Part shown: piece after piece, positions 1-64,000 of the stretch | Position numbering within the stretch: the first letter of the stretch is position 1 | How the letters are laid out: each line of letters opens with the position of its first letter | From: Sulfolobus sp. S-194 | GTDB lineage: Archaea; Thermoproteota; Thermoprotei_A; Sulfolobales; Sulfolobaceae | NCBI RefSeq assembly: GCF_012222305.1 | Contig: NZ_CP035730.1 | Location: forward strand, 1,426,001 to 1,490,000 | Reading direction: 5' to 3' | DNA: 64,000 nucleotides | Program-made: the position numbers and the translations under genes | Notes under the pieces: generated by a model | What the model was told of the DNA's origin: nothing | Database searches by the model: none | Seen by the model: only the letters and a program-made list of their open reading frames with translations

Positions 1-395
1 GATTGAGCAAAAGCAACCCTTTCTTTTGGATAAATATCAGTAATAATTGCAATTGCTATAGGAAACATTGAGAAACCGACTCCTTGAATCGCTCTAGCTG
101 CAATTAAAACCCAAATATTTGGTGAAAAACCAGCTAATGCTACAGCAATAATGTAGAATACAATAGCTATTATATACATTCTAGTCTTACCATAAGTATC
201 TGCTAGCTTACCCATTAAGGGTGAAGTAGCAGCGGCAACCAGCAAATATGCTGAAGTTATCCAACCTGCTAAAGTTGATGAAATTGAAAAATCTGACTCA
301 ATAGTAGGCAAAGCCGGAATAACCATTGTTTCTACGTAGTTAACAATCAAGAGCATAGCTGATAATATGAGCAGTGTCTTACTTTTATAATCCAT
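1..395 (-). CDS. MFS multidrug-type efflux transporter, N-terminal part (runs off left edge)
   Basis: Reading the minus strand from the ATG at 395 gives about 131 residues before the window ends. They show a short charged N-terminus, then transmembrane helices 1-4 of a major facilitator. Visible family signs are the proline-rich first loop ending in a PALPTIES-type motif, GWITSAYLL in helix 2, and the motif A loop [11 protein letters not shown] between helices 2 and 3. This is the pattern of the DHA2/EmrB-like drug:proton antiporters (family knowledge). It lies 26 bp downstream of the GT-C-like gene on the same strand, so the two are probably co-transcribed. The substrate cannot be told. The C-terminal helices are outside the window. 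Confidence 0.85.
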
Positions 396-421
396 GGATA
401 AAGGGAAAGACAAGCCACCTA

Positions 422-2083
422 TTAAATTTTTCGATATATCTTTTTCACTGTAACTGACAAAAATCCATTTACGTTTCCATAATACGCATTTATGATTATC
501 TCTCCTAAACCAACATTAAAAGCTGGAGAAGGGGACTTAATAACAACAATTTCCCACTCTCCACTCTTTATCCAGGTAGAGTTTGAAAGCCAAAGTATAC
601 CATTTCCATCGTGGATAGCATTAACAGAAAACAACCTAAAGAATGGTTTAACCTCACTTAAGGGACCTTCGTAAGATACATTCAAAACCATCATATAAAC
701 TTCATTAAACTTTGTGTAAACATGAAGAACTTCAATCTTTAAGCCGTTATAGTAAGAAGAAAAGGCATAATGAAATACCAATGCTGATAAGAGTATTAGC
801 AAGAAAAGGACAGATAATGGCTTTACCACTTCCTTATTTATCTTCATCTTCTCATCTACGCTTCCATCTAAGTAATTAAGAAATGGTATATACATTACAT
901 AATTCCATAACATTCTGTACATAAAGAGCATTATAAAATATATACCACCTAAGTAATTGGAAATCTTACCTTTTAAATAAAGATACAAAAACGTAGAAAA
1001 GATAAGAAGTTGAGATACCAAGAAGAAATCTTTATACTCATAAAACACGCCTATTACTGAGAATATATCAAAACCAAAGCCAATTTGCAACAAATTATCA
1101 AACACCGGCGTAGTTATATCGTGGAAATAGTAAACTGGAGAAGAAATGATAAAGTAAATGTTCAAGAAGATAAAAGTCATTACCCACGATAATAGAAATT
1201 GATAGATATTTTTTCTTTCGCTACGCAACTGTATAAGATAAAAAGGTAGGAAAATTAATGGATCTTGCTTAAACGAAACTGATAAACCGTAAAAGAAACC
1301 CTTAACCCACTCCCTACTCGATATGAAAGATAAAATAAGAAAAGTAACCCAAATAATATCATCAATACCTCCAGTAGAGTAAAGTAAGTAGTAAATATTA
1401 AATAGATAGGATGATATAAATAGAAGAAAAGTTGTTCTATCGAGCTTATACCAAAGTATAAAAGGTAAAAAAACATAGAAGAAAAGAATAATATAATTAG
1501 GATTAAAGTGGAAAATAACAGCTGGAATATAAAGTAAAAAGGACAATGAAGGGTAATTTAAATTTGTCACAACACCTCCAGTTGTACAAGGAGTACCATA
1601 AATCTCTGATGAGAGATTATAAATTTGATAAACATTACTTGTAACTGAAGGTATATAAGGGTTCAAACCGTGAAGAAATTGATAAGCTGAATAATAGTCA
1701 ATCATTAATTCATCAGTACCAAAAGGTTTTGCTACTCTAGATGAAATAGCTACTAAAACAACTGCAATAAGTGAAGCAATATCAAGTCGTCGCAACAATA
1801 ATCCAGCTAGAAAAATAAAATATAAGATAAAAAGAAGATACAACTTGTGGAAAAAATACCAATATTCAATAGGAACCAGAAACAGTTCAGTGTAAATAGC
1901 TAATTTTACAAATCCGGAATCACCTTTAAAGAAAAGAAGAATACCAGCAAGAGAAAGTAGAACAACTATTAAAATATCACTCCATAGTGTAGGATAATAA
2001 AATAAGGAGAAAAGGGTCATAGAAGCCCAAATTAAAATTTCCGAAAGATTTGAAGTTAACGGCGAAATATACCGTTTTTCCAT
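422..2083 (-). CDS. Polytopic membrane protein, probable GT-C/DUF2029-like glycosyltransferase
   Basis: 553 residues with about ten hydrophobic helices followed by a roughly 110-residue non-membrane C-terminal tail of beta character. In the first extracytoplasmic loop (residues about 125-180) are acidic residues and the sequence [16 protein letters not shown], followed by [15 protein letters not shown]. This resembles the D..YY/NPY/YPP loop pattern of polyprenyl-phosphate-sugar dependent glycosyltransferases (GT87/DUF2029), so a lipid-linked sugar transferase acting outside the membrane is the best guess. The gene precedes an MFS transporter by 26 bp. Donor and acceptor are unknown. Assignment rests on eye recognition of the loop and topology only. 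Confidence 0.6.
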
Positions 2084-3221
2084 GCTATAACAACTTTCAA
2101 CTCAACTTATTTTAAATCTTTTCATAACTACTAAATCAAGAATTAAAAAATTAGTAGTAATATTGAGAGTGTACTAGTAAATAAACCGGTAAATACACAA
2201 GTATCCTTCAATTAAACAGAATAATATTTTCTATCAATTTAACGGCAAACAAAATAGACCTTAAAAATAAAACAGAGTATCACATAAATTAATATTACTC
2301 CTCAAATCTTCCGAGTAAGAGCTAGCCCAAAAAAGCAAAGTTTTTCTTCAGATAAAAACTGAATGCAATATTAACGGAATTCAGTAAAAAATTTAACGAA
2401 GAATAAATGAAATTAAATAATATCTCATCTTTATTTAAATTTCAAAATATTAATAAGTAGTATAGGTAAAATAAGCTAGATTATTAATATATCTTAGATT
2501 ATAACATTCTTTTAATTAATATAGTTCTATTAAAAGTTTTACTATATATCATAATGTCAATTAACTCTATATCATAATATTATGCTCTACTAATTAACAA
2601 GCGTAGATGATATAGTCATTATGCTAAAAAACTAAATTAATCTTAATAATGAGAAAGCACACAACTGAACACTAAACTCATATTAGTTTTAATAAAAATT
2701 GGATAGCATTTTACGTAAAAATCTTACGTTGAAATGGTTTTTAAATAAATACGATTCTATTGTATAAAATTTTCATCTAATACTGATAAATTTGTTCTCT
2801 TTGAGATGAAATATAGTATAAATATCTATGATATCTTTATGAAATAATTATTCGCTGCAAGGATTTTCCGATAAATGCTATCCTGGATATAACATACCAT
2901 GTGCTTGTGTTTCTAACTCCATATTTTCAATATAGCTATTATTATGTTTAAATTAATAAAAATCTGTATATATTAGATAAAATTAATTAAATTCATTTCA
3001 ATAACTAATCATTGGACAATTCAACATTAAGATTTCCGTTTGCCTTAGTAGAGTTGGATTTTAACTATTAAATGCACACTACGTAATGTAAAGGGCGAGT
3101 AGTAACACATATTTAATTTAGACGAAGAATGATTTTGCTATATTATTTGTGTGTAGAATTATGTTAGTTCTAGGGAAAATTAAAATTCATATTTAAACTC
3201 CTGAACTGCCTTGTTTTCTAA
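2084..3221. other. Long AT-rich intergenic region, no gene apart from a MITE
   Basis: About 1.1 kb with stops in all frames and no RNA gene that I can see. The only recognisable structure is the MITE copy at 2704-2880. Confidence 0.7.
2704..2880 (+). mobile_element. MITE copy 1 (177 bp, family A)
   Basis: Begins TAGCATTTTACGTAAAA and ends with the near inverse TTTTCCGATAAATGCTA, giving 17-bp terminal inverted repeats with 14 matches. The interior is almost the same as three other copies in this window (7857-8033, 16607-16782, 40902-41077). No reading frame inside. Flanks are AATTGGA (2697-2703) and TCCTGGA (2881-2887), which share only TGGA, so the target duplication is partly eroded. A non-autonomous element moved by a transposase elsewhere is the natural reading. 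Confidence 0.85.
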
Positions 3222-4010
3222 TCAAATTCTTTCCACAAAGATTTGAAAAGAGAAATGAGCTTCTTCCTTACTGTTCAAAACCTTTAATCCCAAGCCATTA
3301 TGATAAGCATCTGGTGCTCCGCTCATTGGTTCTATTGCTAAAGCACCTTTAACTCCAGTATAAACTTGAATAAAAGGCATATTTTCCCTCTTAATCAAAA
3401 TAGAAGAATAAGAAGATTTAAGCTTTACATTTCCATTTACTAGAAAACAATCGTCATAATCTCTATGTTCAAATTTAGAAATAACTAACTCTCCCGTAGG
3501 AATCTTATCCTTCATAACACATTGCTTAACATCAGTTGTAGTTAAAATCTCCCAATCATCTGAAATAACAAAATAAGGATGCGTACCAACAGTAAGAGGT
3601 GCTCTTCTTTCGCCGGTGTTAGTAATTGAAATCTTTATGGATAACGCGTTTTCATCTATTTTATAATTTACTCTGGAAAGAAGTGTTGAAGGGTAACCAT
3701 CATGTTTCAATAAATACTGTAAAGTTAAAGAATCATCTTTCTTATCAACTACTTCAAAGGCCTCATTTAATACTAAACCGTGGATGGCATTTCCTTCCTT
3801 ATTTTTAGGTAGAGAATATTTGATACCATCAAATTCATATTCACCATCCTTAACTCTATTTGTATATGGTATTAGAAGTGCCATTCCACCTCTTGTCGGT
3901 TTATAGAGGTTTCCCCTTAAAATGACATCTTTTCCATTTACTGTGAAGGAATATAAATAGCCTCCTCTTAGTAAAATTTCAGCCTCAGCATTTCCTTTTC
4001 CTATTTTCAT
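3222..4010 (-). CDS. Aldose 1-epimerase (mutarotase) family protein
   Basis: About 262 residues from the ATG at 4010. Family signs in order: an N-terminal RGGYLYSF strand, GGMALLIPYTNRVKDG (substrate arginine region), AIHGLVLNEAF (conserved His), the catalytic acid in TVGTHPYFV, the substrate aspartate in HRDYDDCFLV, and the catalytic base in AIEPMSGAPDAYHNG. It interconverts alpha and beta anomers of aldoses in the cytoplasm. The reading frame stays open to 4061, but 4047-4095 is taken by a C/D box RNA on the other strand, and an AT-rich TATA-like stretch at 4035-4046 lies about 30 bp before 4010. This favours a leaderless start at 4010; 4034 is the alternative. Confidence 0.85.
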   Translation of the reverse strand: MKIGKGNAEAEILLRGGYLYSFTVNGKDVILRGNLYKPTRGGMALLIPYTNRVKDGEYEFDGIKYSLPKNKEGNAIHGLVLNEAFEVVDKKDDSLTLQYLLKHDGYPSTLLSRVNYKIDENALSIKISITNTGERRAPLTVGTHPYFVISDDWEILTTTDVKQCVMKDKIPTGELVISKFEHRDYDDCFLVNGNVKLKSSYSSILIKRENMPFIQVYTGVKGALAIEPMSGAPDAYHNGLGLKVLNSKEEAHFSFQIFVERI

Positions 4011-4046
4011 ATGCAATAATAAGATTGAATACATAAAAATTAATTG

Positions 4047-4098
4047 ATGATGAGCACCCAACCTCCTGAAGGATGAGGAGGGCTAGATTAACTGATTA
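4047..4098 (+). ncRNA. Candidate C/D box guide sRNA A
   Basis: C box ATGATGA at 4047-4053, a 12-nt guide GCACCCAACCTC, D' box CTGA at 4066-4069, C'-like GGATGAG at 4071-4077, a 14-nt guide, and D box CTGA at 4092-4095. The order and spacing are those of archaeal 2'-O-methylation guides bound by L7Ae, Nop5 and fibrillarin. It sits in the gap between two minus-strand genes and its 3' end touches the stop codon of the gene at 4096. I could not name the targets; they should contain GAGGTTGGGTGC and TTAATCTAGCCCTC. Confidence 0.6.
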
Positions 4099-4671
4099 GG
4101 GTGAAAGATTAGTTATCTCTTCAATGATTTTCCTAAAGAATTCCTCATGTTCTATTTTTCTATACCTACTACTCCTTAAATGATTATAAAATTCTTCAGT
4201 TTCTATCATTAGTCTGCCACATATAGGACATCTACTTTTAGTTTCCACCAAAATCCTCTCCAGATAAGGATAAATCACTTGCTTCCTAAACTGCATCTCA
4301 ATATTTTTCAAATTTGTACTGCCTTCCTCTCTTCTCTCAAGTGAGCTCAAATATTCTTTTATAGCTTTTATCCCTCCAGCTTCTATTTTCTTCAGCGTTC
4401 TTTCGTAGTTCTCTAGCTCTTCTCTAGCATAATCAATTCCTAATGACGCCAAAAATTCTAATTCTTCTTTACTAATTACAAGTCTAAGGACTAAGCCGTG
4501 AAGGACATCTTTTTGACTATAATAACTGGCACTACCGAATTGAGTGTTAATTACCCACTTTAAACCGTACATGCTGTGGTAAACGAATATAGTTGTATTG
4601 CCTCTTTGTAGCGTTCTAGGTGCTACATGTTCAAATCCTATCATCATGAGGGCTTTAAAAAGCGAGACCAT
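4096..4671 (-). CDS. Conserved hypothetical protein with C-terminal zinc-finger-like motif
   Basis: 191 residues, not recognised. The N-terminal third is mixed alpha/beta (residues 1-60). The middle (75-130) is highly charged and helical. Near residues 145-165 is CPICGR followed by a paired-histidine segment (FYNHLRSSRYRKIEH), which could bind one zinc. Several methionines sit at the N-terminus (residues 1, 9, 10), so the exact start is open. The stop codon abuts the C/D RNA on the opposite strand. A nucleic-acid role is possible but only suggested by the zinc motif. Confidence 0.7.
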   Translation of the reverse strand: MVSLFKALMMIGFEHVAPRTLQRGNTTIFVYHSMYGLKWVINTQFGSASYYSQKDVLHGLVLRLVISKEELEFLASLGIDYAREELENYERTLKKIEAGGIKAIKEYLSSLERREEGSTNLKNIEMQFRKQVIYPYLERILVETKSRCPICGRLMIETEEFYNHLRSSRYRKIEHEEFFRKIIEEITNLSP

Positions 4672-5115
4672 GAGATAAATAAGATCAAAAGTTATTAATT
4701 TTTACTTGACCTAAATTTTTACCCTTTAACAGAAGTATTAGGAAATCAAGATATATGATATTTTCTCCGAGTTAATATGATCCCTACGAAGAAATAGCTT
4801 AATATTAGTAGGTGATGCAATAGTTATAAATAGTATCTCTACACTGGCTTATAAATTAATTAAGCTGACTGGCCTTCATAAATAGAAGACACCAAATTAA
4901 TATTCTTACCTACCGAGGAATATTTATATTGTAATGCGATTTCATATTCTATTTGAGGTAAAGTAGGCTATTTTTATTTAATACAAGAGTGTATCATTAT
5001 CCATATTATAAACTTAGGGTTTAGAGACTTTCGTATAATCTTTAAACTCGTAAATCCAGGGTAATTTACTAACCCAGTCTCTGGAATAGTCATATGATTA
5101 ATTTCATATATATTG
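4672..5115. other. Intergenic, no feature seen
   Basis: AT-rich DNA with stops in all frames between a minus-strand start at 4671 and a decayed coding remnant that begins at 5116. Nothing recognisable. Confidence 0.6.
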
Positions 5116-5450
5116 CTAGGAATATCTTTTAGTATCGTTTTTCGAAATCGAGGAAATTCTGTATTTCACTTCAATTTTTAATCTCAAGAGCACTTTAGCA
5201 CAAATAGGATCATTAGCCAGCAAATTAGTCCAATGAGTTCCTTTGGCATTAATTGATTTCACATAACCATTACTTCTTATGAAATTAAACTCATCATCTC
5301 CTATATATCTTTGGAGAGTTATAGAATCCCAATCAATTATTGAATTAGGCTCGCAGGCTTCCCAACGCCATATAGTTATTAGAAATAGAATGATAAATAA
5401 AGTTTACCGTATTTTTCTGCTTTGTTGAATCCTTCAATTTTATTAGATGA
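5116..5450 (-). pseudogene. Decayed remnant of a small membrane-anchored protein
   Basis: On the minus strand a frame open from 5403 to the TAG at 5116-5118 encodes a hydrophobic start (LFIILFLITIW) followed by a coherent soluble tail including YIGDDEFNFIRSNGYVKSI and AKGTHWTNLLANDPICAKV. There is no ATG, GTG or TTG near its N-terminus. Just upstream, in another frame, 5404-5450 reads IEGFNKAEKYGKLYLSF, which looks like the missing N-terminus after a frameshift. I infer one broken gene of about 110 residues. A related decayed stretch occurs at 56795-56880. Function unknown. Confidence 0.5.
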
Positions 5451-5552
5451 TAGGCCCATAAATTTTTCTTACATTCTAACATTTACATAAAATTAAGTTC
5501 CGCGTTGACTTTAATAAAAAACTGAAACAATACCCGTTCTTTCAGGTTTTTT

Positions 5553-6275
5553 CTAAAATCTCATTATCTGAGTTTTAAGGTATTTGGAAATTGCGTTAAT
5601 ATTATCATAAATAGCAGTCAAGTTTGTGCTAGATAATATATTTAAGGTATCAATTCCTTTAAGTCTCATTACGCTCTCCTTTTCCTTATTTTTCGCGTCA
5701 TTAAGAATTTCGCTTTCCTTTAATTTATTGGAAAGCTCTTTTATCTTATCCACATCTTCCATAATTTCACCTATTTCTCTTACTATTTTAACATAAGTTG
5801 AAAGGGCTTCTAGGTTTTTTGAAATAATCATGTCAGTCCTATCTACCATCCTCAAGAGAAAATATGCTATCTCTTTCGGCGAAATTTCTTCGCTTTCTTC
5901 AAAAATTCCTATTACATGGGCATCTATTCCCTTTAACCTTTCTAAAGAACTGAAATTTCCTTTTTTAACCTCATCAGAAATGGATTTAAGGTCTTTCACA
6001 CTTAATCTAAGAAGCGTGACAAGCAAACTTTTTATGAAGAATTCTAAAGAGTTTCACTTGAATCTAATATCATCCATTAATAGGGCAGTATAATATAAGT
6101 CTGAACTACGTCCGAATGATATTGAAGCCCTATTACTTCCGAAAGGATAAATATTATCATTAATGTAGTCGTAGCCCCTTTTAGTCAATATACTCTCAAC
6201 GATCTTAAAGTCATCCCTAATTGTTTCCTCATAATCTTCAGCACTTTTCATGTAATATAATAACCTGAATCTCAA
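5553..6275 (-). pseudogene. Helical protein gene interrupted by an in-frame TGA
   Basis: One reading frame runs from the ATG at 6275 to 5553 but is cut by TGA at 6054-6056. The codons across the stop stay in frame and keep coding character (nine sense codons between the stop and the next TTG at 6026). Joined, it would be about 240 residues, mostly long amphipathic helices with heptad-like spacing. It vaguely recalls PhoU/DUF47-type helical proteins, but I see no decisive motif. Either it is a nonsense-mutated pseudogene, or the downstream 157-residue part is still made from the TTG at 6026. The sequence cannot decide between these. Confidence 0.6.
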
Positions 6276-7008
6276 ATTTTATACCTTTTGTGTATCGTGA
6301 GATTATTCACGTAGATTAAAATGACACTTTAGAATTAACAAGAAGGTATTCAACAATTGACCTTTAACTCGTTACCTATTTACCAACAATTTTCCAAATC
6401 TTACAATCCTAATAATGAGGGAAATATCTGAAACCAGAACTGAAGAAGTAACCGAATAATTTGCCTCATTGAAATAAAAACAGTAGGAAAACTTGAGATT
6501 TTTGGGCTATTCCAAGCAATATTTCTTTTTGGTTAAAAGGAAGGTAGAGTATTACTTTCAATTTTGGACAAGAGCAATAAAACCTATATTTCAAGTGTAG
6601 TCTACGTCTTTTGATTCTCTTTCTAAAGTTTTAAGTAATATTTTGTTCAGTTAACTCCGACTTAACTTGTCATTTTAACGTGTTTTTTATTTAACGTAAA
6701 ACTTTAGCTGGGAAAACGTAAAAACCTTAACCCCAAATAGATTAAGGGAGAGTTATACTTCAACTGGAGAGTAAACAGTTGTAGAGATTATTTGAAAAAA
6801 GACAAAGAAATGGAAGAAAATATAAAAAATAATCCATGGAAGAAGTTATATTCATTTTTTATCCTCTTTTCACGATACAACCCCTAAAAATTAAGGTAAG
6901 TAGAGTCTAGAGTTAGCTTAAAGTAGGAAAAATATTGTAACTGATATTTTCTCTTCAAGTTTTTTATCATATGCTTAACTTTAAAAGATACAAAATGTAA
7001 CATAACTC
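6276..7008. other. Intergenic, promoter of cupin gene at its right end
   Basis: About 730 bp without a convincing reading frame or RNA gene. The last 40 bp contain an A/T-rich CTTTAAAAG box about 30 bp before the ATG at 7009, a plausible TATA element. Confidence 0.6.
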
Positions 7009-7419
7009 ATGGACTACTATTTATCAAACATTTCCAAAGTGGAAAAACAGCAAGTACCAATTAGGGGTTCTAATGGGGCTTATATTCAATGGCTAGTTAC
7101 TAAAAATGAGGGGGCGCATTACGCTGTAAGAAGGTTTACTTTAGAGCCTAATGGCGTAATTCCTATGCATGTACATAAATATCAAGAAACAGTAATTATA
7201 ATAAAAGGAAAATGTAAAGTATGTGTTGCTGACAAAAGTTATGAGCTAAATGAAGGAGATTACATTTTTATTGATGGAGGAGTTAAACATGCTTTTGTGA
7301 ATTATGATAAAGAGTTAGAGTTCTTTTGTATAATTGATTACCCAGAAGATATGACTATACAAACGATCGATGAGAAATGTGATGCGGTTAAGATTTCTTC
7401 TTATACTGAAGACAACTAA
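7009..7419 (+). CDS. Small single-domain cupin protein
   Basis: 136 residues forming one cupin_2 barrel. Motif 1 is visible as [17 protein letters not shown] (His, His, Glu and the following glycine), and motif 2 as [16 protein letters not shown] (final His). These residues normally hold one divalent metal. A TATA-like box about 30 bp upstream suggests a leaderless transcript. The substrate cannot be read from the sequence; relatives include small dioxygenases, isomerases and sugar-binding regulators. The gene stands alone between two long intergenic stretches. Confidence 0.85.
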
Positions 7420-7856
7420 ATTTATTGAGAATTCTGATTGTCACGTACTATATCTTTTATACAAATCTAACTAAGGGCTAGTAAAACCTTAGACTGTAAG
7501 GAGATATCTAAGTTACCTTGTAGAGAACAATATTATAAAGGTGTTACCATCTTTAGACATAACTAACTGAGAGTTCATCTTCTTGTTTTTAAGATTTTAT
7601 AAAATAAATGTTAGAAGATCTATTTTGGATTTTCCGTATTATTACAGACTTTTATGAAAATTTAAAGGAAATTAAAAGTTATGTGAGGAAATACATCGTG
7701 TTACAATAAAAGCTGAAGATTTATAAAAAGAATTCAATAGCTTTGATGATTTCCAATAAGAGCTTATAGTTAATTGAACTAGTTTAAGCATGTGTGTCCA
7801 TTTGGAATTTTTAGACCGCGATATTAGATCGAAATTGGTTAAAACTACACATGCCT
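7420..7856. other. Intergenic, no feature seen
   Basis: About 440 bp of AT-rich DNA with no frame or structure that I could support, ending at MITE copy 2. Confidence 0.6.
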
Positions 7857-8033
7857 TAGCATTTTACGTAAAAATTTTAGGTTTAAATAGTTTTTAGATA
7901 AATCGTTTTTTAATGATATAAAATTTTCATCTAATACTGATAAATTTGTTCTCTTTGAGATGAAATATAGTATAAATATCTACAGTATCTTTTAAAATGA
8001 TTAATAATTGTCACGATTTTCCGATAAATGTTA
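7857..8033 (+). mobile_element. MITE copy 2 (177 bp, family A)
   Basis: Starts TAGCATTTTACGTAAAA, shares the core with copies 1, 3 and 4, and ends TTTTCCGATAAATGTTA, where the usual final TGCTA has become TGTTA. No target duplication is left (flanks CATGCCT and CTCATTA). It ends 7 bp from the stop codon of the convergent PQQ-propeller gene, so it may supply or replace that gene's 3' end signals. It is the most diverged of the four copies. Confidence 0.8.
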
Positions 8034-8040
8034 CTCATTA

Positions 8041-9624
8041 TCAACTTGTTATATAACATACTGTTGTAGTAGTTTGGTTGAAGTTGATTAGCTGGAATTC
8101 TTTTTCAGTAATTATTTGTGAGACCGGTATAGCAAAAACCCAATTAGTTGAAGTAGTTTCTATTATAGTGTTACCCACTACTATTGGTTGTTGTCTAATT
8201 ATAAATGGGGTTTTAAATACATTAATTATATTACCGTTAGATGCGTTAAGGACTATTATATTTTCTCCCGCCGTAACGATTAAGTAGTTTGACACTAAAA
8301 CTGGAGCACTTTGAAGTACATTATTTACTAAAACGGGCGATTTCCATAATAATTTCCCTTGTAAAGTAAAGGCGTCAATCCTTCCAGAAACTGTTGGCAA
8401 ATAAATTATTCCATTATAGACTAAAGCGTTATAGCCGTTATTTGTATCACTGGGATGCACTAAGACACTAGATACTTTTATCGTGGTAATTATCTTCCCA
8501 GTTGTTATATTTGCTATTAACAGGTATTGCTCTCCAGATAAGTTAGTTAAATAGGGCCCTTTTCCTTTAACATAGCAGAGAAAGCTATCCACTAAATAAC
8601 CATCATATGCTGCTGGAACAGTGTCTCCTACTGAAGACGTTAATGCCTTAGGTAACTTTATTATCCAGGCTATAGAGCCATTATTTGCATAAATTCCTAC
8701 TAAAGCTGATGTATTAACTGGATAAGCAGAAGAAAATCCAGCGACTATAATTCCATCATTACAAACCAAAGATGCCATGTTTGCACTTCCGTCATAATAA
8801 TCCTTCCATAATATCTCACCAGTGAATGGGTTAACTGCATATATATTCCCATCTCCGTCATCCCAAACAAGAATATTATATTTTGGAATAATAATTCCAG
8901 TAGGCATAGCCTGAGATTTAGTTAAAATGAACCATATGGGTTTTCCAGTAGTGGCATTTATAGCCAGTAATCCATTTACACCGGTGTATTGTCCTCTGTG
9001 CCCACCACCATACGCATTTAACATACCTTGTTGATAATCAAACATAGCACCTCCTAAGCCTAAGAACACTAAGCCTTTATAAACCAATGGCATCCACATA
9101 GATAATGTTCCAGGTAAGCATAATTCCCATATGACTTTACCAGTAAACACATTTATAGCATAAACTGGACCAGCGTTAGAAGCAACATATACTACTCCAT
9201 TTGCATAAGTAGGACCAACAGCACACCCTACAGTTTGTCTAAAAGCTGCAGCCCATCCCTTTCCTAGTAGTTTAACATTTTGTGTCCACAAAGTTATATT
9301 TGGCTCAAAATTACCTTGAAGCGGAACTACCCAACTTACATTTAATGAACCATTTATTATAGGTTCTCTGTTTGCTGTAAGTCCGAATTCTAAGAACGTT
9401 TGATTATCCGAAGTTATTTTAGGTAGGTTTTCGGGATAATAATAATCAACAAAATTTATTCCATCAAGATATACACTATACTTTATTACTTTAAAGCCTT
9501 GAGAATTAGTTGAATTATTAGGACTACTTGTACTGTTTGAAAAACTTTTTCCTATTTCATATCCAGCCATAATACCTAATATTAGGACTACTAAAATTAA
9601 GATCCCTAACGTAATTGTTCTCAT
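8041..9624 (-). CDS. Membrane-anchored PQQ-type beta-propeller protein
   Basis: 527 residues. Residues 1-25 form one hydrophobic helix that anchors the protein or acts as a signal, followed by a Ser/Asn-rich linker. From about residue 110 on there are repeated PQQ-like blades: GVVYVASNAGPVYAINVFTG, NGLLAINATTGKPIW, GNIYAVNPFTGEILW, and later GRIDAFTLQGKLLW. Such propellers face the cell exterior and bind either a quinone cofactor or protein partners. I see no dehydrogenase cysteine pair, so a structural or binding role is as likely as catalysis. MITE copy 2 lies just past the stop. Confidence 0.8.
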   Translation of the reverse strand: MRTITLGILILVVLILGIMAGYEIGKSFSNSTSSPNNSTNSQGFKVIKYSVYLDGINFVDYYYPENLPKITSDNQTFLEFGLTANREPIINGSLNVSWVVPLQGNFEPNITLWTQNVKLLGKGWAAAFRQTVGCAVGPTYANGVVYVASNAGPVYAINVFTGKVIWELCLPGTLSMWMPLVYKGLVFLGLGGAMFDYQQGMLNAYGGGHRGQYTGVNGLLAINATTGKPIWFILTKSQAMPTGIIIPKYNILVWDDGDGNIYAVNPFTGEILWKDYYDGSANMASLVCNDGIIVAGFSSAYPVNTSALVGIYANNGSIAWIIKLPKALTSSVGDTVPAAYDGYLVDSFLCYVKGKGPYLTNLSGEQYLLIANITTGKIITTIKVSSVLVHPSDTNNGYNALVYNGIIYLPTVSGRIDAFTLQGKLLWKSPVLVNNVLQSAPVLVSNYLIVTAGENIIVLNASNGNIINVFKTPFIIRQQPIVVGNTIIETTSTNWVFAIPVSQIITEKEFQLINFNQTTTTVCYITS

Positions 9625-9988
9625 AGTTTACTCAAATTACTATAAATATAAAAACAATATAAGGTTGATTAGTTTATAAATATTTGGTTTCAATTAATTA
9701 AGTATAACTCAATTAAAAATATCCTTAAAAAATAAACTTAATAATATCTTGGTAATCTCTTTAAGAATCTAGGCATAAACAATAAAACTGCTTTGAAAAG
9801 CATTAATAATGAAGAAAGATCTATATAGATAGTAAGTATGATAAAGAGAATCTATCGAGAAAGTTGAGGAGGTAAAAACTGTTTAAACGGAAGAGAAACA
9901 CGTAAAATGGATCAAGTAATTAAGATTTTAATGTTTTAACGGAATAGTTGATACAATAAAAATAATTATGTATATAAGAAATCCTAGC
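9625..9988. other. Intergenic, no feature seen
   Basis: About 360 bp between two minus-strand genes. No frame or RNA signal; presumably holds the promoter of the propeller gene next to 9624. Confidence 0.6.
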
Positions 9989-10423
9989 TTATAACTTAAG
10001 TGCTTCTAAAGCAGCTTTTGCAACTTCCATGTCTTCAGTATAATGTCCTCCACTAACTCCTATCCCACCTATGACTTTGTTCTTATAAATTATCGGATAT
10101 CCTCCTCCGAAAACTATAAGCCTTTGAATTCCGCTTGGTGCACCTAATGCTAATGGAGGGTCATTTTTAATTAATTCATACCACTGGTGAGTAGGAATCC
10201 CAAATCCAGCTGCTGTATATGCTTTGTCTATTGCTACTTGAACACTAATTAAAGGCGCGTTATCCATTCTTAAAAATCCCTTTAGGACTCCTTCCTCATT
10301 GACTATTGCAACAACAAAAGCCTTTCCTATTTCTTTCGCTTTTTTTCTTGCAGCCTCTATCATCTTTAATACCATTTCCTCAGAGATACTTTCCTTTATT
10401 AAAGGTTCACTCATTTTTCTCAC
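9989..10423 (-). CDS. GlcG/HbpS family (DUF336) protein
   Basis: 144 residues, a complete small alpha/beta domain. Family signs are the N-terminal helix MVLKMIEAARKKAKEIG, the strand VVAIVNEEGVLKGFLRMDNA, the AIDKAYTAAGFG segment and the C-terminal GGYPIIYKNKVIGGIGVSGG. GlcG/HbpS proteins accompany operons for C2-C5 hydroxy-acid or diol use and some bind heme or a corrinoid; here no ligand can be inferred. Its start overlaps the stop of the upstream lyase gene by 4 bp, so it is the last cistron of the dehydratase/lyase operon. Confidence 0.8.
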   Translation of the reverse strand: MRKMSEPLIKESISEEMVLKMIEAARKKAKEIGKAFVVAIVNEEGVLKGFLRMDNAPLISVQVAIDKAYTAAGFGIPTHQWYELIKNDPPLALGAPSGIQRLIVFGGGYPIIYKNKVIGGIGVSGGHYTEDMEVAKAALEALKL

Positions 10424-11316
10424 CTGGTTCTTACATATTTCTTCTCAAGTTCTTGGACTTCTGGTAATCCTATGAAGTTTAAGAATTCCTTAAATGGGAA
10501 TAATTCATTCATTACGTTTATTGGTGTTCCGTCTCTTTTTATAGTCTCTAATACTCTCATCATTGTTTTTGTTGCACTTAGTAAGGTACTTATAGGAAAT
10601 ATTACTATTTTAAAGCCCAACTCTCTTAGTGTATTTAAATCCACAGCCGGCGTTTTACCACCTTCAGCCCAATTAAATAATAATGGTATTCCCTTTAATT
10701 CCTTTGCGATAAGCTTTATATGACCCATGTTTTCTGGGGCCTCTACGAATATCATGTCAGCTCCGGCCTTATAATACTCTTTTGCCCTTTCAATTGCACT
10801 TTCAATACCCTCGACAGCTATAGCATCAGTCCTAGCTATAATTAAAAAGTCCTTATTTCTCTTAGCATCTCTTGCAGCAGCAATCTTTTCTAACATATCG
10901 TCTCTAGGAACTACTTGCTTACCAGTAATATGTCCACACTTTTTCGGAAAAACCTGGTCCTCTATATGAATTCCAGCAACGCCAGCATCTTCGTAAGCCT
11001 GAACAGTCCTTATAACATTTATGGGATTACCGTAACCTGTATCTGCATCAGCAATAACAGGAATGTTAACAGCTTCGACGATCCTCCTAGCATTGTCTAC
11101 CATCTCAGTCATAGTAACTAACCCAACATCTGGATAACCCAATAAACTAGCAGCCGTACCAAAACCAGTCATATAGACAACATCAAAACCAACAGCTTCT
11201 ACAATTCTAGCACTCAAGGCATCATAGGCACCAGGAGCTAAAATAATGTCCTTCTTATCCATTAATTCTCTAAGTCTCTTAGAACCATTAATTTTTTCTT
11301 TTAATATTCGACTCAT
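10420..11316 (-). CDS. Isocitrate lyase/PEP mutase family C-C lyase (methylisocitrate or dimethylmalate lyase type)
   Basis: 298 residues, typical for the small members of the superfamily (PrpB, dimethylmalate lyase, oxaloacetate hydrolase). Visible are APGAYDALSARIVE (substrate loop), IADADTGYGNPINV (metal-binding aspartates), IHIEDQVFPKKCGH (the catalytic KKCGH loop), IARTDAIAVEG and MIFVEAPEN. It would cleave a 2-hydroxy diacid to pyruvate or glyoxylate plus a short acid, with Mg2+. It overlaps both neighbours by 4 bp. The two upstream aconitase-type subunits make the pair dehydratase then lyase, which matches methylcitrate, dimethylmalate or related routes. The exact substrate is open. 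Confidence 0.85.
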   Translation of the reverse strand: MSRILKEKINGSKRLRELMDKKDIILAPGAYDALSARIVEAVGFDVVYMTGFGTAASLLGYPDVGLVTMTEMVDNARRIVEAVNIPVIADADTGYGNPINVIRTVQAYEDAGVAGIHIEDQVFPKKCGHITGKQVVPRDDMLEKIAAARDAKRNKDFLIIARTDAIAVEGIESAIERAKEYYKAGADMIFVEAPENMGHIKLIAKELKGIPLLFNWAEGGKTPAVDLNTLRELGFKIVIFPISTLLSATKTMMRVLETIKRDGTPINVMNELFPFKEFLNFIGLPEVQELEKKYVRTR

Positions 11317-11840
11317 ATTATCAACCTCTTTTTAGCCCATTCTATTATACCTCCACTGGCTATTATATCTTGAATAAAAGGTGGCAATACTGTAGATCTG
11401 AATTTTTTATCTAAAAATTCTATTTCACCAGACTCTGCATATATACGTATTTTTAGATCAGTAGATCTAATAAAAGAGCCTACTCCTTTTATTTCCATCT
11501 TCTCTAAGAACTCTACCAGTTGAGGAGAGATGAATATGGGAAGTCCTACATTGATAGCATTCCTATAAAATATTCTGGCAAAACTCTTTGCTACTATTGC
11601 AGAAATTCCTAAAGCCTTTAATCCTATTACTGCATGTTCCCTTGAAGATCCGCTCCCAAAATTTCTGCCGGCTACTATTATATCTCCAGCCTTAACTCTT
11701 TTTATAAACTCTGGTTCAACTCCTTCAAATACGTGCTTAGCAATCTCTTTAGGGTCAGTTAAGGATAAATATCTACCTGGAATTATGACATCGGTATCTA
11801 CGTTATCTCCCACAATATGTATGTTACCCTCAACTAACAT
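11313..11840 (-). CDS. Aconitase-superfamily dehydratase, small (LeuD-like) subunit
   Basis: About 175 residues from the ATG at 11840, chosen because MLVEGNIHIVGDNVDTDVII is the usual beginning of this swivel domain. Family signs: NVDTDVIIPGRYL, VAGRNFGSGSSREHA (substrate loop) and ARIFYRNAINVGLPIF. The longer frame to 11882 would add residues not found in relatives and overlap the large subunit more. With the large subunit it forms a hydro-lyase or isomerase. The substrate-specifying loop of LeuD/HacB/DmdB cannot be assigned with confidence by eye. Confidence 0.85.
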   Translation of the reverse strand: MLVEGNIHIVGDNVDTDVIIPGRYLSLTDPKEIAKHVFEGVEPEFIKRVKAGDIIVAGRNFGSGSSREHAVIGLKALGISAIVAKSFARIFYRNAINVGLPIFISPQLVEFLEKMEIKGVGSFIRSTDLKIRIYAESGEIEFLDKKFRSTVLPPFIQDIIASGGIIEWAKKRLII

Positions 11841-13146
11841 TATAATCACCATAAACGAATTTTTTAGCTTCCTCCCAACCAACTATTTTCTTAGGATTTG
11901 TGATATAACCTGTTACAGCAGATGCTGCAGCAACAAATGCATTAGCTAAGTAAATTTCAGCTTTTGCAGAACCCATTCTTCCCCTAAAGTTTCTATTAGT
12001 CGTAGCAATAGCTACTTCTCCATCGAATAAAAGTCCCATATGTCCACCAAAACATGCACCACAAGTAGGAGTAGAAATTGACGCTCCGGCTTCAATGAAG
12101 ATGTCAATTAATCCCTCCCTTATAGCTTCTTTGTAAATTTGTTGCGTTGCTGGTACTACTATTAATCTAGTACCCTTAGCTACGTTTCTTCCCTTTAGTA
12201 CGAGAGCAGCTTGTCTTAAATCCGTTAACGTTCCATTTGCACAATTTCCAATATAAACTTGATCAACGCGAATTCCTTCAACTTCTGAAATACTAACAAC
12301 GTTTCCCGGCGAATGAGGTTTTGCAACTAAAGGCTCATCAATTTCCGATAAGTTATATTCAATTGAATTTACGTATTCTGCGCCTTCATCAGCCTTTACC
12401 AGTTCTGGAAGATATCCAAACTTGGAGACTGCCCATTTAGCTATATTCTCATTAGCCTCAACTATTCCAGTCTTTGCTCCAGCTTCTACGGCCATATTAC
12501 ATAGAGCCATGTACTCATTTATATTAAATTGCAATAGTCCATTTCCAGTAAATTCCATGGATTGATAAGTAGCTCCGTCAACTCCTATATCCTTAATGAC
12601 CTTTAAGATAAGATCTTTACCAGATACAAAAGGCATTCTTTTTCCTTCAAATTTGAATCTTTGAGATTCTGGTACTAAAAACCACGTATAGCCTAAGGCT
12701 AATGCCACTGCTATATCAGTAGAGCCTAATCCAGTTCCAAATGCGTTAAATGCACCGTACGTGCATGTATGAGAATCCCCTCCAATTATTAAACTCCCTG
12801 GTTTTATGAAACCCTTCTCTGGGAGTAAAGTGTGCTCTATTCCACCTTTTCCAATTTCAAAGAAATTAGGAATGTTGTATTCTTGAACGAATTTCCTTGT
12901 TTCCTTAAAAGCTTCCGCAGCAGAAAGTGAAGGTGGAGGTGAGAAGTGATCTAGGACTGCTACTACTGATTGAGGATCAGCTACTTTCTTTGCACCTATG
13001 TTTTTAAATTGAATAAAAGTAAGAGGGCCGGAGGCATCGTTTATTAGAATTACATCTGGTTTACCGAGTATGATATCTCCAGCCTTTACCTCTTTCCTCT
13101 CTAAGTTTTTCTTGTTTAAAATTTTTTCCGCTATAGTCTGCTTCAT
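11830..13146 (-). CDS. Aconitase-superfamily dehydratase, large (LeuC-like) subunit, 4Fe-4S
   Basis: 438 residues, the length of archaeal two-subunit isopropylmalate/homoaconitate/dimethylmalate dehydratases. The three cluster cysteines are seen in GGDSHTCTYGAF, YIGNCANGTLTDL and TPTCGACFGGH. Substrate histidines occur in VLDHFSPPPS and GGIEHTLLPEKG. It is the first gene of a four-gene operon and has a TATA-like TATATTTAAA stretch close before the ATG at 13146. Leucine synthesis is one option, but the downstream lyase and GlcG-like gene argue for a catabolic branched-acid pathway. Cytoplasmic and oxygen-sensitive by family. Confidence 0.9.
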   Translation of the reverse strand: MKQTIAEKILNKKNLERKEVKAGDIILGKPDVILINDASGPLTFIQFKNIGAKKVADPQSVVAVLDHFSPPPSLSAAEAFKETRKFVQEYNIPNFFEIGKGGIEHTLLPEKGFIKPGSLIIGGDSHTCTYGAFNAFGTGLGSTDIAVALALGYTWFLVPESQRFKFEGKRMPFVSGKDLILKVIKDIGVDGATYQSMEFTGNGLLQFNINEYMALCNMAVEAGAKTGIVEANENIAKWAVSKFGYLPELVKADEGAEYVNSIEYNLSEIDEPLVAKPHSPGNVVSISEVEGIRVDQVYIGNCANGTLTDLRQAALVLKGRNVAKGTRLIVVPATQQIYKEAIREGLIDIFIEAGASISTPTCGACFGGHMGLLFDGEVAIATTNRNFRGRMGSAKAEIYLANAFVAAASAVTGYITNPKKIVGWEEAKKFVYGDYNVS

Positions 13147-13323
13147 ATCATTTTTATATATTTAAAACTATATTAAAAACTTTACTCAATAATAAAATAA
13201 TTTTCATTATATTAATTTAGTTCTCTTTCCATAAAACAATCTTTATATCGTTTCCTGCTCTAAATAATTTTATAGATACGTGTAAATTATAATACTTCTC
13301 TATTTTTGGTCATTAAATATAAA

Positions 13324-13848
13324 TTATGGTGGTGAGTGTAAAATTAAACTCTGACAACTACTCCATATTTGTAATAGTATAATAATTAAGGGTACTAGTA
13401 TTAGTGTAAGTTTTTCATTACGATTAGTTATTATTGCTGGTTTGTATTTATTTATCATAAATTGTTCTGCAAGAATATACACTAGTATTGAAATAAGCAT
13501 CTCAAGATAAACAATTATTATTAATAATAATTTAACAATAAACGAACTATATGGTAGAGAAATAGGAGAAGTTATAGTCATTATTAATATAATTAGTGAT
13601 CCAGTGGTTAAAGATCTTGAAAATATTCCATGATTAACTATAAATATTTCTGTGACGATAATCTGAGTAATTGTTAAGGTAATTGCCAGTATTGAAACGT
13701 TCAAAAGAAAGTTGAATACGCTAGAACTAAAAATCGTTGGTAATACGAATTTTACAATAAATATTTCTATAAAAGAAATAATTAGCCGTAATAATACGTT
13801 TTTAATCACTATACCGTCTATGTTCATGAGAACCACAACCCGAACCAT
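13324..13848 (-). CDS. Small polytopic membrane protein, unknown
   Basis: 174 residues with about five hydrophobic helices and almost no polar loop. No family recognised. Its first codons overlap the end of the upstream exported-protein gene by 25 bp, so the two are translationally linked and probably work together. The high content of Ile, Leu and Thr is like other Sulfolobales membrane proteins of unknown role. Confidence 0.65.
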   Translation of the reverse strand: MVRVVVLMNIDGIVIKNVLLRLIISFIEIFIVKFVLPTIFSSSVFNFLLNVSILAITLTITQIIVTEIFIVNHGIFSRSLTTGSLIILIMTITSPISLPYSSFIVKLLLIIIVYLEMLISILVYILAEQFMINKYKPAIITNRNEKLTLILVPLIIILLQIWSSCQSLILHSPP

Positions 13849-15122
13849 GGTGGTGAGAAGGGTGATGGTGGGATTATAGTAGCGTGAGGTTGCTCAAATT
13901 CATAAATACCATAGTTATAGTTAGGTATTCCTATTGTTTGGAGATAATTATTCGTGAACGGGTAATAAACACCATTATAGTATGCTCCAGTCTCCCAATA
14001 ATTACCACTGGGTATATATCCAGACCATACGCAAATACCAGCTATAATTACTCCCACTTTAACTAGTGAAGATAAAGAAATAAGGTAAATAGTCGTATAG
14101 CCATTAATAGAATATTGTTGAACGAAGTTTTCATAGTCATTAAAGTAATAATGAATATAAAATGCTAGTGGAATTCCAGCCACTCGCAGAAAAAGGGTTG
14201 ATATCGACATGAGAGCTACTTCTAGTGCAGATGAAGTAAACATTAGTAATCCTTCTTGTACTGTAGCCATAGCTACTTCTCCAGTTACTATCCCCCATGG
14301 ACAATTTAAGTAAACGGGGAGTAGTGTAAAGTTTGCCACTGCTGGTGGATCCGAATTATTAGTGTATATTTCTATTTTATTATCACTAATAACAGTTGCA
14401 TTAACCATCTCATCATTACCAACAACGTTTATCGAACCATTATTTATTATTATGCTATTACTGCTAGGATCTTCTACAACATAACCCTTAGCTTTGATTC
14501 CCTCAACGTAACCGTTAAATGATATGTTATACTCATTATTACCTATCTCACTTTTAGTATAATTGAACCAGTAGAATTGTGTTGTTGTAGTTTCTGACTC
14601 TGGCTCAATTCCCCTAATAATCACGTAAGTGCGTGTAATCTTTGCAACACTATCTATACCATTCGATTTAGGAATGTTAATCAAAGTTATGTTGTATATA
14701 ATCTTAATTAATATATCACCGTCATATGTCACGTTTATGAGTTGGATAGTATCGAATGTGTAATTGTTATAACAAGCTTTACCAAAGTAAGTAAAAGTAT
14801 AATTAGTATTATTCATAACAACCCAACCATTAGCATTAGACACAACATAACCACTATAATTACTAGTACTAAACGAGGATATATACTCTTTCGAAACAAT
14901 AACATGCAGAAGTGATAGACTGTAATTTATAGGCTCAGTATAGGAAGATGAGTTTATAGAAGAGGATGAACTGGCTACTGCAATAACATTCCCAATTCCT
15001 AAGTTACCAATTATATATTCTGTTGGTAATAACAAAATAAAAAATGTTATAATAATTATAGCCCTAATATTACGAGGTAAGTAAAATCTATTTATAAGAA
15101 TATATTTAAAGACCTTATGCAT
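13824..15122 (-). CDS. Exported, Asn/Ser-rich protein with C-terminal membrane segments, unknown
   Basis: 432 residues. A hydrophobic helix at about residues 20-38 (IIIITFFILLLPTEYII) acts as signal or anchor. The next 230 residues are rich in N-X-S/T sites and beta-like, fitting an extracellular glycosylated domain. About residues 290-360 hold two or more membrane helices, followed by a Tyr/Pro/Trp-rich tail. The gene is directly upstream of, and overlaps, the small membrane protein. No family recognised. Confidence 0.65.
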   Translation of the reverse strand: MHKVFKYILINRFYLPRNIRAIIIITFFILLLPTEYIIGNLGIGNVIAVASSSSSINSSSYTEPINYSLSLLHVIVSKEYISSFSTSNYSGYVVSNANGWVVMNNTNYTFTYFGKACYNNYTFDTIQLINVTYDGDILIKIIYNITLINIPKSNGIDSVAKITRTYVIIRGIEPESETTTTQFYWFNYTKSEIGNNEYNISFNGYVEGIKAKGYVVEDPSSNSIIINNGSINVVGNDEMVNATVISDNKIEIYTNNSDPPAVANFTLLPVYLNCPWGIVTGEVAMATVQEGLLMFTSSALEVALMSISTLFLRVAGIPLAFYIHYYFNDYENFVQQYSINGYTTIYLISLSSLVKVGVIIAGICVWSGYIPSGNYWETGAYYNGVYYPFTNNYLQTIGIPNYNYGIYEFEQPHATIIPPSPFSPPWFGLWFS

Positions 15123-15271
15123 ATGAGATTTAAGATTTTTTAAAAAAAAGTTAACTATGCACAGTTAGAATCAATTTTCGTTATCAATATTTAGCCATAG
15201 AATTGTTACCAGCTTATCTCCTAAACGTTTTACGTGATTTTCCCCATTATAAAAACTTCTTTTTATTATCT
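15123..15271. promoter_or_regulatory. Intergenic with TATA box for small ORF
   Basis: CCATTATAAAAAC at 15244-15256 lies about 25 bp before the ATG at 15272 and looks like an archaeal TATA box. Confidence 0.45.
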
Positions 15272-15370
15272 ATGGAGGTTAAGAAAAGCGCAAATGAAAT
15301 TGTGGATGAAGGTTTAAACTTTTACACACGTATAATAAGAGGTATAAGGACTAGAGTTAATCATAACTGA
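15272..15370 (+). CDS. Small ORF (32 aa), possible plasmid-type peptide
   Basis: A 33-codon frame with an ATG about 25 bp after a good TATA box. The product is charged (MEVKKSANEIVDEG, then FYTRIIRGIRTR) and looks coding rather than random. It lies at the left edge of a stretch of plasmid remnants. Either a real micro-protein or the N-terminal stump of a broken gene; no function assigned. Confidence 0.4.
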   Translation: MEVKKSANEIVDEGLNFYTRIIRGIRTRVNHN

Positions 15371-15491
15371 TTTAAGTCCTCCTCCAACTAACTCTGTTAA
15401 TCTAGTTATCATTAATTTTTACATAATTATTTTAAAAAGTTATGAAGAGGAAATGAGACTGTGATACCGATAAGCGTTATGGTATCTGGAA

Positions 15492-15854
15492 ATGGTTGAG
15501 AAGGGTTACAATTATGCAGTACCAGGTGGGCAAAGAGTGTTAATAATCCTAGACTTTGAGGATAAGGAGTTAGTCAAAGCGTGGATTGGTGAAGGTGAGC
15601 TTAACAAACTGTGTAAAAGCACGCTCTGTGTTGATGCTCCCCACGGTGGACTACATGTTTACATTACCGCTGATGATATTCCAGAGTATAAGTTCAACCC
15701 CGTGTTTATCAAAGATGGCAAAGGAATAGCTGACCTACAGAGTTTTAACTCATATGTTGTAGGTCCAAGGTCATGTATTAACCATAGGTACTGTAATGCC
15801 GATAAATGTCCATGGAAAGGACAAGACTACACCACGTGTTATATTCCTAATTAA
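15492..15854 (+). pseudogene. Fragment of a primase-polymerase (prim-pol, pRN-plasmid type)
   Basis: 120 residues matching the bifunctional primase/polymerase N-terminal domain (PF09250 type). KGYNYAVPGG is the usual start of the core, LIILDFED carries the first metal acids, APHGGLHVYI is the H-containing nucleotide motif, and IADLQSFNSYVVGPRS is the D...YVVGP motif. Then come three cysteines (INHRYCNADKCPW) like the prim-pol zinc stem. The upstream part is out of frame (ETVIPIS read in another frame at about 15450-15475) and no helicase domain follows, so this is a remnant of a pRN-like plasmid replication protein. Confidence 0.75.
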
Positions 15855-15880
15855 TAACAATGAAATCCAAAAGGTAGACC

Positions 15881-16090
15881 TCAAAGGGCATCAACTCTGG
15901 GTCCCGATATTAAGGTATATTCGTACTTACCTAGTTGTGTAATACCTAACGGTTTAAGTATTTTTTCCTCAATGCATTTAGTAGAGATGTGAATTCTAAG
16001 CTCTTCTTCGTTACTAGCACTCCTAATATTTTCCCTAAAACAAGTAACTATATCATCGATATCTAACTGAGGAATGGAAGATCCACTCAT
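15881..16090 (-). pseudogene. N-terminal stump of a restriction/modification-type protein
   Basis: 69 residues ending abruptly at TGA. The pattern EEELRIHISTKCIEEKILKP, then GKYEYTLISGPRVDAL, resembles the N-terminal nuclease region of single-chain restriction-modification or Eco57I-like proteins, in which the next residues would be LYG...IEYK. The catalytic part is absent because the frame stops at the border with the prim-pol fragment. I read it as debris from a recombination junction. The family call is tentative. Confidence 0.4.
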
Positions 16091-16606
16091 TATAACACCT
16101 AATTAATGATGATTTTACTCTTAAAAAAGATTAAAGCCCATTGGCGATCGCCAATTTACATTTCTTAAACAGCTCATATTTCTCCTACAACCTTAAATTC
16201 TCAGACTTTATATTATTTTCCTAAAATTATGCATTAAATTGTATCTTTTCAAATTTCTATTATCTAATTTTAATAATTTTTTAACTAAGAAAAGATATAA
16301 TCGGGATACACACCTTTTGGTGATCATATACTTTTTACAATTTGTAATAAGGGGGAGATACTAGAAACTATTTGAGACTTTCATATTATAATCAATCATA
16401 ATCCTCATACACCTATACATGCTTGTATTACTGTCTCTTACTACGATATGATGAATTTCACCAAATCTCACCCTCAACGCAAATCCAAGAAATATTGTAA
16501 ATTGAAAGTGAAATTATGAATACTTATGCAAAAAACATAACATACATAATATCATTTATTTATAAACTAGAAATCTAAAAAATAAAAGGGGTCTGAAATT
16601 TCTGAG
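16091..16606. other. Intergenic with a 16-bp perfect palindrome
   Basis: Mostly AT-rich and featureless, except for ATTGGCGATCGCCAAT at 16140-16155, a perfect palindrome that is GC-rich against its surroundings. It could be an operator or a plasmid relic. No gene seen. Confidence 0.5.
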
Positions 16607-16782
16607 TAGCGTTTATCGGAAAATCCTTGTAGTGAATAATTATTTTAAAAGATATCATAGATATTTATACAATATTTCATCTCAAAGAGAATAAATTTAT
16701 CACTATTAGATGAAAATTTTATACAATAGAATCGTATTTATTTAAAAACCATTTCAACGTAAGATTTTTACATAAAATGCTA
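16607..16782 (-). mobile_element. MITE copy 3 (176 bp, family A) with intact 7-bp target duplication
   Basis: Inverted relative to copies 1 and 2: begins TAGCGTTTATCGGAAAA and ends with TAAAATGCTA. Both flanks are TTCTGAG (16600-16606 and 16783-16789), a perfect 7-bp duplication that fixes the ends of the family. Removing the element and one duplication joins an upstream frame to the P-loop fragment that follows, showing insertion into former coding DNA. Confidence 0.9.
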
Positions 16783-16929
16783 TTCTGAGGATCTGTTTTC
16801 CGATTACAATAATGGCTTTATAAATAATAAGGTTAATCCAATCATAAAAGACGCCCGTAATAAAAATACGGAGGAGTGCTACGTTATAGGCCCTCCGCAA
16901 GCTGGAAAAACACGGGACGCTTTCCAAGA
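16783..16929 (+). pseudogene. P-loop ATPase fragment between MITE and IS
   Basis: The frame from about 16786 reads a polar lead-in (DLFSDYNNGFINNKV) and then ECYVIGPPQAGKTRDAFQD, which contains a clear Walker A motif (GPPQAGKT). The frame is cut at 16930 by the IS; past the IS it would continue for only about five codons from 18277 before TGA. On the left it meets MITE copy 3. It is the remains of a plasmid or virus type ATPase, too short to name. Confidence 0.6.
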
Positions 16930-18272
16930 CAGTATGGGAATCTCTTTTTTCTCGTAAAAAACGAGATGAATGAAATTCAGAAAAATCTAATTTATGCTAA
17001 TTTTTTGTAGAAAAGTTTGTATAAGCGAGGGCGGACCTAATCATATGCCTAAGACAAAATGGGTCAAGCAAACCAATAGGGACTTCACCAGATTTGCCTC
17101 AAATTAATCTACTCAACTCTCCCTATAATACTTTTCCCTAAACAACTCCTCAAGGCCTTACTTAAAGCTAGGGGAACATACTTGACAAGACTAGGAAACG
17201 AGGGAAGAAGAGCCTTGAGAACCTTGAACCACATCAATGTTGAAGACGTGAGAAAAGCAATCAAGGAATTGGGAAAGAAAGCATTAAGAGAAACTAGGGA
17301 TAGAAGAGTAACAATAGACCTACACTCAATACCACAATACCACAAGGATAAAACACTATTAAGTAGACCAAATAAGGGGACTAGCTGGGGACTAGCCCAA
17401 GCAGCAATCTTCCTACTAGGAAGGAAAAAAAGCCTTCCTAGAAGTCCTACCAATAACAATAAAGAGAATAGCCGAGGACTTCAAAAAAGTAATGCAAGTC
17501 CTTAAAGAAGAACTGGATAAAGAGGGGCTTAGACTTGTCATGGTCTTTGCAGATAGGGAGTTTGCTGTATGTGATCAAGTTTCTCTTGGAGTTGGGTGTG
17601 GACTTTGTTATAGCTGCTAAGGTTCAAATGTATAGGAAGTATGAGAAGAGGCTTAAGCAAGTTGATGTTAATTACGCCGGGGTGAGGTATGTTGGTTTCT
17701 TGTGTGTGAGGCATGATTCTGGTGCTTATTTAATTGTGCTTAAGAGGGGGGATGGTAAGGTTGTGGGGTTTTTGATTAGGGGTGAGGTTGATGTTCAAGG
17801 GGCTGTTGTTTTGGCTGAGATGTATAGGTGTAGGTGGGGTGTTGAGACTGCTTTTCGTTCTTTGGAGGAGTTTAGGATTAGGAGTAGGAGTTGTGATGTT
17901 AGGAAGGAGTTGGTTCTCGTTCTTCTTTCTTATTTTCCCTTGAATGTTTGGTTTTTTGTTAGTTCTTGGAGAAGGGTTAAGTTGCGGAAGTTTTGCGAAT
18001 TGAAAGGCTTGAGTTATCGCGTAGTTCAAGAGGTAAAAGGGGTAGGGCAAGGGTGTTATCAAGGAAGTGTTTTTCCCTTAAGTCCGGCTGATTCTATGCT
18101 TCCTCTTCTGTCGGCGTTGAATAAATTGTATATCTCTAGTATATTCAAGAGAAAATATTATTTATTAGTTATAATAGGCTGAAATATATAATATTTTATC
18201 GTAAATTACTGTGTTAAATTCAATTTATTCTAAGTTTTAATTTATCTTGCAATAAAAGAGATTCCCATACTG
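16930..18272 (+). mobile_element. IS4-family-like insertion sequence, dead (1343 bp)
   Basis: 19-bp terminal inverted repeats CAGTATGGGAATCTCTTTT at 16930-16948 and their inverse at 18254-18272. AAGA occurs directly outside both ends (16926-16929, 18273-18276), a 4-bp target duplication. The inside is one degraded DDE transposase gene. Size and signature suggest the ISC1359-like IS4 group of Sulfolobus, but I cannot confirm the name. The left end also has the hairpin CTCGTAAAAAACGAG. Confidence 0.85.
17045..18182 (+). pseudogene. DDE transposase pseudogene (at least three frameshifts)
   Basis: The original start is ATG at 17045 (MPKTKWVKQTNRDF). The frame is lost near 17103, again in the A-run near 17425, and again near 17565. 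The three acids are still visible in separate frames: first D in TIDLHSIPQYHKDKTLL, second D in MVFADREFA, and the glutamate in YRCRWGVETAFRSLEEF, which matches the Y-(2)-R-(3)-E signature of IS4-type enzymes. A functional protein cannot be made from it. Confidence 0.85.
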
Positions 18273-18446
18273 AAGATGATAAAAATGGAAACTCATGAGT
18301 AATAGGATGAGATAATATTATGAAATTACTTTTAACTAAGATTTAATATAAATTTATTCAACCCTGGAGAGGTTATTTAAGGATTATTACTTAATTAAAT
18401 AAACAGAGGAGGGAGGAGATTGAAGTACCAGATGGCTTATGGAATA

Positions 18447-18531
18447 CTTTGACTAAATTATAACTCTCTCGATATGGATATCTAGCAATTTCCATAATTG
18501 CACTAGCCTTTGACTAAATTATAACTCTCTC
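18447..18531. CRISPR. Two-repeat, one-spacer CRISPR-like unit (speculative)
   Basis: An exact 24-bp direct repeat CTTTGACTAAATTATAACTC(TCTC) occurs at 18447-18470 and 18508-18531, separated by 37 bp of unique sequence. Repeat length and spacer length are those of Sulfolobales CRISPR arrays. No cas gene is near, no further repeats exist, and the repeat is not one I know. It may be an orphan or decayed array, or only a repeated operator near the VapBC operon. Confidence 0.3.
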
Positions 18532-18556
18532 ATCATTCCTCGAGTGTCTTACAATT

Positions 18557-18994
18557 CTATATAATGTACCTTATGTTTACCACCTTCTTTCCCAATTTTA
18601 GCAAAGTTATGTTATCAAAATCGTTATCAAAACTCAGTAGGTACTCGCTCCTTAGCTTGTCCATTGAGGAAAGTGTAGTGCAATCCGTAAAACTTAACTT
18701 CTTCTCATACTTAACTAGGTAATTTATAGCATGAATGAAAACTTCCCAGTCAATAAAAAACATGTAAAGCTCTCCATCCTTTACCTTTTCAAGAATTATT
18801 GATGCTACTTTAATTGCGTAATCCTTGTTCACGTGATATATTAGAAAGGTTATTAGCTCATCAAAGACGTAATCGGTAATTACGGCCTCGTATTCTCTTA
18901 CTTTCTCGGAGAGTTTCAAAGCTTCACTATGATGCTTATCGTTTTTGTTTAGATAAGCGATGAAATATGAGGTATCTAGGAGGAGCTTAACCAT
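18557..18994 (-). CDS. vapC: VapC-type PIN-domain ribonuclease toxin
   Basis: 145 residues, a full PIN domain. Acidic catalytic residues are visible: the first D in KLLLDTSYFIAYLN, a central E in DYVFDELITFL, D in LSFTDCTTLSSM, and D in LLSFDNDFDNI. These coordinate Mg2+ for RNA cleavage, usually of tRNA or rRNA. Its start overlaps the end of the antitoxin gene by 8 bp, the normal arrangement of archaeal VapBC modules. All active-site positions look intact. Confidence 0.9.
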   Translation of the reverse strand: MVKLLLDTSYFIAYLNKNDKHHSEALKLSEKVREYEAVITDYVFDELITFLIYHVNKDYAIKVASIILEKVKDGELYMFFIDWEVFIHAINYLVKYEKKLSFTDCTTLSSMDKLRSEYLLSFDNDFDNITLLKLGKKVVNIRYII

Positions 18995-19223
18995 AAACTA
19001 CATCATCAACCCTTTCCGATGAATCTTCCCTCATCTCAGTTATTAATTTTTTGAACGCTGTCATATCCAACGGCTTCTTTCTCCTGTTTTCATAAAGGGT
19101 TATTAGGAACTCAATTACGTCATTTAAACTAACCTCCTCACCTCTTTCAGCTTTAAGTTCTCCGGCAATCTTTATCAACTCCCTTTTCACCTCATCAGTA
19201 ACCTTAATTGTAGTATAAGCCAT
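18987..19223 (-). CDS. vapB: VapB-type antitoxin
   Basis: 78 residues. The N-terminal YTTIKVTDEVKRELIKIAG is the ribbon-helix-helix/VapB DNA-binding fold common in Sulfolobales. The C-terminal part (KKPLDMTAFKKLITEMREDS) is the region that would wrap the toxin. It precedes vapC and overlaps it by 8 bp. Autoregulation at the promoter just upstream of 19223 is expected for the family; TATACTTTGTATA at 19228-19240 is a palindrome-like site that fits a dimer operator. Confidence 0.85.
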   Translation of the reverse strand: MAYTTIKVTDEVKRELIKIAGELKAERGEEVSLNDVIEFLITLYENRRKKPLDMTAFKKLITEMREDSSERVDDVVYG

Positions 19224-19334
19224 AAGTATACTTTGTATACCTAGTTTAAAAGGTTACTTATTATAGTACCCTAATTTCCTATAACGAATCTTTTTAATTA
19301 CCGCCGTAAAACGCTTTATTAGACTCACGTCAAT

Positions 19335-19443
19335 GTGTGGATCTCTTTTCTTGCGTAAAAAACGAAATTCAGAAAAAGTCTCTAGTAAACACTAATTTTT
19401 GTAGGATAATTTTGTATAAGAGAGAGCAGACCTAACTATATGC
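19335..19443 (+). mobile_element. Solo left end of the same IS (relic)
   Basis: GTGTGGATCTCTTTTCTTGC at 19335 and the 90 bp after it align with the left end of the IS at 16932-17047, including the GTAAAAAACGA hairpin arm, AATTCAGAAAAA, CTAATTTTTTGTAG-like and GTATAAG segments, and the region around the transposase start codon (ATATG). No transposase follows, so only the 5' end remains. Confidence 0.7.
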
Positions 19444-19601
19444 ATGGAGAGCCAGACAGGGGGTATGAGGACAAGGATTTATATGAAATATCACGAAACC
19501 CTATGAAAACCAAACCCCCTCTAATTTTCCGTCCTTTTTAATTCTTAATTATTTTTGGTTTATCTCAGACCAAAATAAATATTAGATAGAGAGGGGGAGA
19601 T
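19444..19601. promoter_or_regulatory. Promoter region of coiled-coil nuclease gene
   Basis: Contains AATAAATATTAG about 25-30 bp before the ATG at 19602 and a strong purine run (GAGAGGGGGAGAT) just before it, which can act as a Shine-Dalgarno site. A 33-codon frame at 19441-19542 has no support. Confidence 0.4.
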
Positions 19602-20573
19602 ATGATTATGGAAGATGAGATTGCAAAGTGGTTTAATGAAAGTATTTTAAGGATAGTTGAGAAATTGAAGAGTGGACAAGAATTAACAAGTACTGAGAGC
19701 TATATTGCTTTAACATATATTTATGCGCAATCTTTTGAGAAGAAGCTAACAGAGTTAGAAAGGAATTTAAGAGATGAAATAAGAAAAACCAGAGAGGAAT
19801 TACTAGTAAACGATGATAAGGTAAAGAAAGAATTGATAGAATATGTGGATAAAACGAAAAAGGAGATAATCGAATACGTTGACAGAGTAAAAAGTGAGCT
19901 ATTAAATAATGATGAGAGAATAAAGAAAGAACTACTAGAAAATGATGAAAGAATAAAGAAAGAATTGATAGAATATGTGGATAAAACGAGAAAAGAACTT
20001 CTGGAAAATGATGAAAGAATAAAGAAAGAACTACTAGAAAACCAAGAGAAAACAAAGAAAGAACTACTAGAAAACGATGAAAGAATAAAGAAAGAATTGA
20101 TAGAATATGTGGATAAAACGAGAAAAGAACTTCTGGAAAATGATGAAAGAATAAAGAAAGAACTATTGATCAGCGATGAAAATATAAAGAAAGAACTTGA
20201 AGTTAAAATTGAGGAAGTGAGGAGTGAAGTGTCGGCTGTTAGGAGTGATTTAGGGGTTCTTACTGAATCCTTTTTTGTTACTAACTTTTTGAGTAGTATT
20301 AAAGAGGCGGGAGAGAAGATAGCCAACGTGTATAGGCAATATGAGACTTCTGCTGGTGAGGTTGATGCTCTCGTTGAGACTGATAAAGCTGTTTACATTA
20401 TCGAGGTTAAGTTTAAGGCTGAGATTAAGGATGTGGATGCTTTACTTACTAAAGCTAAGGAGGTTGAAAAGGAATATCAAGGGAAAAGGATTATTCCAGT
20501 TCTTACGGGACCAAAGATCAGTAAAGCTGTGAGAGGTTATGCCAAAGGTTTAAATATTATGATATTTCAGTAG
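19602..20573 (+). CDS. Coiled-coil protein with C-terminal PD-(D/E)XK-like domain (DUF3782 type)
   Basis: 323 residues. Residues about 45-205 form a long highly charged coiled coil with 11-residue units such as RKELLENDERI and KKELIEYVDKT, some repeated exactly. From about 245 on is a small alpha/beta domain: AGEVDALVETDKAVYIIEVKF supplies the D...ExK core of PD-(D/E)XK nucleases, followed by RIIPVLTGPKISKAVRGYA. Proteins of this build (DUF3782) are frequent in hot archaea, often next to mobile DNA. The nuclease core looks intact. Target and partner are unknown. The ATG follows a good ribosome binding site. Confidence 0.75.
   Translation: MIMEDEIAKWFNESILRIVEKLKSGQELTSTESYIALTYIYAQSFEKKLTELERNLRDEIRKTREELLVNDDKVKKELIEYVDKTKKEIIEYVDRVKSELLNNDERIKKELLENDERIKKELIEYVDKTRKELLENDERIKKELLENQEKTKKELLENDERIKKELIEYVDKTRKELLENDERIKKELLISDENIKKELEVKIEEVRSEVSAVRSDLGVLTESFFVTNFLSSIKEAGEKIANVYRQYETSAGEVDALVETDKAVYIIEVKFKAEIKDVDALLTKAKEVEKEYQGKRIIPVLTGPKISKAVRGYAKGLNIMIFQ
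19944..20165 (+). repeat. 132-bp tandem repeat inside the coiled-coil region
   Basis: The segment beginning GATGAAAGAATAAAGAAAGA at 19944 recurs 132 bp later near 20076, nearly identical for about 90 bp. It encodes a 44-residue (4 x 11) block, so the coiled coil probably grew by duplication and its length may vary between strains. Confidence 0.75.
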
Positions 20574-20662
20574 TTCCGTATAGGATATTAGAAAAATAAT
20601 TCATCATGCAATAGAGGAAGAGATATGGCCAGGAACTACTCAAGCTTGAAGGGTAAGTAATA

Positions 20663-21427
20663 ATGATTATTCGTGAAGCTACTTATGCCGATATTAAAGA
20701 AATGACAATAGTTTGGGGAGAAACAATTGGTTCTTCTAATATAGAAGCGAATAAAGAGGTCTTTTCTATTTTCCTCGATCTGGGAAAATGCTTAGTGGTA
20801 GAGGAAGGAGAAAAAATAATCTCTACTGCTTGTTATATTCCTTATCATAACTTAACCTGGATAGGTAATGTGGGTGTAAAGACAGAATATCAACGTAAGG
20901 GAATAGGAAGGAGGATAATGATTGAATTACTCAATGAAATAAAGACAAGGAGTATAAGACTTGATGCAACTAACGCTGGTTATAAGCTTTATAAGGATCT
21001 TGGTTTTGAAGAGGAGTATAAGACTGTGGTTTATGACATTTCACAAGTTGGAGGAAAGGTAAGAGCTGAAGAAACGGAAGAACTCGAGGATTGGATGCTT
21101 AAACTCGATAAAAGGGGATTCGGTGATGATAGAGCAAAACTTTTTTCACGAATAAGAGGTAAAGTAGTGTATAATGAGGGTGGTTTTGGTATAGTTTACC
21201 GAAATGTTATAGGTCCATTAATAGCTGTTAACGAGCGGAGTGCTGAAGAATTGATTAGATACGCTGTATCAAATCTAGGGGTAAGGTTAATTATAACTCC
21301 TAAAGAAGAGTTTATAAAGAATCTGGGAGGTAAGAAAGTTTACGAATGTAAAAGGATGAGAAAAGGGGATAAAATAAATGAAGATATTAAACTAACTTAC
21401 GGTATCTTTAGATATTCTTTTGGTTAG
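20663..21427 (+). CDS. GNAT N-acetyltransferase, two-domain
   Basis: 254 residues. The N-terminal 125 residues are a complete GNAT fold: IREATYADIKEM start, the beta-bulge strand IGNVGVKTEYQRKGIGRRIM with the acetyl-CoA pyrophosphate loop (QRKGIG), and AGYKLYKDLGF at the end. Residues 150-254 resemble the second half seen in YitH-type enzymes (Acetyltransf_18), with LIAVNERSAEELI. The acetyl acceptor is unknown. It stands alone downstream of the coiled-coil nuclease. Confidence 0.8.
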   Translation: MIIREATYADIKEMTIVWGETIGSSNIEANKEVFSIFLDLGKCLVVEEGEKIISTACYIPYHNLTWIGNVGVKTEYQRKGIGRRIMIELLNEIKTRSIRLDATNAGYKLYKDLGFEEEYKTVVYDISQVGGKVRAEETEELEDWMLKLDKRGFGDDRAKLFSRIRGKVVYNEGGFGIVYRNVIGPLIAVNERSAEELIRYAVSNLGVRLIITPKEEFIKNLGGKKVYECKRMRKGDKINEDIKLTYGIFRYSFG

Positions 21428-21707
21428 TCCTAAGTGAATAGAAGTTCTTATATTCTATTATTAATGTTACTTCATACTATATATAATAAAATCCATAAAT
21501 TAAAATAAAAAACTCGCAATTATTTGTTATCTTTTGAAGATTTTTTCTTATAATACTTCGATAGAATTGATTTACGAGTTAAAGTTAGGGACTATATCTC
21601 ATTCTAACCATTAACAAAATCGTTAAAAGATCTCGATAAGAAGAACGTTTTAGTTTTAAATACCTAAGTCTTTTATTTATATAGAAATGTCAACGCATAA
21701 AAAATAC

Positions 21708-22094
21708 TTAGCTTATGAAGATATATAATACTGTAGATACTATTACTAGAAGTATATCAAGAATAAAGGCTATTAAAGCCGGTCCAGTAGTTACAGGTAA
21801 TGGTTTTCCGATTAATGGTGCTGGAAGGACTCTTGTTAATGTAAGTAAGAGGTAATTGATCCACCAATATACAATCTCCAGTAGATAAATGATTTTTAGT
21901 GTAAATAATCTAAAGACAAGGATAAAGAGTACTCCAGCAATTATTGAAATAACAGCATCTAATACGAAGAATATTCTTATTCCTAAAGGTAAGAAACTTA
22001 ACCCATATAACGGGAAATGATCAGCACTCCATGCAAAACTGAGTATACCTCCTACTATTCCTACGCCTATAATTGAAGTGGAAACTCTTTTCAT
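21708..22094 (-). CDS. Small four-helix membrane protein, unknown
   Basis: 128 residues, about four hydrophobic helices (residues 5-22, 38-62, 65-88, 105-127). No cofactor or transport motif. Divergent from the small Ser/Thr-rich membrane protein gene, with which it shares an intergenic stretch of about 110 bp. Not recognised. Confidence 0.6.
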   Translation of the reverse strand: MKRVSTSIIGVGIVGGILSFAWSADHFPLYGLSFLPLGIRIFFVLDAVISIIAGVLFILVFRLFTLKIIYLLEIVYWWINYLLLTLTRVLPAPLIGKPLPVTTGPALIAFILDILLVIVSTVLYIFIS

Positions 22095-22204
22095 AAAAAG
22101 ATAATTTAATTCACTACTTAATTAATTTTTTCCTAAATCAAAAGTTGTATTGAAAAGAGAGTATTGGGAAAAAGTTTATAATCGATAAAAATGAGGTAAA
22201 GGGT

Positions 22205-22414
22205 ATGAAACTAGGTAAAAGTGGACTTGTATTAATCGCACTCTCAGCAATTATACTAATAATTGGTGGAGTATTCTTTGCAATGGCCGCAATTCCCCAT
22301 ACGATAGCAAGTAGTACATCGTCAACAACATCTACCACAAGTTCAAGCACTAGTTCAACAAGCACTACATCGTCAACAACGACTTCTACATCATCAACAC
22401 CAGTTTGGGCCTAA
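22205..22414 (+). CDS. Tiny membrane-anchored Ser/Thr-rich stalk protein
   Basis: 69 residues: a short basic start, one hydrophobic helix (residues 8-30, ending FFAMAAIPHTI), then 33 residues consisting almost only of Ser and Thr, ending STPVWA. The tail is a typical O-glycosylatable stalk but carries no head domain. TTTATAAT at 22175-22182 is a TATA box about 25 bp upstream and GAGGT at 22194 is a possible ribosome site. A minus-strand frame over it is only its shadow. Role unknown, perhaps a surface coat peptide. Confidence 0.65.
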   Translation: MKLGKSGLVLIALSAIILIIGGVFFAMAAIPHTIASSTSSTTSTTSSSTSSTSTTSSTTTSTSSTPVWA

Positions 22415-22573
22415 AAAAGAGCATAAAAGATAGGATAAAAGAGGAAAAAAATTTTAATAAAAATATATAGTCTTTTCCATGATAGTTGCAGGAACTAGCT
22501 AATAGTGGTAATAAGATATATTAATAAATATAATTTTCCCTTAAATTTACTAAGAAAAAGACTTATGTACAGC

Positions 22574-23404
22574 CTAAAATAGCGGTCTGAAGAATCTTTT
22601 TCTTTCATAAATCCAATCTTCACTCTCCTCATGACATTCTATATTATATTTTTTGCAATACTTTAATATATTCTCTCTAACTCTTTTCCACCACTCTGTA
22701 TCACCTTCTTTATATTTTAAACCTCTGTAAAACTTGAACTTATCGAAGACTATCCTAGTTTTTATACTTGAAATTTCCTTTATTACGCTCTCAATCTCAT
22801 GATCGTTAAATCCCCTAATTATAGGCCCTAAAAAGAGCCAAGTCTCAATGCCTTCTTCAGTGAGCCTTTCTAATGCTCTAATTCTTGCCTTAGGAGGAGG
22901 TGCGTTAGGCTCTAACTCTTTCCATCTTTCTAAACTCGTTACAGTAAATCCGACATCAACTTTCTTATTGTTATGTGTTAAAATGTCCAAATCCCTTAAC
23001 ACTAAAGGAGACTTAGTCTGTACTGAAACTCTAAAATTATGACTAAGGAGAAGCAAAATGCTTTCTCTAGTAATCTTCATTAAAGCCTCTATTGGCTGAT
23101 AAGGATCAGTTATTGTTGACACACCAACTGTTCCTTTTCTCTTTAAAAATACTTCTTTTCTAAGAATTTCCAATAAATTTTCCTTAACAACTACTACATT
23201 GCCCCAATTTAATGATGCCTCTTTATTTGGAGTAAAATTAGGAGCATAACAATAAGTGCATGAATAAGCGCACCCTAAGTAAGGGTTTAAGCTATAGTCT
23301 AGTTCCTTTAATCCCGACTTACTCAGAGCTGTTTTAACTCTAATACTCTTTACGATAATTTCAATCACCTGGAATTGTGGATTATTCCAAATTACTTCAG
23401 CCAC
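22574..23404 (-). CDS. Radical SAM protein, SplB-like group
   Basis: 276 residues. The 4Fe-4S site is CAYSCTYCYAPNF (C-x3-C-x2-C), preceded by LNPYLGC, which is the mark of the SPL/Rv2578c-like group of radical SAM proteins. Further conserved pieces are GTVGVSTITDPYQPIE and LFLGPIIRGFND. Family members are annotated as DNA repair photolyase-like, with few proven reactions. The gene overlaps the end of nreA by 13 bp, and a shared DNA-repair role is a fair inference. Confidence 0.85.
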   Translation of the reverse strand: MAEVIWNNPQFQVIEIIVKSIRVKTALSKSGLKELDYSLNPYLGCAYSCTYCYAPNFTPNKEASLNWGNVVVVKENLLEILRKEVFLKRKGTVGVSTITDPYQPIEALMKITRESILLLLSHNFRVSVQTKSPLVLRDLDILTHNNKKVDVGFTVTSLERWKELEPNAPPPKARIRALERLTEEGIETWLFLGPIIRGFNDHEIESVIKEISSIKTRIVFDKFKFYRGLKYKEGDTEWWKRVRENILKYCKKYNIECHEESEDWIYERKRFFRPLF

Positions 23405-24594
23405 TTGGTTATTTTTTCTCTAGATAATAATGATCTCTTAAGCCATCCGTGTATGTCGGACTTCATTATATCCTTAACGAAATTGATAGCGACTTCCACT
23501 CTATCAAAAGTCATAGGCTTCTGTTTAAAGAGTTCTCTAATGTTCTCTCTTACAAACCAAACACCTACTGGCAAGTTAAATCCTTCATATATCTCCCTCC
23601 ATAATATTGCAGTGGCTTGTCTCTTTCTAGATACTAAAAATTCCGATGTTGCTAATCTCGAAGCATAATAGCATCCTCCAATTTCTGGATAATCATCTCT
23701 TCCTTTATAACTCTCATTATCTACTTCAATTTCAACGCTTTTTCCCCACTTATTCCAAGTGCTACCGGGAAACCAGGCTTCTCCCCATTCAAAGCTCCAA
23801 TACCCTGGTACTAGTATGGCTATAAATAGGTTCTTTCTGAAACTCCTAATGTATACTTCAACCTTATCTATACTCTCATATTGTTTTATTTTTTCAATTA
23901 AATTATCTGAAATCGTTTTATCAACAGCTGTTATACTCCATCTAGTAGGTACTAATCTTCTCTTTACACCCATTCCTCCAACACTTAATATCTTAGCTAT
24001 TTTCTCTACATCAACGCCATAATCATAAAGTGTTAGGATTCCTTCTTTGGCCTTTAAGTCTTTATCGAAATAGACCCTTTCAACTATCTTTAAGGGTTGA
24101 GAATTCTCATCAATCCGAATTTTCTCTAGAGGTGCTGAAGGACCTAAAGGTGGTAAATTGTCATCTAAAATCTTTCCCGAGGGAGATCTCTTTAAGGATA
24201 ATTCTACGGTTACTGGTTTTGAGGAGATTGCTAAAGTTTGAATATCTAATAACACTCTGTCTGGATCATTAGCTGAGCTAACGTGATACTTTATTCCTCC
24301 TCTAACTAACGAAAGTCTTATTGATAGGAAATCGTTTAAACTGGAATTAAGCCAAAACTTAGGATCTTCATAATGGCTAGTGTCTCCTAAAGTTGGAGGA
24401 GTTGAAGGATATACTAATATTTTAGGGTAACTACTTCTTCCAACGAATACCGTAGGTGGAGAAGAACCATAAACTGTCGTTTTCAGTAAACTAATTTTTT
24501 CTTTTGCCCTAACTGATACTAACAAAGGGCAATAAGTTAGTCCGCATAAGTATTTAGAAGCTTTACATTTAACGCAAAGTTCCGGCTTTATCAC
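23392..24594 (-). CDS. nreA: NreA-family DNA repair protein
   Basis: 400 residues. The start carries a zinc-binding cysteine set (CVKCKASKYLCGLTYCPL). The body has the family landmarks VFVGRSSYPKILVYPSTPP, GGIKYHVSSANDPDR, a VERVYFDKDLKA region and LVPGYWSFEWGEAWFPGST. NreA proteins act in DNA damage repair in archaea and often carry a PCNA-binding tail; here the C-terminus ends in SREKITKWLK and I see no clear PIP box. The coupled radical SAM gene supports a common repair function. Confidence 0.85.
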   Translation of the reverse strand: MIKPELCVKCKASKYLCGLTYCPLLVSVRAKEKISLLKTTVYGSSPPTVFVGRSSYPKILVYPSTPPTLGDTSHYEDPKFWLNSSLNDFLSIRLSLVRGGIKYHVSSANDPDRVLLDIQTLAISSKPVTVELSLKRSPSGKILDDNLPPLGPSAPLEKIRIDENSQPLKIVERVYFDKDLKAKEGILTLYDYGVDVEKIAKILSVGGMGVKRRLVPTRWSITAVDKTISDNLIEKIKQYESIDKVEVYIRSFRKNLFIAILVPGYWSFEWGEAWFPGSTWNKWGKSVEIEVDNESYKGRDDYPEIGGCYYASRLATSEFLVSRKRQATAILWREIYEGFNLPVGVWFVRENIRELFKQKPMTFDRVEVAINFVKDIMKSDIHGWLKRSLLSREKITKWLK

Positions 24595-25295
24595 TGTGTT
24601 TTTGTTATTGAGGAAGTATAAAAGTTGTATTATATAATAGATTGAGTATTATGGTCTTCATCTAACTTCCTCCTTTAAGTTCATAACCGTAGGAATATGT
24701 TGGGTATGATTTATAGTACTTTTTGTACCTCTTTCTCCTTAAAGTACTATGATGATCTTATTGCATAAACTTCAGTTAGTTCTAGGACTATAACATAGAT
24801 CTCACATAGAGAAAAGCATTGTGTAGTTACATCGTAACTTAAGATCTTTCTATCCAAAAACTTTTTGGGAAAGAGCTATATCTACCACCAATTCTTCATG
24901 TGTATCACGTAAGGAAGATAATACTCCAATTAAATGGAGGATACTATAACTTTTTACGAAATTTATCTATGTTGTAACCACTAAAATTAATGTAATATAT
25001 TAAAAGATTAGTCATTCCTAAATCTTGAATAAAATTCTTCATTGATCCAAAAAATATACTATATGAATCTAATTTATAATATTTGCGATTTATTGCTTTA
25101 TTGATATAATTCTCGAGATAAATTAAAGATGATACTTATTTAGCACTTAGAAAGAGTGATTAATTATTTTTAGTATTTAATTATTTATTTCTAGGTTTAG
25201 ATGATTAATGCAAAATTTATTTTACAACTAGATACTATCAATATGTTGACTCCTATTATGAGTTATTTTAAGGCCTAAGAAATTTTATAACTTTC
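24595..25295. other. Intergenic with one copy of a diverged repeat
   Basis: About 700 bp without genes. GAAAGAGCTATATCTACCAC at 24871 and the next 35 bp resemble 26236-26285. Otherwise AT-rich and featureless. Confidence 0.5.
24871..24921 (+). repeat. Diverged dispersed repeat, copy 1
   Basis: About 50 bp (GAAAGAGCTATATCTACCAC ... CATGTGTATCACGTAAGGAAG) that match 26236-26285 at roughly four of five positions. Nature unknown; perhaps the ends of old elements flanking the dead HEPN-MNT pair. Confidence 0.45.
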
Positions 25296-25741
25296 TTAGT
25301 CAAAACTTATTTTGCACTTTCTAATAGTTTTACCAACACTAAATTTACCATAAGGTAGTTCAAGAATTGCATTGTATTTCTTGGTCTCGTTGCTCCATTT
25401 GTCTAATTTTTCATAAACCTTAATTTTATCATATGTAACGCAATAAGCTATAGAAACTTCCATCAAAACAGTTCCTAGTGTTAGATTGTTTTCAAATTCT
25501 GCATTTGTCATAACAGTATCTAGGTAAATGTTTGATCCTTAAGGAACCTTAGCCTAGTTTCACTAAAGTCTAAGCTTTTTGATTCATCTCCTACAATAAT
25601 TAATACATCCAAATCAGAGTCCTTCTTATATTTCCCCATAACTCTACTTCCAAAGAATACTATTGCAAGTACTCCTTCTCTTCTCAATAAAAAGGTGGCT
25701 TTTCTAAATAACTCCATGTTTTCTAAGATAATTCTCTGCAA
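25296..25741 (-). pseudogene. MNT-type nucleotidyltransferase antitoxin, frameshifted
   Basis: The first part (from TTG at 25741 or ATG at 25717) has the minimal nucleotidyltransferase signature FFGSRVMG followed by DSDLDVLII. It stops at 25520. The second part (25511-25296) in another frame continues naturally with GTVLMEVSIAYC and a C-terminal helix. Reading FLKDQTF into YLDTVMTNAEFEN requires one frame change near 25525. The gene follows a HEPN gene, the usual HEPN-MNT toxin-antitoxin order, and both are broken. Confidence 0.75.
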
Positions 25742-26131
25742 TTTCGATCACCTCATCAGAATACTTTATTCCTTCTTTACACATTTCCTCAGTTACAAAC
25801 TCCTCTGGGGTAGTTATATTATTTCCGTTAAAAAACGGGTATCTAGATATGTTCCATGCGCCAGAAGATAGTCTAATGCGTTCAAGACTACATCTAATTC
25901 GTTTCCAAGATCTTGTAAATTATTCGAAGCATCTGCTATAATGTCGTGTTCTTTCTTATATATCAATTTTACTTCTAACATCGCTTTCACGCTTTTTTCA
26001 ACAGATTGTTGAGAGTAAAAGAGACATTCAGGATAATCTTTAAGCTCTAAAGCTCTTTTAGCTCTAATATTATCTTTTTTTGCTATATTTAAGAAGGCCT
26101 TAGAATATTCTCTAAACTTAGGTGGAATCAC
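25704..26131 (-). pseudogene. HEPN-domain toxin, frameshifted in a T-run
   Basis: Residues 1-98 are a HEPN domain (KAFLNIAKKDNIRAKRALEL, FYSQQSVEKSVKAMLE). The frame then runs into a stop at 25814. Adding one T to the six-base T-run (plus strand A-run 25830-25835) restores a C-terminus FFNGNNITTPEEFVTEEMC and onward to a stop at 25704, overlapping the MNT gene. The RNase motif is expected in this last part (RKHGVI region); I do not see a clean Rx4-6H. I infer a one-base deletion. Confidence 0.75.
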
Positions 26132-26876
26132 AAGTAACTTTCAAAGCAAAAGAATAAATCTTTTAAGAATCTACCTAGTGTAGATAATATCAGGACATAA
26201 ACAAAGCCTCTTTTTCTTCAACGACTTTCTAACGAAGAGCTATATCTATCACATTTTATTTACATGTATTACGCAAGGAAGGTATTACATGAAAATGAAA
26301 ATATAGATAATAGAAACCTGTAAACCAAATTAGTTTGAATTTTAACTGAACTACAAAAGCTTTTAATTTACAAGGATTTTGTAATAAGTAACATACATGA
26401 TTTATTTTGCTAATAATCTAGAAAAATAGGCTTACTTTATCCTATCTAAGTGAGGGATTATGTGTTAAACTGTTTGTCCTCACAGTCTCATTGTAATCAT
26501 TTTACGTTAATTCGTTATTAAGTGGAGTGTGGGTTTAGAGGCTTCACGTGAAAATCTGAGCTAATACTATGATTAAGATATGACCTTAGATTTGTTACTG
26601 AATGCATTAGAACATAACGACACTATGTTCGTATCTTCTGATTTTTTATTCCAGGTTAGTGTGAGGGATTATCTTTTGTTACAAAATTCTACATAGATTA
26701 AATGCAAGAAAACTTTTCTATTAATATAAAAATAATTTTTCCTATAACAAATCATAAGAAGGTTAGAGCAACATATAAAAATTATGTTATAAAGTTTAAT
26801 CTATTGCTATTTACCTTAGATATTTGCCTTCATTTTACTCGTAAGCTTTTTTCTTCTTTATACTAATATATTTTTA
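26132..26876. other. Intergenic with second copy of the diverged repeat
   Basis: About 745 bp, no gene. 26236-26285 matches 24871-24921. TTTATACTAATATA at 26856-26869 is a TATA-like element close before the ATG at 26877. Confidence 0.5.
26236..26285 (+). repeat. Diverged dispersed repeat, copy 2
   Basis: GAAGAGCTATATCTATCACA ... CATGTATTACGCAAGGAAGG; same order of blocks as copy 1 on the other side of the HEPN-MNT pair. Confidence 0.45.
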
Positions 26877-27632
26877 ATGAGAATCTCTTTTGTTGGAATA
26901 AAAGGAGGAATAGGGAAATCAACAATAGCTTTGATGGTTGCAAAAGAATTAAGCAATAGAGGTTTTAATGTTCTTTTCCTAGATAGAGATATATTCTCAT
27001 TTGCATCTACTCTTGCTGGGATCAAAAATAGTTTTTTCACTCAAGTTGCAAGGGGTGAAGTACCTAGAGGCTATTTTAAAGATCTAGGGAACTTAACTAT
27101 TGCGAGGTTATTTGGAGAAGGAGTTCTGTTTTTCAAAGAAATAGAAGAGTTGCATAAAGATCTTGTGAAGAAAGAATTAATGGAGAAAAGTTATACTGAA
27201 TTAGTAAAGAGGAAGAAATATGATTTCTTTATTGTAGATAATCCTCCTTATGTTACAATGAAGAGTGAAGTAGTAGAACATGAATTAAGCATGTTTAGGA
27301 AAATATTCCCAAATGAGGAAATTTATAGGATTTACCTTTCAACTGGTCTGTTAGAGGATGTAGAGCTAACTAAAAAATATATTGATGAGACTGAGGAAGA
27401 AGCACCAGGTAAACCTTTAGGAATAATAGTAAATATGGTTGTAGATAAGGAAAAGGGTATAGAAGTATTAAAGTCTTTATACGATAATAGATTTTTGGTA
27501 GGAGTTATGCTTCCTTTTATTGACGAGCTATTTCAATTTCAAGGTTCAATAGAAGATTTACCAGTTATACCGCAGATAAAGAATTTTGTAGATTCAATTT
27601 TAAAGATGGAGAAAAAAATTATTACTTATTAA
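26877..27632 (+). CDS. ParA/MinD-type P-loop ATPase
   Basis: 251 residues. The deviant Walker A is GIKGGIGKST at residues 7-16, switch I follows as FLDRDIFSFAS, and FFIVDNPPYVT is the Walker B/switch II region. The hydrophobic C-terminal half with VGVMLPFIDELF is usual for single-domain SIMIBI ATPases such as MinD/Mrp relatives. No iron-sulfur cysteines (so not an Mrp/NBP35 carrier) and no partner gene of ParB type beside it. Probably a chromosomal positioning or assembly ATPase. The next gene is convergent and overlaps by 4 bp. Confidence 0.8.
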   Translation: MRISFVGIKGGIGKSTIALMVAKELSNRGFNVLFLDRDIFSFASTLAGIKNSFFTQVARGEVPRGYFKDLGNLTIARLFGEGVLFFKEIEELHKDLVKKELMEKSYTELVKRKKYDFFIVDNPPYVTMKSEVVEHELSMFRKIFPNEEIYRIYLSTGLLEDVELTKKYIDETEEEAPGKPLGIIVNMVVDKEKGIEVLKSLYDNRFLVGVMLPFIDELFQFQGSIEDLPVIPQIKNFVDSILKMEKKIITY

Positions 27633-27931
27633 TGCCAAACTTGCGCTTTTCTCCATTTTCTTTTTGAAGATGTAGTAGTTTTTTGTTGTATAGCATAGTA
27701 ATCTCTTATTCTAGCTAGTGCTTCTCTCCAGTCCTTAACCCCCTTTAGCATTTCAGCTAGAGTATTATTTCCTATATACTTTAGCCAGGTTACGATGTGC
27801 CCCTGCTCTAAATGCCAATTAACACATGCAGGATCAGTTGCACCAATCCTTGCTATTTCTTTTTCTAATTCTTGTACATTATGAGCTGTGCCTACTACTT
27901 TATCATAGGATTTGAAATAGAAAGGCTCCAT
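27629..27931 (-). CDS. Small conserved protein (DUF5752-like)
   Basis: 100 residues. The pattern HNVQELEKEIARIG, then ACVNWHLEQGHIVTWLKYIG and NTLAEMLKG, matches small archaeal DUF5752-like proteins in which a short beta hairpin is followed by a His/Trp helix. Function unknown. It ends within the last codon of the ParA-like gene on the other strand. Confidence 0.6.
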   Translation of the reverse strand: MEPFYFKSYDKVVGTAHNVQELEKEIARIGATDPACVNWHLEQGHIVTWLKYIGNNTLAEMLKGVKDWREALARIRDYYAIQQKTTTSSKRKWRKAQVWH

Positions 27932-28094
27932 GTTCTATTCATTCATTTGAAATTCTTTTAAGGCAATGGGGGTATAGTGAAGCTGTTCTTCATTTCTTAA
28001 ACCATTAAGGGATTCCAGAAAGGAGAAAGAGTGTATTATTTTCTTTACAGATAACGGCTTAAATGTTAAATACTTGCTAAGTAAATATATTTTT

Positions 28095-28844
28095 GTGAAT
28101 GACATAAAAGAAATTGAAGAATACTATTCCCAAGGGAACTTGGTGGCTGCATTAAAGAAAGCTGAAGAAGTTGTTAAGCAGAATCCATCTAAGGAAGCTT
28201 ATAATTTGTTAGGAAAAATCCTCAAGGAATTAGGAGAAGATGATAAAGCCATTGACGCATTTATGAAGGCTGAAAATTATATTGAGATTGCAAAAATATA
28301 TATTTCAAAAGGAATGTATAAGGATGCATTAAACGTTCTTTCTAGTTTTAATGATAAAGAATCAAGAATTTTGAAAGCTTTAATTTATTTAAAGCTTGAA
28401 AATTATGAGGAAGGGAAAGAGGAATTGGTTGGAATTGACGATTCTTCACCTTTATTTTATAAAATTAAAGGGATTATAGATTACTATACTGGAGATACTT
28501 ATGATGCTATAAGGGAATTAAGTATTGCTATTACTCTATATCCCCTTGATGCGGAATTATATTACTATAGGGCTTTAGCTAAAATGAAACTTGGAATGAA
28601 TGCTGAAGACGACTTAAATACTGCAATGAATCTAAATCCCTATTTTGCTGAGGTTTATTTTAGTAAAGGAGTTTTGTTAGAAAACGCTGGAAAACTTGAG
28701 GAAGCTGCTGATTATTACTCTAAAGCAATTAATCTAAAGCCAGAATATACTGAGGCTTACATGAGGAGGGCAAAAGTATATATGAAGTTAGGAAAGGAAG
28801 AAGAAGCTATTTCTGATATAAAGAAAGTTAATGATAAAAAATGA
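28095..28844 (+). CDS. TPR-repeat protein
   Basis: About 249 residues made of six or seven tetratricopeptide units. The clearest are AYNLLGKILKELGEDDKAID, DAELYYYRALAKMKLG, AEVYFSKGVLLENAGKLEEA and TEAYMRRAKVYMKLGKEEEA. These form a solenoid for protein binding. The frame opens at 28074, but GTG at 28095 gives the natural start of the first helix and stands about 30 bp after TTAAATGTTAAATAC, a weak TATA. The stop overlaps the next gene by 4 bp, so the two are coupled. Confidence 0.8.
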   Translation: MNDIKEIEEYYSQGNLVAALKKAEEVVKQNPSKEAYNLLGKILKELGEDDKAIDAFMKAENYIEIAKIYISKGMYKDALNVLSSFNDKESRILKALIYLKLENYEEGKEELVGIDDSSPLFYKIKGIIDYYTGDTYDAIRELSIAITLYPLDAELYYYRALAKMKLGMNAEDDLNTAMNLNPYFAEVYFSKGVLLENAGKLEEAADYYSKAINLKPEYTEAYMRRAKVYMKLGKEEEAISDIKKVNDKK

Positions 28845-29473
28845 GGGAATTCTATTTATTCTCCTTAGTTAGAGATATAATGATAAAGACCTTACAGAAA
28901 GCATCTCAAAATTTTTGCTTTGTGTATAAATTTGAGACTTTATCTCCTTTCACAGCTATAGGATCTTCAGGAAGCTTAATTTTGAAAGGCACTGTTAGAA
29001 AAGATCGGGGAATACTCTATAGTAACTTCAAAAGAAAAGTTTCATTTTCACTAAAGGAGGGAAAAATTATCGTAGGAAAAGAGGGGGAGTACTCTCCTTT
29101 TGATTTCTCCTTTCAAGACAAACTGGTTGAAAAAATGTGTTATTGGGAAAAAGAAGCGTTATGTGCGACTCATAGGAACAAAGTCAAGCTTAAAATTATT
29201 GATGGTAAGAATGTATTAAGTTCCTTGAGTGAAGATATAAAGAATCAACTTTCGTTAATTCTTTTTAACTACTTTAGGAAAGAGGTAGGTTATACATTCG
29301 ATAAACCAATAACCTTATACAAGGTCGTTGTAAGTAATGAGAAAGTTTATTTACAGTTTGTAAGCAATTGGAGTTTTTGGTATATTAATATTGAAGAATT
29401 TGCAAAAAAGGATTACTCCCTTATCCCTCTAATTAGATTGAGTAAGGAGATTAAAGAGACTCTAAATAAGTGA
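28841..29473 (+). CDS. Hypothetical protein coupled to TPR gene
   Basis: 210 residues, mixed beta/alpha, not recognised. A beta-rich part (residues 30-75) has FTAIGSSGSLILKGTVRKD. A CYWEKEALCATHRNK segment (about residues 106-120) has two cysteines, and a C-terminal beta part has VVVSNEKVYLQFVSNWSFWYI. It overlaps the TPR gene by 4 bp and may be its client. Its 3' end overlaps the convergent GIY-YIG gene by 61 bp, so both transcripts would be complementary there. Confidence 0.65.
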   Translation: MREFYLFSLVRDIMIKTLQKASQNFCFVYKFETLSPFTAIGSSGSLILKGTVRKDRGILYSNFKRKVSFSLKEGKIIVGKEGEYSPFDFSFQDKLVEKMCYWEKEALCATHRNKVKLKIIDGKNVLSSLSEDIKNQLSLILFNYFRKEVGYTFDKPITLYKVVVSNEKVYLQFVSNWSFWYINIEEFAKKDYSLIPLIRLSKEIKETLNK

Positions 29474-29781
29474 GAAGGATTTTCATTATCATCAGTAGAT
29501 CCGAAACCCTTTACGTAATCAAATTCTAGAAGTAGTTTTGCTATTTCTTTCTCTTGTAATGGTAATATTATTGCAAAAAGAGGTTCACAGAGTTCAGACA
29601 AATAATCAATATGCCAATGCTTCTTTCTTTTTTCTTTAGAAAAATGTCTACTTATTCTCTTATCACAATACAATCCACATGAACCCACATAAGCATAATA
29701 GCCCTCTTGTATAGGGAAGATTTTACTTTTAGTGATCACGTTTACTTCCTTGCAGTAAAAAACTATTATATAACCTTTCAT
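29413..29781 (-). CDS. GIY-YIG-like nuclease (DUF123 family)
   Basis: 122 residues. GYYAYVGSCGL stands for the GIY-YIG core, followed by DKRISRHFSKEKRKKHWHIDYL with the usual Arg and His residues of DUF123, and a C-terminal FGSTDDNENPSHLFRV, which has the ...SDCxxxSHLF form of the family (here Cys replaced). DUF123 proteins may cut DNA; substrates are unproven. Convergent overlap with the upstream hypothetical gene. Confidence 0.8.
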   Translation of the reverse strand: MKGYIIVFYCKEVNVITKSKIFPIQEGYYAYVGSCGLYCDKRISRHFSKEKRKKHWHIDYLSELCEPLFAIILPLQEKEIAKLLLEFDYVKGFGSTDDNENPSHLFRVSLISLLNLIRGIRE

Positions 29782-29851
29782 AATATGATGTAAAATAAAT
29801 GAACTAAAAAATTGATAAAGTTTTATTACTGATTAGTGAATATTAAAACAT

Positions 29852-30175
29852 ATGAGTGAAAAGTTATATGATGCAAAAGATGTTATAAGATGTTGTTACA
29901 AACTTTCAGATACTGATATAGATTGTTTGTTTAAACTTATTGAATTAAATAAGCCAGTAACATCAGATGAACTTTCTCAAATAATGAAAGTAAGTAAGAC
30001 TACAGTAGAGAATAGTTTAAAGAAACTAATTGATTCTGGCCTAGTAATAAGAAGTAAGAGTGAGGATAAGAAAATTGGTAGACCAAAATATTATTACTCT
30101 ATAGTTGAAAACATAGTTAACAAGATAAGGGAAGATTTGTTAAATTGCTCGAAGAAAATGCAACTATCATTGTAA
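29852..30175 (+). CDS. Winged-helix transcription regulator (TrmB/Lrs14-like)
   Basis: 107 residues. Helices 2-3 of the DNA-binding domain are VTSDELSQIMKVSKTTVENS, followed by LKKLIDSGLVIRS and the wing DKKIGRPKYYYSI. The short tail could mediate dimers. Cys residues near the start (CCYKLSDTDIDC) are unusual and could sense redox state. TTTTATTA about 30 bp before the ATG at 29852 fits a leaderless promoter. Targets unknown; the divergent GIY-YIG gene is one candidate. Confidence 0.8.
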   Translation: MSEKLYDAKDVIRCCYKLSDTDIDCLFKLIELNKPVTSDELSQIMKVSKTTVENSLKKLIDSGLVIRSKSEDKKIGRPKYYYSIVENIVNKIREDLLNCSKKMQLSL

Positions 30176-30724
30176 TATAGTTTCTTTTAGTTTCTTTCTA
30201 ATTTTATGTAACCTTTCTATGTTTGTAAAAGAGTTTAATAAAAGAAATAAGGAATTAAAACTAAATCCTAAAGCGATTCCTATAAAGATTAAAGGATAAG
30301 GAGTTATAAGACTTATGAAGAGAATTATTAAAGAAGAATATGACATTATCATACCCAACTCCATATTCTTCTTAGAATTTAGGTAAGCCATATTCATTAT
30401 ATCAATCAAGTTTAAGGAATCTAACAAGGCTTTTAAACCACTTTTTAACGATTTTAACTTCTCTTCTACTTGAGATGATAATAAATCTACAGTAGGAAAA
30501 GTTCTTAAACCTACTAATATCTCTTCTAATAATTCTTGAGCTTCATCAGCTGAGACCACATCTAAGTAATTTTTAAAAGAAGATAATGAGGCAATAGATT
30601 TTAATGTAATCCATTCGCCCTCTATTTTTTTAAACTTTACTTTTAGTACGAAGTATTGGAGAATTATATTTATAATCGATGCCAATAAACCTACAAATAT
30701 CAGCTCATAAATTTGATTTACCAT
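30167..30724 (-). CDS. Membrane protein with cytoplasmic helical domain, unknown
   Basis: 185 residues. One helix at residues 8-25, a soluble helical part (30-125), and two helices at 125-170 (MGMIMSYSSLIILFISLI-like and IFIGIALGFSFNSLFLLL). Its start shares a base with the stop of the winged-helix gene upstream, so they form one transcript. It may sense the membrane state for the two regulators. Not recognised. Confidence 0.6.
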   Translation of the reverse strand: MVNQIYELIFVGLLASIINIILQYFVLKVKFKKIEGEWITLKSIASLSSFKNYLDVVSADEAQELLEEILVGLRTFPTVDLLSSQVEEKLKSLKSGLKALLDSLNLIDIMNMAYLNSKKNMELGMIMSYSSLIILFISLITPYPLIFIGIALGFSFNSLFLLLNSFTNIERLHKIRKKLKETILQ

Positions 30725-31008
30725 TATAATAATTCTTTAGATAACTCATTAATAAGCTCTGCTAATTGAAATTCTAGGTTTCTAACCTTATTCAATCTGT
30801 CTAATAGCGCTAAACCCTTATCAGTTATAACATATGATCCCTCTTTCTCTTCTACATATCCGTTTTTTTCTAAGTAATCAATATATTTTTTTAGAATAGA
30901 AAAACTCAAATTAGCATTTTTCATTAACGCTGATTTAGAGTTACGCCCATCTTTGATGTTTTCCAATATATCTGCTACTATGTCAAATTTGTCTCTCTTG
31001 GACCTCAT
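30724..31008 (-). CDS. Small winged-helix protein (HTH_45-like)
   Basis: 94 residues: DIVADILENIKDG first helix, SKSALMKNANLSFSILKKYI as helix-turn-helix, DYLEKNGYVEEKEGSYVITD as wing and KGLALLDRL as the dimer helix start. This is the pattern of archaeal HTH_45 (PF14947) regulators. It follows the larger winged-helix gene by about 35 bp and precedes the membrane protein gene without gap. Confidence 0.8.
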   Translation of the reverse strand: MRSKRDKFDIVADILENIKDGRNSKSALMKNANLSFSILKKYIDYLEKNGYVEEKEGSYVITDKGLALLDRLNKVRNLEFQLAELINELSKELL

Positions 31009-31042
31009 ACAACTTTATATTAGAATCATCACTTAAAAAGAT

Positions 31043-31660
31043 TTATATAGACTTGTCTTTTTGGCTTATTTCTTCTTTTTCTAACATTTCTTTTAATATT
31101 CTATAATCCTTTTCGCCCCTATACTTCTCTATTATTTTTAAAATAGCCTCTGTTTCTTCCTTTGTATAAGATTTCTGAACTAATTTATATAATTTTTCCA
31201 TGACTTCAATTAGAGGTTGAATAGATTCTATATACTCAGGAATAGTTAGTTCTGGCATTGAACTATATAGATTAATTAACCCTATAGATATAATTGATAA
31301 ACCTTCTTGAACTATATTCTTTAATTGTTCTATTTGCTGATTCTTATCTTGCAACTTCAAAATTTCATCTTTCCTAGTATTTAATTCCTTAACATATTCA
31401 GCTATTTTTAACTTTTGAATATCTAGATTTATCATGGCATCACGCACATTCTTAGAAGATACGTATCTAACTTCCCCTTGACCTAAATTTGTAACTTTAA
31501 CCAAATCTTTTATAATTAATTCTTCAACACTTCTCATCACACTTTCTTTAGTCATCAAAGGTGATAATAAAGATATCAATGCAGAAGCATCAATTCCAGC
31601 TGGTCCAGATTGAGATATAGTAGTTAAAACTAATCTATCCCTTTTATTTAAGAATTCCAT
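31043..31660 (-). CDS. Winged-helix protein with long coiled-coil C-terminus
   Basis: About 205 residues from the ATG at 31660. The longer frame to 31765 would lie over the first codons of the phosphomevalonate kinase, so I reject it. Residues 1-75 are winged-helix (RDRLVLTTISQSG, TKESVMRSVEELIIKDLVKV). Residues 90-135 form a charged coiled coil and the end is helical (YTKEETEAILKIIEKYRGEK). Probably a regulator specific to Crenarchaeota. Start region faces the mevalonate operon divergently. Confidence 0.75.
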   Translation of the reverse strand: MEFLNKRDRLVLTTISQSGPAGIDASALISLLSPLMTKESVMRSVEELIIKDLVKVTNLGQGEVRYVSSKNVRDAMINLDIQKLKIAEYVKELNTRKDEILKLQDKNQQIEQLKNIVQEGLSIISIGLINLYSSMPELTIPEYIESIQPLIEVMEKLYKLVQKSYTKEETEAILKIIEKYRGEKDYRILKEMLEKEEISQKDKSI

Positions 31661-31698
31661 GAAAGACAAAAATAAAATGAAGCTAAAAAATTCATCAT

Positions 31699-32643
31699 GT
31701 GATATCCGCTCCAGGCAAAATATTATGGATTGGCAGTTATTCAGTAGTATTTGGCGGGATTTCACACGTTATAGCAATAAATAGGAGAGTAAGATGCGAT
31801 ATAAAAAGTTCTCAGAATCTCATTTTTGAAACAACATACGGTATTTTTAAAGAGAAAGGAAACGAATTAATCGAAAGTGTAATAACTGTTTTTAAAGAAA
31901 AGTTTGGAAATTTACCTCCATTTCATGTGAAACTTTTTAATGATAAGGATTTTCAAATACATGGTAAAAAAACTGGTTTAGGGAGTTCCTCAGCATCAAC
32001 AGTAGCTTTAACTGCTTGTATCTATTATCACTTATTCAATAACTTAAACAAAGATGAAATATACAAGTTAGCACAGAAAGCTAATTATATAAGGCAAAAA
32101 GGTATAGGGAGTGGTTTTGATATTGCCTCAGCCGTCTACGGTTCAATAGTTTATAGAAGATTTTACGATATAGAGAAAGTAGATAGTGTAATTGAACCCC
32201 TTAAGATAGGAAATTATGAGATGCTCTTAGGTTTTATAGGTGAAAGCTTCAACACTGTAAACTCTGTAGCTAAGTTTATTGAAAAAAGCAATGACGAGGA
32301 GTTTAAGAAAGTAATGAAATACATTGACGAGGAAAACATAATGGCAATAAAACTTATAAAGTTAGGTAAAATTGAGGAAGCCATTGAACATGTTAAACTT
32401 GCTAGAAAGTTTTTAAATGGATTAGCTAGAAAAATAGTTGGTATAGAGATAGAGAATGAGAAGATAAGAAGGCTAATTGAAATAGCTGAAAATGATGCAT
32501 TAATTGCCTTATCTCCTGGAGCTGGAGGAGAATCAGTATTTGCTTTAGGAAAAGATTTATCAAAGGTAAAAGAAAAGTGGGAAAAAGAAAACGTTATAGT
32601 TATAGAGTTAAAAGAGGATGAGGGTTTAAGAATTGAGGCTTGA
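31699..32643 (+). CDS. Phosphomevalonate kinase (GHMP family)
   Basis: 314 residues. GHMP motif 1 is [18 protein letters not shown] near the start, motif 2 (ATP phosphate loop) is [15 protein letters not shown] near residue 95, and the third glycine-rich motif is [14 protein letters not shown] near the end. It phosphorylates mevalonate 5-phosphate for isoprenoid lipid synthesis. Sulfolobales keep this eukaryote-like branch, unlike most archaea, and the immediate neighbour is the decarboxylase that uses its product, which confirms the call. The next gene overlaps by 11 bp. Confidence 0.9.
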
Positions 32644-33613
32644 AGCTGAAGCCATTGCTCCTTCAAATATTGCAATTATAAAATACTGGGGTAAAAGAAA
32701 TGAGGAGTTAAACTTACCATTAAACTCCTCACTTTCTGTAACTTTGTCTGGATTAGAAGTTAGGACTAGAATAATTTTCTCAAAAGAATTTGCAAAAGAC
32801 GAGGTGTATATTAATGGAGAAAAGGCAAAAGATGAAGAAGTGAGAGAATATAGTGGTAGAGTTTTAAATATATTTAGAAAGTTATATGGTCAAGAAATTT
32901 ATGCTAAAGTGGAGTCATGGAGTAATTTTCCTAAATCCACTGGATTAGCTTCTTCAGCTGCAGGAATAGCTGCGTTAGTTTATGCCGCTAATGAAGCCCT
33001 AGGTTTAAGCTTGTCACAAAGAGAATTATCAAAAATTGCAAGAATTGGTTCTGGTAGTGCTTGCAGAAGTACTGCTGGAGGATTTGTACTCTGGGAGAAG
33101 GGAGAAAGAGATGATGGTGAAGATTCATACTGTTACTCTCTTTTTCCTGAAACTCACTGGAGAGAACTGGTAGATATTATTGCAATTGTAAGTGAGAGAA
33201 GTAAGAAAATCTCCTCCAGAGAAGGAATGATAATTACTTCTAAGACATCAAATCTAATGAAATGCAGGCTAAAGTTTATAGAAGAAACCTTACCTAAAGT
33301 AATTAAAAGCATAGAGGAAAGGAACGAGGAAGAATTCTACTATTGGTTAATGAGACATAGTAACAATATGCATGCTGTTATCTTAGATTCATGGCCATCA
33401 TTCTTTTACTTGAACGATACTTCATTAAAAATTATAGAATGGACTCAGGAGTTTGGAAAAGCTGGATATACTTTTGATGCCGGGCCAAATCCTCATATCT
33501 TTACTACTGAAAAATACAAGGACGAAGTGATAAGTTTTCTTAACTCTATAGGCGTTAATAAAATAATTATCTCGAAAGTAGGAAGTGGGCCAAAAGCTAG
33601 CAAGCTTCTTTAA
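32633..33613 (+). CDS. mvaD: Diphosphomevalonate decarboxylase
   Basis: 326 residues, start TTG at 32633, overlapping the kinase by 11 bp. Signature parts: [20 protein letters not shown] and [10 protein letters not shown] at the N-terminus, [18 protein letters not shown] as phosphate loop, [14 protein letters not shown] with the catalytic Arg/Ser residues, and [12 protein letters not shown] with the catalytic aspartate. It makes isopentenyl diphosphate from mevalonate diphosphate with ATP. The pair secures a eukaryote-type mevalonate pathway. Its last 17 bp overlap the convergent HD-domain gene. Confidence 0.93.
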
Positions 33614-34795
33614 GTTTTTCATAGTATTTTCTCATTTTATCCTCCATACTATGATGATATACTATTATCGCTTTCTTTAAGTCTCTTATTGCTGTTATGA
33701 GATTAGAGAATTGTGAGAGAGGAGAAAGTTTACCTTCATCATAAATATATATGGCCTCATTTTCCTCTTTGTACGGGACATCAAAGAATTCATAATATAT
33801 TATTTTACCTTCAGTTTCTCTCATAAGTTCTATTAGTTCTTCTCTATCTATAATGCTAGAACATTCTTGTGTTATATCCTTTTTAATTCTCTTATATCCA
33901 TTTCTATAGAGTATAGGCTGTTTAAATCCTATTTCTTCTATCATATTTAATATTTTATAATCTGTTATTTCTTCTATGTCATTAAGATCTATTTTATTTT
34001 GTCTAATTAACTTTGAAATTGCATGAGAAAGAATAGCGTTATACATTCCGACAACACTATGAAAATAAACGTTCTTAAACATATACATTCTAGCTAAGAG
34101 AAATTGCTCAACTATTGGAATAGCTTTCTTTAATATAGCTATTTTTCCGTCAACATAAACTAAAACTCTCTTTAATCTTTCTATATCATAACTGCCATAA
34201 CCTACACCTGCATAATAAGAATCTCTAAGTAAATAGTCACCCCTATCAGCATCAACAAAGTTAGATATTATCTGTAAAGCAAATTTCTCTTCTTCATTAG
34301 CAGGATTACCGCCAATAACGTTAATCAGAAACTTAACAGGATCTGTGATGTTACTATTCTTACCAACTTTCTCGAATAAGTAAGAGTACTTAGAAATTAA
34401 CCTTAAACCGTATTTTACATGAGTTTCTTTTCCGTAGTACTCAATTTTCTCTTTATAAACGTCTCTAGTAACTTGTAAAGCTGACTCAAAAGTGTGAGAA
34501 AATGCTACATGGCCAATATCATGCAATAAGGCTGAAAGGGAGACTAATTTAGCGTAATCTTCAGTTAAAAAATCTATCTTACTGTTACTAGAAATGTAGT
34601 GGAGAAACTCCTTAGCTAGATGCATTGCTCCTAAACTATGCTCAAACCTAGTATGTCTCATTCCTGGATAAACCATATATGCTAAACCAGTTTGTGAAAT
34701 AAACCTTAATCGCTGAAAAAAGGGAGAAGAAATTACTGGTAAGATATCATCTGGAACTTCTATGTAACCATGTATAGGATCTCTTATAATCTTCA

Positions 34796-34796
<1 letters not shown>
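33597..34796 (-). CDS. HD-domain phosphohydrolase (dNTPase-like)
   Basis: 399 residues. The N-terminal [13 protein letters not shown], then [20 protein letters not shown] and [16 protein letters not shown], give the first metal histidine. [18 protein letters not shown] is the HD pair, and [18 protein letters not shown] holds the last aspartate. This is the YdhJ/SAMHD1-like group, which hydrolyses dNTPs or nucleotides. Its start codon shares one base with the stop of the MTA phosphorylase gene, so a role in nucleotide salvage is likely. Confidence 0.88.
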
Positions 34797-35540
<744 letters not shown>

Positions 35541-35599
35541 ATTAATCATTACAGCCGGCGCTCATCATCCACTTAACAAGTATAAACAGTAATATTAAA

Positions 35600-35854
35600 A
35601 TGTTAGAAAGATTTGGAATAAGGTTTAAAAACACAGAAGTAATATTTCATCTTATGAAAGAGAGAGTAGTTGAAGCAAAAAGATTAGTAGGAAAAAAGAC
35701 CGTGAGGGGGAAGACTTACGAATATGAATACTATACACTACCATTAAATCTATATATACCAAAGTCTATGATCGAAAAACATGGGACTAAATATTTACTA
35801 CAAGTTGATGAAGAATCTGGTACTATTACTATTAAACCTACTGAGAGTAAATAG
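35600..35854 (+). CDS. Small conserved protein, AbrB/SpoVT-like tail possible
   Basis: 84 residues. A basic first half (LMKERVVEAKRLVGKKTVRG) is followed by LPLNLYIPKSMIEKHGTKYL and VDEESGTITIKP, which looks like one swapped-hairpin AbrB unit. That suggests a DNA-binding or structural role. Divergent from the MTA phosphorylase gene and single. AAGTATAAAC stands about 20 bp before the ATG. Confidence 0.6.
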   Translation: MLERFGIRFKNTEVIFHLMKERVVEAKRLVGKKTVRGKTYEYEYYTLPLNLYIPKSMIEKHGTKYLLQVDEESGTITIKPTESK

Positions 35855-35885
35855 TTATTTTACTAAATCCCCCCGATGATCAAAG

Positions 35886-37199
35886 TTATATTTTTCCATA
35901 ATCTTTCATAACATCTATAAATATTTCTTTCAGGTATTCATAACTAGAATCAACAGAACATTTTCTAAGTGTTTCTTTACCTAAAGAATATTTCTCTGGA
36001 TCTCTAAGAACAGTATTTAACTTATCAGCTAGATCTTGATAATCACCTCTTTTGAAAACAAATCCATTTCCACCATCTATAATCAACTCACTGATACCAG
36101 CTCCACTACTTACAATTGCTGGTTTACCATATACCCATCCTTCACACACAGTAAGTCCAAATCCTTCAATGTTAGAAGGTAAGAGTATAACATTCGAAGC
36201 TTCATATATAGCATATAGTTCTTCATCTGGAACATAGCCAGTGAAAACTACTTTGTCTTTAACGTTAATCTGCTCGGCTAAGGTTTGCAATTTCTTAGCC
36301 CATACATTAGCTTTTCCAGTACCCAAAGCTCCACTAGTGAAGCTACCATTTCCAACTAAAAGTAATTTAGCATTATCTACATATTTCATTGCTTGTATAG
36401 CCACATCTTGGCTTTTCATAGGATCCATTCTAGCTACGACTGTAACTATCTTATCATCTCCTTTTATCCCATATTTTTCTTTAACTTTCTCAACTTCTTG
36501 TCTTGATACTTTCCTATACTCTTGAGGATCTATGAAGGGATAAACTTGCTTTACTCTTCCTTTAATTCCTGCCCTTAACATACCTTCTAAATCCCTTTTT
36601 GTACTTACTATAACGCCATCAAAACCTTCAAAAGTCCTGATTAGAAACTCTCTCATCTTATGTGATAAATATTCTGGGACAAATGGTATATGATACCATA
36701 AAACAGCGGGTGCTGAAGGTCCTATAATTCCGCCAATAAGAAGTTGCTGAAAATCATTAATAAAATAAATATCGGTGTCCTTGTAAAACTCTAATAATTT
36801 TTGAGCTGATAACCAATTATAAGTCGCATAAGCAATATAATCATCAGGCTGAATTTCATATTTAGATAATCCATGTGCCTCGTTATAAATTCCCTCTTTA
36901 AATCTAGTATAACCTTGTAAATCTTTAGGGTTTAAATCTACGAAATATATATTTAAGTCCTTATATTTAACTTCTGGAGGATAGCCCGGACCAAGCGAAA
37001 CCCATCTAGTCTTACTAAATTTTTTACTTAGTGCAAGCATCATTTTTGCTACTCCACCTACAGATATGTAATAATCTGACGGATCGAGCAAAGAAACATC
37101 AATGGGAAATGAGAGAAATCCATACTTATCAACTAAATCCCTATATGTGTATCTAAATCTAATTGGTGGTGTTTGAGTGTTTATAGCGACAGAAAACAT
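35886..37199 (-). CDS. GT4-family glycosyltransferase, glucan/trehalose synthase type
   Basis: 437 residues, two Rossmann domains. The N-terminal part has [19 protein letters not shown]. The C-terminal part has [49 protein letters not shown] and the E-x7-E donor site [16 protein letters not shown]. The next, divergent gene is a GH15 glucoamylase, so a role in alpha-glucan or trehalose turnover is the best guess. ATG at 37199 is directly next to the in-frame ATG of the divergent gene, with a shared TATA region at 37213-37228. Confidence 0.82.
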
Positions 37200-37212
37200 A
37201 TGAAAAATTTTC

Positions 37213-37228
37213 CGCTTATATTTATAAA
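37213..37228. promoter_or_regulatory. Shared divergent TATA region for GT4 and GH15 genes
   Basis: TATATTTATAAA reads as a TATA box on both strands. It is about 20 bp before the GT4 start at 37199 on one side and 27 bp before the GTG at 37251 on the other. One promoter core would thus drive both genes. Confidence 0.5.
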
Positions 37229-37250
37229 GTTTTTAGAGTATTATGCCTCC

Positions 37251-39020
37251 GTGAACTATGCATTCTTATCTAATGGGATAACTTCAGCGTTAGAATCGCA
37301 AGGAAGTATAGATTGGTTTCCAGTACCTAGGTTTGATTCTCAATCTATATTCACAAAAATATTAGACAACGAGAAGGGCGGATATTTCTCAGTGAGACCA
37401 GAAGAATATGATAGAATTCAAGAAGAATATATAGGATACTCACTCATCTTAAAGACAACATTTAAGAAAAATGAGTTAAAGGCAATGGTTATAGATTTTT
37501 TACCCATTTCATTGCCAGCAATTATAAGACTTTACGATACCGAACTTCCATTAGAGGTAAATATTATACCTGTTTTTAACTATGCTTTGATAAATGCTGG
37601 GACAGAAATTGTAAAAGATGGTGTCATATATAGAAATCCTCTATCAAAAGAAGGAATAGAACTATTAGTCTATGGCAACTATGAAATTATTAGCCCTTAC
37701 AAGCTGATCATAAAGCCTGGAAAAGGATACCTTTACTTACTCTATTCAAAAGATTTAAGATACGGATTATTTAGCCAAAAAGGCTTCGTCTACTCGAAAC
37801 CATATGAAGCTTTTTCAAAACTCATTGCACTCAGTGAAAAAGAATTAAGTAGAGCTAAAAGAATAAGAAAAACAGAAAGATTCAAGGATATATACTATAG
37901 ATCTATATCCGTACTTTTAGGATTACTATATAGACCCTCTGGAGGAATTATCGCTTCTCCTACCACATCCTTACCGGAAATAATCGGTATGGAAAGGAAT
38001 TGGGATTATAGATATGTATGGGTTAGAGATGCTTCTTATGCTACAGAAGCATTAATTAAAGCAAACCTATTAACACAAGCTAGACGATCTTTGGATTTTA
38101 TAATAAGTGTAATAGATCCTTCGTCTAAAAGTTTTGATCATCCACTTTATACAATAGATGGAACAGCGCCACCAGCTGAAGAAAACCTCGATTGGATATC
38201 AGGTTTCAAAAATTCAAAACCAGTTAGAGTAGGAAATGCTGCTTATTTACAAATTCAAATGGACATTGAAGGTGCATTTATGCACACTCTTCATGAATAT
38301 TATAAAGAAACTCAAGACGATGAATATATTGATAGTAATTATTGGGCAATAGAAGCTATTGCAACATGGGTAAAATCTTATTGGAGAGAACCAAGTACAG
38401 ATATTTGGGAAGAGAGAGGAGTAACAAGACATTATGTACACACAAAACTCATGTCTTGGGTTGCTTTAGATAGAGCTTATAAACTAGCTGAAGCATTAGG
38501 ATACAAAAAAGAAGCAGAGGAATGGAAGAGTGTAGCTAACGAAATTAAAGAAGATGTAATGATACACGGTATAGTAGAAGGGAGTTTTGTAAGATATTAT
38601 GGTGGGAACGAAATCGATTCTGCATTACTAACTCTACCGTTATATGACTTCGTGGATGCTAATGATAAAATATTCTTAAACACACTTAGAAGAATAGAGA
38701 ACGAATTAAAAATAGAGGATGGACTTTATTTAAGATATAAAAAAGATTTCTTAGGTAGTGTGGTTCATCCATTTGCTTTAGTAACTCCATGGATGGCAAG
38801 AGTTTATATTAGATTAAACAAAGTTGAAGATGCAATAAGATTATTAGAGAAATTAGATAAGTGTAGTAATTCACTAAAGCTACTAGGAGAGCATATTGAT
38901 CAAAAAAGCTGTGAGGCAAGAGGTAATTTTCCTCACTCATTTCCTCATGCGGGTATAATTTTAAGTATAATCGAATTAGAGGAGAAATTAAATGCAGAAA
39001 ATAATACAACTAATAAATGA
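37251..39020 (+). CDS. GH15 glucoamylase-type alpha-glucosidase
   Basis: About 589 residues from GTG at 37251. The N-terminal beta domain has AFLSNGITSALESQGSIDWF and PVPRFDSQS. The (alpha/alpha)6 domain has NWDYRYVWVRDASYATEAL, the general acid in DIWEERGVTRHYVHTK, LLTLPLYDFVD and the base near SCEARGNFPHSFPHAGI. It releases glucose from alpha-glucans such as glycogen or trehalose-like substrates. The frame extends to 37173, but only the GTG has a TATA box at the right distance and begins where relatives begin. Last 29 bp overlap the next gene. Confidence 0.88.
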   Translation: MNYAFLSNGITSALESQGSIDWFPVPRFDSQSIFTKILDNEKGGYFSVRPEEYDRIQEEYIGYSLILKTTFKKNELKAMVIDFLPISLPAIIRLYDTELPLEVNIIPVFNYALINAGTEIVKDGVIYRNPLSKEGIELLVYGNYEIISPYKLIIKPGKGYLYLLYSKDLRYGLFSQKGFVYSKPYEAFSKLIALSEKELSRAKRIRKTERFKDIYYRSISVLLGLLYRPSGGIIASPTTSLPEIIGMERNWDYRYVWVRDASYATEALIKANLLTQARRSLDFIISVIDPSSKSFDHPLYTIDGTAPPAEENLDWISGFKNSKPVRVGNAAYLQIQMDIEGAFMHTLHEYYKETQDDEYIDSNYWAIEAIATWVKSYWREPSTDIWEERGVTRHYVHTKLMSWVALDRAYKLAEALGYKKEAEEWKSVANEIKEDVMIHGIVEGSFVRYYGGNEIDSALLTLPLYDFVDANDKIFLNTLRRIENELKIEDGLYLRYKKDFLGSVVHPFALVTPWMARVYIRLNKVEDAIRLLEKLDKCSNSLKLLGEHIDQKSCEARGNFPHSFPHAGIILSIIELEEKLNAENNTTNK

Positions 39021-39522
39021 GGCAATAGAAGAAATAGAGAAATATGGCTCTTGTGAATCTGCTTACTACTTGCTTAAATACATTGCTTCTCATGGTGAAA
39101 AGTTTATTGAAGAGAAATCAGTAAATTATGATTTTACACTAGATAACCTTATACTTATGTCCGTGTTACAAGAAACTCACAAATACAAATTATTCGTTTC
39201 CTCGTTTTTCATTTATGATTATTTGAGTAAGAAGTTTCACGTGCAAGAACCATTATTTATTTTTAGATGGGGAAAAACGTACTTCATATACAGTTATAGG
39301 ATAAACGCTAGACTAGAATCGCTCGTAAAAAATCAGTTTATTTCTTCTAGGAAGGGAATATTAAAATTAACTAAAAAAGGCGAAAATGAAAGAGAAAATA
39401 TTTTCTCTTCTCTTCTTTCTACGGATAGAAAGAAACTAGAAGAGATAATAGATAATATAAACAGAATGAAATTAAAAGAATTGAGAATCTATACAAAAAA
39501 ATATCTCTTCTCTATTCAATGA
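38992..39522 (+). CDS. Hypothetical protein downstream of glucoamylase
   Basis: 176 residues, helical, not recognised. [20 protein letters not shown] and the basic [20 protein letters not shown], then [14 protein letters not shown] suggest a winged-helix-like C-terminal part, so it may be a regulator. Overlaps glucoamylase by 29 bp and the convergent flavoprotein by 11 bp. Confidence 0.6.
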
Positions 39523-40684
39523 CTTTATAGTTGAACAATCTTGAAAGATATGCTTGCTCCCAATTATCCTTCTGTAGAGTATACTCTCTCTTCATTACTG
39601 GGTCTTTTGCAGCTGCTGGAGGTTGTTTAGTTAAATCTAACTGGAACTGTAAACTATAAGTCTCTAATTTACCTTCTAAATTACCTACATAAGCCCAGCC
39701 TACAAATGCATATTGAACTGAGACTTTTTCACTTACTCCTTCCATTTCTAAGATCTTATTTGCAGCAAATTGCGAGCTTTCAAACGCTATTTCTTGATTC
39801 TTAGGGAATGGTAACTTTGCAGCATCACCGACTACTAGTACATCGTCATATTTTGGAGTTCTTAAATCTTGAGGACTCCTAACATCTGCAAAAGGTGAAC
39901 CTAAGCCGGCTTCTTCTATAAATCTTGGGACTTTGTTAGGTTCGAGCATTGCTAAAATATCATAATTATACTTTTCTCCAGACTTTGTAACAACGTAATT
40001 TTCACCAATTTCGACTATTTCTTGGTTTGTAACTAGTTCTATTCCGGCCTTTTCATAAATCTGTTTTACAACATCAGCAATAACTGGTGGTTGTGTTTTA
40101 TCGTTAGCGTCTATGTGAATTATTCTAAACTTGTTCCTAACACCCCTATAAGAAAGAATAGTGTGTGCTAACATCGCTGTCTCAGTTGGTGCTGGAGCAC
40201 ATCTATAGGGTGCTTTAGGCGCATAAACTACAACTGTTCCTTTTTCAGCGGTCCACAATCTTTGCTTAAGAACATTAACTCTTCCAGGGTCATAGACCGT
40301 TGTGTTCTTCCACCAATACTTATCATAGCCAGTTATTTTACTACCGTCAAAAACAATACCTGGGGCTAAAACTAGATAGTCATAAGAGAGTTCTTTAGCA
40401 GAATTAAAAGACGAGTCTGACAAATATATCTTTCTGTTGTCTGGATCTATCTTATAAACATTACCAATAACTACATTTATTCCTATTTTTCCAACTTCTT
40501 CATAACCTCTAATTATCCTAGCATATCTCTGCTCTCCAGTTAAAATCAATGGTCTACTAGGGCCAGCAAAATAGAAATCCTCCTTGTTTACTACAGTTAT
40601 ATTAACATTTTTGAGCTTTTGAGCCAGTGTAGTAGCAACACCCATTCCTCCTATTCCGCCGCCTATGATAACAATATTCTTCAT
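39512..40684 (-). CDS. FAD-dependent sulfide:quinone oxidoreductase-like protein
   Basis: 390 residues. The FAD motif is [20 protein letters not shown] at the start, with a second flavin motif in [27 protein letters not shown] holds one cysteine at the place of the FCSD/SQR redox cysteine, and the C-terminal end is amphipathic, as in monotopic SQRs. A second active cysteine is not seen where classical SQR has it, so this may be a type with a single cysteine or a related flavoprotein. It would feed electrons from sulfide to the quinone pool. Confidence 0.8.
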
Positions 40685-40901
40685 ATGTAAATTTTTAGTT
40701 TAACAAAGTTTAATGAAATTTTTCATATTGAGGGCTAGCCAAAAGGTTTAAATTCATAAAATGCAAATATACTACTTACACAAAAAATTAAAAATTTCAA
40801 TTACAAATTTCAATAAAATAATTTTAAGTTATTTACAAGATAGAAACGTTTTCTCACACTCAAAGCAATGATAATAAGGCCACTAAGATCAGATACTCGA
40901 A
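40685..40901. other. Intergenic, no gene
   Basis: AT-rich DNA upstream of the flavoprotein start; promoter presumably near 40710. Nothing else seen before the MITE. Confidence 0.5.
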
Positions 40902-41077
40902 TAGCATTTATCGGAAAATCCTGGCAGTGAATAATTATTTCAAAAAGCATGATAGATATTTATACTATATTTCATCTTAAAGAGAATAAATTTATCAGTA
41001 TTAGATGAAAATTTTATACAATAGAATCGTATTTGTTTAAAAACTATTCCAACGTAAGAATTTTACGTAAAATACTA
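40902..41077 (-). mobile_element. MITE copy 4 (176 bp, family A) with 6-7 bp duplication
   Basis: Same orientation as copy 3: TAGCATTTATCGGAAAA at the left and TACGTAAAATACTA at the right. Both flanks read CTCGAA (40896-40901 and 41078-41083), or ACTCGAA if the last A is shared. It is very similar to copy 3 in sequence, so both moved rather recently. Confidence 0.9.
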
Positions 41078-41327
41078 CTCGAATTACTAGAACCATGGAC
41101 ATTTAAGAATAGTTTAGCAAAGTTTGCCACAAATTAACTATAATCCTCTTATCGTTGACTTATCTTACTAACTATAATTGCTAAAAATTTAACATATATT
41201 CTCAGAGACCCATAGAAATTTATAAGAAAGATTAAAATGTAAGAAATAATCAGATTTCTATATATTATATTTGTATAAACTTGGCTTATTTTACTTAAGT
41301 TTTCTTTTTTATTTCCCTTAATGGGCC

Positions 41328-41474
41328 TTACATAGCATCTTTTACACTTTCTTTAACGTCCTTTATTAACTCAGTAGTCACATTTACTACTTCTTTTGTT
41401 GAACTCTTAAACTCTTTTTCCACTTGTTTTCCAATCTCTACAGTTGCCTTTGTAGTTTCTTTTCCAATTTCCAC
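41328..41474 (-). CDS. Small helical ORF (48 aa)
   Basis: From GTG at 41474 (frame open to 41510) to TAA. The product is a regular amphipathic helix with the internal repeat EIGKETTKATV / EIGKQVEKEF, then TTELIKDVKESVKDAM. The codon pattern looks coding. No good promoter seen, and no ATG, so it may also be a gene remnant. Confidence 0.35.
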   Translation of the reverse strand: MEIGKETTKATVEIGKQVEKEFKSSTKEVVNVTTELIKDVKESVKDAM

Positions 41475-41725
41475 TACATCTTTAATCAGGCTTGAGGTTA
41501 TCGATAATGCTTATTTACTTTTTTATCTCTAGAATTTCTTTAGGAGAATACCTCTATTTTTAACTCTTCCCAAACTATAGATATATTTATTATTTCTTAA
41601 CTAAAAATATTTCTACCATCAATACGAAATAAATATAATGTTGATAAAACACAAGAAGTTGACGGTAAATAATGGTACTACAATAAATGATAATACACGT
41701 TAAAGTTTAAAGCTAAAGCCTTACT

Positions 41726-41912
41726 GTGTGTCCAACAATTTCATTTGTTTCAGATTTAGTTAAAAAATCTAGATAGTCTCATCTTGTTAGTGTCTTTTCT
41801 AACAAAAAATTATTTATTAATACAAAATTTTTTATAAAATCCTACGTTAAATTGAAAGGATTTTCTTTAATTTATATGATAAATATTAAACTAACAATAT
41901 AGTTGGACACAC
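41726..41912. mobile_element. MITE-like element, family B (187 bp)
   Basis: Ends are GTGTGTCCAAC and its exact inverse GTTGGACACAC; the similarity goes on weakly for five more bases. No frame inside. The left end (GTGTGTCCAACAATTTC) resembles the ends of the IS at 46546-47410 (GTGTGGACAACAATTTT) at 14 of 17 positions, which hints that the IS6-type transposase could move it. No clear duplication at the flanks. Confidence 0.5.
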
Positions 41913-42014
41913 TCGTGTCGTCATAATGTTATTTATATTTCTATATTAAAATAAGACGTACAATAACTTTATCTTAGCGTCATCTCTAGCTAGAGATAAA
42001 TTCCGCTAATGAAT

Positions 42015-42326
42015 TTATAACATAATGGCGACACTATCGACACACTCAGTGAACCTAAGCACTTTCTTATATTGTACCCTCTTACACTCAAGAATATACT
42101 TGAATTCTCTGTACCTTATGCCCGCCTTGTATTTTAATAGCAAATATACTACGTAACTCAAAGATACAAAGTTTACATTTATCTCGTTTTTCCTTAGAAA
42201 ATGTACTGCTCTTTCCATGGCATAATCAGGTATATAAATGTCTAATAATTGCAAGTAAGCGCTCTTTACTTCACTTTTGACGTAATTGTATTTTGTTAAT
42301 TCACGAAGAGGATACAGTTCTTGCAT
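42015..42326 (-). CDS. Hypothetical protein, plasmid-like
   Basis: 103 residues, mostly helical with many Tyr, Val and Lys, for example YAMERAVHFLRKNEINVNFV and VVYLLLKYKAGIRYREFKYI. Not recognised. It resembles in style the small genes of Sulfolobus conjugative plasmids, and lies in the accessory zone that ends at the integrase and tRNA-Thr. Divergent to a small plus-strand gene. Confidence 0.5.
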   Translation of the reverse strand: MQELYPLRELTKYNYVKSEVKSAYLQLLDIYIPDYAMERAVHFLRKNEINVNFVSLSYVVYLLLKYKAGIRYREFKYILECKRVQYKKVLRFTECVDSVAIML

Positions 42327-42465
42327 ATCATTTCAAATCATTTTGATTTTGTTTAATTTATATTGCGAAAAATTATGCAGGACGTCAGTGTAAGTTATGC
42401 GTCACATAAGTAATACTCAAGTGAGTCAGGTTATCTTTATAGCCTGTAATTTCAATTAATTCATA

Positions 42466-42630
42466 ATGTATGTTATAGAGATTGAGGATATTGAGGAAAT
42501 AGAGAAGATGATGAAGGTATTGAAGTATAAAAAAGTGAAAGTGAAGCTCACGGTTGAAACTGAGAACAAGAACTTTTATGCAGCATTGCTCAGACATTAT
42601 AAAGCTAGAGCTTACGTGATTAGATTCTAA
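42466..42630 (+). CDS. Small acidic/basic protein (54 aa)
   Basis: 54 residues from ATG to TAA with strong coding character: IEIEDIEEIEKMMKVLKYKK and VKVKLTVETENKNFYAALLR. TATA-like TCTTTATAGCC about 30 bp upstream. The opposite-strand frame at 42385-42597 is a shadow. It pairs divergently with the 103-residue gene. Function unknown. Confidence 0.55.
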   Translation: MYVIEIEDIEEIEKMMKVLKYKKVKVKLTVETENKNFYAALLRHYKARAYVIRF

Positions 42631-42720
42631 GTTAGAATTTTTCTATAGTAAGCTGAGAAGTTTATATACAAAATTCATGTAAACCTTATTTACAAAACGT
42701 GCAAGATTTTAGAGTCAAAA

Positions 42721-43122
42721 TTAACGTATTACCCAGGGTACCAGAAGTAACATTGATAGTACTGTAACTATAGTCAATAACAGTAATACTTGTCTATATT
42801 CATCCCTAACGGCCTTTTCAGCCAGAACATAGGCCAACACCAAGACTACTAGAATTGCGAATTCCGTCTCCAGATAAATGTTAGATATGCTACTTAGAAT
42901 ATATACATTGCTTGGCTTTTGGAGAATTGCGAACATAGAGAATATACTAATGATTAAAATGAATATCAATTGTAATATTTGTCTTATTGATACTTTATAA
43001 TTCCTTATTTGTATATTTCCAGCTAGCAGATCCGATTTAGACACTATTAACATGTAAATAATGAAAAGAACTAATCCTACGAAAGCACCTATTAACAATA
43101 GAAGTTCAGACGAAGGGGGCAC
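42721..43122 (-). CDS. Four-helix membrane protein, unknown
   Basis: 133 residues with four hydrophobic helices (8-27, 47-67, 80-98, 108-130), a short basic loop after the first and EKAVRDEYRQ before the last. No motif known to me. Located in the tRNA-Thr-linked accessory zone; may be a plasmid or virus membrane protein. Confidence 0.55.
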   Translation of the reverse strand: MPPSSELLLLIGAFVGLVLFIIYMLIVSKSDLLAGNIQIRNYKVSIRQILQLIFILIISIFSMFAILQKPSNVYILSSISNIYLETEFAILVVLVLAYVLAEKAVRDEYRQVLLLLTIVTVLSMLLLVPWVIR

Positions 43123-43816
43123 CTACAGCAATTTTCACGAACAACACTCCTAAACAAGAAGACAAGCTTTACAAGAGTAAAACTTTTATAAAGAGAACAA
43201 GAAAATAACACAAGCCGAAAGTGAACATGGGGATAAAAACCCCATAGTGGTAGGCTGGCTATACGTTCCCCGCGATCTAATGCTCTCCTTTCTCCCCCGC
43301 CCCTTAGTTGCCCCTCATTGCAGTAATTTACTATTTTTGAATAAATTAATATGTACACTTGTTAGTTAGTACATGAGAAAAAGATTCATTTTTTCACCTC
43401 TGTCATTAATAACCTCTGAAACTTTGGGTAGTTAAAGAGTGCCTAAAGGGTGCCCAGTGGTCTTCTGATTCTTTTCTATTGGTTTTCTAATGGTGAGTCA
43501 TTCTATGGGTCAAATTGAGGGTTAATTGGGTCAAATTGAGATTCAATTGAAGTAAAAGAATTTTTTCAGTTTTCAGGAGAAAGTGGAAATTTTGAATTTG
43601 GTTCAAGTGCAGGAGAACAAAGGGGGCTTATTATCCCCGAAAAAACATAAACTGCTAACAGTTAATCACTAAATTCTCGACTTCGTGTAGAGTAGACGAA
43701 AACATGTGGCTCACAAAAAGCCACGATCTAAGGTAAAAACAGAGTCATGTATAACTAAAATGGTAAAATAACAATAACTAAAAAAGAATAACTAGGAAAA
43801 AGAAAGATACCTTTTC
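43123..43816. other. Intergenic with hairpin and repeated GGGTCAAATTGAG
   Basis: No convincing gene (a 88-codon minus-strand frame at 43092-43358 has atypical composition). ATGGGGATAAAAACCCCAT (43227-43245) forms a 6-bp hairpin. GGGTCAAATTGAG occurs at 43508 and again 22 bp later, which could be iterons. The 43240-43320 part is GC-rich for the window. Confidence 0.5.
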
Positions 43817-46153
43817 TTACTTTCTCTTCATCACAATTATAGCTACTACAGCTACTACTATCACTACTGCAACTAAAGCGTACTCTGTGAAATTCGCCGA
43901 GTTTGAGGACGGAGAAGTAGAGTAAGAGAAAGTGTTGGAGACCGAAGTCACCGGGGACGTAGTGGAAGTCGTACTAGAAGATGTGGATTGAGTAGTATTT
44001 GGTACAAGCACAGCTGTGAAATTAACCACGATGTTGGACTGAGTAGTTGAGATAGTACCGTTTATACTCTTGTACCCTTCAGGTAAAGTAATCACGTAAG
44101 TGTAAGTCCCTGGGGGCACCACGAACGTTATACTAGTGTTCGTTGTTGTCTTTGTGATACCGTCAAGTGTCACAGACCACTCAGATCCAGCAGGTAGTCC
44201 AGACTCAACGAAGGTTATAGTGTACTGCATTTGTATCGTTGTTCCAGTGGAGATTATACTGATAGTACCTGATCCGATGTTCGCCACGTAAAGATAGCCA
44301 TTACTAGGATCATAGACAATACATGCCGGATGAATACCAACGCTTATGTTTGTAATTACTGAGTTTGTGGACGGATTAATAACTGACACTGAGCTAGATA
44401 ACGAATTAGCCACGTAAATATACCCATTACTAAGATCATAGACAATACCCTGCGGGCCACGGCCGACATTTATGTTTGTAATTACTGAGTTTGTGGACGG
44501 ATTAATAACTGACACTGAGCTAGATAACAAATTAGCCACGTAAATATACCCATTACTAGGATCGTAAGCGATACCCTGTGGGCCATCACCAACGCTTATG
44601 TTTGTAATTACTGAGTTTGTGGACGGATTAATAACTGACACTGAATTAGAGCCAAAATTAGTCACGTAAATATACCCATTACTAAGATCATAGACAATAC
44701 CAGATGAGTCATAGCCGACATTTATGTTTGCGATTACTGAGTTTGTGGACGGATTAATAACTGACACTGAATTAGCATTAGTCACGTAAATATACCCATT
44801 ACTAAGATCATAGACAATACCCTGCGGGCCACCACTAACGCTTATGTTTGTAATTACTGAGTTTGTGGACGGATTAATAACTGACACTAAGTTAGAGACC
44901 GCACTAGTCACGTAAATATACCCATTACTAGGATCATAAACGATACCAGATGGGTCATAGCCGACATTTATGTTTGCGATTACTGAGTTTGTGGACGGAT
45001 TAATAACTGACACTGAATTAGAGCCAAAATTAGTCACGTAAAGATAGTCATTACTAGGATCATAAACGATACCAAGCGGGCCACCAACGCTTATGATTGT
45101 AATTACTGAGTTTGTGGACGGATTAATAACTGACACTGAGCTAGATAACAAATTAGTCACGTAAAGATAGTCATTACTAGGATCATAAACGATACCAAGC
45201 GGGCCACCACCAACATTTATGTTTGCGATTACTGAGTTTGTGGACGGATTAATAACTGACACTAAGTTAGAGCCACAGTTCGCCACGTAAATATACCCAT
45301 TACTAGGATCATAAACGATACCATACGGGCCAAAGTCGACAGTTATGTTTGCGATTACTGAGTTTGTGGACGGATTAATAACTGACACTGAGCCAGATAA
45401 CGAATTAGCCACGTAAATATACCCATTACTAAGATCGTAAGCGATACCCTGCGGGCCACCACTAACGCTTATGTTTGTAATTACTGAGTTTGTGGACGGA
45501 TTAATAACTGACACTGAATTAGAGCCAAAATTAGTCACGTAAATATACCCATTACTAAGATCGTAAGCGATACCCTCCGGATGAATACCAACATTTATGT
45601 TTGTAATTACTGAGTTTGTGGACGGATTAATAACTGACACTGAATTAGAGCCAAAATTAGTCACGTAAATATACCCATTACTAAGATCATAGACAATACC
45701 CTGCGGGCCACGGCCGACATTTATGTTTGCGATTACTGAGTTTGTGGACGGATTAATAACTGACACTGAGCCAGATAACAAATTAGTCACGTAAAGATAG
45801 TCATTACTAAGATCATAGACAATACCCTGCGGGCCACGGCCGACATTTATGTTTGCGATTACTGAGTTTGTGGACGGATTAATAACTGACACTGAGCCAG
45901 ATAACAAATTAGTCACGTAAAGATAGTCATTACTAGGATCATAAACGATACAAGTCGGCGAATAAAGAGGCGGAATATTCTTAACGTTTCCCTCGACAAG
46001 CGTATCGTTGTATAATATCAAAGTGTACTTAACGTATCCCGCGGGAGAGCTGCTCTGTGTCTGTCCTGTCGTCGTCATGACTAGTGCCGCTATGGAGAAT
46101 AGAACCATTACCTCCAGGACTAATATAGCTACAAACCTTTTTATTCCTAACAT
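43817..46153 (-). CDS. Surface YVTN beta-propeller repeat protein
   Basis: 778 residues. Signal helix at residues 7-28, then from about 60 thirteen 42-residue repeats with the constant core SVINPSTNSVI and IYVTNFGSNSVS-like blades, plus a degenerate fourteenth, enough for two seven-bladed propellers. Residues about 632-705 are a YTITFVESGLPAGSEWSVTL beta domain common on archaeal surface proteins. A Ser/Thr stalk and a C-terminal helix (LVAVVIVVAVVAIIVM) with MKRK anchor it outside the cell. Likely adhesion or coat function. TTTAAATATATG upstream of 46153 is the TATA box. Confidence 0.85.
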   Translation of the reverse strand: MLGIKRFVAILVLEVMVLFSIAALVMTTTGQTQSSSPAGYVKYTLILYNDTLVEGNVKNIPPLYSPTCIVYDPSNDYLYVTNLLSGSVSVINPSTNSVIANINVGRGPQGIVYDLSNDYLYVTNLLSGSVSVINPSTNSVIANINVGRGPQGIVYDLSNGYIYVTNFGSNSVSVINPSTNSVITNINVGIHPEGIAYDLSNGYIYVTNFGSNSVSVINPSTNSVITNISVSGGPQGIAYDLSNGYIYVANSLSGSVSVINPSTNSVIANITVDFGPYGIVYDPSNGYIYVANCGSNLVSVINPSTNSVIANINVGGGPLGIVYDPSNDYLYVTNLLSSSVSVINPSTNSVITIISVGGPLGIVYDPSNDYLYVTNFGSNSVSVINPSTNSVIANINVGYDPSGIVYDPSNGYIYVTSAVSNLVSVINPSTNSVITNISVSGGPQGIVYDLSNGYIYVTNANSVSVINPSTNSVIANINVGYDSSGIVYDLSNGYIYVTNFGSNSVSVINPSTNSVITNISVGDGPQGIAYDPSNGYIYVANLLSSSVSVINPSTNSVITNINVGRGPQGIVYDLSNGYIYVANSLSSSVSVINPSTNSVITNISVGIHPACIVYDPSNGYLYVANIGSGTISIISTGTTIQMQYTITFVESGLPAGSEWSVTLDGITKTTTNTSITFVVPPGTYTYVITLPEGYKSINGTISTTQSNIVVNFTAVLVPNTTQSTSSSTTSTTSPVTSVSNTFSYSTSPSSNSANFTEYALVAVVIVVAVVAIIVMKRK
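44330..45960 (-). repeat. Tandem 126-bp repeats of the propeller gene
   Basis: The 20-mer GAGTTTGTGGACGGATTAAT and bases around it are unchanged in all 13 units, including third codon positions. Unit 10 lacks three codons and unit 7 lacks one. Such identity at silent sites points to recent expansion or gene conversion. Confidence 0.85.
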
Positions 46154-46545
46154 TTTTAATCACTCTGTATCTTCTATATGCATATATTTAAACTTTTAAT
46201 AGCAAATTACATAATATAACACACTAAGATCGGTCTGATGCGTCTCTCACGTCTAAGTCCATTAGCTTCCCGCAGAAACTCCTCTAGACTGAAACCTTAT
46301 AAACACGGACCTAAAATGTGATAAATGATGCTGTGCAATTCTAACCTTTTTCCCCTCGCTTTATTTTCCAGTTGTTATCTCTCTAGTTCATCTCTCGTTG
46401 ATCATTTTAACGTTCTGAGGTACGGTTACCGAATTCCAGAACTTCTTTAAGGTTTTGAATGTACCTCTTGGAAATAGGGAATTAAACCCCACGTTTCAGA
46501 AGACTACGTGGCATTTAAGGTTAAAGACCCTTGGATAAGTGGGTT
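46154..46545. other. Intergenic, no gene
   Basis: Promoter of the propeller gene near 46180. The rest has no convincing frame; I tried to read it as the missing integrase C-terminus and failed. Confidence 0.5.
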
Positions 46546-46665
46546 GAGTGTGGACAACAATTTTGTTAATTTAGTATAAATTATATGAATTTTCTCTCTT
46601 TGAACAAAACAAATTGTACAATGCTTCAATTTACACGCAAGTGATCACATTATGAATCTTTTTTA

Positions 46666-46731
46666 GGGTGAGCACGGGGTAATACTCAGGTGAGACCACG
46701 GGAACAAGATGGAAAATCCCCGTGCTCACCC
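46666..46731. repeat. Inverted repeat with 14-bp perfect arms
   Basis: GGGTGAGCACGGGG (46666-46679) and CCCCGTGCTCACCC (46718-46731) with a 38-bp loop, directly before the transposase start. GC-rich in AT-rich DNA. Could shape the transcript, or be the end of another nested element. Confidence 0.7.
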
Positions 46732-46748
46732 AAGTAATACTAATACTA

Positions 46749-47393
46749 ATGGAGTATATTAATCTTAAGCCGAGATTCCACTCAGTAGAAAACGTAGCCC
46801 TAGCCTGCTACTTGTGCGGGCTATCCTCTTGGAGAACCACAATACCACACTCCACCATACTATACTACTACAGAAGGTTGAGTTACGTGAGGTATGCAGT
46901 ACCCTTGAGCGGGGAATACGCAATAGACGAGACCAAGGTGAAACTAATCAAGGGAGAATACTATTACGTATGGATTGTCAGGGACGTGAACACAAAAGCC
47001 ATACCCTTCTTCATGCTAACAAGTGTTAGAAGCGGTATACACATACTAGTAGTCTTGGTAAACATGAGGGGAATTGAGGAAATAGCAAGGAGAGTATTTA
47101 GAACTAGGATAGACAAGGTAGTTTACTTACATGATGGTGCAACAGTATATAACGCCTTCTCGTGGTTCAACATAGAACACAAAAGAGTAACATTTAATGA
47201 GAGGGATTACGCAGAACAAGGCTTCAGAACCCTAAAACACAGAATTGCACCAATGGACTTCCACTTCTCTTGGAACTCAAACAAGTTGATGAGGTGGTTG
47301 TCCACACTCTTCTTTGCCTTCAACACACTTTACGTCCCGACGTATTTATTAGACAAAGAGGTGATAATAAATGTAAATATTACAAATGACTGA
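46749..47393 (+). CDS. IS6-family DDE transposase
   Basis: About 214 residues from the ATG at 46749 (an upstream GTG would lie in a hairpin). First D in GEYAIDETKVKL, second D in KVVYLHDGATVYNAF, glutamate replaced in place by the segment RDYAEQGFRTLKHRI, where E of AEQGFRTLK is the third acid. Central KGEYYYVWIVRDVNTKAIPF is typical for IS6/ISC774-like enzymes. All catalytic residues seem present, so it may be active. Confidence 0.85.
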   Translation: MEYINLKPRFHSVENVALACYLCGLSSWRTTIPHSTILYYYRRLSYVRYAVPLSGEYAIDETKVKLIKGEYYYVWIVRDVNTKAIPFFMLTSVRSGIHILVVLVNMRGIEEIARRVFRTRIDKVVYLHDGATVYNAFSWFNIEHKRVTFNERDYAEQGFRTLKHRIAPMDFHFSWNSNKLMRWLSTLFFAFNTLYVPTYLLDKEVIINVNITND

Positions 47394-47410
47394 AATTGTT
47401 GTCCACTCTC

Positions 47411-48435
47411 CCAAGCTTCAACATCTATTCCCTGGTCAGGATTTGCTGTTATTAATTTCTTTAAAGAATCTTCATATTTATTAACAAAATCATCACGATA
47501 TTGTAAATAAACGTCTCTAAACCACAATGCAGTCTTTTCATGTAAAAATGAGATATACGCCCTTTTAGTCCCAGTAACTTTGCTAATGTGAATAATTGTG
47601 TGATCTAAATCAATTTGATCAATTCTCAAGCTTAACACTTCACCCGTACGAAGACCAGTTTCAGCTAAAATCAAAAAGAATGCTTTAGCACCTAGATCTT
47701 GGATATTGTTGAATATTTGTTTGACAATATCTAGCGTGAGGTTCACGGGTTTATAATTAATCTTTCCTCGTGGAATCTTAAACAAATCATAAAACTCTCG
47801 TGCTAAGTGACTATCTCTTAACTTTACTACTTCTTTAATGAATAATTTCAACGCTTTTGCTGTATGCTCAGCTTTCCCTTTATTTTCTTCAGCTAACCCC
47901 AATACATACTCTTTTAACTTGTCAGGGGATAACTCATAGTTTAGATCAGCTAAAGCACGTCTCAAATAATTTAAATGTGTTTTCCACGTTATTGTATCTC
48001 TACTCTCTTTTAATTTTTTTCAAACAATTTCACATCATCTTCAGTAACTAGATAAGAAGTAGCTGTATGTTTCAAATATTCTCCGAGTTCTTTCTGAAGT
48101 AGCATAAAGAAAATACTTCTAAATCCAGGATCTCTCACAGCTTTTGTGATAACCGCGATCGCGTCATTAATACTGACTTCTCGTGGGTTAAATCCATGTA
48201 TAACTTGATAAATTTCATCGACCGGTAGTGAATTTATTACTTTTTCCCATAACTTCGTCCGGTATCTCTAATTCTTTCCCACGTTCATCAATTCCACGAA
48301 GATACAAATAAATTTGCTTTCTACTTCTACCAGTAATTTCACAGAGTTTGTTTGTTCCTAACTTTTCTTTAGCCTTCTCTAATAATCTCTTTTTTGTTCT
48401 CTTGTTAGCTTAGATATATCTACAACATCTGGCAT
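47411..48435 (-). pseudogene. Tyrosine integrase of an integrated plasmid/virus, frameshifted and truncated
   Basis: Start at ATG 48435 (MPDVVDISKLTREQK). The frame shifts near 48395, near 48250 and near 48010, all in short runs; pieced together it gives a DNA-binding N-part (LCEITGRSRKQIYLYLRGID) and a core with the first arginine in ETGLRTGEVLSLRIDQIDLD and the lysine in KVTGTKRAYISFL. The His-x-x-Arg and Tyr parts are missing because the IS ends at 47410. It resembles integrases of Sulfolobus conjugative plasmids and lies 110 bp from tRNA-Thr, its probable attachment site. Confidence 0.8.
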
Positions 48436-48543
48436 AATTTATAATACAATTCTTGGTATTAAAATGTTACCCAATTTTTCCACGAACGTTACCCACGTGC
48501 TCGTTCTCTTTGAAGGAATTCTCTTTCAATTCATTATAAAATA

Positions 48544-48618
<75 letters not shown>

Positions 48619-48710
48619 ATTTAATATTTGTACCTTACAGCATATAAGTTTTTTGCAATTCTCATTAGTTATACTTTTCTCTCTCCCTTATTTTAAGAAC
48701 TAGATTAAAC

Positions 48711-48905
48711 ATGGACACACAGGAGAAAACGGATCTAATAAATATCGTATTCCAAGTAATTGAGGAAAACGTGCCTATTGATTGTGAGGATTTAATAGCA
48801 GATTTAAGGAAGAAGTTTATGAAGGATGTAAGAGATCTAGGACTTGAAAAAGCTTTACAAAAATGGTTAAAAAGCGATAACGATGTGGAAATCATAACTT
48901 CTTAA
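48711..48905 (+). CDS. Small acidic protein, unknown
   Basis: 64 residues from the ATG at 48711: [20 protein letters not shown] then a helical basic/acidic tail. Coding character is good and a T-rich TTATTTTAAG stands about 30 bp upstream. The last 14 bp overlap the convergent nucleotidyltransferase gene. Not recognised. Confidence 0.6.
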
Positions 48906-49578
48906 ATACCTCTGGCACTTCTACTGATGCTTCTTCGTAATCTTTTATAGTATCTATTGATCTCCAGTAAACGTTTTCATAGGTAACTCCTTTAAGTAAA
49001 CCTTTTTCAGCTAGAGACGGAAATGTTATTTTTTCAATATCTCCTTTTTCTGGTAAATATTCGAAAACCTCTGGTTTCATCTTATAGACACCAGCATTTA
49101 TCCAGTATTCTTTTAATAAGGGTTTTTCTACAAAACGTATTATTTTTCCATTTTCGTCTATAGTTACAATACCATATGGGCTCCTTAAAGGAACTAGGGC
49201 TATAGCTACAATACAATCTTTTAATACCATCCTGCTAATATCAATGTTAGTAAGTATATCTCCATTTATAACTATGAAATCTTCATTTATGAAATCTTTA
49301 AGCCTCCTTATAGCACCACCAGTACCTAATGGTTCCTCTTCTGTTAATGTGGCAATCGATACATCAAGTCTTTGTTGGTTTTTTGAAATCCATTCAATAA
49401 GAGCTTCTTTTTTGTAACCGGCTAGCACAAAGAAAGAAGTAATACCAAAACTCTTTAACCAATGGATTTGCCATTCAATAATAGGTTTCCCAGCAACTTC
49501 AACAAGAGGTTTAGGTTTATCATCAGTTAAAGGTCTTAATCTTTTACCGTAACCTCCAGCTAAAATTACAGCTTTCAT
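48892..49578 (-). CDS. Sugar-phosphate nucleotidyltransferase
   Basis: 228 residues. [20 protein letters not shown] is the NTP-binding signature, [14 protein letters not shown] follows, and [12 protein letters not shown] holds the metal aspartate. Length fits a domain without the left-handed beta helix. Likely a mannose-1-phosphate guanylyl- or glucose-1-phosphate thymidylyl/uridylyltransferase that makes NDP-sugars for glycans. The specific sugar cannot be told. Confidence 0.88.
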
Positions 49579-49645
49579 TAAATTACTACAATTCTTTATA
49601 ATAATAAAGTTTTTCAGAGTCCTTATTTGTTCTCTTCTTTTATTA

Positions 49646-50116
49646 TTATTTTTCTATTAATTTAGTCACATCTATTCCTTCCAATTCAAGTAATTTTCTC
49701 TTTAGCTCTATCCCTCTTGAATATCCGCCTAAGCTTTTTTCTCCAATAACCCTATGACATGGTATTATTAATAGTACATTATTTTTCGATAGTGCTGTAC
49801 CAACGGCTCTAGGTGATGTCTTCACAGCATCAGCTACTTGCTTATAAGTCCTTACCTCACCCCACTTTACTCTCATTACCTCTTTGAATACTCTTATCCT
49901 AAACTCATTAAAAGGTTTAAGATCGATAGGCTCTGTTAGATCAACCTTCTTCCCTTCAAAATACAAATCTAATTTATAAAAGAAGTCTGTAAAATAATCA
50001 TTATTAAGAGAACTCCTTTCTGCACAATCACAAAAATCTAGCATAACAAATCCTTTCTCATTTTTAGCTACTGTAATTGGACCGAAAGGGCTTTTATAAA
50101 GGCCGTAAACTATCAT
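49646..50116 (-). CDS. ogt: Methylated-DNA-protein-cysteine methyltransferase
   Basis: 156 residues, the usual size of the archaeal protein. Helix-turn-helix [20 protein letters not shown] with the arginine finger, then [20 protein letters not shown] with the acceptor cysteine in PCHRV. It removes O6-alkyl groups from guanine once per molecule. Overlaps the end of the ThrRS gene by 4 bp, so both are one transcript. Confidence 0.93.
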
Positions 50117-51735
50117 TTTAATTTATTTATTGCACTCTGGTTCAAATCTCTATTTCTTATCTCTTCTAATAATGCTTTGAGAAAGTCATCAAACTTAACT
50201 CCCCTTATTTCAACATTATTCCTACCTCTTACAGTTACTTTTCCTTCTTCTCTCTCCTTCTTTCCTACTATTATCATATATGGAACTCCTTGATCATATG
50301 CGTTCTTAATCCTTTTTGACAAAGTCTCATCAGACATATCTAGTTCTACTCTTATCTTATTTTCCTTTAGCTTAGAGAGTAGATTTAGAGCGTAATCCTC
50401 CACATCTTTACTTATTGGTAATACTCTTACTTGGACTGGTGAGATCCATGTAGGTAATTTTCCTCTGAAATGTTCTAATAGAATTGCCATAAATCTTTCT
50501 ATGGAACCATAAATAGCTCTATGTATCATAACTGGTCTCCTTCTACTTCCATCCTTATCAATATACTCTAACTTAAACCTCTCTGGTAAGTTGAAGTCAA
50601 CTTGTATTGTAGATAATTGCCACCATCTACCTAGACTATCTCTTATCTCGAAGTCAATTTTAGGCCCATAAAACGCACCTTCTTTTTCTTTTACAATATA
50701 CTTTATTCCTAACTCATTTAGGGCGGAAACTAAAGCATTTGTAGCCTTTTCCCACAACTCATCACTTCCTATACTTTCATCTGGTCTTGTACTTAAATTA
50801 ATCCTAACATCATCACCCTTAAATCCAAAGATAGATAAAACATCAATAGTCTTCTTTACTAATATTTTCACTTCATCTTTTATTTGATCTTCAGTTAAAA
50901 ATATATGTCCATCGTCTTGGACGAAACCTCTAACTCTCAGTAATCCATAGAGTTCTCCTCTCTTTTCCCATCTAAAAACCAGTCCAAACTCTGAAAATCT
51001 TATAGGCAAATCTTTGTAACTCCTCGTTTTAGATTTGTATATTAAGATATGGGCTGGACAATTCATTGGCTTAAGACCTAATTCTTCTTCCTCCATTTTG
51101 AAAAGAACCATCTTATCCTTATAATAATCGTAATGACCACTAGTTTTCCAGAGAATTGACCTATATATCTCTGCAGTAAAGACTTCTTGATAACCCATAC
51201 TTTCGTTTATTTCTTCCATAAACCTCATCAGTTCTTTCCTTATTATCTGTCCTTTATAATGAAATAGCGCGAGACCAGGTGCAGTCTCGTCCGGAAAGCT
51301 GAATAAATCTAGTCTTTCTCCTATTATCCTATGATCGTATTCTGATACCTCCTCTAGCCACTTTAAATATTGCTCTAATTCCTCTTTTTTCTCAAATCCA
51401 ACGCCCCTTATTCTAACATATTGAACATTAGGAGAAGGATGATGAACCGAAATATTAAGTATTTCAAAATACTTTGGTTCTAAACCTGAGGGTTCTCCTA
51501 ACACTCTAATCTTATTCCCATTAAATTCTATATACCCATTCTTTAACTGATAGGAGTATTGATTATAGGTGGCGAATTTTTTAGCTTCATCTAGTGTTAG
51601 AGTAGTATCACTTTCTATGTCAACATAAAAATCTCTCTCACCTAAACCGACTTCTACGGGTTTAAACCCGTTTGAGGCCAAATTTAAGGCATAGATTATT
51701 CCAGCCTTCAGCCATACTCCTTTATACTCTTCCAT
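50113..51735 (-). CDS. thrS: Threonyl-tRNA synthetase, catalytic type without editing domain
   Basis: 540 residues. Catalytic core from about 130 ([14 protein letters not shown]). Zinc ligands are C in [10 protein letters not shown] in [10 protein letters not shown] and H in [15 protein letters not shown]. Motif 2 is [18 protein letters not shown]. The anticodon-binding domain fills the end ([24 protein letters not shown]). The N-terminal 130 residues are too short for the archaeal editing domain, which in many crenarchaea is on a second protein. Charges tRNA-Thr, one copy of which lies at 48544. Confidence 0.92.
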
Positions 51736-51773
51736 AGTTAGGTATTTTTATCTAACCGAATAAAATAGTTTTA

Positions 51774-52742
51774 GTGTCAGAATTACTTATAATTGCAAGC
51801 GGTGGAGGACATACTGGTTTTGGAAGAGCAATAGCTGAATATTTACCTTTTAAGCCAGATTTTGTAATTCCAGAGAATGATAAAAACAGTGAAGAAATGA
51901 TCAAGAATTTAGCAAGAAAAATATACTATGTAAAGAAGGGAAAAGAACCTAACGAAGGAAACATACAGTTCTTAAAAAATATATTTAAGATCCTTTCTCA
52001 GTCAGGTAAAATTGAGAAATATAGGGTAGTAATAGCTACTGGTTCAAACCATTCCATAATTCCATCATTTGTACAGTATTTGAAAAGAGCTAGGATTTAC
52101 GGTATTGAAAGTCAAGATAGAATAGTAACTAGGGGAAAAGCAATTAGGCTAATCTCGTATTTCTCAAAAGGAATTTTCTTGCATTGGAAAGAACAGAAAA
52201 AACTTTATCCTAAAAAAGGAATCGTGGTAGGCCCAATAGTTGAAAAACCTAAGTACAAAGCAGAGAATGGTGACTATATCTTAGTAACAACCGGAAGCCA
52301 AGGATTTAAGGAGTTATTTAATCGTCTTATTAACTTAGATTTAGAGAATGTAGTTGTTCAAACAGGAAAAATAGATCCTAACATATATAAGGACAAAAAG
52401 CCAAATTGGAAATTCTTCTCTTTCGATCCAGATATAGAAAAATGGATAGCCAAGGCTAAATTAATTATAACACACCAGGGTAAGACAGCAATGGAAGCTG
52501 TAGTAATGTATAAGAAACCCTCAATTATAGTTTACAATAAATCGTGGATTTATGCTGCTACAAAAGAAGATAGTAGACTTTATGCTGAAATATTAGGAGC
52601 AACATTCCTAGATGACCCATCTACTTGGGATTCAGATGAAGTCTTGCTTAAAGCAATTGAGAAAGCTAATAAACCCAAGGATTATGAAATAGGCACGCAA
52701 AAGCTAGTAGATTTAATTTTAAGTGAGTTAACTAGAAAATAA
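51774..52742 (+). CDS. agl24: Agl24-like GlcNAc transferase (Alg14-Alg13 fusion)
   Basis: 322 residues. The N-terminal half begins IIASGGGHTGFGRAIAEYLP, with the GGH motif of Alg14-like proteins; the C-terminal half is Alg13/MurG-like (ILVTTGSQGF, VVVQTGKIDP, LIITHQGKTAMEAV). Agl24 of Sulfolobus acidocaldarius has this build and adds the second GlcNAc to lipid-GlcNAc in N-glycosylation (established work, from memory). No membrane helix is obvious, apart from an amphipathic part near 100-130. Followed within 6 bp by a C/D RNA. Confidence 0.75.
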   Translation: MSELLIIASGGGHTGFGRAIAEYLPFKPDFVIPENDKNSEEMIKNLARKIYYVKKGKEPNEGNIQFLKNIFKILSQSGKIEKYRVVIATGSNHSIIPSFVQYLKRARIYGIESQDRIVTRGKAIRLISYFSKGIFLHWKEQKKLYPKKGIVVGPIVEKPKYKAENGDYILVTTGSQGFKELFNRLINLDLENVVVQTGKIDPNIYKDKKPNWKFFSFDPDIEKWIAKAKLIITHQGKTAMEAVVMYKKPSIIVYNKSWIYAATKEDSRLYAEILGATFLDDPSTWDSDEVLLKAIEKANKPKDYEIGTQKLVDLILSELTRK

Positions 52743-52747
52743 TACTA

Positions 52748-52800
52748 GTGATGAGACGAGCGCACACTGATGAGATGAAGACGTCACTGCGTACTGATGA
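52748..52800 (+). ncRNA. Candidate C/D box guide sRNA B, overlapping a gene start
   Basis: C box GTGATGA (52748-52754), 12-nt guide GACGAGCGCACA, D' CTGA (52767-52770), C'-like GAGATGA (52772-52778), guide AGACGTCACTGCGTA, D box CTGA (52794-52797). Guides are GC-rich within AT-rich DNA. The first 17 codons of the longest frame for the next gene would just be this RNA. Targets should contain TGTGCGCTCGTC and TACGCAGTGACGT. Confidence 0.7.
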
Positions 52801-53470
52801 GATAATTCAAAAACTTATTCAAGAATTCGAGAAGAATACAGAGCTCTTAAGACAAGCTGGATGGATTGTTAGTGATGTAAATTCATTCGAATGGTGGGAC
52901 GGATTAAAGACAGCTGATGAAATTTTAATTTCATCTATATTAGTGCAAATGACTAAGTGGGAAATAGTTAAAAAAGTAATTGAAAGACTGAGACAAATAG
53001 GCTTAAATAAACTCGATAAATTAGCTGCTTTATCTGAAAAAGAAATTGAAGAATTTATTAAAGGAGTTAATTTTTATAAGACCAAGGCTAAAAGGCTAAA
53101 GAAATTAGCTCTTATAGTTAAAGAGAAAGGATTAGAAAATATAGTTAAGAATGAGAAAAATTTGAAAGAAATTGAGGGAATAGGAGACGAAACAGCAGAG
53201 TCTTTACAACTTTTTATAGCTAACGTTCCTGTCTTTCCAAGATCCGAATATGCTTCTAGGATTTTAAGCAGAATTTTAGGTGAAAAAATAAGTAAAAAAG
53301 GAGCTAAAATATTAGCTGAAAGTTACTTAAAAAATGATGTATATAAACTTAAACTTTTTCATGCTGGAATAGTTACCATTGGTAAAATTTTTTGTTTAAG
53401 TAAACCTAAGTGCAATAGTTGCATATTTAAAGATTTGTGTGCATATTATAAACATGTGGTGAAAAGTTGA
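52775..53470 (+). CDS. EndoIII-like HhH-GPD protein with 4Fe-4S cluster
   Basis: About 231 residues. The fold is seen in [20 protein letters not shown] and the hairpin [15 protein letters not shown]; the cluster is C-x6-C-x2-C-x5-C ([16 protein letters not shown]). Where active relatives have G-(V/I)-G-K-x-T-A and VDxxxxR, I read GIGDETA and [10 protein letters not shown], so the catalytic lysine and aspartate may both be missing. Start uncertain: the frame opens at 52748 in the C/D RNA, and ATG 52775 also lies in it. Possible role: damage binding without cleavage. Confidence 0.75.
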
Positions 53471-54467
53471 AACTTTACGAGTTTGAGGGAAAGGAACTTT
53501 TTAGGGAAGTAGGAATTCCAGTACCAAAAGGCATAGTTACAGATAAACCAATAAAATGGGAAGGAAAGGCTGTAGTTAAATCTCAACTACTTGAAGGTGC
53601 AAGAGGAAAAAGAGGATTAGTAAGAGTAACTGAAAATGTTGAGGAGACTATAAACGAACTTATGAAGTTAGGAGTTAATAAATTCCTTGTAGAAGAATTT
53701 ATTCCACATGAAAAAGAAATCTACTTGTCAGCATTAATAGATAGAGATGTCGCAGAGCCTATTATTGTAGCATCACCAGAAGGCGGAATAGATATAGAGA
53801 GTAGTAAAAATGTAAAGATTTTTCATATACCAATTGAAAGAGGAATAAGATCTTATGATGTTATCAAAATTGAAAAATATCTTAATGTTAAAGGTCTTGA
53901 ACCCATAATTAAAGGATTATACAAATTAGTTACTGAATATGATGCCGAATTAGCTGAAATAAACCCATTAGCTGTCACAGTGGACGGAAGGCTTTACGCT
54001 TTAGACTCAAAAGTAATCTTAGAAGATAACGCATTATTTAGACATCAAGATTTATTAGAAAAAATTGGAAGATCACCTAGTAAAGATGCATATGTAGAGT
54101 TAGATGGAGACATTGGGATTATAGGTAATGGGGCGGGACTAACTATGGCTACTATGGATATGGTTAAATTAATGGGGGGAAGCCCAGCTGATTTCTATGA
54201 TGTTGGTGGTGGAGCAGATAGGGAAAAAGTTAAAGAAGCAGTATTGAAAATTGGTTCAAACCCCAAAATTAAGAAAATCATTATAAATATTTATGGAGGA
54301 ATAACAAAATGTGACGAGGTAGCACTTGGAATAGCTGATGCATATAGTTTAATAAAGAAACCCATTTATGTAAGACTTGTAGGGACAAACGAAGAACAAG
54401 GAAGAAAGATACTCGAAGAAAAAGGTATTAAATATTATACTGATGCATTAAGTTGCATAGGTGATGC

Positions 54468-54480
<13 letters not shown>
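53467..54480 (+). CDS. sucC: Succinate-CoA ligase, beta subunit
   Basis: 337 residues, start TTG at 53467 (4-bp overlap with the previous gene). [20 protein letters not shown] is the ATP-grasp start. Later are [28 protein letters not shown] with metal residues, [19 protein letters not shown] and [13 protein letters not shown]. Slightly shorter than bacterial SucC. Makes succinyl-CoA or ATP/GTP in the citric acid cycle; in Sulfolobales also tied to the hydroxypropionate/hydroxybutyrate cycle. sucD follows with overlap. Confidence 0.93.
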
Positions 54481-55310
<830 letters not shown>

Positions 55311-55325
<15 letters not shown>

Positions 55326-56351
55326 TCTAATAAATACTACTAAAGCTACAACTATCACTACAGTAAAACCTCCTATTAGCACATATTCTGATGATAAAGA
55401 ATCAGATGAAGATAAGACTGCTTCTTTTATTCCAACAATTTCTCCTTGATTGAAATTAGAGAAGATTATCGATATTTTTCCACCATCAGGAAAGAAGAGA
55501 ACATAATAGTGACCTATCATTACACCCATGAAAGGATATGACTTATTATCATAATTGTAAGTAGTTTCCCAGAATATATTACCATATACTGAAGTCTCTT
55601 GAACTATTATAGAGTAAGCACTTCCGTTTACATATATTGTACCACTAGGCTCCACCCACGGAAACTCACTTATTGGTAAAATTACTGTTGCATATCCTTG
55701 AGAAGAAATATTTAGAGCACTTACTGTCAAATTCCTTATATTTAAGTTGTAATAAGAGAATGTAGCATGAGGAGAGACTACATAGACCTCTTTATGTAGA
55801 GTATTACCCTTGAAAAGATAGTCTAAATTAACTTTATACACATTATATGTCTTTATAAAATTAGGTAGTGGTTTTACAAAGTTTAATTTTACACTGAAAT
55901 TAAATTTAATATGATTTTCGTAAGTTTTATTGTAAATTAATATAGGGAAACCGTATTGAGAAGATACAATGATATAGCTTCCACCTGGAGAATAGAACTT
56001 TATAACTGGGATATTAGCAGAGCCATTGTTTATAGAGAAAGTTGAAGTAGTAAAATTAGTAAATAATGAGATGATTGGAAGATAATACTGATTATAGTAA
56101 AGATCATAATAAGTAAGAACTCCATTTAAATTAAAAGACGATATATTTGAGTGTGGCGAAAGTGGAGGTATATAGGTGGTAAAGTTACTTAACACGTGAA
56201 CATTAAAACTTGTATTCTCCCATGTCATGTTAAAATTATAGATGTAAATAAGGTACTGATTTTGTGTTGTATAATATGAAGAAGAATATAGTGTGTAGGA
56301 GAAAATCATACCGGGGATTAAGAACGAGAAAAGAATGATGGAGAGTGACAT
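55311..56351 (-). CDS. Secreted/anchored glycoprotein, unknown
   Basis: 346 residues: signal peptide at 1-20 ([20 protein letters not shown]), a beta-rich exterior with many N-x-S/T sites ([18 protein letters not shown]), and a C-terminal membrane helix ([18 protein letters not shown]) ending RSRRK. The build is like many Sulfolobus surface proteins. Overlaps sucD convergently by 15 bp. No domain recognised. Confidence 0.7.
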
Positions 56352-56398
56352 GCTAAGTAATATAAGATGTTAAGGGTTATTAAAAACTTTCATAAGTA

Positions 56399-56484
56399 TG
56401 GGCCCGGCGGGACTTGAACCCGCGACCTCCCGGTTTCTGAGCACCCTATCAGCCGGGCGCTCCACCAAGCTAAGCTACGGGCCC
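56399..56484 (-). tRNA. tRNA-Ile (GAT) with a 12-nt intron
   Basis: Acceptor GGGCCCG/CGGGCCC, T arm GCGGG-TTCAAGT-CCCGC, anticodon stem CCCGG/CCGGG. Between the stem arms are 19 nt; taking out 12 (GGGTGCTCAGAA, after position 37) leaves the normal loop CTGATAA with GAT. The intron lies at the usual archaeal site and would be cut as bulge-helix-bulge. No encoded CCA. Confidence 0.92.
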
Positions 56485-56486
56485 AT

Positions 56487-57295
56487 ATTAATCATTATAA
56501 CTAACCTTTTTAAGACTTTTTGTTAAAATTAAAGTCATAATGATGAGCGATGGGCGGATTGATTGATGATAACAAAAATATAAAGAAAGACTGATCTGAA
56601 TATTAACTAGATAGGGATTAATTTATTCATTTAACTATCGCATATATCCAATTCACGCATAATATACCCATTTAAAGGAGTTAGGGACTAGCTAGGTTTG
56701 CGGTCTCAAATAAAATAATAAAGAGATAAGGTATTCTTTCCATATGATTATCTATAAGTCTAGTAAAGTATTTTTAGTATTGAAAGAAATTAAAATCTGC
56801 ATTGTTGAGTCCTTCAATTTTTCAGCTGTTAGGCTAATCAAACGTTGATTTAAAAGTAAGTTCTGCACTGTTTCTGATAAAAATCCAAGCAATTCACAAC
56901 ACATTGAGACTCTTAATATCTAAAAACTGAAGTGTTTCAAAAGCTATTTTTATCTCAGTATACTATATATTAGTCTTAGTAAAAGTTTCAAATCGTCATT
57001 TTTTAGACTATAGCTTAGTTTGAAGAACTATATGCTTATAGCTGAGATATCTCGAATTTAAATCTTGGCAGAGCCGATTTTTAATCTCAAGTATAAAAGT
57101 ACTAATAAGGATTTGTTTAAAAACCAAAATTTACTGAAAAAACTTATGTGCACCCAATCTCATAGTGGTTTGTACTAGTGTTATATATCCTTAAAATAGA
57201 AAATAAAAATTCCTAAATATTATAATAGCTAATTATATATAAATAGCTGTTTCGGAGAGCGCAAAAATAAATAAAGATGATCTTATCTATCTCAA
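56487..57295. other. Intergenic, holds a candidate sRNA and decayed DNA
   Basis: No intact gene. 56540-56594 looks like a C/D RNA. 56795-56880 resembles 5415-5535 (for example TTGTTGARTCCTTCAATTTT), so an old duplicate of that broken gene decays here. Confidence 0.55.
56540..56597 (+). ncRNA. Candidate C/D box guide sRNA C, predicted target 16S rRNA C1402 region
   Basis: C box ATGATGA (56540-56546), guide GCGATGGGCGGA (12 nt), D'-like TTGA (56559-56562), C'-like TTGATGA (56563-56569), an AT-rich stretch, D box CTGA (56591-56594). The guide pairs with CCGCCCGUCGC of 16S rRNA over 11 bp with one G-U, and the base five from D' faces C1402 (E. coli numbering, rRNA sequence from memory). D' is weak and touches C', which lowers the confidence. 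Confidence 0.5.
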
Positions 57296-57835
57296 TTATT
57301 GTTTCACAGCTAGACTTAGCCTATTCTTCTCAAAGTCAGTAAAGTTGAGAAGAGTTTTTCCTAGACTCCTCATATAGTTTCCCTTTCCAAATTTAATCAT
57401 ATCGTTTGCCAGTTGAGGAACCCATGAAAGTATATGTTTTATTATGAACTTTTCTGCACTCTCTACTTGGCCGATGCTATATAAAAAGGATGTAAATTCA
57501 AACTCTACTGCTACATGGTCAGGCAAGGACTTCATTGCTTTTATGCCATATTCGCTGTAAATTTCCGCTACTTCAAGAGCTGAATTTCCGTAAACTGTCT
57601 TTTCTCTGTACCATGATTCGTAAGGTGGGCAAAGGAGCTTAGGATAATCATTTATGAAGCAAGAGGTATACTCAGTTGCTAGCTTATCATAGTCACCTTG
57701 CTTCACCATAAGTATTATATTTTCTACCTCTTTATAATATGGTCTATTTAAAATCCCGCCAAGAAGTGACTCGGCTTGATAATTAAACCTTGGACCTAAA
57801 AGTAGATAAGAAAAGAGTTTGTAGTCAACCCACAT
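57296..57835 (-). CDS. sreE: TorD-type maturation chaperone of sulfur reductase (SreE)
   Basis: 179 residues, helical. TorD/DmsD signature in YTSCFINDYPKLLCPPYESW and KTVYGNSALEVAEIYSEYG, then LPDHVAVEFEFTSFLYSIGQ. Such chaperones bind the twin-arginine signal of a molybdoenzyme and assist cofactor insertion. It overlaps the iron-sulfur gene by 11 bp at the end of an operon in the order known as sreABCDE of Acidianus ambivalens, which supports the name. Confidence 0.85.
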   Translation of the reverse strand: MWVDYKLFSYLLLGPRFNYQAESLLGGILNRPYYKEVENIILMVKQGDYDKLATEYTSCFINDYPKLLCPPYESWYREKTVYGNSALEVAEIYSEYGIKAMKSLPDHVAVEFEFTSFLYSIGQVESAEKFIIKHILSWVPQLANDMIKFGKGNYMRSLGKTLLNFTDFEKNRLSLAVKQ

Positions 57836-59240
57836 TTAGATCAAACCTCTTGGGTTTAAACTTAGCTGAGATAAATCTTCTTTGAAATGAATATTCAGCT
57901 CTGTGCCTAGGGCATCTTTCAAGCCACTCATCATCACATTCTAATCCTCTCTCCTTCATAATCTTCTTGACATGGTTTAAACTCTTCCTTGATCCCACAG
58001 GCTCTCCACAGACTCTGCATCTTACTAAATAATCTTCCATTATAACTTTCGCAGCAGGAACTCCTTTAGACCTCTTAATAGTTATTGCCTTCTTTCCATT
58101 ACATTCATTATCTCCTTCGGGACAGACGTTTACACAGATGTTACATCCTATGCACTTTTTCGAATCGAATACTATCTTTTCACTATCAGTTGTTCTCTCA
58201 AGCGTTAGTGCTGAAGAGGGACACCACTTTATACAACTCTCGCAGATCGTACATTTGTTCTGATCTATAATGACATCATATGTTATGTCGGATATATTAC
58301 TTAGCGAGTTTAATATTACTTTTCTAGCTTCACTTCTATTAGTTAGAAATTCAAAAGTTAGCTGTAGTTCCTTAGCTTCCTTCATTTCAATAATCCCCTC
58401 TGGAGTAATTAGGGAAATGCCTCCTATTTCATTGTTAAGATCGTTTACAACAGACTTAAGGAACGATAGGTTTTTAGATAACTCACATCCTGGACACTTT
58501 AAAGTAACCTTTCCACTACTTCTTAGTAACACTATGTCCTCTGGAGAGAGCATTCCTATACAAGGTAACTTTATAGAGTTTCCCGAGTCCTTATAACATG
58601 AAATTACCTTATCTCCTTTAACTCTAGCTAGCTCAAATATTGAATGCTGTGATACTGATGGAAACTCTATTGCACTCATGGGACATGAACTTACACAGAG
58701 CCCACAAGAAGTGCACTTATCATAGTTTATTATAACTCCCGTCTTCTTATCTATGGTAATTGCCTTATACGGACATGAGTCTTGACATACTGTACACGCT
58801 CTATGAAATCCTTTACACATTTCACTTATGTAAACAGGCTTATCTATTCTATCTTTTATCTTTTGTAGATTCCCAGTAATTACTTCTCTTCTACTGACTT
58901 GAAGAGGTTTCTCCTCAACTAATGCTAGGTCTGCAGCCCACGCATTCTCCAAGATGGTAACATTTTCTTTAATTGCCATCTCTCCCCAAGAATGGTCAAT
59001 GACTCTAACAAGAAGAGGATTAATTCCAGCTCTCAATGCAGCCTCTTTATAAAGCTTTAAATGAGTTTCGTCATATATACCAACTATAACTACAGCCCTA
59101 GAACCAAGATTTTTGAGCTTCATTGCTATTTGCAGGGGATCACATGAATTAAATCCAGAAGGATTTTTATTATGGTCACAAGAGTGATAAAAAATACCTA
59201 CTTTCAATTTAATTAAGGGGTTTAAAAAAAGATCACTCAT
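57825..59240 (-). CDS. sreD: Multi-cluster iron-sulfur protein of sulfur reductase operon (SreD)
   Basis: 471 residues. Four ferredoxin-type sets are seen: CTVCQDSCPYKAI, CTSCGLCVSSCPMSAIEF, CTICESCIKWCPSSAL and CIGCNICVNVCPEGDNEC. Between pairs is a CCG/HdrD-like part, with KLPCIGMLSPEDIVLL and KCPGCELSKN. The C-terminal CRVCGEPVGSRKSLNHV may hold zinc. The N-terminal HSCDHNKNPSGFNSCD adds cysteines. Cytoplasmic, so possibly a soluble electron carrier or assembly partner for the reductase. Starts 6 bp after sreC. Confidence 0.82.
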   Translation of the reverse strand: MSDLFLNPLIKLKVGIFYHSCDHNKNPSGFNSCDPLQIAMKLKNLGSRAVVIVGIYDETHLKLYKEAALRAGINPLLVRVIDHSWGEMAIKENVTILENAWAADLALVEEKPLQVSRREVITGNLQKIKDRIDKPVYISEMCKGFHRACTVCQDSCPYKAITIDKKTGVIINYDKCTSCGLCVSSCPMSAIEFPSVSQHSIFELARVKGDKVISCYKDSGNSIKLPCIGMLSPEDIVLLRSSGKVTLKCPGCELSKNLSFLKSVVNDLNNEIGGISLITPEGIIEMKEAKELQLTFEFLTNRSEARKVILNSLSNISDITYDVIIDQNKCTICESCIKWCPSSALTLERTTDSEKIVFDSKKCIGCNICVNVCPEGDNECNGKKAITIKRSKGVPAAKVIMEDYLVRCRVCGEPVGSRKSLNHVKKIMKERGLECDDEWLERCPRHRAEYSFQRRFISAKFKPKRFDLNVG

Positions 59241-59246
59241 ATCTCA

Positions 59247-60572
59247 TCACTTAAATATCCAATGTTTTACTTCTTCTTCCTCCTCTAATGGGAGTAAGAG
59301 GACTCCAAAGGTATAAACTCCTAATAAAAGAAGAACAGATCCTACAAACCAGATAATGTCATAGTAACTGATTCCAAAGGGCAATATACTCCATAAAGGT
59401 CCATGGTTAAAAACACTCCTAAACTCGTATACCCAGTTACTGTTAGAAGGACTCACTGGAGAGATCGTATAATACCATGTTATAGCTTGCGGGATCACAT
59501 CTGCAATAGTAACTATTGCAAACATACCTAATAAGCTAAATATTGCGGCCGCAAACAAGGTTATTTTGTTTCCTATCTTGTATGAAATTGCATAAAGGAT
59601 TATTGGAATTAGTATTCCAACGACTACTGTACCACCCCAGAATACATCGCTCCATCCACCCGATATTAATAATTGTGCCCAAGGATAAGTCTCTTGGTTT
59701 GTAGCTGTGATCCACATCCACCAAAGCGTTAAGAATCCTACAGCTATAGTTGCCAGTAATCCATCTCTAGCTAATATCTTATACATACTGTTTTCTCTTA
59801 TAACTGAAGAAACATTTTGCTTTTGAGTAGATGGAGGATCGTTTTTAGACTCTTTTTTTAACCATGAATATAGAGGGCTAACGAAAGATATCATTCCTAT
59901 ACCGGAATAGAAGGATAACACTACGAATAGTAGTGGCATAAACGACCCAAATTCAAAGACCCAGGTAGATAGGTAACCAAACACTGATCCTAAGTTAGCG
60001 TCTAATATAAGCTCAACTGTTACAGCATAGCCAGCTATTAGAATTCCGATCTTGGACAATTGATACGCAAGAATTGGCTTCTTGTCTTTTCTTTCAGCTT
60101 TCTCGCCTATAATTGCCAAAATTAATGCTATTATACCAATACCTACAAGTACATAAAGAATGCCGTTCCATGCTATTCTGGAAGTATCTCTGAAGCTTAA
60201 GTAGATATATACCGCTTCACCAGGCTTAAATACCGAGGCAAATACCATAATCCATCCTGGTATCAGTACAGCTAGAGCAATCCACTCGTTCCTTAACTTA
60301 ACCTTCTCAAACGGATTTCTTTCTTTATGATTCTTGTTAAATATCTCATAAAGCGAATTGTAAGTACTCACACCAGTGCCTATTACTCCGAAGAACATAT
60401 AGCCTATCACTAATAGCCCCCATGGTATTGGAGCGTTATTAGGCTCTGTAAATGTAACATTCCCACCGAACCATGCAAACGGATTAAAACTCATTCCATA
60501 AAATAATATGCCACCTCCAATTACTATGAAAACAGCTGTCCAAATTATAAGAGTAATTTCCTTTTTATTCAT
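59247..60572 (-). CDS. sreC: Membrane anchor of sulfur reductase, NrfD-like (SreC)
   Basis: 441 residues with about ten helices. [20 protein letters not shown] is the NrfD/PsrC-like start, and acids and Trp lie in later loops. A charged loop around 230-250 ([15 protein letters not shown]) divides two halves. It takes up electrons from the quinone pool and passes them to SreB. Overlaps sreB by 4 bp. Confidence 0.85.
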
Positions 60573-61282
60573 TGATCTCCACCCCCAGTCACATACCTTT
60601 GAAGTTGTCTGTTAAAAACATAGAATACCTTAGGCTGAACATTAAGCTCAGGATTAAGGACTATAGCTTGGCCAGTGTTAACCAGGATGCTAACCTCACT
60701 ATTTGGATCATCCAAACAACCAAATACCCTAGCCCCACCAGGACATGTCCTTACACAAGCTGGAGTATGAGTATTATCTGGTGCCGTTCCATAGCAGAAA
60801 GTGCACTTATCGACGTGAGGAACTACATGGATTAAGTTCTCACCGAAATATTGTTTTGCTTTCTGAATATCCTCATATGTATAGAAATATCTTGCACCAT
60901 ATGGACAGGCCTCGACACAATACAGACAGCCCATACATTTATATTCATCTACTACAACTATCCCACCTTCGACTATCTGTGTAGCCCCGGTTGGGCAGAC
61001 GTAATAGCATGGCGGATTTTCACACTGCATACAGAGTCTTGGTACGAAGACCCTCTGGACGTTTGGAAATTCACCGATTTCTAAGTCTTCCACGTGGGTT
61101 CTCCATAATTGCTCCCAAAATGGTGTCTCGTTCTCAATTGCACATGCTGCCATACAAGCCATACAGCCTAAACACTGGTCAACTTTAACTACGAATCCCC
61201 AATGTTCACACTCCTTTGTGTTACCGAATTTCTCATATGGGTTTACAATTGGGTTTTTATCTAAGAGACCTGAGTTAGACAT
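60569..61282 (-). CDS. sreB: Electron-transfer iron-sulfur subunit of sulfur reductase (SreB)
   Basis: 237 residues of the DmsB/PsrB type with four 4Fe-4S clusters: [51 protein letters not shown] and [20 protein letters not shown] with the last Cys in CPGGARVF. Conducts electrons from SreC to SreA. It carries no signal of its own and travels with SreA. Starts 3 bp after the sreA stop. Confidence 0.92.
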
Positions 61283-61285
61283 AGT

Positions 61286-64000
61286 TTATTCACCCCCAGA
61301 TGTGGAAATATTAAAACGTGAATTCCAGTCAGAAGAGGAGATCTGTAAATTAGGAGTCACTTGCGTGTTAGCTGGTAATGTGTCTGAAGTTTCTACTGGA
61401 GCAAGTACACTTGCCTCTGCGATTTCATCTTGCGTTGCCTTTCTAACTTTTACTGTTAATTGCTCTGATTGTCTGAATCCACCTAATGGATTATAGCTCC
61501 AAGGCCAGAAAGTGCTTATAGGTTTGTTTCCGAAGTTCTTTACTGCCTTAGAGGCATATGTTAATGCAGGATTTCTTTGCCCGTAGGGCTCTGGAACACC
61601 TATAGTATCTGGCCTTATAAGTTGAGTAAGGTGAGCTCTAAGAACTAATTTAGGTATTGTCCCATCTGGATTAGGAAGTTTCCATCTCTCTATAACTATC
61701 CAGTCTCCTTCATTTATCCCCATCTGCTTAGCTACATCTGCATTAATCCAAGCCATTTGGTAAATATTTTCATGATAGCTGTTAGATGCTATTGCCATTA
61801 GAACAGGATTATTTGTACTTGATGTATAAGCAAATATTGGGATTTTGTATTCAACGTAGAAGAATTCTGGAGGAGTTGGTTTAAATGTAGGATCGTTGTA
61901 TGGAGGTTCTGCCGGGTAATATATACCGGGCTCTCTAGCATAGCCATAGTTCCAATCTGGTGGAACATATGCAATTAAAGGATCCCATACTGGATCATAA
62001 CCGTAGTTCTTTACCACATAGTAATAAAGAACAGTAGAATATAACTCAATTCTTCCGGTAGGTGTAGCAACTGGTAAATCCCATGGCATTCTTTCGTGAT
62101 TATTAAAGTATTCATCAACAGTACGGATTATTAATACTCCGTTATTTCTCAATATCTCATACATTTTCTCTACTGGCACACCAGTCTTCTTTGATAAAAA
62201 TGATAGCTTAGCTTCTCTCCAAGCCTTTGCAGTGAAGCTTCCCCAAGGTGGATATCCATTATTCTGGATCAAGTATTGTTGATATTTAGGCATTTCCTCA
62301 TTAATTATTTGTTTGAACACTTCTTTATCAATAGACACGGAATTTGCCATTGCGTTAATATAGTCGTCACCTTTACCAAGCATATATGCAAACATAACGA
62401 ATAAGTCAAGACCGTTAGCAGTGTTAGGATAAAGTACAGGTATAGCTTGCCATCTCCCTCTTAATGTATAATCCATTGCTGGACCATCATATCTAAAAGC
62501 TTCATCTCTCTCTAGGTATGACACATCTGGGAGAATCACATCAGCATATAATGTGTCTTCAGTGGGCTGAATATTTATATCAATATAAAACGTATTCTTT
62601 AAAATTTCTTTATACTGATCCCACTGAAAGTTAACTGGAGTGCCTCCATATGACATTACAGCCTTTATCTTGTATGGTTGACCGTTCCATACCACTTGCC
62701 CTTTAACGGCTTCATAGACTCCAGAATCGACATATAATGTGAAAGCACCAGCTGGTTTCTTCCCTTGTTGGACTAAATTTTGATTATAAACATATTGTAC
62801 CGCTGGGAATCCAGTAGACCAGAAATTGGGATTATTGTACGTATAAATGATCGCAAAAATTGTAAGTAGATTACCTGGGAGGTCAAGGAGAGGGACTTTC
62901 GCTAAGATTTCGGGTCTCTGAAGCAATATTCCAGGTTTTGAGGAGCCTGAGGAGATTGAGGAATTATATACCTCAATTACTTCCTTCATCCCTTCTCTAT
63001 ATTTTCCGGAGTACACCCAACCTCCTCTTACATCAATATTTCCTGTAAGAGCCATTATCATTGCTGTTGCCTTCCTAAATTGCGGTGAACTATCTCCCCA
63101 GAAACCTTTTAATCCCGTAACTATCAACATGGGTTTTGTAGTCGATATCCTATAAGCAAACTCTTGAAGCATGCTTAGAGGAACATCACAGACTTTTGAC
63201 GCATATTCTAATGTATAACTACTTACACGATCAGCTAAAAACTGAAAAACAGTCCTTATTTTTTTACCGTTTACCTCTAAGTCTGGTGCAAACAATGCTG
63301 GCCTTATTTCAGTACCATCTACAGAATACATGTTAGTATTAGTAAATGGCGGAACTTTTACTATTTGCCTTGTTATTTCGTCATATACGTAAAAGGCTTT
63401 AACAGTGCCATCTTCATAGTCCTCTTCTAGGAGTTTTACTACACCGTTTTCTTCATAAGCTAAAAAAGGAGCATTAGTATGATATCTTACAAAATATTCA
63501 TCATAATATCCGTTCTGAATTATGTAATTAATTATTGCCATAGCTAAGACTAGGTCTGTACCAGGCTTAATTGGAATCCAAAGGTTCGCCTTTGATGCAG
63601 CTTCTCCAACTCTAGGGTCTATAACTACAACATAAGCACCATTGGCTATGCCTTCACCAAATCTTACACCTCTGTTAACGAATATTCCAGCTGAGAATGC
63701 ACTAGTTCCCCAAGACACTATTAGCCTAGAATATGTCATATCATCCATTATGTCGCTCGCATGAAGATCAAAACCCCCTATTACATATCCTACAGACTGC
63801 TGGAGAGAGAACATACAACTTTGCATTGGTGTTCCATTTATATTAGGCATCTGAGTACCTAAAGTAAAGGGAATGAAGTATCTCTTATAATTAGCACATG
63901 GCATACCTCCACCAATTAGAATTACTTCCCAAGGCTTAATATCGAGCTCCCTAAACTTCTGCATAATGTAATTAATTGCCTCTTCCCATGTAGCCTCTCT
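61286..64000 (-). CDS. sreA: Molybdopterin catalytic subunit of sulfur reductase (SreA), N-terminus outside window
   Basis: At least 904 residues, still open at the right edge ([13 protein letters not shown] before residue MQKFRELD). DMSO reductase family: [11 protein letters not shown] (probable Mo-ligand cysteine), [50 protein letters not shown], and at the end [20 protein letters not shown] plus [13 protein letters not shown]. The first cluster and the twin-arginine signal would lie beyond 64000. Reduces sulfur or polysulfide outside the membrane, with hydrogen or quinol as donor. Confidence 0.88.

Follow-up and report, generated by a model that had tools for sequence, protein, structure and literature searches.

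A 37-bp piece of rudiviral DNA enclosed by two identical 24-bp sequences in the chromosome of Sulfolobus sp. S-194 very probably arose when Cas1-Cas2 integrated a spacer off target in a single event, which would make the locus a 'neo-CRISPR' with one spacer. The locus lies in a 64,000-nt stretch of the genome (the window, positions 1,426,001 to 1,490,000 of NZ_CP035730.1) and is built from an exact 24-mer, CTTTGACTAAATTATAACTCTCTC, present in two copies with 37 bp between them. The original prediction, made from the letters alone, had pointed to such a repeat and spacer with the geometry of Sulfolobales arrays, placed between an IS and a toxin gene. All of this is borne out: IS DNA lies to the left and vapC to the right, and with one spacer and no cas genes close by, the unit has a CRISPR-derived look. 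Its parts and neighbours, in window positions, are as follows.

17000-18273, + strand: multi-copy IS with a split DDE transposase, the left neighbour (PF01609 in the ORF at 17535-18182; the left limit of 17000 is approximate and set by eye)
18342-18446, + strand: left flank, single-copy intergenic DNA without a leader, no match elsewhere
18447-18470, + strand: left copy of the putatively duplicated 24-bp target (repeat 1), exact match to 18508-18531
18471-18507, + strand: 37-bp spacer from a rudivirus gene (SIRV2 gp33/ORF488 family), virus matches up to 35/37
18508-18531, + strand: right copy of the putatively duplicated 24-bp target (repeat 2), exact match to 18447-18470
18532-18556, + strand: 25-bp gap separating the unit from the stop codon of vapC
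18557-18994, − strand: vapC, PIN-domain toxin gene, a neighbour outside the unit (PF01850, E 3.9e-13)
18987-19223, − strand: vapB-like antitoxin gene, a neighbour (PF02697, E 4.9e-4, below the curated cut-off)

Cas1-Cas2 attaches each end of a prespacer to a different strand of the target, with one repeat length between the two sites, and the repeat is then doubled during repair; the same chemistry at a target that is not a repeat would give a repeat-length duplication around a foreign spacer. In the origin that we propose, Cas1-Cas2 carrying a rudiviral prespacer would have attacked unique intergenic DNA downstream of vapC, at sites 24 bp apart on the two strands, instead of a leader-repeat junction, and gap filling would have doubled the 24 bp to leave repeat-spacer-repeat. 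Less surely, the integrase may have been that of the type I-D system. What would be looked for in such a locus is largely present: the insert derives from a mobile element (35/37 to rudivirus gp33-family genes, with controls at 29/37 or less), the duplication is as long as the native repeats (24 bp against 24 bp), the insert falls within the native spacer length range (37 nt), and its viral source carries a flank, GTT, that fits the PAM of a resident system, although the local I-D spacers support GTN weakly. The target does not resemble a native repeat (at most 11/24), a likeness that off-target sites in E. coli data usually have and that is usual rather than defining. From the standpoint of a canonical array, a recurrent repeat family and a leader beside the first repeat are both missing.

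The biochemistry of a related integrase is compatible with such an event. Purified S. solfataricus Cas1-Cas2 is described as integrating all round a plasmid in vitro (PMC5815122; cf. PMC4574026); according to the former, the preferred base is C or G at +1, and at −2 it is C. The two junctions of the unit, read on opposite strands, have G and C at +1, in keeping with this preference, and A and T at −2, so that the preferred C is absent at both. In S. solfataricus, integration specificity is said in the same source (PMC5815122) to need host factors and a long leader, which leaves room for integration errors.

Identification of the insert as viral comes from several comparisons. Searched with blastn against 50,697 phage records, the 85-bp unit matched 14 records (including duplicates of one virus), all of them from rod-shaped viruses of Sulfolobales. 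The matched gene belongs to a conserved family comprising SIRV2 gp33 (ORF488), SIRV1 ORF486 and SBRV1 ORF32-468; SIRV2 gp33 itself has no Pfam match. In ungapped comparison the spacer is identical at 35/37 positions to isolate V3 and to an IMG/VR contig (L026), at 34/37 to SIRV1 variant XX, and at 32/37 to SIRV2, SBRV1, SIRV8 and SIRV9; no perfect protospacer was found. Against the same viruses (0.86 Mb of sequence with some redundancy, both strands), the best score was 29/37 for 299 random 37-mers from the window and 26/37 for 200 shuffled versions of the spacer. When the 488 native spacer entries (6 of the 9 entries of the small third repeat family duplicate I-A spacers) and the stray spacer were compared with these viruses, the stray spacer gave the second-best E-value. 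The original prediction had proposed a search of viruses and plasmids and had counted the lack of a spacer match against a CRISPR reading; the viruses gave a strong match, whereas the plasmid collection gave only chance matches (E about 6) among the matches listed (20 of 48).

The virus-derived piece is the 37-bp insert, and identity ends at its edges, since it drops in both flanking 24-mers: in five viruses, 10-12/24 positions agree with the left 24-mer and 2-5/24 with the right. One BLAST alignment, to V3, continued into the left copy for 15 nt (10/15 identities), which we take as chance in AT-rich DNA because a left copy of viral origin would be expected to match no worse than the spacer. 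The insert lies entirely inside viral coding DNA; the coding strand of the virus corresponds to the minus strand of the insert, which reads ASAIMEIARYPY in frame with the viral protein. When 4 kb around the unit was used as a query against the phage collection, only the unit matched at E 0.001 (4 records).

The flanking 24-mer, by comparison, appears to be a private sequence. The genome-wide repeat search suggested with the original prediction returned two copies only: allowing up to three mismatches, neither the window nor the rest of the 2.79-Mb genome has a third. Chance does not supply such a pair, with 0 matches in 100 dinucleotide shuffles. In 614 kb of this genome (the window plus 28 further stretches, known arrays excluded), exact direct repeats of at least 20 bp with a start-to-start distance of 45-84 were found at three loci besides the unit: in a coiled-coil gene, at a pair of tRNAs and, as one 20-bp pair, at 2,213,965. 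The nine inserts examined from other close direct repeats in these 614 kb had no convincing virus match. The 20-bp pair just named (insert 40 bp) and an exact 19-bp direct repeat at genome position 231131 (insert 39 bp) lie outside arrays with CRISPR-like spacing and without a convincing match in the viruses searched. Hairpins at the 24-bp target were no better than in shuffles, an Rfam search of 17000-19700 gave no match up to E 1, and the unit's spacer was absent from the arrays of 30 other genomes (degenerate pattern, up to three mismatches).

Two main CRISPR systems reside in the sampled part of the genome that our array inventory covers. The I-A-like arrays (repeat CATAATCCTCAATGGAATTGAAAG), found at 112-162 kb, have 80, 69, 74 and 46 repeats; their label rests on the repeat, the CCN flanks and general knowledge of Sulfolobales. 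The I-D arrays (repeat GTTTTAGTTTCTTTTTGTTTTTAC) have 66, 7 and 144 repeats, at 195-199, 217.8-218.2 and 219-228 kb. Both repeats are 24 bp long and unlike CTTTGACTAAATTATAACTCTCTC in sequence. Among eight repeat-resemblance comparisons altogether, the best of the 24-mer with this genome's repeats was 11/24 (I-D), which 8% of random 24-mers reach, and that with an S. solfataricus repeat, itself absent from this genome at up to three mismatches, was 12/24 (2.6% of random 24-mers). The likeness of CTTTGACTAAATTATAACTCTCTC to native repeats is thus no better than chance. Genes between the I-D arrays matched Cas1d, Cas6, Cas10d, Cas7d, Cas5d and Cas3d, and others III-B cmr (PADLOC typing of 10 of the 15 listed ORFs). 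The I-D cas5d gene (csc1, about 208.2-208.9 kb) is split over two reading frames, its pieces covering profile positions 3-58 and 121-213 of 221; the I-D interference complex may be impaired, or there may be an assembly error at cas5d.

Two smaller repeat loci were also seen. At genome positions 176332-176555, four 25-bp repeats belonging to another family (GATGAATCCTCAAAGGGATTGAAAC-like) form a small, degenerate array; no larger array of that family was found in the stretches examined. A lone I-D-like repeat at 126580-126603 is followed by DNA resembling the flank of the large I-D arrays and is perhaps an empty or collapsed array.

Between the two resident integrases, that of type I-D is favoured over I-A, though not proven, because 37 nt is a common spacer length in I-D and rare in I-A and because GTT precedes the protospacer. 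Spacers of exactly 37 nt make up 52/214 in I-D against 2/265 in I-A, favouring I-D about 32-fold. The matching viral loci (26, several being one virus) reduce, at an identity of at least 26/37, to 16 distinct variants, whose plus-side flank is GTT in 13 and GCT in 3, the three closest all having GTT; these variants are related, and 13/16 therefore represents fewer than 13 independent cases. On the other side the flank is ATA in 10, GTA in 5 and ATT in 1, and CCN occurs on neither side in the 16 variants. Two remote relatives among the 26 loci (23/37 and 25/37), set apart from these 16, have the plus-side flanks CTA and CCT. Among native I-A spacers, CCN was present in 5/5 with a virus match below E 1e-5, and five weaker I-A matches were without it.

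GTN is given as the PAM of the I-D system of S. islandicus LAL14/1, and as the predicted PAM for one subfamily of Sulfolobales systems (PMC10577407, PMC4390879). Locally, native I-D spacers show GTN in 1/3 matches at E < 1e-5 and in 1/6 when all matches up to E 1e-3 are counted. With the flank taken on the inferred leader side, the best match (35/38, STIV) carries GTC, and GTN fits none of the other five, of which two are below E 1e-5; taken on the opposite side, GTN fits 1/6. Two queries made of I-D array DNA, neither of them containing the array of 7 repeats or the final 2 kb of the longest one, matched one virus in the phage collection (STIV, two records) at E 1e-4.

At E 0.001, the 201 bp at 18360-18560 matched no other place in this genome and nothing in 59 relatives, and a query of 18183-19330 against four genomes of the genus gave no other match across 18342-18446. 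On the vapC side, the 25-bp gap is too short for a leader. The neighbouring IS is clearly repetitive, its part at 18183-18273 having nine further genome copies at 95-99% as well as less similar ones. No empty site was found in the genome collections searched, which hold one genome per species; homology of the vapC locus in two related genomes stops at about the vapC stop. Beyond these features, similar stretches at 17000-17050 and 19395-19450 (by eye) flank the region of vapBC and the spacer unit and are probably copies of an IS end. Further on, 19602-20573 is a coiled-coil ORF with in-frame 66-bp repeats, whose C-terminal part, VDALVETDKAVYIIEVKFK, has a nuclease-type look, an impression rather than a database match.

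We weighed four other origins against off-target integration. The original prediction had offered an orphan array, and one form of that idea, in which the unit is the remnant of a longer canonical array of a lost repeat family that was cut by deletion or IS activity, would account for the identical 24-bp repeats, the viral spacer and the adjoining IS. We nonetheless consider it unlikely: CTTTGACTAAATTATAACTCTCTC is absent at up to three mismatches from 30/30 other genomes of the family and, by exact search, from genome_contigs and viral_contigs (which may leave out the own genome), there is no leader-like copy alongside, and both cas1 genes found are far off, at 142 and 203 kb, with the unit at 1,444 kb, about 1.2 Mb from the nearest. 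With its 24-mer no closer than 11/24 to the native repeats either, the orphan array of a repeat family did not hold up. Capture of a viral fragment by break repair or by a mobile element, in which case something other than Cas1-Cas2 would have made the 24-bp duplication, could draw on the IS elements nearby and on the direct duplications that insertions can bring, but a spacer-sized insert, a duplication of exactly the native repeat length, a GTN flank adjoining the viral fragment and the wholly viral coding content of the insert make it very unlikely.

The regulatory mini-array of the original prediction, in the form of a CreA-like RNA acting on the neighbouring vapBC, found no footing in the spacer and would be highly improbable. 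CreTA systems have CRISPR-repeat-like RNA antitoxins whose spacer-like segment matches the promoter of the adjacent toxin gene, and like them the unit has two repeat-like sequences near a toxin gene, with vapC only 25 bp away. In contrast to CreTA, its spacer lacks a match to the neighbouring operon (best vapBC seed match 6 nt, best ungapped match 20/37, both within shuffles, and nothing better than chance in the window), its repeats are unlike the native ones, and a virus explains the spacer. As to a chance or operator-type repeat with no relation to CRISPR, short two-copy repeats do exist in this genome, as the three other loci of at least 20 bp in 614 kb illustrate; with none expected by chance and an insert that is viral at 35/37, we give this explanation next to no weight.

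Off-target integration by Cas1-Cas2, the reading that we prefer, is already known, and the unit would add another case. Nivala, Shipman and Church (2018) reportedly described off-target integration in vivo together with natural neo-CRISPR candidates, the latter in Yersinia pestis and Sulfolobus islandicus; the locus of our unit may already be listed among them. Those loci are reported to share with the unit a foreign spacer and duplicated, non-CRISPR chromosomal flanks; the unit differs in its rudiviral protospacer, which is identified, in a flank of GTN type and, probably, in a I-D integrase. To our knowledge, natural products of integrase errors seem rarely documented, which is an impression and not a count. 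Elsewhere, non-canonical integration is mentioned in PMC9456107 and PMC11788318, and ectopic events within arrays are described in PMC8047081.

The native I-D arrays resemble the unit in their 24-bp repeats, in spacer length (197/214 spacers are 34-38 nt) and in having some viral targets, and differ from it in repeat sequence, in their 7 to 144 repeats and in the cas genes nearby. The two large I-D arrays also have a common adjoining sequence, taken as the leader, whereas the unit has none. Virus-borne mini-CRISPR arrays are very short, and their spacers match viruses. They occur in Sulfolobales (PMC6858448). Such arrays lie on viruses, whereas the unit sits in the host chromosome, in 4 kb otherwise without a phage match.

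Lacking a leader and native repeats, the unit is probably inert, and we lean towards regarding it as a record or fossil of the proposed event. It could yield crRNA only given read-through transcription and tolerance by Cas6. A working newborn CRISPR locus, in which read-through from vapBC or an upstream promoter would give crRNA against rudiviruses for use by a resident effector, III-B or (if intact) I-D, seems to us quite unlikely.

How CRISPR arrays are born away from existing arrays is an open question. For the unit, the virus family can be named, the flank is PAM-like and the spacer length points to one of two resident integrases, and these features make it a usable test of where and how often archaeal Cas1-Cas2 errs. 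If the newborn-locus reading were true, it would mean that arrays can start from single misplaced integrations.
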